Assembly (NCBI GenBank): GCA_016215705.1
Contig: JACRIR010000093.1
Span: 1-21,990 of the forward strand
Direction of reading: 5' to 3'
DNA: 21,990 nucleotides
Source of the DNA: Candidatus Poribacteria bacterium
GTDB taxonomy: Bacteria > Abyssobacteria > SURF-5
A program made the position numbers and the translations under genes. This document shows, in pieces, positions 1 to 21,990 of the stretch. Under the pieces are notes generated by a model, which was not told where the DNA came from, did no database searches, and saw nothing but the letters and a program-made list of their open reading frames with translations. Position 1 is the first letter of the stretch, and each line of letters starts with the position of its first letter.

Positions 1-118
1 AAATAACATAGCATAAGCATTTTGAGGATGAGCCTAACAATAACCGTCATTCTGAGCGAAGCGAAGAATCTCGTTCTTTATGGCTATTGCAACGTTACTT
101 AGGAAGCGCTCTACTAGT
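1..118. repeat. Left-edge copy of a dispersed repeat
   Basis: These 118 bases are identical to 2272-2389, so this is a direct repeat at a 2271-base offset. The copy probably continues past the left edge, because the second copy lies inside a larger element that starts at 2254. It ends in the same CTACTAGT border as the second copy. It carries the motif around 48-72 (CATTCTGAGCGAAGCGAAG) that I associate with dispersed repeats in bacterial draft genomes. No credible gene is seen here. Confidence 0.9.
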
Positions 119-169
119 GCTACCTTGCATAAATTCGCGTTATCCCTTTTTGAGGTCAAGTCCTCTCCT

Positions 170-203
170 CCCCCCTTTTCAAAGGGGGGCAAGGGGGGAT
201 TTA
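170..203. repeat. G/C-run palindromic repeat
   Basis: A run of six C, four T, one C, three A and six G forms a near-perfect hairpin at 170-189. It is followed by a second G-run and GATTT. The same arrangement recurs at 2431-2462 and, inverted and less exact, at about 2498-2530. It is probably a dispersed repeat unit rather than a terminator, since no gene ends just upstream on either strand. The rest of 119-380 holds no supportable gene. A small hairpin (CACGCG/CGCGTG, 309-323) lies just ahead of the next gene. Confidence 0.7.
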
Positions 204-380
204 TATTCCAACAAATCATAACGCCTATTTCTGCAACTAAGCACCAGCGTAATAGCCGCTGTAAAAGGTGAAAGAGCAATTGGAAAAAGTAAAAGGGACG
301 AATCGAATCACGCGAGGCGCGTGACGCAAAGAACGCAAAGAAGGCGGAAGCAGAGCAAGAGGCGGAGGCCCTGGGGCGAC

Positions 381-1445
381 ATGAGCATAGAGTTACATTT
401 CACCGACGAGGATTGGGAACGAATCCAACGCGATTGGAGCCTGTGGTGGGCCGGCGAGCTGAATAGGCCGATGGTCATAATCGAGAATCCGATGTCGATC
501 CCAATGGGAATGGAGTTTACACACGAGTTCCTTCTGGGAAAACCCGTCGAGGAAGTGCTTGATCATCAACAAGCCATGCTCGAGGTGAGGGAATTCTATG
601 GTGACGCATGGCCGAAATGGTGGCCGAACTACGGGCCGGGCATCATGGCGGGATTCCTCGGAGCAAAAGTCCACGGCGACCCGGAAATGGAAACCGTCTG
701 GTTTGAGCCGCCCGACACAAAAGCAATAGCGGATATCCGCTTCGCGTTCGAGGCTGAAAATGTTTGGTGGAAGCGAATCGTCGAGCTTACCCGGCGCGCC
801 GTCGAGCGATGGGGAAACAAGGTCTCCGTCGCTCATACAGACCTTGGCGGCAATCTCGATATCGTCGCCTCATTTCGCACAACGCAAAACCTGCTCTTCG
901 ATGTCATTGATTCCCCCGACGAAGTGAAACGCCTCGTAAATGACATTACCGCGCTTTGGCTGCGGTATTATGACGAATTGTGGGCCATCATACGGAAAGC
1001 CGGCCGGGGGACGACTCCCTGGGCCCCAATCTGGTCGCCCGGTCGCTGCTACATGTTCCAGAGCGACTTCTGCTACATGATTTCGCCGCAAATGTTCGAG
1101 AAGTTCGTGCTGCCTGATATCGAAGCCTGCACCAGGAAGATGGACCACGGCTTCTATCATCTCGACGGAAAGGGACAGATTCTGCATCTGGACATGCTTC
1201 TCTCGCTGGAAAAGCTCGCGGGAATCCAGTGGATACCCGGCGACGGCGCGCCGCCACCCGAAGAATGGCTGCCGCTTCTGAAGCGCATTCGTGACGCAGG
1301 AAAGTTGTGCCAGGTATTTGTAAGCGCCGAAGGAGCGCAAACAATCGTGCGAGAACTGGGCGGGCGCGGCTTCGCGTTCTTTATCATGTCTTTCATAACC
1401 TCTCGCGAAGAAGCGGAGGATTTGCTGAAAACGTTAGGATGTTAG
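381..1445 (+). CDS. Uroporphyrinogen decarboxylase-family (UroD/MtaA-like) protein
   Basis: A 354-residue protein resembling the UroD superfamily that includes corrinoid methyltransferases of the MtaA/MtbA type. The N-terminus (LHFTDEDWERIQRDW, then WWAGELNRPMV) is typical of a large uncharacterised UroD-like branch. A TIM-barrel-like region follows, with HTDLGGNLDI, the FYHLDGKGQILHLD segment and a C-terminal GGRGFAFFIMS stretch. I chose the ATG at 381 because it has purine-rich GGAGG/GGGG upstream and starts at the family's usual N-terminus; an in-frame GTG at 321 would add 20 basic residues and looks spurious. No heme-biosynthesis genes or corrinoid protein genes are adjacent, so true uroporphyrinogen decarboxylation is not implied. 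A methyl- or demethylase role is equally possible. The next gene starts 10 bases downstream, suggesting an operon. Confidence 0.75.
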   Translation: MSIELHFTDEDWERIQRDWSLWWAGELNRPMVIIENPMSIPMGMEFTHEFLLGKPVEEVLDHQQAMLEVREFYGDAWPKWWPNYGPGIMAGFLGAKVHGDPEMETVWFEPPDTKAIADIRFAFEAENVWWKRIVELTRRAVERWGNKVSVAHTDLGGNLDIVASFRTTQNLLFDVIDSPDEVKRLVNDITALWLRYYDELWAIIRKAGRGTTPWAPIWSPGRCYMFQSDFCYMISPQMFEKFVLPDIEACTRKMDHGFYHLDGKGQILHLDMLLSLEKLAGIQWIPGDGAPPPEEWLPLLKRIRDAGKLCQVFVSAEGAQTIVRELGGRGFAFFIMSFITSREEAEDLLKTLGC

Positions 1446-1455
1446 CGAGTATTTG

Positions 1456-2193
1456 ATGCGCAAAGTATCACTGTTCATACCCTGCCTGGCCGATCTCTTC
1501 ATGCCGGAGATAGGAGAGGCCTCGTTCCAACTGCTTCGTCATTTGGGGCAGAACCCCATTTATCACAAAGAGCAAACATGCTGCGGGCAGCCGCTTTTCA
1601 ACAGCGGCTACGTCAAGCAGGCGAAAAAAGCCGCGAAACATTTCATCGGAGTCTTCGGAGACGACGACGCGGTAGTCTGTCCTTCCGGCTCATGTGTCCT
1701 CATGGTCAAGCGCCATTATCCCGAGCTTCTCGGTGATGAACCCGCCTGGCGCCACAGAGCAGAAGAGCTTTCATCCCGCATCTATGAGCTTTCGCAGTTT
1801 GTGGTCGACGTCCTGGGACTGGAAGACATTGGCGCTTCGTTCGATGGCAAGGCGGCTTACCATGTTTCCTGCCAGATGCTGCGCGGTCTCGGCCTATCGC
1901 GCCATGCGCAGAAACTTCTGAATGCCGTCAGGGGCACAAAGCTCGTTGATCTGGCGCGCGCAGAAGCCTGCTGCGGTTTCGGAGGCAAGTTTGCGGGCGA
2001 TTATCCCGATATATCAGAAGCATTGGTTCGTGAAAAAGCGGCCCATTATATTGAGAGTGGGGCCGATGTTCTCGTTATTAGCGAGCCCGGTTGTCTCTTG
2101 AACATAGGCGGATACCTGAGTCGGAATCATCCCGGCAAGAAGGCCATGCACATTGCCGACTTCCTCGTGAAAGGAATACAGAACGGGGGCTAA
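1456..2193 (+). CDS. LutA/HdrB-like (Fe-S) CCG-domain protein
   Basis: A 245-residue protein with two cysteine-rich CCG domains as in LutA/YkgE, the GlcF C-terminus and HdrB. Domain 1 has Cys10, Cys42-Cys43-Gly and Cys75/Cys80 (CPSGSC). Domain 2 has Cys139, Cys172-Cys173-Gly and Cys213 (EPGC). Such domains bind non-canonical Fe-S clusters and serve electron transfer to or from thiols, disulfides or hydroxy acids. LutA normally works with LutB and LutC in lactate oxidation, but neither is present here; the partner is the UroD-like gene 10 bases upstream. The ATG at 1456 is preferred over TTG at 1453. The ribosome-binding site is weak, so translation may be coupled to the upstream gene. LutA-like is the closest label by length and motif spacing; the function is not established. 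Confidence 0.8.
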   Translation: MRKVSLFIPCLADLFMPEIGEASFQLLRHLGQNPIYHKEQTCCGQPLFNSGYVKQAKKAAKHFIGVFGDDDAVVCPSGSCVLMVKRHYPELLGDEPAWRHRAEELSSRIYELSQFVVDVLGLEDIGASFDGKAAYHVSCQMLRGLGLSRHAQKLLNAVRGTKLVDLARAEACCGFGGKFAGDYPDISEALVREKAAHYIESGADVLVISEPGCLLNIGGYLSRNHPGKKAMHIADFLVKGIQNGG

Positions 2194-2214
2194 AGCAACA
2201 CAGAACGGGGGCTA
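2178..2214 (+). repeat. Short tandem duplication at the gene end
   Basis: The 15-mer ACAGAACGGGGGCTA occurs at 2178-2192 and again at 2200-2214. The first copy spans the stop codon of the CCG-domain gene. This looks like a local slippage or insertion scar next to the mobile-element-like repeats that begin at 2254. Confidence 0.75.
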
Positions 2215-2253
2215 GTGGAACCCTCCCTAAAGAAACTGTCCCGTAGTTGGCAA

Positions 2254-2389
2254 ACTAGTACCGCGTTTCCGAAATAACATAGCATAAGCATTTTGAGGAT
2301 GAGCCTAACAATAACCGTCATTCTGAGCGAAGCGAAGAATCTCGTTCTTTATGGCTATTGCAACGTTACTTAGGAAGCGCTCTACTAGT
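2254..2389. mobile_element. MITE-like element, copy A (136 bases)
   Basis: The element is bounded by imperfect 25-base terminal inverted repeats. The left end is 2254-2278, starting ACTAGTACCGCG. The right end is 2365-2389, whose reverse complement starts ACTAGTAGAGCG. I count 20 of 25 matches by eye, and weaker pairing continues about ten bases further in. It has no transposase, so it is best described as a MITE-like or palindromic dispersed repeat. Positions 2272-2389 are identical to the left edge of the window (1-118), showing that it is multicopy. Confidence 0.7.
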
Positions 2390-2565
2390 ACCGCGTTTCC
2401 TAAATAACATGCACTTAACTCGGCGACGTTCCCCCCTTTGCAAAGGGGGGAAGGGGGGATTTAAGACTCTTGTTTTCCAAGGATTTCTGCGACTTCCTAA
2501 ATCCCCTTTGTCCCCCTTTTTCAAAGGGGGAGCATTGCAACATTATTTAGGAGGCGCTCTACTAG
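2385..2565. mobile_element. MITE-like element, copy B, sharing its border with copy A
   Basis: It begins in the CTAGTA border that ends copy A. Its terminal inverted repeats are 2385-2408 and the mirrored sequence ending at 2565; about 19 of 24 positions match. Inside lies a second inverted pair: a perfect 20-base palindrome (six C, TTTGCAAA, six G) with a trailing G-run at 2431-2462, mirrored by a related block at about 2498-2530. The whole unit is therefore a nested palindrome around a roughly 35-base centre. It ends 42 bases before the aconitase start codon. A small open frame across it is a by-product of the repeat. Confidence 0.65.
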
Positions 2566-2607
2566 AGAGAACTCCGAAATTCTGAACGCACGGAAAAAGG
2601 AGACAGC

Positions 2608-4524
2608 ATGGTCCAGAACCTCACTGAGAAGCTCATAGCAAACCATATGGTTGAAGGAAGGATGTCCGCGGGCGAGGAAATCGGAATTCGGATCGATCAG
2701 ACATTGACACAGGATGCCACCGGCACAATGGCTTTTCTTGAGTTCGAATCACTTGGAATGCCGCGCGTCCAGGCTGATATCTCGCTCAGCTACATAGATC
2801 ACAATATCATCCAGACAGACTTCAAGAACGCCGATGATCATTTGTTTCTCGAATCAGTTGCGGCCAAGTACGGCGTGTTCTTGTCCCCGCCCGGCAACGG
2901 AATCTCACACCATGTCCACCGCGAGCGATTTGGCATTCCAGGGAAGACGCTGCTTGGCTCCGACAGCCACACGACTACCGGCGGATGTTTGTCGATGCTT
3001 GCCGTTGGCGCCGGAGGCATTGAGGTGGCTATGGCCATGGCGGGCAAGCCGTTCCACTTGATGTACCCCAAGGTATGGGGCATCCGGGTTGCCGGCAAGC
3101 TATCCCCCTGGGTTTCCGGAAAGGACCTGATCCTCGAGATGCTCCGGCGTTTCACGTGTAAGGCGAGCGTCGGCAAGATCATGGAGTTCTTCGGGCCGGG
3201 AGTGCGAAACCTCGATATGAGCGCGCGGGCGACAATCGCGAACATGGGCGTCGATATCGGCGCGACAGCCGCGATCTTTCCGTCAGATGAAATAACGAGA
3301 AGATATCTCGCCATGAACGAGCGTGAGGGTGACTGGCAAGAACTCAAGGCCGATAGGAACGCAGACTATGATGAAGTTACAGAACTTGACCTAAGCTCAA
3401 TCGAACCGCTCGTGGCTTGCCCTCACAATCCGGACAATGTCAAAACTGCCTCCGAGCTTGAAGGAACACCGCTTGCTCAGGTCATTGTCGGCAGCTCGAC
3501 TAACGGCTCCTATCGAGACCTGATGATTGCGGCAAAAATCGTGGAGGGTCGCAAGATACACCCATATGTGAGCTTCGAAATCAACCCTGGAAGCAGACAG
3601 GTTCTGGAGAATGTTGAGATTATGGGAGGAGTGCTCGCTCTCATTCATGCTGGAGCGCGAATACATCAGTCCGGGTGTCTCGGCTGTATAGGGATGGGAC
3701 AAGCGCCCGCAACAAACACGAAGTCGCTGCGCACGTTCCCGCGCAACTTCAAGGGCCGCAGTGGAACAAAAGATGACTTCGTCTATCTCTGTTCACCCGA
3801 GGTCGCCGCGGCTTCGGCCCTCCAGGGATCAATCGCCGACCCACGCAAACTCGGAGAATGCCCGAAGCTGAGGTATCCGAAGAAATACAGCTTCAATGAG
3901 GGCTGGATCATCCCACCTGCCGCAGATGGTTCTTCGGTTGAGGTGATCAGGGGGCCAAACATTGCCCCGTTCCCGCAATTCGGCCCGCTGCAGCAACACC
4001 TCGAGGGCGAAGTGCTTTTAAAAGTCGGTGACAATGTCAGTACCGACATCATTATGCCCGCAGGCAACCGCGTGTTGCCGTTCAGAAGCAATATCCCTGC
4101 CATCAGCAAATTCGTCTTTGACATCATAGATGAGAATTTCCACAAGAAAGCCGAGGCAAAAGGCGGTGGCATCATAGTAGGCGGAGAGAACTACGGGCAG
4201 GGCTCCTCGCGCGAGCATGCGGCGTTGGCCCCTCGCTACCTGGGAATCAGAGCCAAGATCGCGAAGAGCTTCGCGAGAATACACAAGGCGAACCTGGTGA
4301 ATTTTGGAATTGTGCCTCTTGAGTTTGCCGAAGCATCGGACTACGAAAAGATTCAACAGGGCGCCATGATTCGCATTTCAAATGTGCGCGATGCCGTCAT
4401 GAGGGGCGACGACGTATTGAAAGCATCTGTGAATGGGCAGGAAATCGCCGTCCGGCTCACTGTTTCTCCGAGACAGAGAGAAATACTCGCGGCGGGCGGT
4501 CTCCTTAATCAAGCGCGCCAGTGA
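2608..4524 (+). CDS. Aconitate hydratase (about 640-residue form)
   Basis: A 638-residue aconitase-superfamily enzyme that interconverts citrate and isocitrate through a [4Fe-4S] cluster. Seen features: the DHN motif (64-66), GSDSHTTT at 118-124, GCLGCIGMGQ at 356-365 (two cluster cysteines, 357 and 360), a swivel domain starting near GDNVSTDIIMPAG, and the active-site loop QGSSREHAALAPRYLG. The length fits the compact bacterial type rather than the roughly 890-residue AcnA. The start has a strong ribosome-binding site (AAAGGAG, 6 bases before ATG). Oddity: where most family members have GSCTN, supplying the third cluster cysteine, this protein reads GSSTN with Ser297. It stands alone, between the repeat cluster and a convergent gene. 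It could serve the TCA cycle, reverse or forward, or glutamate synthesis. A related hydro-lyase cannot be excluded. Confidence 0.85.
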   Translation: MVQNLTEKLIANHMVEGRMSAGEEIGIRIDQTLTQDATGTMAFLEFESLGMPRVQADISLSYIDHNIIQTDFKNADDHLFLESVAAKYGVFLSPPGNGISHHVHRERFGIPGKTLLGSDSHTTTGGCLSMLAVGAGGIEVAMAMAGKPFHLMYPKVWGIRVAGKLSPWVSGKDLILEMLRRFTCKASVGKIMEFFGPGVRNLDMSARATIANMGVDIGATAAIFPSDEITRRYLAMNEREGDWQELKADRNADYDEVTELDLSSIEPLVACPHNPDNVKTASELEGTPLAQVIVGSSTNGSYRDLMIAAKIVEGRKIHPYVSFEINPGSRQVLENVEIMGGVLALIHAGARIHQSGCLGCIGMGQAPATNTKSLRTFPRNFKGRSGTKDDFVYLCSPEVAAASALQGSIADPRKLGECPKLRYPKKYSFNEGWIIPPAADGSSVEVIRGPNIAPFPQFGPLQQHLEGEVLLKVGDNVSTDIIMPAGNRVLPFRSNIPAISKFVFDIIDENFHKKAEAKGGGIIVGGENYGQGSSREHAALAPRYLGIRAKIAKSFARIHKANLVNFGIVPLEFAEASDYEKIQQGAMIRISNVRDAVMRGDDVLKASVNGQEIAVRLTVSPRQREILAAGGLLNQARQ

Positions 4525-4602
4525 AGCATGTCAAGGACGCGCGCGGTCAAGATAATGGACATATGCCGTCGCAATTCGGAGCAGTATTCAATATAGAGTC
4601 TA

Positions 4603-4932
4603 CTACCACTTCTTGAATACGAAGAAGACGGCTCCGAGGATCATAAAGAACCCGACAACATAATTCCATTTCAGATCCTCTCGGAGATAGATGAGTGAAA
4701 AAAAACAGAAAACTACCAGGGTAACTACTTCCTGTATGGCTTTCAATTGGGCTGCCGAGAACTGATAATGCCCCAGACGGTTTGCCGGAACCTGGAAGCA
4801 GTATTCTATGAAAGCAATAGACCAACTGACAAGAATCGCCTTCCATAGAGGTGAGTTCTTGTATTTCAAGTGCCCGTACCAGGCAAACGTCATAAACACG
4901 TTTGAAACCGTCAGCAGAATGATTGTTCGCAT
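4603..4932 (-). CDS. Small membrane protein, DUF486/DMT-type
   Basis: A 109-residue protein with about four hydrophobic helices. It starts MRTIILLTVSNVFMTFAWYGHLK and contains SWSIAFIEYCFQVPANRLG and a KAIQEVVTLVVFCFFS segment. This pattern is characteristic of the DUF486 family, a small relative of drug/metabolite transporters of unknown function. Its length is typical of the family. It is convergent with the aconitase gene (78-base gap) and diverges from the FHA operon, with its own near-consensus promoter at 5001-5029. The ribosome-binding site is weak (GGGG about 9 bases upstream). Confidence 0.85.
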   Translation of the reverse strand: MRTIILLTVSNVFMTFAWYGHLKYKNSPLWKAILVSWSIAFIEYCFQVPANRLGHYQFSAAQLKAIQEVVTLVVFCFFSLIYLREDLKWNYVVGFFMILGAVFFVFKKW

Positions 4933-5000
4933 TCAATGTTACCCCGTGAGAATCATTGACTTCGCCACCCCGCTCCAAATCCTCGATTGCGACAGATTTT

Positions 5001-5029
5001 ATTATAATCCTGTCCACCCAGCGGGTCAA
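5001..5029 (-). promoter_or_regulatory. Sigma70-type promoter for the DUF486 gene
   Basis: Read on the minus strand: -35 TTGACC (5024-5029), a 17-base spacer, -10 TATAAT (5001-5006). This gives 11 of 12 consensus positions and optimal spacing. The start codon lies about 60 bases downstream of the predicted transcription start. Confidence 0.75.
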
Positions 5030-5087
5030 GAAAAGTAAGTATCGATCCTTGAAGAAGTCAGTCCGTCAATCTCAATCCGTGGAGAAG

Positions 5088-5116
5088 TTGACAGCTCTTC
5101 TTCCTGACACTATAAT
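5088..5116 (+). promoter_or_regulatory. Perfect-consensus sigma70 promoter for the membrane/FHA/HIT operon
   Basis: TTGACA (5088-5093), a 17-base spacer and TATAAT (5111-5116) match the consensus at all 12 positions. Transcription would start near 5123, leaving a leader of about 120 bases before the start at 5244. A second TTGACA at 5174 has no matching -10. The promoter is back to back with the minus-strand promoter at 5001-5029. The remainder of the 311-base divergent region (4933-5243) shows nothing else I can support. Confidence 0.8.
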
Positions 5117-5243
5117 AAAAGGGTTCTTGAGAGGCGGCCTCATGCTGTTTTCATAAGTCGGGCCGTTACGTCCCTTGACAATTTTCGCATCCCGTCGAGA
5201 AACAATCGCCCCTTCGGCGTATCATTAGAGTCTCATTAGATTT

Positions 5244-5651
5244 ATGTTGAATGATGATGCCGGCTATAAAAGGTTGTTTTTGCTGGCCGCTGCGTATAAC
5301 CTGGCGCTGGGCTTGGTTTTTCTTCTTCTATTCTCTCAGATTGTGACTTTCCTCCATATGGCGGTTCCGCCTCCTCAGAGTGCTGTCTTCCACCAAATGG
5401 CTATCTTGCTTGCAATGGTTTTTGGGATCGGCTATTACATGGTCAGCCGCGACCTATACGGCCAGAGAGGCATCGTGGTTCTGGGTATTATTGCAAAAAC
5501 GACCGTTTTCCTGTTGTTTCTGTATCATGTCTTGTTCTCAGGATTGCATCTCCTCCTTTTCATAATAGGGGTGGGCGATCTTATTTTCGCCCTTTTGTTC
5601 TACAAATACATCCGCCTTGTCAGGATTCGAGCGAGCGCGGGAGCAAGGTGA
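5244..5651 (+). CDS. Unrecognised four-helix membrane protein
   Basis: A 135-residue, very hydrophobic protein with about four transmembrane helices, near residues 10-32, 50-68, 75-96 and 98-122. It ends in a short basic tail (KYIRLVRIRASAGAR). I do not recognise a family beyond a general resemblance to small DoxX-like membrane proteins. The ATG at 5244 lacks a clear ribosome-binding site. The gene is the first after the perfect promoter at 5088-5116 and lies 12 bases from the FHA gene, so the two are probably co-transcribed. Confidence 0.65.
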   Translation: MLNDDAGYKRLFLLAAAYNLALGLVFLLLFSQIVTFLHMAVPPPQSAVFHQMAILLAMVFGIGYYMVSRDLYGQRGIVVLGIIAKTTVFLLFLYHVLFSGLHLLLFIIGVGDLIFALLFYKYIRLVRIRASAGAR

Positions 5652-5663
5652 CCAAAACAAACA

Positions 5664-6869
5664 ATGGCGCGAATCGTAATTAAAGAGAGAGGTCTCGAAA
5701 CAAAAAGCTTGTCGCTCGGAAGCGGCAGCGTTACCATAGGACGGACGTCAAAGAACGACATCGTCCTCAATAACCGATACGTTTCGGGACGCCATTGTGA
5801 AATCGTGTACGAAAATAATGGGTATACGGTCATTGATCTCAAGAGCACCAATGGAGTGTTTGTCAACGGGCACAAAGTTGAGAGCAAGAAACTAGATGAC
5901 GGAGATCGCCTGCTTGTAGGAGCAGGCCTCTTGATATACGTTGCGAATGAGCAGGCCATAAAGACGGAAACCCTTATGACTCAGTTGGAAAACGGCTCGG
6001 CTGATGAGCGCGAACTCGCCGCCAACCTGCTCGGACAGTTTGGCACTCTTGCGGCTTCGAACGCATTGCTGTCCGCCTTGAGTAATGACCTCGACCCGAA
6101 AGTTAAGGCGGCGGCGGCCGAAGCGCTCGGGCTGCTGGGCGATTCTCGGGCCGTGCGTGCGCTTCTCGGTTATTTCGACACCAGCGATGTCTTGCTGCGG
6201 AATTCAGTGGTCCGATCGCTGGTCAGGATTGCGGATGACAAGACAATCGACGGCATTGCGGCGTTTCTGAAGCACGAGGACAGCAAGATTCGAGTTCTTG
6301 CTGCGTATACCCTCGGCCGAACGCGCAACACCAACGCCACACAACACCTCGTGGATGCGCTCAACGACGAAACATACGCCGTGCGTGAGGCCGTCATTAA
6401 AGCCTTGGGTGATATCGAAGACGCAAGAGCATTAAGCGCTTTGACACAGGCCGCAAACGACCCTCACCGTTTTCCACAGTTGTGGGTGATTGAATCGCTG
6501 GGAAGAATCCGAAGCCCGGAGGCATTGCCCGTGATAATAAAAGCGCTCAAAGACCCCGGTCCCGAAGTGCGCGAGGCCGCAGCAGCAGCTCTCGGAAAAC
6601 TGCGGGCCACCGAGAGTGCGCGGCCGCTTATTTCAGCGCTTGCCGACCCGGACCAACGCGTCCGCAAGGCGGCATCCATATCGCTCGAAAAGATTCGTAC
6701 GCACGTGGAAATGGGAAAAAGCTTTTCGTCATCTCATGGACGGGACACGAAGACGATGCACATATCCAGGATTGGCGAAAGTGAAGAAGGTGAATCAGGC
6801 GCCCCGCTTTTCGGCGAAGACCGGGCGAAATGGCTGAAATGGTGGATGGAACAGCAGGCGCAGAAATGA
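5664..6869 (+). CDS. FHA-domain plus HEAT-repeat protein
   Basis: A 401-residue cytoplasmic protein. Residues 1-95 form a forkhead-associated domain that would bind phosphothreonine peptides; the key residues are present (Gly26-Arg27, Ser41/Arg43/His44 and Ser61-Thr62-Asn63-Gly64). From about 105 to 350 there are about seven HEAT/PBS-lyase-type repeats with recurring A..AA.ALG.L.D.RA patterns, a protein-interaction scaffold. The C-terminus (about 350-401) is polar and not recognised. No signal peptide or membrane helix is seen. It lies between a membrane protein and a HIT protein in one apparent operon. It is probably a phospho-dependent adaptor, but neither the kinase nor the target can be read from the sequence. 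The kinase-fold protein at 11894-12871 is the only kinase candidate in the window apart from the histidine kinase. Confidence 0.85.
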   Translation: MARIVIKERGLETKSLSLGSGSVTIGRTSKNDIVLNNRYVSGRHCEIVYENNGYTVIDLKSTNGVFVNGHKVESKKLDDGDRLLVGAGLLIYVANEQAIKTETLMTQLENGSADERELAANLLGQFGTLAASNALLSALSNDLDPKVKAAAAEALGLLGDSRAVRALLGYFDTSDVLLRNSVVRSLVRIADDKTIDGIAAFLKHEDSKIRVLAAYTLGRTRNTNATQHLVDALNDETYAVREAVIKALGDIEDARALSALTQAANDPHRFPQLWVIESLGRIRSPEALPVIIKALKDPGPEVREAAAAALGKLRATESARPLISALADPDQRVRKAASISLEKIRTHVEMGKSFSSSHGRDTKTMHISRIGESEEGESGAPLFGEDRAKWLKWWMEQQAQK

Positions 6870-6885
6870 GATAAGAGGGCTTGAG

Positions 6886-7383
6886 ATGCGACAACTCTAC
6901 ATACCCTCAAAGATGTCTTATGTCAAAGGAAAACGACCACAAGTGGATTGCATTCTTTGCGCCGTCTGCCACAAAGACAGGAAAGTGACCAAGCTTGAGG
7001 TGCACAGAACCAAGCATTGGGTGGTCTCTGCAAACCTGCACCCTTACACGGCGGGCCACATGCTTTTGTTTCCTTGCAGACATATCGCGGACGTGCGACA
7101 ACTCCTGGAAAATGAAGTATCGGAGATGATCGCGGTACAGAAATTGTGTCTCGACGTGCTTGATGCCGCGTACAAGCCAGCCGGCTACAACATCGGATTC
7201 AACATAGGCCGTCCCGCCGGCGCAAGCATAGAACATCTCCACCTGCATATCGTGCCGCGATATCCCAACGAAGCCGGCTTCCTGGACATACTTTCGGAAA
7301 CGCGAAGCATTGTTGAAAGCCCGAAACAGACGGTCAAGACATTAAGAGCGCATTTCAAGAAGCTATCGAAAGGTGGCTCCTGA
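6886..7383 (+). CDS. HIT-family nucleotide hydrolase/phosphorylase
   Basis: A 165-residue histidine-triad protein. The catalytic motif HLHLHIV has His117, His119 and His121. The N-terminal region has CILC (Cys22, Cys25), like the zinc-binding site of the Ap4A-phosphorylase-like HIT branch, and the start MRQLYIPSKMSYV matches that branch's typical opening, supporting the ATG at 6886. Known family members hydrolyse or phosphorolyse nucleotide phosphodiesters such as Ap4A or AMP-lysine; the substrate here is unknown. It lies 16 bases after the FHA-HEAT gene. The 137-base gap to the convergent gene at 7521 shows no convincing terminator. Confidence 0.88.
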   Translation: MRQLYIPSKMSYVKGKRPQVDCILCAVCHKDRKVTKLEVHRTKHWVVSANLHPYTAGHMLLFPCRHIADVRQLLENEVSEMIAVQKLCLDVLDAAYKPAGYNIGFNIGRPAGASIEHLHLHIVPRYPNEAGFLDILSETRSIVESPKQTVKTLRAHFKKLSKGGS

Positions 7384-7520
7384 AAGATTGCCGATTTCCC
7401 ACTGAATTCGTTTCCTTTTCGCCTTGCTCCCTTCGCCTTTCATTTCTTCAATCAGGAATAAGAAACCAGGCCTCATTCTTCGCGACCGTCCGGACCGTAT
7501 TGAAGATCGTGGTGGGCTGA

Positions 7521-8504
7521 TTACCTGGCAGGCGGAACCTCGAACTCGTAGTGATAGCTGCGCTTTCCTGAAAAATCGTTCAACCACACGCTGTATCTGC
7601 CCGACGCGCCTGTTGGAGGAAGGGAATAAAGGGCGCCGGCGCTTGTGAGAGGACCGATGACCAGATCGAGCACAACTGCATCGCCTGGTTCAACCTGTTT
7701 CGGTAGTGGGGACTTCGACTCCTCCGTGACAAACCTCGCCAATGGCACATCGGCCCAATAATCGCCGATGCGATAGTAGCGTTGTGCGGATATGATCAGG
7801 TCGGCCTCCTCGGGTTTGTCCGGCATATCCATGTTGACTCTGAATGTACCCCACCCTTCATTGTTGATCGCGAGATGCACACCGAGCGCCTGTCCTTCCG
7901 GAACCCGCGCATCGTACTCCTGATGCCATATCTTCGGTTCACCGGTCAGGTAGCCGAACCACGCCGTAAAGCTGCCAACGACAATCAAAGCCGTGACCGC
8001 TATCAGCGTCACCAAAACTATAATCCCCAAGCGGGACTGCCACAGAGTGATTACGGCAGAGAGCAACACGAGCAGAAATGCGCCGAAAAACAGATAGGCG
8101 CCATATCTCAGCGCGGAGAGGTCCATCGGAACGCCGGCCTTCAGAAGCAACCCCCGGACGGACGGATAGAAAAGAACAAAACCCGCCATAAGTATTTCCA
8201 TCAAGAGAACAAAATAAAGGGCGCGAGTCAGCCGAAGATCTGTAAGAAGAGGCAGCAAGAACAAGGCAGCCACTACTATGGGGAATGCCCAGACATTGTG
8301 TGGAAAAGCTCCTGATTCCACCAGCGAGGCGGTCAGTTGTCTGAACGTGACAAGCCCGCCTTTGGCCTCAGATTCAAGCCACGGCGCAAACGGAGAAACG
8401 GCAAGAGCACAAACAGCAAGTATCGCAAGAAGGCGTGGAAACGCAAGAAAACCTTCGCCCTCTCTGTGTCTTGTCTTTCTGAAAAAGCCCGCCTTTTCGG
8501 CCAT
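7521..8504 (-). CDS. Unrecognised membrane protein with a C-terminal beta-type domain
   Basis: A 327-residue protein (start at 8504). It opens with a short charged segment, then has hydrophobic helices near residues 19-38, 70-89, 93-112, 134-154 and 159-182. A soluble region of about 140 residues follows. That part (for example LGVHLAINNEGWGTFRVNMDMP, paraphrased here as an Asn-Glu-Gly-Trp turn between beta strands) looks like a beta-sandwich with late acidic and aromatic strands, ending FEVPPAR. I do not recognise a family. The ATG at 8504 has GGGG about 6 bases upstream; an earlier in-frame start at 8603 would place promoter-like AT-rich sequence in the coding region. It stands alone, convergent with the HIT gene and diverging from rlmB. 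Confidence 0.65.
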   Translation of the reverse strand: MAEKAGFFRKTRHREGEGFLAFPRLLAILAVCALAVSPFAPWLESEAKGGLVTFRQLTASLVESGAFPHNVWAFPIVVAALFLLPLLTDLRLTRALYFVLLMEILMAGFVLFYPSVRGLLLKAGVPMDLSALRYGAYLFFGAFLLVLLSAVITLWQSRLGIIVLVTLIAVTALIVVGSFTAWFGYLTGEPKIWHQEYDARVPEGQALGVHLAINNEGWGTFRVNMDMPDKPEEADLIISAQRYYRIGDYWADVPLARFVTEESKSPLPKQVEPGDAVVLDLVIGPLTSAGALYSLPPTGASGRYSVWLNDFSGKRSYHYEFEVPPAR

Positions 8505-8622
8505 CGAATTCCCCGAATTTAGCCCGGTCGCAAGCTTCCTCCGGCGCACCACTACAGCATAACAATAGCCTAGCATAATACTATAAAATTTGTCCAGTCT
8601 CACAATCGGCTTAAGCTTTTTC

Positions 8623-8651
8623 TTGATTTTTTAGGCGCAAAACGCTAGAGT
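8623..8651 (+). promoter_or_regulatory. Possible weak promoter for rlmB
   Basis: TTGATT (8623-8628), a 17-base spacer and TAGAGT (8646-8651) match the sigma70 consensus at 8 of 12 positions. The leader to the start at 8809 would be about 150 bases and contains a small hairpin (GGCGAC/GTCGCC near 8710-8728). Confidence 0.3.
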
Positions 8652-8808
8652 TGTGCGACGAACCGGATGAACAAACCGTATCATGAAGCGATCCCATAAT
8701 CCTTCGTAGGGCGACTGGCCGGGTCGCCACCACAACTGGAATGCGGGTCATCATAATAGAACAATTTGCGGAACAACCTCTCTTGGGATGTTCCCGGATA
8801 GGGGATTA

Positions 8809-9567
8809 ATGAACGAAGCAGGATATATCTACGGACGCCGGACAGTGGCGGAGACGCTCCGATCATCTGCAAGCCGTGTGAACAAGGTTCTCATAGCGGA
8901 AGGAGCGCATGGCGACGTAATTGATGAAATCCGCCGGTTGGCCAACCAGAACAGAGTGGTAATGAAGTTCATGCCCCGGCGGGCCCTTGAAAAATATGCG
9001 CCCGAGGCAGTGCATCAAGGTGTGATCGCTTCGGTGACGCCGGTCGACTACGCCGAGCCGGAAGAAGTGATGCAGGCGCGCAAAGGTGAAAAGCCGGCCC
9101 TGGTAGTCGTGCTTGACGGCATCACGGACCCGCAGAACTTCGGCGCAATACTCAGGACCGCCGAAGCAGCGGGCGCAAGCGGCGTAATGATTCCTCGTCA
9201 CAGGTCGGTGGCGCTGACTTCGGTTGTAGCCAAGCATTCGGCCGGCGCCGTCCAGTATATTCCGGTCGCAAGAGTGGCAAACACCGCAATGACAGTCGAC
9301 CACCTGAAGGAAAACGGAGTGCAGGCGGTCGGAACGGCGGGTGACGCGGAAAGAACGATCTACGAAATCGATTTCTTGTTGCCAACGGCAATAATCATTG
9401 GAAGCGAGGGCACAGGGCTGAGGCCATTGGTTCGCCGCAAATGCGATCACATGGCGCGCATCCCGATGTTGGGGAAGATTTCCTCACTCAATGCAAGCGT
9501 GGCTGCAGCAGTAATTCTTTATGAGGCCGTCCGACAGAGAGTCGGTTCAGCCGGACAGCCCACCTAG
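8809..9567 (+). CDS. rlmB: RlmB/TrmH-family rRNA 2'-O-methyltransferase
   Basis: A 252-residue SpoU-class methyltransferase that probably makes Gm2251 in 23S rRNA using S-adenosylmethionine. It has an N-terminal substrate-binding domain starting YIYGRRTVAETL, then the trefoil-knot motifs: DGITDPQNFGAILRTAEAAG (motif 1), IIIGSEGTGL (motif 2) and ISSLNASVAAAVILYEAVRQR (motif 3; the last residues are abbreviated from the full stretch). I prefer the ATG at 8809, which has AGGGG five to six bases upstream, over the ATG at 8788. The gene ends in a CTAG palindrome that also provides the stop of the convergent response regulator, so the two genes overlap by 4 bases. The exact methylation site is not provable here; TrmH-like tRNA activity is the alternative. 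Confidence 0.9.
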   Translation: MNEAGYIYGRRTVAETLRSSASRVNKVLIAEGAHGDVIDEIRRLANQNRVVMKFMPRRALEKYAPEAVHQGVIASVTPVDYAEPEEVMQARKGEKPALVVVLDGITDPQNFGAILRTAEAAGASGVMIPRHRSVALTSVVAKHSAGAVQYIPVARVANTAMTVDHLKENGVQAVGTAGDAERTIYEIDFLLPTAIIIGSEGTGLRPLVRRKCDHMARIPMLGKISSLNASVAAAVILYEAVRQRVGSAGQPT

Positions 9568-10352
9568 AGTCCCAGATTGCCAATCTCGTTCTCGAAATCC
9601 GTCGGAGCAACATGAAGGAGCCACCCTCTCCCCCGCGGCTCTTCCCGGATAAGCCCCACATTTTCGACTGCTTCACGATTTACTGATAGAACACGTCCGC
9701 TGAGTGGGGCGCGAAGATTAAAGACTCGCATATTCGCGTTCGTTATCGCCCCGAACGGGAAGCCTTGAAAAACACTTGCGCCAGTTGCCGAAATCTCGAT
9801 GCTCAACGGTTCGCCGATATCGCGCAGAAAACTCTCCTCAACGCCGAAATACATCGTTCCGTCAGAGAGTATTCGCGCATATGTCTGATTGAAGAAACTC
9901 CGATATTCTCTGAGTTTCGCCCCATCAACGGGGCCTCCGGAGAGCGACTCCTCAGCCGCCTTCACAGACGCTCTCCCTATACGGGCGGCATTCTTGACAA
10001 CGTTGCGTAACTCCTCTCTTGTGAAAGGCTTGGCGATGTAGTCGAAGGCCCCCTTGCGCAGAGCCTGCAAGGCCGTCCGCATCGTGGCGTAGCCGGTGAT
10101 CATTATGACCTTCGTTTGAGGGTCTGTCTGACTGATGCGATCTATGAACTGCAGCCCGTCAATATTAGGCATCATCAGATCGGTAATCACAATGTCGTAG
10201 CTCTTCCGGCCCATGAGGTCAAGCCCCTCAGTGGCTGACAGAACGGCGTCAACAAGAAATTCATGCTCCTCGTCCGTCTTGAGAACTTTGCGAACGCTTT
10301 GCAGCACAACTTCTTCGTCGTCAACGACTAGAACATTGATTATTGCAGGCAT
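9564..10352 (-). CDS. Response regulator: CheY receiver fused to a GcvH-like domain
   Basis: A 262-residue two-domain protein. Residues 1-125 are a receiver domain with acidic pair Asp11-Asp12, phosphoacceptor Asp58 (ITDLMMP), Thr86 and Lys108. Residues about 165-262 resemble the glycine-cleavage H protein: YFGVEESFLRDIGEPLSIEI, then APLSGRVLSVN, then an EEPRGRGWLLHVAPTD stretch close to the conserved H-protein C-terminus. By alignment to PxSG, the lipoyl-lysine position is Met208, so lipoylation in the normal place is not possible. No DNA-binding domain is present, so the output is probably protein interaction or an altered carrier function. The gene is last in the kinase-HK-RR cassette, 15 bases after the histidine kinase. 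Confidence 0.85.
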   Translation of the reverse strand: MPAIINVLVVDDEEVVLQSVRKVLKTDEEHEFLVDAVLSATEGLDLMGRKSYDIVITDLMMPNIDGLQFIDRISQTDPQTKVIMITGYATMRTALQALRKGAFDYIAKPFTREELRNVVKNAARIGRASVKAAEESLSGGPVDGAKLREYRSFFNQTYARILSDGTMYFGVEESFLRDIGEPLSIEISATGASVFQGFPFGAITNANMRVFNLRAPLSGRVLSVNREAVENVGLIREEPRGRGWLLHVAPTDFENEIGNLGL

Positions 10353-10367
10353 CGGCTACCCTCCGAT

Positions 10368-11888
10368 TCAGGTTGCCGCGTCAGCGGCGGGCCGGGCGGA
10401 TTTCTCCCACGGCATGAAAATCCGAAATGTCGTTCCTTCCCCAAGTTTCGACTCAACTTCGAGTCGTCCTCCATGCTGGTTTATTATGCTCCAACTCACG
10501 GCCAGGCCAATCCCCATCGACTTTCCTCCCTTGGTCGAGAAGAACGGCTCGAATATCTGAGGCAGATGTTCGGCGGAAATCCCGCGGCCGTTGTCCTTGA
10601 CGGTCACCTCAACCTCACGGGTACGGGGAAGCACGGCGGAGGCGATCACTATCTTGCCGCCGTCAGGCATTGCCTCGCATGCGTTCACCAGCAGGTCCAA
10701 CACCACTTGTTCCAATTGAACAGGGTCGGCTGTCACGGCCGGCAGATTCTCTCGGAGTTCGGTCTCGATGGTGACATTGCGGAAGACTGCCTGTTTCGAG
10801 ACAAACTTGACGGTATGAGACAGGACCTCGTTCATGTCGACCGGCTCGAAATTGGGCTTGTCCTGCCGCGAGAAGTCCAACAGTTGCCTGACGATTTCGC
10901 GGCATCGGATAGCTTCTCGCCGGATGACTCGGTAATCCGGCAAAAGCGGATCGTTAGCCTGAGCGTTGTCGACCAGGTCCTCGGCAAACGTGAGAATACC
11001 CGTCAGTGGGTTATTGATCTCATGGGCGACTGAGGCGGAAAGTTTTCCGATGGAAGCCAGTTTTTCGATCATGATTAACTGTCGCTGGCTCGATAGCAGC
11101 TTCTCCTGCATCTTGTTGAATGCGCGGGAAAGCTCTCCAAGCTCTGCTTCACCGACAGGGATGACATGACCCATCTCGCCGTCGGCCACTCGACGCGTTC
11201 CGTCCAATAGGTCCTTCACCGGTCTCGAAACCCACCTACGGATAAGAAGAAGCACAACCAGCGAAGTCGCCAACGCAATCAGGATCGAAAGCATGATAAG
11301 ACGCTTGTGAGATTGGCTCAATGACTCGTCGATGCTCGCATACGAGACATCCAACTGCATAATCCCCAGCACCGTCTCATCGGCCCTGTGCACATGGCAG
11401 GCCCCGCCATAGCATTCGGGGGCATTGTAGATCGGAAGCCAGACCTTGGCGACTTTCGACTCTTCGCTGAGATGAAAGTGCGCGCTGGCAGGCAATCGCT
11501 TCAATGGCGCCTCTTTGTTGATGTGACACCCGGAGCACCGCGCATCGTCTATGGGAATCGACAGGCCGTGCGGAGAATCACTCGAGTAAACAGGTTTTCC
11601 GGCGTGGGTAACCAACGTGGCTGACCTGATATCATATTCCGTCACGAGCTGCCTGATAGCAGACTCTATCTCGCCTCGCCGATTCTCAAGCATGCTGTAG
11701 TGAAGAACACGCTCGAGAGACTTGCACATGTTGAGACATGTCCGAACAAATATATCCATAGACTCCTTGCGCTGGCTCATCAGACTAAAAATCGTGAACG
11801 AGCCTGACGAGACGACCAGCAACGCTGCTACCATAATGGCAAGGCGAATGCCTATGCCGATACGTTTCTTGATGCGCAAGAGTCCCAA
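10368..11888 (-). CDS. Sensor histidine kinase with periplasmic CxxCH motifs
   Basis: A 506-residue membrane kinase. Transmembrane helices lie near 14-36 and 197-216, enclosing a periplasmic domain of about 160 residues. In it, Cys118-Ser-Gly-Cys121-His122 is a classic c-type heme motif, and Cys159-x4-Cys164-His165 fits the rarer CX4CH form. A HAMP domain follows (about 217-270), then HisKA with His289 (SVAHEINNP) and a HATPase with the N box (VNACEA, 402-406), DNGRG (432-436), FEPFF and GIGLAVS. The start is TTG at 11888, supported by AGGA 8 bases upstream; the next in-frame ATG (11834) would cut into the first helix. It lies 5 bases after the kinase-fold gene and 15 before the response regulator, its likely partner. 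Heme attachment is inferred, not shown. Confidence 0.9.
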   Translation of the reverse strand: MGLLRIKKRIGIGIRLAIMVAALLVVSSGSFTIFSLMSQRKESMDIFVRTCLNMCKSLERVLHYSMLENRRGEIESAIRQLVTEYDIRSATLVTHAGKPVYSSDSPHGLSIPIDDARCSGCHINKEAPLKRLPASAHFHLSEESKVAKVWLPIYNAPECYGGACHVHRADETVLGIMQLDVSYASIDESLSQSHKRLIMLSILIALATSLVVLLLIRRWVSRPVKDLLDGTRRVADGEMGHVIPVGEAELGELSRAFNKMQEKLLSSQRQLIMIEKLASIGKLSASVAHEINNPLTGILTFAEDLVDNAQANDPLLPDYRVIRREAIRCREIVRQLLDFSRQDKPNFEPVDMNEVLSHTVKFVSKQAVFRNVTIETELRENLPAVTADPVQLEQVVLDLLVNACEAMPDGGKIVIASAVLPRTREVEVTVKDNGRGISAEHLPQIFEPFFSTKGGKSMGIGLAVSWSIINQHGGRLEVESKLGEGTTFRIFMPWEKSARPAADAAT

Positions 11889-11893
11889 AGAAG

Positions 11894-12871
11894 CTATCCT
11901 CGCGTAACGCCGGGCATTTCATCTAATGCCGAGCTGACATCAGAAATAATTTGAGCCATTGACTCATAGAATCGTGTCGTGCTAACCGTGAAATGCAGTA
12001 GTATGTCGTTCAGTCGGTCGGGAATATACGGAAAAAGTTTCTGAAGATTCATGATTCTGTGTTCATAAAACGCGGAAGCATCGCCGGGCGTCAGCCTATT
12101 CCTGACGGATTCAGGAAACTCAGTCGATTGAAATACTTCGCGAAACGTTACCATCCCCATGCCCACACAAAACTGCAAAATATTGCCGATGCTCCAGATG
12201 TCCAGGTCTGAGAAATCCTGCGCCAGGTCAAAATCGATCCAGCGATATTGCCCCGTGTCCTGTTCAACCAGAATATGATCATTTCGGATATCCCCGTGGC
12301 ACAGCCCATTCTCGTGCAGGAACCGCACCGCCTTAAAGCATTCATTCAGATTCCGCAAGATTTCGGGAAACACTGTGTGGAAGTACTCTTCGTGCGACAT
12401 CTTCATCTCAAATATCATGTTGTAGAGATTCTTGCCCCTTATGATGTCCAGGGCGCGAACTTCATTGCCACTGCCGTCAAATAGGGCGCGTCCCTGCATG
12501 AAGTACGGGTTGCCTCGGACGAGTTCCAGCACCTGGCCTTCTTTGTGCGGATTCCTGTAGCACCGAATTCTCAGAGGTCCTATCCGCATGTGGAACTCTT
12601 CGCGGTGCGCCAGCTTCACGATTTGACGGACACCGGTCTTGAGGTCAATCGCCTTCTTCACCCAATACTTCGGCTCGTCGCTCAAGCCGAATCGCGCCTC
12701 ATAGATGTAACCTGTCACAAGGAAATATTGCCCGTCCAGTCGGATTACGTGCCCACGGCTGATATTCATGAATTCAGTGGTGTCCGTGATGACTTCGAGA
12801 CGATCGGGAACGAGCCCGTCGGTCACCTGCATGATTCGCTCACGGAGCCACGTCTGGTCGCACTCGTTCAT
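11894..12871 (-). CDS. Kinase-fold (Ser/Thr kinase-like) protein
   Basis: A 325-residue soluble protein with a protein-kinase-like core. The catalytic loop is His192-Gly-Asp194-Ile-Arg-Asn197 (HGDIRNDHILV), and the metal-binding motif is Asp213-Phe-Asp215 (WIDFDL) in place of DFG. SDLDIWSIGNIL follows, matching the subdomain IX Asp-x-Trp-x-x-Gly. A candidate ATP lysine is Lys86 (QIVKLAHREEF), with no clear glycine-rich loop. Residues 1-60 contain a strand-rich segment I do not recognise. No membrane helix is seen. It is the first gene of the cassette, 5 bases from the histidine kinase, with a likely promoter at 12953-12982. Protein kinase activity is plausible; small-molecule phosphotransfer (APH-like) is the alternative. 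Confidence 0.8.
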   Translation of the reverse strand: MNECDQTWLRERIMQVTDGLVPDRLEVITDTTEFMNISRGHVIRLDGQYFLVTGYIYEARFGLSDEPKYWVKKAIDLKTGVRQIVKLAHREEFHMRIGPLRIRCYRNPHKEGQVLELVRGNPYFMQGRALFDGSGNEVRALDIIRGKNLYNMIFEMKMSHEEYFHTVFPEILRNLNECFKAVRFLHENGLCHGDIRNDHILVEQDTGQYRWIDFDLAQDFSDLDIWSIGNILQFCVGMGMVTFREVFQSTEFPESVRNRLTPGDASAFYEHRIMNLQKLFPYIPDRLNDILLHFTVSTTRFYESMAQIISDVSSALDEMPGVTRG

Positions 12872-12952
12872 TATAGCATCCCAGGAAGAGAATAGTTGCG
12901 CGCAAAATAAGATTCATAGAGAATTGCCAAATCGCTGGAATCCCGGCGGGGG

Positions 12953-12982
12953 ATTATAGCAGGACTTTGGAGCAAATAGCAA
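12953..12982 (-). promoter_or_regulatory. Extended -10 promoter for the kinase/HK/RR cassette
   Basis: On the minus strand: TTGCTA (12977-12982), an 18-base spacer and TATAAT (12953-12958) preceded by TGC, an extended -10 element. The predicted transcription start is about 75 bases ahead of the start codon at 12871. It lies between the REP-like hairpin and the cassette, so the cassette can be transcribed apart from dsr. Confidence 0.55.
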
Positions 12983-13001
12983 AACTTCGGAGGGAAAGCG
13001 T

Positions 13002-13035
13002 CATGTAGGAGCGGTTTGCGAACCGCTCCTACATG
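13002..13035. repeat. REP-like perfect hairpin between dsrP and the regulatory cassette
   Basis: Two perfect 15-base arms (13002-13016 and 13021-13035) flank the loop TGCG. The arm contains GTAGGAGCGGTT, the type of sequence seen in repetitive extragenic palindromes. There is no T-run on either side, so it is not a standard intrinsic terminator, but such hairpins can stabilise or end upstream transcripts. It lies 80 bases after the dsrP stop. The rest of the 243-base gap (12872-13114) holds the promoter at 12953-12982 and nothing else I can name. Confidence 0.85.
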
Positions 13036-13114
13036 CAAATCCAAATCGCGAAATGATCTCAAGAAGAAAGATTCTCGGGGCGTACGACCGAATGCCGGTT
13101 TCTCTATGACAGCA

Positions 13115-14269
13115 TCAGGCCGCCTCTTCCTTCACTGAAATTGCCACCTTGTACAGAACGGTGAGAATCAAAAAGCCTATTCCGCAGACACCGAGCGTGA
13201 TCATAATCTCGGGTCCCGTGGGTGAGTATTCGGTTATTCTCTCAAGGGGGTTCGGTATGAATCCGCCTACTACAAGGCCCATCCCCTTATCAATCCATGT
13301 TGATGCAAAAACTGAAAGACAAGCCAAAGCGAGCACGCTCTCGTTCTTCCGCGTGCCCGGATTGACCAGCAGAGCGATTGCGACAATAGCGAGCACACCG
13401 GCCACGCGCATCCAAGGGACCAATCTTCCATGCCCTTCAAGACCAAAGAAGAGATACTCGAGCGAGTGCTTGTGAGCGGGTATTCCACTGTAGAAAGCGG
13501 TAAACAGCTCGAGACCCACGAAAAAAACGTTGAGAATCATTCCGTAGGTAACAATCTTCGCCAACGTCTGGATCGGCTCTTTGCCCGGGTCAAACCTGGA
13601 GAGCTTTCGCACCAGGAGACACAAGATAATGAGAAGCGACGGCCCGGATGCGAACGCCGACGCGAGGAAGCGCGCCGCCATGATGGCGGTAAGCCAGAGA
13701 TGCCTTCCTGGAAGGCCGGCATAAAGAAAGGCCGTGACCGTATGAATGCTGACTGCCCATGGGATCGAGAGGTATATCAAGGGCTTGACCCATGCAGGAG
13801 GATGAACTCCGTTGCGTTCCGCCTGCAAGGTGTTCCAGCCGATTATGATATTGAGAAACAGATATCCGCTCAGCACCGTTAAGTCCCAGAACATGACCGA
13901 ATTGGGAGTCGGATATAGCATAACATTAAGGGCGCGGAACGGCTGCCCCATATCCACGAATACAAAAAGCATGCACATGATCACCGATGGAACGGCCAGA
14001 AACTCGCCCAAAATAGTAATTTTGCCGAACGCTTTGTAGTCGTGCAAGTAGTACGGCAAAACGACCATAACTGCCGAGGCCGCTACGCCGACAAAAAATG
14101 TCAACTGGGCAATGTACAAGCCCCATGAGATATCTCTGCTGAGCCCCGTCAATCCCAGGCCATAGCTCAACTGACGGAGGTAGAAGAAGAAGCCTACCCC
14201 GATAAGGGCGAGCAGGAAGAACACCCACACATAGTACCTTCGACTTCCGACAAGCGCCTTTTCTAACAT
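13115..14269 (-). CDS. dsrP: DsrP, NrfD-like membrane subunit of DsrMKJOP
   Basis: A 384-residue integral membrane protein with about ten helices, of the NrfD/PsrC type. It probably exchanges electrons with the quinone pool and passes them to DsrO. Recognisable stretches include SRRYYVWVFFLLALIGVG at the N-terminus, LSRDISWGLYIAQLTFFVG and GLVVGGFIPNPLERITEYSPT near the end; the last is a typical NrfD-family loop. The start at 14269 has GAGG six bases upstream and gives MLEKALVGSRRYYVW; an earlier frame start at 14344 would run into dsrO. The gene is 7 bases after dsrO and last of the dsrTMKJOP operon. Confidence 0.93.
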   Translation of the reverse strand: MLEKALVGSRRYYVWVFFLLALIGVGFFFYLRQLSYGLGLTGLSRDISWGLYIAQLTFFVGVAASAVMVVLPYYLHDYKAFGKITILGEFLAVPSVIMCMLFVFVDMGQPFRALNVMLYPTPNSVMFWDLTVLSGYLFLNIIIGWNTLQAERNGVHPPAWVKPLIYLSIPWAVSIHTVTAFLYAGLPGRHLWLTAIMAARFLASAFASGPSLLIILCLLVRKLSRFDPGKEPIQTLAKIVTYGMILNVFFVGLELFTAFYSGIPAHKHSLEYLFFGLEGHGRLVPWMRVAGVLAIVAIALLVNPGTRKNESVLALACLSVFASTWIDKGMGLVVGGFIPNPLERITEYSPTGPEIMITLGVCGIGFLILTVLYKVAISVKEEAA

Positions 14270-14276
14270 AGCCACC

Positions 14277-15062
14277 TCACACGATATAGTAGACTTGGGG
14301 ATTCGTCCCGAGTTCAGGTTTGCGCCGAATGCTGAAATTCGCACTAAGAATTTGTCTTACCTGCGAATCGGCGTCTTCCATGTCGCCAAAGACCATCGCC
14401 TTCTGCGGGCACACCTCGACACACGCGGGAATCTGCCCTCGAGCAAGCCGCTCATTGCAGAAATTGCATTTCTCGACGACTCCCTGCGTCCGTGTCGGGA
14501 ATTCCTGGTTCAACTCCTTGATGAAAGGACGCGGGTCCCTCCAGTTGAAACTGCGGGAACCATAGGGGCACGCGGCCATACAGAACCTGCATCCGATGCA
14601 CCGATGGAAGTCCATCATCACGATCCCGTCTTTTCTCTTCCATGTAGCCTTGGTTGGACAAACTCGCACGCACGGCGGATTCTCGCAATGATTGCAGAGC
14701 ACCACAACAGGCTTGTTCTTCAAGGTCTCAACCATGTGCTCGTTTTCGTCGCTCGGGAACGCATGTTCGTACTGCTCGTTCCATATCCATTTGATCTCAT
14801 CTTTCGGATTGCCGAAATCCGGAACGTTGTGGACGCGATGGCATGCCTCCCTGCACTTTGTGCACCCGTTGGGCGCTTCCAGACATTTCTTCAGATCGAC
14901 GACCATCGCCCACTTGCTTCCAACCAGGGCCGCCTCACCGGCCAGAACCTGCGCAGCCCCGGTCTCGTCTTCCGAGAGCGCAACGACAGCCGCCTTGCCT
15001 CCCGCCCCGAGGACCGTGGCAAGACCGGCTATCCTCAAGAATTCTCTCCTGTTGACGTTCAT
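14277..15062 (-). CDS. dsrO: DsrO, periplasmic ferredoxin-like subunit
   Basis: A 261-residue iron-sulfur protein of the DsrMKJOP complex. The N-terminus has a twin-arginine export signal (NRREFLRIAGL), so it should be folded with its clusters and exported to the periplasm. Cysteine groups typical of four-cluster ferredoxin subunits are seen: CTKCREAC, CNHCENPPCVRVC, CIGCRFCMAAC and CNFCNERLARGQIPACVEVC. It would carry electrons between DsrJ or DsrP. The ATG at 15062 overlaps the dsrJ stop by one base (TGATG), implying translational coupling; a GTG at 15065 is the alternative start. GGAG lies 8 bases upstream of the ATG. Confidence 0.93.
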   Translation of the reverse strand: MNVNRREFLRIAGLATVLGAGGKAAVVALSEDETGAAQVLAGEAALVGSKWAMVVDLKKCLEAPNGCTKCREACHRVHNVPDFGNPKDEIKWIWNEQYEHAFPSDENEHMVETLKNKPVVVLCNHCENPPCVRVCPTKATWKRKDGIVMMDFHRCIGCRFCMAACPYGSRSFNWRDPRPFIKELNQEFPTRTQGVVEKCNFCNERLARGQIPACVEVCPQKAMVFGDMEDADSQVRQILSANFSIRRKPELGTNPQVYYIV

Positions 15063-15445
15063 CACTTATTCTCCTTCGGCTCGTTATGGCACTGCCAGCA
15101 GGTCAATCTCACTCCCAAGGAATTGTGGCATTGGTCGCAGAACTCACTCTTGTTCGAGTGACACTTTGTGCACGTGTTAGAGAGGCTCTTCTCGTAACTT
15201 CTGCCGTCATGTGAAACATAAACTCTATCGCCGTTGCGCACAACCGAGGTCCTCCACTCATTCAGGAGGCTCATGTGAGAAGCTCGCATGTAATCCGTTG
15301 GCGCTACACACTGCTTCTCTTGAGTAACGATCTTGAGCTCGGGCTTATATGCGGCCTCCCCGCTGGCCAGATTCGACCAAATGGGAAAAGTTACGAGAAC
15401 AAGGAAGATGATTAACCCGGTAAGGATTTTGCCGGCGTCATACAT
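15062..15445 (-). CDS. dsrJ: DsrJ, triheme cytochrome c subunit
   Basis: A 127-residue periplasmic cytochrome anchored by an N-terminal helix (about 7-24). Three CxxCH motifs are present: Cys92-His96 (CTKCH), Cys103-His107 (CDQCH) and Cys116-His120 (CWQCH). Cys46, in QCVAPTDYMRASHM, matches the conserved cysteine known in this family as distal ligand of an unusual His/Cys heme. The start at 15445 follows a GGTGAG-type site and lies one base after the dsrK stop; a longer frame from 15508 would add 21 basic residues overlapping dsrK and is rejected. Its role is electron transfer within DsrMKJOP or contact with a periplasmic sulfur compound; the true substrate is unsettled in the literature. Confidence 0.95.
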   Translation of the reverse strand: MYDAGKILTGLIIFLVLVTFPIWSNLASGEAAYKPELKIVTQEKQCVAPTDYMRASHMSLLNEWRTSVVRNGDRVYVSHDGRSYEKSLSNTCTKCHSNKSEFCDQCHNSLGVRLTCWQCHNEPKENK

Positions 15446-15446
15446 C

Positions 15447-17066
15447 TCACTCACCCCCCTTTCCCGCGAGAGGTTCACCGCGCATATCCGTTTCTCTCGC
15501 CTTTTCACCTTTCATCACAAGCGCGTTGCCGACAAGCTCGTGAATGCCGCCGATGCCGACGTCCGGCACCCAGTATTCGATAAGCGGCGTGAGGACAGCC
15601 TTGTCGATTGCGCATATGCAGAGAAGCAAGTTGACGTCATGCTTCTCGTGAACATACTTCACTGCATTCGCCCGGGGGAACCCTCCTCTGAGTCTCATTT
15701 CTAAGTTCTCATCGGTACCCAATCCGGACCCGCTCCCGCAGCAGAAGGTCTGTTCCTTTATGGTATTCTCAGGCATCTCGAAGAAGTAATTGGCGACGTT
15801 ATTGATTATGTAGCGCGGCTCCTCAATGAGCCCCATGGCTCTGGCAGGATTACAGGAATCATGGAACGTCACCCGCCGGTGGTCATTCCTGCTCTTGTCC
15901 AACTTCAATTCGTTATTCCGGATAAGGTCGGAGGTGAACTCCGTTATGTGAACCATTTTTGTGGATTTCGCATTCTCGAATCTGGTCCCGGTTATCGGCG
16001 AGACCGGCTCCTGCAGGAAATCGGCCGGGCCGTTCATCGTATCCATGTACTGATGGAGGACCCTCCACATATGGCCGCACTCCCCGCCAAGAATCCATTT
16101 TACCTTCAGTCGCTTCGCTTCGGCATATATTTTGGCGTTGAGTCGCTTCATCATTTCGTGGGACTGGAACAAACCGAAGTTCCCGCCCTCCGATGCGAAT
16201 GTGCTCCAAGTGTAATCGAGTCCGATCTCGTGAAACAGGGCGAGATAACCCAAAAGGGTGTAGTAATGCGGCGAAGCAAAGTAGTCTGCCGACGGAGTGA
16301 CGAAAAGAATCTCCGCGCCCTTCTTGTTGATGGGCGCCTCGACCCGGATGCCCGTTATATCCTCAAGGTCGTCCACGGCGAACTCTATGCTGTCTTTAAA
16401 GCCGTGCGGCTGAACCCCTAAGTGATTCCCCATCCTGAAACAGTTCGACGCCGGTTCGAGAATCCAGTTGATGTTGCAGCCGACAAGGTTGAGCAGTTCT
16501 CGAGCCATCATCGTGATTTCGGCAGTGTCGATGCCGTAGGGACAGAAAACCGAGCACCGGCGACATTCGGTGCACTGGAAGAAATAGTAGAACCACTCTT
16601 TGAGCACGTCCTCGGTGAGTTCTCTTGCGCCGCCAAGTTTGCCAAGAATCTTTCCGGCCATGGTGAAATCGTTCCTGTAGACGGACCTGAGAAGCTCTGC
16701 CCGCAAGACCGGCATGTTTTTCGGATCGCCTGACCCGATAAAGAAGTGGCACTTATCAGCGCAGGCGCCGCACCTGACACATATATCCATGAAAAGCCGG
16801 AAGGAACGGAACTTCGAGAGCCTGTCCTTGAAGCCCTCGTGTATTATTTCCTTCCAATTCTCGGGCAGTTTCCAGTCGGCGTCTGCCGGCGACCACTCAC
16901 GGGGGTTGGCAAAACCGAGATAGTCAACAAACTTCGGCTTGGCGGGGTAACACCATGTGCCCGGCTTGAACTTCACGGGCGTGTCCATCCACCCCTTTGC
17001 AGGAGTCTTGTAATCCACCTGCGCTAACTGCTCCGGCTTCGGAAAATCTTTTGGAATGTCTGACAT
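15447..17066 (-). CDS. dsrK: DsrK, HdrD-like catalytic iron-sulfur subunit
   Basis: A 539-residue cytoplasm-facing subunit, related to heterodisulfide reductase HdrD, thought to reduce the DsrC trisulfide. Two [4Fe-4S] ferredoxin-type motifs are at Cys96/99/102/106 (CVRCGACADKC) and Cys165/168/171/175 (CTECRRCSVFC). A CCG-type site that would hold the special catalytic cluster has Cys330 (GGECGHMW), Cys405 (HDSCNPARAMG) and Cys442-Cys443 (CCGSGSG). These fit the DsrK pattern. The gene starts 2 bases after dsrM and is followed directly by dsrJ. Confidence 0.95.
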   Translation of the reverse strand: MSDIPKDFPKPEQLAQVDYKTPAKGWMDTPVKFKPGTWCYPAKPKFVDYLGFANPREWSPADADWKLPENWKEIIHEGFKDRLSKFRSFRLFMDICVRCGACADKCHFFIGSGDPKNMPVLRAELLRSVYRNDFTMAGKILGKLGGARELTEDVLKEWFYYFFQCTECRRCSVFCPYGIDTAEITMMARELLNLVGCNINWILEPASNCFRMGNHLGVQPHGFKDSIEFAVDDLEDITGIRVEAPINKKGAEILFVTPSADYFASPHYYTLLGYLALFHEIGLDYTWSTFASEGGNFGLFQSHEMMKRLNAKIYAEAKRLKVKWILGGECGHMWRVLHQYMDTMNGPADFLQEPVSPITGTRFENAKSTKMVHITEFTSDLIRNNELKLDKSRNDHRRVTFHDSCNPARAMGLIEEPRYIINNVANYFFEMPENTIKEQTFCCGSGSGLGTDENLEMRLRGGFPRANAVKYVHEKHDVNLLLCICAIDKAVLTPLIEYWVPDVGIGGIHELVGNALVMKGEKARETDMRGEPLAGKGGE

Positions 17067-17068
17067 CT

Positions 17069-18055
17069 CTACTCCTTCTCCAGAGGTAATCCGGCCGCTT
17101 TCATCTTTTCCCTGAAATCATCCTCATACTCTTCATACGTATGTACCTTGACGGGATAATTCCAGGGGTTGATGTGCCTCTGCATCCGATTGTTGTTGGC
17201 CAGGTTTCTCGTAGGACTGAGGAAGACTCCGCCCATATGCATAAGCTTGCTGAACGGGAAATAGGCAAAAAGAACGCTCACAAGAAACAGATGGATATAG
17301 AAAATAGGGCCAATACCTTGCGGAATAACGGGCCGCAACGTCGCCAACCCCATTGTCAACTCCTTGACGCCAATAAGGTTGACCCTGACAAAGTAACGCA
17401 TAAGGATGCCGCTAACCGCTACTCCCAGAATCAGGAAAAGGGGAAAATAGTCGGCGGCAAGCGAGATATATCTCACCTGCGGAATAAGTACCCTTCTTAG
17501 GAAAAGATAGGTGGCGGCCGCAACAATTGCGAGGTCAGTCAAATAGAGCATCGGGAGCCCGACCTGAAAGAGCCCGTCCATGGTCTCAATCAAATTCACA
17601 AAGGCAGGCGAGGGCTCGGCAAAGAACCTCAAATGCCTGAGTAATATGACGAGAAACGAGTAGTGGAACACGATTCCGGCAAGCCAGAGCCACTTGTCCG
17701 ACATGTGAATGAGCCTCGGACCTTCCCTCAGCTCCGCTTTCGTATTCCTGAAAAGCGAACGGAACAGGAATATCTCGAGCGCCATCCTGCCTATGACGCC
17801 TGCGGTGTTGTACGGGCTTTCAAGGTTGTTGGACTTGATCCAGGGAAGAGACTTTTGTTGCCCGCACGTTGTGGGTATGCGGAAAGGAACAGGAGAACGC
17901 GCCCATTTCAGGATGCGATAGACAACGCCCACGAGGAAGATTGCAAGCGCCGCATAAGGAATCACAACCCCGAAGAGCAAGGTGAATTTCGCAGCCCCCG
18001 CAAAGGCGATGACCACGAGCGCTGTCACTGCGAAGAGGGAAAACAAGACTGTCAT
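17069..18055 (-). CDS. dsrM: DsrM, NarI-like cytochrome b subunit
   Basis: A 328-residue membrane protein with about six helices, of the NarI/HdrE type, which binds b hemes and oxidises or reduces menaquinone. Histidines in helices that could ligate heme are in FHYSFLVILLRHLRFF and in the segment IHLFLVSVLFAYF followed by SKLMHMGGVF. The C-terminus (NPWNYPVKVHTYEEYEDDF) is soluble and typical of DsrM. It probably pairs with DsrK, the electron-accepting module. It lies 16 bases after dsrT and 2 before dsrK. Confidence 0.95.
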   Translation of the reverse strand: MTVLFSLFAVTALVVIAFAGAAKFTLLFGVVIPYAALAIFLVGVVYRILKWARSPVPFRIPTTCGQQKSLPWIKSNNLESPYNTAGVIGRMALEIFLFRSLFRNTKAELREGPRLIHMSDKWLWLAGIVFHYSFLVILLRHLRFFAEPSPAFVNLIETMDGLFQVGLPMLYLTDLAIVAAATYLFLRRVLIPQVRYISLAADYFPLFLILGVAVSGILMRYFVRVNLIGVKELTMGLATLRPVIPQGIGPIFYIHLFLVSVLFAYFPFSKLMHMGGVFLSPTRNLANNNRMQRHINPWNYPVKVHTYEEYEDDFREKMKAAGLPLEKE

Positions 18056-18071
18056 TTACGGTTACCTCGCT

Positions 18072-18626
18072 TCATTTTTTCTTTTCAACGTTGTCGCCTT
18101 CCGACCCCGGATTGAGATCGGGAACCTCCGATATCAGGTTTGCTCTTTCCAAAAGTTTGAATGTCCTATTTTTCACCTCGTTTGCTCTCAACTCATAAAC
18201 CTTCTCTCGGCATTTCATGTATATGTCAAACGAGAGAAGCGCCAGTTCATCTATTCTGGACTCAAGAGCCAACAACTCGCGCGCGACCTCTTCGTCGCGC
18301 ATCTCATCTTTCAACTCCTCTCGAATCGCTTTCTTCAGTGAAAAAACGAAGGCAACACCTTGAGAAGGAGAGAAATCCTGGATCGCCCTGATTCTGATGA
18401 TCGTGTCAAGAAACGGAGAAACCTTATCCGGACCCTCACTCTGGACGAGTCCGTCATAAATGCCTTCGATCCCCTGGGAAATAGTGTTCCCCACGGGATT
18501 GGCAAAGCGGTCCTTCTGCCTCTTCAAGAAGCTTGAGGTGTCAGCAGGATAGGTATCCAAAATCAGTTGGAACCATCTTTCGACAATCGCAGACCGCTTC
18601 CGTGATAAGAGATTCTCCAACTTCAT
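18072..18626 (-). CDS. dsrT: DsrT-like protein with an RsbRD N-terminal-type domain
   Basis: A 184-residue soluble, mostly helical protein. Residues about 1-155 (MKLENLLSRKRSAIVERWF, then LKRQKDRFANPVGN and later LLALESRIDELALLSFDIYM) resemble the RsbT co-antagonist RsbRD N-terminal domain, seen elsewhere as a sensory fold. The C-terminus is charged. A gene of this kind directly upstream of dsrM is common in sulfate reducers and green sulfur bacteria and is called dsrT. Its function is unknown. It heads the dsrTMKJOP operon here. The ribosome-binding site is weak. The symbol rests on position and overall character rather than a motif. Confidence 0.75.
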   Translation of the reverse strand: MKLENLLSRKRSAIVERWFQLILDTYPADTSSFLKRQKDRFANPVGNTISQGIEGIYDGLVQSEGPDKVSPFLDTIIRIRAIQDFSPSQGVAFVFSLKKAIREELKDEMRDEEVARELLALESRIDELALLSFDIYMKCREKVYELRANEVKNRTFKLLERANLISEVPDLNPGSEGDNVEKKK

Positions 18627-19001
18627 ACTGGAATCAACTCAGATAGCAGAGCCAACTTAAGTATACGACGCCACCGTCTCTTGGCGCTGTAACCGGGCAT
18701 ACATTCAAATTATTCAATGGAAGGCCGCCCACCCGCCGCCGACTCACGACGGCGACCGGTCGGCGCCGACAGGCGCTACGGCGTCCGGAGCAGACAGCAA
18801 CGCCTTTCCAGCCGCAACATCCTTCCCTTTTCACGTGCCCATAGTGTCGCAAACCCTCAACGACACACCTTAAGAGAAGATGCGCGGCGGGGCTGTGGAA
18901 AAAGCGCTGAGTCCCCTCCGCCGAAACTCGTAGCGGAGCGCCCCTGTAACGCTTCAAATCCTGCGGTCCCGCAGCGCCTGCGTCCCGCTCTGTTACATGA
19001 A
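18620..19001. other. 382-base gene-free, palindrome-rich region between dsrC and dsrT
   Basis: No gene can be supported. The only open frame (minus, 18634-18957) is arginine/serine-rich and has no family features. Inverted repeats seen: GTCGGCGCCGAC (18759-18770, perfect 12-base palindrome), GACCGGTC (18754-18761), GTGTCG/CGACAC with an 11-base loop (18844-18866), and a CTGCG/CGCAG hairpin (about 18961-18974) just past dsrC with no T-run. No consensus sigma70 promoter was found ahead of dsrT. The first bases overlap the dsrT start. The region may hold transcript-processing or operator sites. Confidence 0.5.
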
Positions 19002-19319
19002 CTACACGCAGCCAGTCGGCTTCGGCAGGCCGGCTATCTTGCAGGCGCCTTTTGCCGGACCCGACGGGAACAACTCATAAATCCGCTTCAGATTGCAGTC
19101 AGTCTCCTTGCAGAGCTTGCGAATCATCGGCGCGACGCCGAACTTCAAATAGTAGTCGCGAATGTACCGGACCACTTTCCAGTGCTCTTCCGTCATTTCT
19201 GTGATTCCTTCGGTGGGCGCAAAGTCTTTTGCGACCGCCTCGTCCCACTGTTCGGGATTCTGCAGGAATCCATCCTCATCGACGTCAAAGTTCTTTCCTG
19301 CTAATAGAATCTGTCCCAT
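19002..19319 (-). CDS. dsrC: DsrC, sulfur-carrier protein
   Basis: A 105-residue DsrC with both active cysteines, Cys93 and Cys104, in the C-terminal arm (KGACKIAGLPKPTGCV). It takes up the sulfur from DsrAB sulfite reduction as a trisulfide between these cysteines and is reduced by DsrMK. The body contains EEHWKVVRYIRDYYLKFG and MIRKLCKETDCNLKRIYELFP, typical of DsrC/TusE. The ATG at 19319 has AAGGA about 8 bases upstream and yields the usual MGQILLAGKNFDVDEDG opening; a frame start at 19343 would add 8 extra residues. It follows the nitrilase-like gene by 63 bases and is followed by the long palindrome-rich gap. Confidence 0.97.
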   Translation of the reverse strand: MGQILLAGKNFDVDEDGFLQNPEQWDEAVAKDFAPTEGITEMTEEHWKVVRYIRDYYLKFGVAPMIRKLCKETDCNLKRIYELFPSGPAKGACKIAGLPKPTGCV

Positions 19320-19382
19320 TCTTCTGTTCCTTTCTAGAACCAATAGCCCTGACCTTACCCTAGATATACCATGAATCGCTTC

Positions 19383-20306
19383 TCATGAGTCTGAAACCGT
19401 CCGAGCCTTTGCTGCGCCCTCGGGCGGTTTCGCCTCGAAAAAGCAATTACTACTATGAGTCCGTTCGAGAAGGCTTTCGTCCATGGGCGCCACAAGGCCT
19501 GAGTACAACTCAGGACGCCGGTGCGCCAGAAAAAAGCCCATTCTCGTTTCCCGAGTTTTCCTCAACAAGTCGGATTTCAACTCGGCGACTATCATCCGCT
19601 CTTCGGCGCCGGAGGTTTCGGCGATAATCTCGCCTCTCGGATCAAGAGCCAGCGCCACTCCTGCGAAACGGATTCCTGCGCCTCCGTCACCTGTTTGATT
19701 ACAAGCAACAACGAACACGCTGTTGTCATATGCCCGCGCAGCCAGATAGCGCAGCCAGCGATTCTTTTTCTCGTCGGCCGATTCCGGTGGCGGCGAGGCA
19801 TGCGGCATAAAAATCACTTCGGCGCCCTTGAGCGCCATGATGGAGCTCAACTCCGGGAAATGGGCGTCATAGCAAAGCTGCACTCCGAACATGGCTTCCC
19901 CATATCTGAAAAGCGGAATATCGCAGCCCGCCTGAAAAAAAGCCTGTTCGCCCAGCGACAGATGCAGTTTCCGATATGTGCTCATGGAACCATCGGGCAA
20001 AGCGACTACCTGCGTGATCGCTATTCCATTTCCTTCAGTCTTTTCAGCCAGACCCGCGAGTATCGCGACATTGTGGCGGGAGGCCATGTGGCGCACTTCA
20101 TTCGCGCTCGGCCCCGGCACAGACTCGGCATATTTGGCAACTTCTTCCTTCAAGGCGTATCCCGTAATGTTCATCTCGGGGAAACAGACAACGTCAACTC
20201 CTTGCTCGGCGGCTTGACCCGCAAAATGCTCCATTCTGGCGAGGTTCCTCTCAATTTCCCCGAAACCCGAGCGCATGACGACCGCCGCCACCCGCAGATC
20301 GTTCAT
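19383..20306 (-). CDS. Carbon-nitrogen hydrolase (nitrilase-superfamily amidase)
   Basis: A 307-residue nitrilase-superfamily enzyme with the Glu-Lys-Cys triad: Glu44 (FPEMNITGY), Lys113 (YRKLHL) and Cys145 (QLCYDAHFPE), plus the second glutamate (Glu120). Family members hydrolyse amides or nitriles, or transfer amide nitrogen. A C-terminal tail of about 45 residues (from RPELYSGLVAPMDES) is longer than usual. It starts at 20306, where the reading gives MNDLRVAAVVM. An earlier frame start at 20393 would overlap dsrN and has a non-family N-terminus. It lies 22 bases after dsrN and 63 before dsrC, so it is probably part of the dsr operon. The substrate is unknown. Confidence 0.85.
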   Translation of the reverse strand: MNDLRVAAVVMRSGFGEIERNLARMEHFAGQAAEQGVDVVCFPEMNITGYALKEEVAKYAESVPGPSANEVRHMASRHNVAILAGLAEKTEGNGIAITQVVALPDGSMSTYRKLHLSLGEQAFFQAGCDIPLFRYGEAMFGVQLCYDAHFPELSSIMALKGAEVIFMPHASPPPESADEKKNRWLRYLAARAYDNSVFVVACNQTGDGGAGIRFAGVALALDPRGEIIAETSGAEERMIVAELKSDLLRKTRETRMGFFLAHRRPELYSGLVAPMDESLLERTHSSNCFFEAKPPEGAAKARTVSDS

Positions 20307-20328
20307 TCCGTCCAAACCCCGCCTGCAT

Positions 20329-21759
20329 TCACAGTGCCTCTCCCCTACTGCCGGCGCCCGCCGCGCAAGTCTTGTATGACGATGCCGCATCAACCATCAC
20401 TCTTGCCCAATTCTTTTCCCCAAGAGCATGAATATGGCAAAACGAAGCGAGAACGTTCTTGCGGACTAGTCCGTCCCGACCCGAATCAAAGCCATAGCCC
20501 CGCTTCACATTGAACACTGTCGTCACTTCTTCGTGCCTATAGCCCGACACTCGAGCGTAGTGGAACTCATGACCTCGCAAAACGGTTCCCTTGCTGAAGA
20601 ACGGGTTCTGCCCATCCGTCTCGAAAACGACATATCCGTGTCCTTGTGGCTTCTCTCCGATCGAGAAATTGACCGGGAACACGCCGGCCATTGGATACGT
20701 CTTGCCTCCAAACTCGACGGACTCCCCGAGATATATCAGTCCGCCACACTCGGCGTATACCGGTAAGCCCTCCTCGATCTCGCGGCGCAAAGATGCCCGA
20801 AAACTTGCATTCTCCGCCAATTCTTGCGCATGCGTTTCAGGAAACCCACCACCGATATAAAGCGCATCCACTTGTGGCAACGTTCGTTCGCGCAGACCGC
20901 TGATTTCAACCAGTTCTGCTCCATGTCGCTCGAGCGCCTCAAGATTCTCCGGATAGTAAAATGTAAAGGCCGAGTCGCGGAACACACCTATGCGGGGCGC
21001 GACATCAGAGACAGCGACTGGTTCGGCGCACACGATAGAGGGCACGACAAACTCCGGAGAAGAGGCCGCAAGATTCCAAATCGCGTCAGCGTCGATGTTG
21101 TCTAGCATCGCCTTGTGAAGCCGCTCGAGGGCGTCAATAGCACGCGGATGCTCTTCCGGAGGCAGAAGCCCCAGATGGCGTTCCGAGAAGGGCAACCCCT
21201 TGATTCGGGGAATAGCGCCTAGAATAGGAACGCCCGTTTCCTTCTCGACGGAAGATCGAATGACCGACTCCTGTCTGATATTGGCCACTTGATTCAGGAT
21301 TACGCCACCGATATTGACTCCCTTGTCCAACATCTTGCAGCCAAGGACAAACGCGGCGACAGTGCGCGTTGCCTTTGTGCAATTCACCACAAGGACCACA
21401 GGCGCCTGGATCAGCTTGGCGAGCTCAGCCGTGCTGTGCGTGCCTTCTGCATCCATGCCGTCATAGAGCCCACGGTTTCCTTCCACCACCGCAACGTCGG
21501 CGGAACGGCTGTAAGCATCGAGACTCCAGAGAATATCGGCAGGCTGCATGAGAAACGTGTCAAGGTTATGACTCGGGCGACCCGCCGAAAGCGAGTGCCA
21601 CGCGGTATCAATATAGTCGGGCCCTTTCTTGAAGGGCGCGACGGTATACCCTTTCCTCCTCCAGATTTCGAGGAGTCCAAGCGTTGCAACCGTCTTGCCG
21701 GACCCGCCGCTCAATCCGCTCAATATTATCCGCGGACGTCTATGGAATCTTGCCTGCAT
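20329..21759 (-). CDS. dsrN: DsrN, CobB/CbiA-like siroheme amidase
   Basis: A 476-residue glutamine-dependent amidotransferase of the cobyrinic acid a,c-diamide synthase family. In dsr clusters this protein (DsrN) amidates siroheme for the sulfite reductase. The N-terminal ATPase domain has the P-loop GGSGKT (18-23), KGPDYID, and VVEGNRGLYDGM. The C-terminal glutaminase domain has GGGFPETHAQEL and the nucleophile Cys338 (YAECGG), with late His residues in RGHEFHYA. The length is usual for the family. AGGTG lies five bases before the ATG at 21759. A true cobyrinate substrate is possible, but no other cobalamin genes are nearby and dsrD lies directly upstream. Confidence 0.92.
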   Translation of the reverse strand: MQARFHRRPRIILSGLSGGSGKTVATLGLLEIWRRKGYTVAPFKKGPDYIDTAWHSLSAGRPSHNLDTFLMQPADILWSLDAYSRSADVAVVEGNRGLYDGMDAEGTHSTAELAKLIQAPVVLVVNCTKATRTVAAFVLGCKMLDKGVNIGGVILNQVANIRQESVIRSSVEKETGVPILGAIPRIKGLPFSERHLGLLPPEEHPRAIDALERLHKAMLDNIDADAIWNLAASSPEFVVPSIVCAEPVAVSDVAPRIGVFRDSAFTFYYPENLEALERHGAELVEISGLRERTLPQVDALYIGGGFPETHAQELAENASFRASLRREIEEGLPVYAECGGLIYLGESVEFGGKTYPMAGVFPVNFSIGEKPQGHGYVVFETDGQNPFFSKGTVLRGHEFHYARVSGYRHEEVTTVFNVKRGYGFDSGRDGLVRKNVLASFCHIHALGEKNWARVMVDAASSYKTCAAGAGSRGEAL

Positions 21760-21788
21760 ACTTCACCTGAATCCGGAGGCCGTGGACG

Positions 21789-21807
21789 GGCCGGCGCTCG
21801 ACCGGCC
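21789..21807 (-). promoter_or_regulatory. Hairpin between dsrD and dsrN
   Basis: A six-base perfect stem (GGCCGG/CCGGCC) with a seven-base loop sits in the 70-base gap between the dsrD stop and the dsrN start. No T-run follows, so it is not a classic terminator. It could partly attenuate or protect the transcript so that upstream dsr genes outnumber dsrN; this is inference. Confidence 0.45.
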
Positions 21808-21829
21808 TGCTCAGGCATACCGGAGCTCT

Positions 21830-21990
21830 TTATTCGCCTTCTTCCGGGTTTTCGCCGGAGCCGGGTTGATAGCCTTTAAGCGTGATGTAGGTCGTGCTTC
21901 CGCTCGACCAGTAGTCCAGCACGTTCTCCTCGATCAACTCCTGCGTCAGTTTCTTTATCAGTTTCCGGTCTATTTCCGGAAGCCCCTTCG
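21830..21990 (-). CDS. dsrD: DsrD, C-terminal part (cut by the window edge)
   Basis: Translating the right edge on the minus strand gives 52 codons ending in TAA at 21830-21832. It reads KGLPEIDRKL, then KKLTQELIEENVLDYWSSGS, TTYITLKG and an acidic tail ENPEEGE. The VLDYWSSGSTTY segment matches the conserved core of DsrD, a winged-helix protein of about 78 residues that activates DsrAB in sulfate reducers. About 25 N-terminal residues lie outside. Its presence supports a reductive dsr pathway; dsrAB would be expected further right. Confidence 0.93.
   Translation of the reverse strand, partial: KGLPEIDRKLIKKLTQELIEENVLDYWSSGSTTYITLKGYQPGSGENPEEGE

Follow-up and report, generated by a model that had tools for sequence, protein, structure and literature searches.

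Several described signalling systems resemble parts of the three-gene set considered here, which we call KIN, HK and RR-GcvH and which lies behind dsrMKJOP in Candidatus Abyssubacteria. Classical histidine kinase-response regulator pairs with an AtoS/ZraS-like kinase core likewise have adjacent genes, HAMP, HisKA and HATPase_c domains, and a receiver with an invariant aspartate, but their output is DNA binding, whereas the regulator of the trio ends in a lipoyl-less GcvH-like domain and the unit includes a gene for a protein of Ser/Thr-kinase fold. The PknG-GarA/OdhI system is a precedent for post-translational control of central metabolism, and KIN shares the Hanks-type fold of PknG and the PknB-type kinases, which are among its best structural matches; it differs from them in having a catalytic histidine in place of asparagine, a two-component pair as partner and no demonstrated FHA substrate. 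The output domain of RR-GcvH is similar to the H protein of glycine cleavage in both fold and sequence, but it is fused to a receiver and the lipoyl lysine is not conserved. The sCache_heme sensors (DUF3365/Tll0287; Geobacter GSU0582 and GSU0935; PMC12889525) combine, as is predicted for HK, a periplasmic Cache-like domain carrying a c-type heme motif with HAMP and a histidine kinase. The Abyssubacteria HK differs by its two motifs, CxxCH and CX4CHxH, and Tll0287/DUF3365 was absent among the Pfam matches listed for 33 sensor members (E 0.1).

Control of dissimilatory sulfate reduction itself is poorly known, since two comparative dsr studies mention neither kinases nor response regulators: the words 'kinase' and 'response regulator' are absent from the main text of one large study, and 'kinase' and 'regulator' from that of the other (PMC10504309). 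The latter suggested DsrT, encoded next to dsrM, as a possible regulator of dsrMKJOP. The original prediction knew of no described system of this composition, and searches of open-licence papers for receiver-GcvH proteins, for CX4CH kinases and for dsrMKJOP together with a sensor kinase or response regulator likewise gave no description of the trio, a result whose open-licence scope makes it no proof of novelty. The trio offers a concrete candidate for such control, with a testable set of targets. Our preferred reading, which we hold to be slightly better than evenly poised, is that KIN, HK and RR-GcvH form one signalling module acting on dissimilatory sulfur respiration post-translationally and not on promoters.

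The window, i.e. the whole stretch of 21,990 nucleotides that was analysed, is an entire contig of a 5.47 Mb Ca. Abyssubacteria MAG, and a tRNA search found no tRNA genes in it. The gene order on the minus strand is a dsrN-like gene, a nitrilase, a small ORF, an RsbRD_N gene, dsrM-K-J-O-P, KIN, HK and RR-GcvH. The features upstream of the trio are:

20329..21759, minus strand: CobB/CbiA-type amidase, dsrN-like (profile match; the dsrN name is taken from context)
18072..18626, minus strand: RsbRD_N-domain protein adjoining dsrM (Pfam PF14361, 3e-22)
17069..18055, minus strand: dsrM (NCBIfam match)
15447..17066, minus strand: dsrK (NCBIfam match)
15062..15508, minus strand: dsrJ (NCBIfam match)
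14277..15065, minus strand: dsrO (NCBIfam match)
13115..14344, minus strand: dsrP (NF045798, 487 bits)
13005..13032, no strand: near-perfect palindrome of 28 bp between dsrP and KIN, GTAGGAGCGGTTTGCGAACCGCTCCTAC
12953..12982, minus strand: promoter-like site TTGCTA-18-TATAAT with extended -10

In the profile search of the window all five DsrMKJOP equivalogs exceeded the NCBIfam cut-offs. Judged by its position, the RsbRD_N gene is probably the dsrT of the literature. Like the trio, it is a regulatory-looking gene in the dsr neighbourhood; it belongs to another family and lies outside the trio.

The three genes of the trio and their domains are:

11894..12871, minus strand: KIN, protein-kinase-fold protein of 325 aa (ORF, Pkinase match, AlphaFold model, orthologues)
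12275..12298, minus strand: catalytic-loop-like motif HGDIRNDH of KIN (pattern HGDxRxDH)
10368..11888, minus strand: HK, membrane sensor histidine kinase of 506 aa with TTG start (sensor, HAMP, HisKA, HATPase_c; Pfam)
11523..11537, minus strand: CxxCH motif CSGCH of HK, residues 118-122
11394..11414, minus strand: CX4CH motif CYGGACH of HK, residues 159-165, followed by VH
10860..11048, minus strand: HisKA domain of HK (Pfam, 7e-13)
10407..10727, minus strand: HATPase_c domain of HK (Pfam, 7e-25)
9564..10352, minus strand: RR-GcvH, response regulator of 262 aa with C-terminal GcvH-like domain (Pfam)
9996..10334, minus strand: receiver domain of RR-GcvH (Response_reg, 2e-30)
9588..9884, minus strand: GcvH-like domain of RR-GcvH (GCV_H, 7e-11; no conserved lipoyl lysine)

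An ORF check placed the three genes where they had been proposed, with gaps of 5 and 15 bases between them. They had also been placed directly downstream of dsrP; this is right as to order, but a gap of 243 bp containing the palindrome and the promoter-like site separates dsrP from KIN. Read by eye, the element TGnTATAAT recurs in the corresponding gap of the two other Abyssubacteria genomes (G001 and G002), and in G001 a terminator-like stem follows dsrP. Because of the long gap, the promoter-like sites and this stem, it is more likely that the trio forms its own transcription unit than that it is co-transcribed with dsrMKJOP, against which the promoter-like sites in all three genomes and the stem in G001 argue. 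The 28-bp palindrome was unique to the gap of the window among all loci fetched.

The block from dsrN to RR-GcvH is syntenic in three Abyssubacteria genera (G000, G001 and G002), and since it is conserved at approximately 65-70% identity in the two other genera, the arrangement is not due to chance. When approximately 85,000 species genomes were scanned with KIN, 156 relatives came to light, and the survey was carried on with the best 80 of these. KIN, HK and RR-GcvH lay side by side in 26 of the 82 KIN loci counted by tblastn, and three further loci were cut by contig ends. The trio is thus conserved as a unit. In this set its carriers were mostly Zixibacteria and Kapabacteria, the full range being Abyssubacteria, Zixibacteria, Kapabacteria/Ignavibacteria, Calditrichota, Planctomycetota, Myxococcota, an FCB bacterium and one unassigned bacterium; in the KIN tree the trio clade largely follows phyla. 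An apparent KIN-HK fusion in a Planctomycetota locus (L048) turned out to be an out-of-frame read-through of separate genes. Outside the trio clade, KIN paralogues were seen at L003 (5153-6184), L015, L016 and L017 (Abyssubacteria and G025), several of them adjoining UspA-type genes, and a sequence search found a UspA-linked paralogue on contig C207 of G000.

The genomes with KIN were collected by the KIN sequence alone. DsrK was above cut-off in 25 of 27 such genomes compared to 0 of 14 control genomes, and dsrA was present in 31/31 KIN genomes from outside Abyssubacteria (28 above cut-off, three as partial matches). Among the latter are KIN genomes of Myxococcota, Planctomycetota, Acidobacteriota and Chloroflexota, phyla in which dsr is uncommon. 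FCB carriers of KIN that had been candidates for dsr-free organisms gave positive searches for both dsrK and dsrA. The 132 Zixibacteria genomes contained KIN in 26 and RR-GcvH in 26, with both in 24 (Fisher p 7e-22, kinship ignored). Twenty-six of the 28 Zixibacteria carrying either gene had DsrK, and the remaining two (G069 and G314) had dsrA matches, compared to DsrK in 24 of 104 non-carriers (either gene vs DsrK, p 1e-11, kinship ignored). The p values overstate the association, as they take no account of common descent and the KIN tree is largely arranged by phylum. In the class around G064 (Kapabacteria) DsrK was found in 7 of 149 genomes, and the only KIN carrier of the class is one of these seven. 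The trio predicts dsr, also in phyla where dsr is patchy, but dsr does not predict the trio, which is missing from the 24 dsr-bearing Zixibacteria non-carriers and from 6 of the 7 genomes in the class of G064. No tested carrier was without dsr, so that the scatter across dsr-free organisms that would have told against the original prediction was not seen, and the association with dissimilatory sulfur metabolism is real in these data and stronger than position alone had indicated.

Physical linkage gave a different picture. Adjacency of the trio to dsrMKJOP is confined to Abyssubacteria; elsewhere neither dsrMKJOP nor dsrA was found near KIN within the fetched stretches, save for DsrO-like ferredoxins of approximately 35% identity. 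In two single-contig genomes (G064 and G074) KIN is more than 1 Mb away from dsrK, and being unlinked when dsr is present, which had been named as evidence against a dsr-linked cassette, is the usual state outside Abyssubacteria. Other sulfur genes do adjoin parts of the trio. In Kapabacterium GH34 (G083) HK and RR-GcvH lie upstream of an IS-like transposase, sat, aprB, aprA, a qmoC-like gene and dsrAB, and in four related Desulfobacterota loci (L087, L089, L099 and L103) sat, identified by NCBIfam, immediately precedes KIN in the same orientation. It could be that the trio serves anaerobic stress or redox responses in general, that its co-occurrence with dsr stems from shared ancestry and lifestyle, and that it came to lie behind dsrP in Abyssubacteria by a local accident. 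We regard this as unlikely: the near-constant separation from dsr outside Abyssubacteria, the way trio-type KIN largely follows phyla and the UspA-type genes beside other KIN relatives (L003 included) would all fit it, but they are opposed by the 28 of 28 dsr-bearing carriers within Zixibacteria, by the dsrA of KIN genomes in phyla where dsr is uncommon, and by the independent linkages to sat, apr and dsr.

The kinase assignment of KIN is firm despite a weak and partial match to Pfam Pkinase (1.7e-7, just below the gathering score), because the AlphaFold model (pLDDT 93.6) has the full bilobal kinase fold and a structure comparison aligned it to PknB with Z 17.2 over 223 residues. The best structural matches were the Ser/Thr kinases PknB, PknI and PknG, as expected from the Ser/Thr-kinase-like protein first proposed. 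The catalytic and metal-binding aspartates are present, the patterns HGDxRxDH and [ILVMA]DF[DEG] being found in 79/79 relatives, and K86 and E111, candidates for the strand-3 lysine and the helix-C glutamate of a kinase, are invariant in their alignment; the catalytic-loop asparagine of Hanks kinases is replaced by histidine in all 79. On its model KIN is a protein of Hanks-type protein-kinase fold for which kinase activity is predicted. A quite improbable alternative is that KIN is a small-molecule kinase or an inactive pseudokinase of Kdo/APH type, functionally separate from an ordinary two-component pair beside it. It would explain the weak Pfam similarity to Kdo and APH, the histidine in place of asparagine, a replacement also found in Kdo/WaaP kinases, and the four genomes in which KIN and the HK-RR pair are on different contigs (G082, G083, G317 and G335), but not that KIN is co-inherited with RR-GcvH even where the two are apart (24 of 26 each shared), that the catalytic motif is kept in all 79 relatives, or that Ser/Thr kinases are the best structural matches.

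In RR-GcvH the receiver aspartate D58 is invariant in 20 sequences and the GcvH-like domain matches H proteins of the PDB at E 1e-18. At the lipoyl lysine site of these 20 sequences, the window has asparagine, L013 alone has lysine and most others have aspartate, so the receiver joined to a degenerate lipoyl-carrier fold stands as originally described. No DNA-binding domain was recognised in RR-GcvH, and such a receiver-GcvH protein would be a type of response-regulator output for which we found no description. Control of lipoate-dependent or one-carbon metabolism (glycine cleavage, Wood-Ljungdahl) by HK and RR-GcvH, in which the GcvH-like domain would bind the partners of H protein by mimicry, accords with the strong GcvH match but is more doubtful still, given the lack of a conserved lysine at the lipoyl site and of lipoate or gcv genes beside the trio in the annotated loci.

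For HK, the H-box histidine (H289) is invariant in the aligned sequences. Two CxxCH motifs had been claimed for its sensor; the first is CxxCH, but the second, approximately 41 residues away, is CX4CHxH (CYGGACHVH). In 33 sequences C118, C121 and H122 of the first and C159, C164, H165 and H167 of the second are invariant. The sensor model is Cache-like (mean pLDDT 77, pTM 0.56, with low confidence in the motif region) and resembles the Cache domains of WalK and CitA and the heme sensor GSU0935; a search of the PDB by sequence gave no relative of the sensor. Among the HKs of trios, the CxxCH sensor occurs only in the three Abyssubacteria and is thus not the defining part of the cassette that it had been taken for. 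In 25 other trio loci HK begins with a Rossmann-like domain, for which Pfam GFO_IDH_MocA gave weak matches (best E 0.004, range 0.004-0.02), followed in most by PAS domains (annotated for one, otherwise read from the alignment). The heme-motif sensor is no speciality of dsr loci either, relatives being present in 117 of 395 sampled genomes of Desulfobacterota (the phylum of Desulfacinum, a cultured carrier of KIN), and both CxxCH and CX4CH were found in 30/30 of the Desulfobacterota relatives examined. As the sensor type differs between lineages and is common elsewhere, the sensor appears exchangeable, with KIN, the kinase core and RR-GcvH being retained.

In the signalling module that we favour, HK would read the redox state, in Abyssubacteria through the periplasmic sensor with its two heme motifs and putative heme binding, and in other lineages through the Rossmann-like N-terminus, which perhaps binds NAD(H). 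HK would then phosphorylate RR-GcvH at D58, the GcvH-like domain would provide a surface for binding proteins and either switch KIN or be switched by it, and KIN may phosphorylate a component of the pathway or of its electron supply. The original prediction of a redox-sensing control module for sulfur respiration is thus upheld in its link to sulfur respiration, by co-occurrence and by the sat, apr and dsr linkages, while that it senses the redox state, how phosphorylation proceeds in it and which target it acts on are what we infer. Taken further, and tentatively, the trio may be an undescribed signalling system that is inherited along with dissimilatory sulfur respiration in several phyla, has interchangeable redox sensors, and gates the electron flow of the pathway post-translationally via a protein kinase and a GcvH-like switch devoid of lipoyl.

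As to the target, no dsrA match was obtained at E 1e-20 in the three Abyssubacteria genomes, and in SURF_5 and SURF_17 sat and aprAB were reported but dsrAB was not found (PMC6121073). DsrAB is therefore unlikely as the target in Abyssubacteria, and as these keep the trio without dsrA, a shared target, if there is one, is more likely to be DsrMKJOP, DsrT, the sat-Apr-Qmo branch or the quinone pool. The dsrN-like gene, the dsrT-like gene and dsrMKJOP (window 12872-21759) are likewise retained in these three genera, in which dsrA was not detected.

Further genes in these genomes recall parts of the trio. A cluster elsewhere in G000 (L177, contig C225, 23001-31797) brings together genes for a multiheme cytochrome, an Fe-S protein, an NrfD-like protein, a histidine kinase bearing the same CxxCH/CX4CH sensor and three GcvH-like proteins, each of which begins with a hydrophobic stretch, so that this sensor is again paired with GcvH-like domains; GcvH-like genes are also found near an NrfD-like gene in G001 (contig C86) and G002 (contig C8). 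Within the window, on the strand opposite to the trio, positions 5664-6869 encode an FHA domain fused to HEAT repeats, a gene that was not seen flanking the block in G001 or G002. FHA domains bind phospho-threonine, and the FHA-HEAT protein could thus partner with a Ser/Thr kinase.
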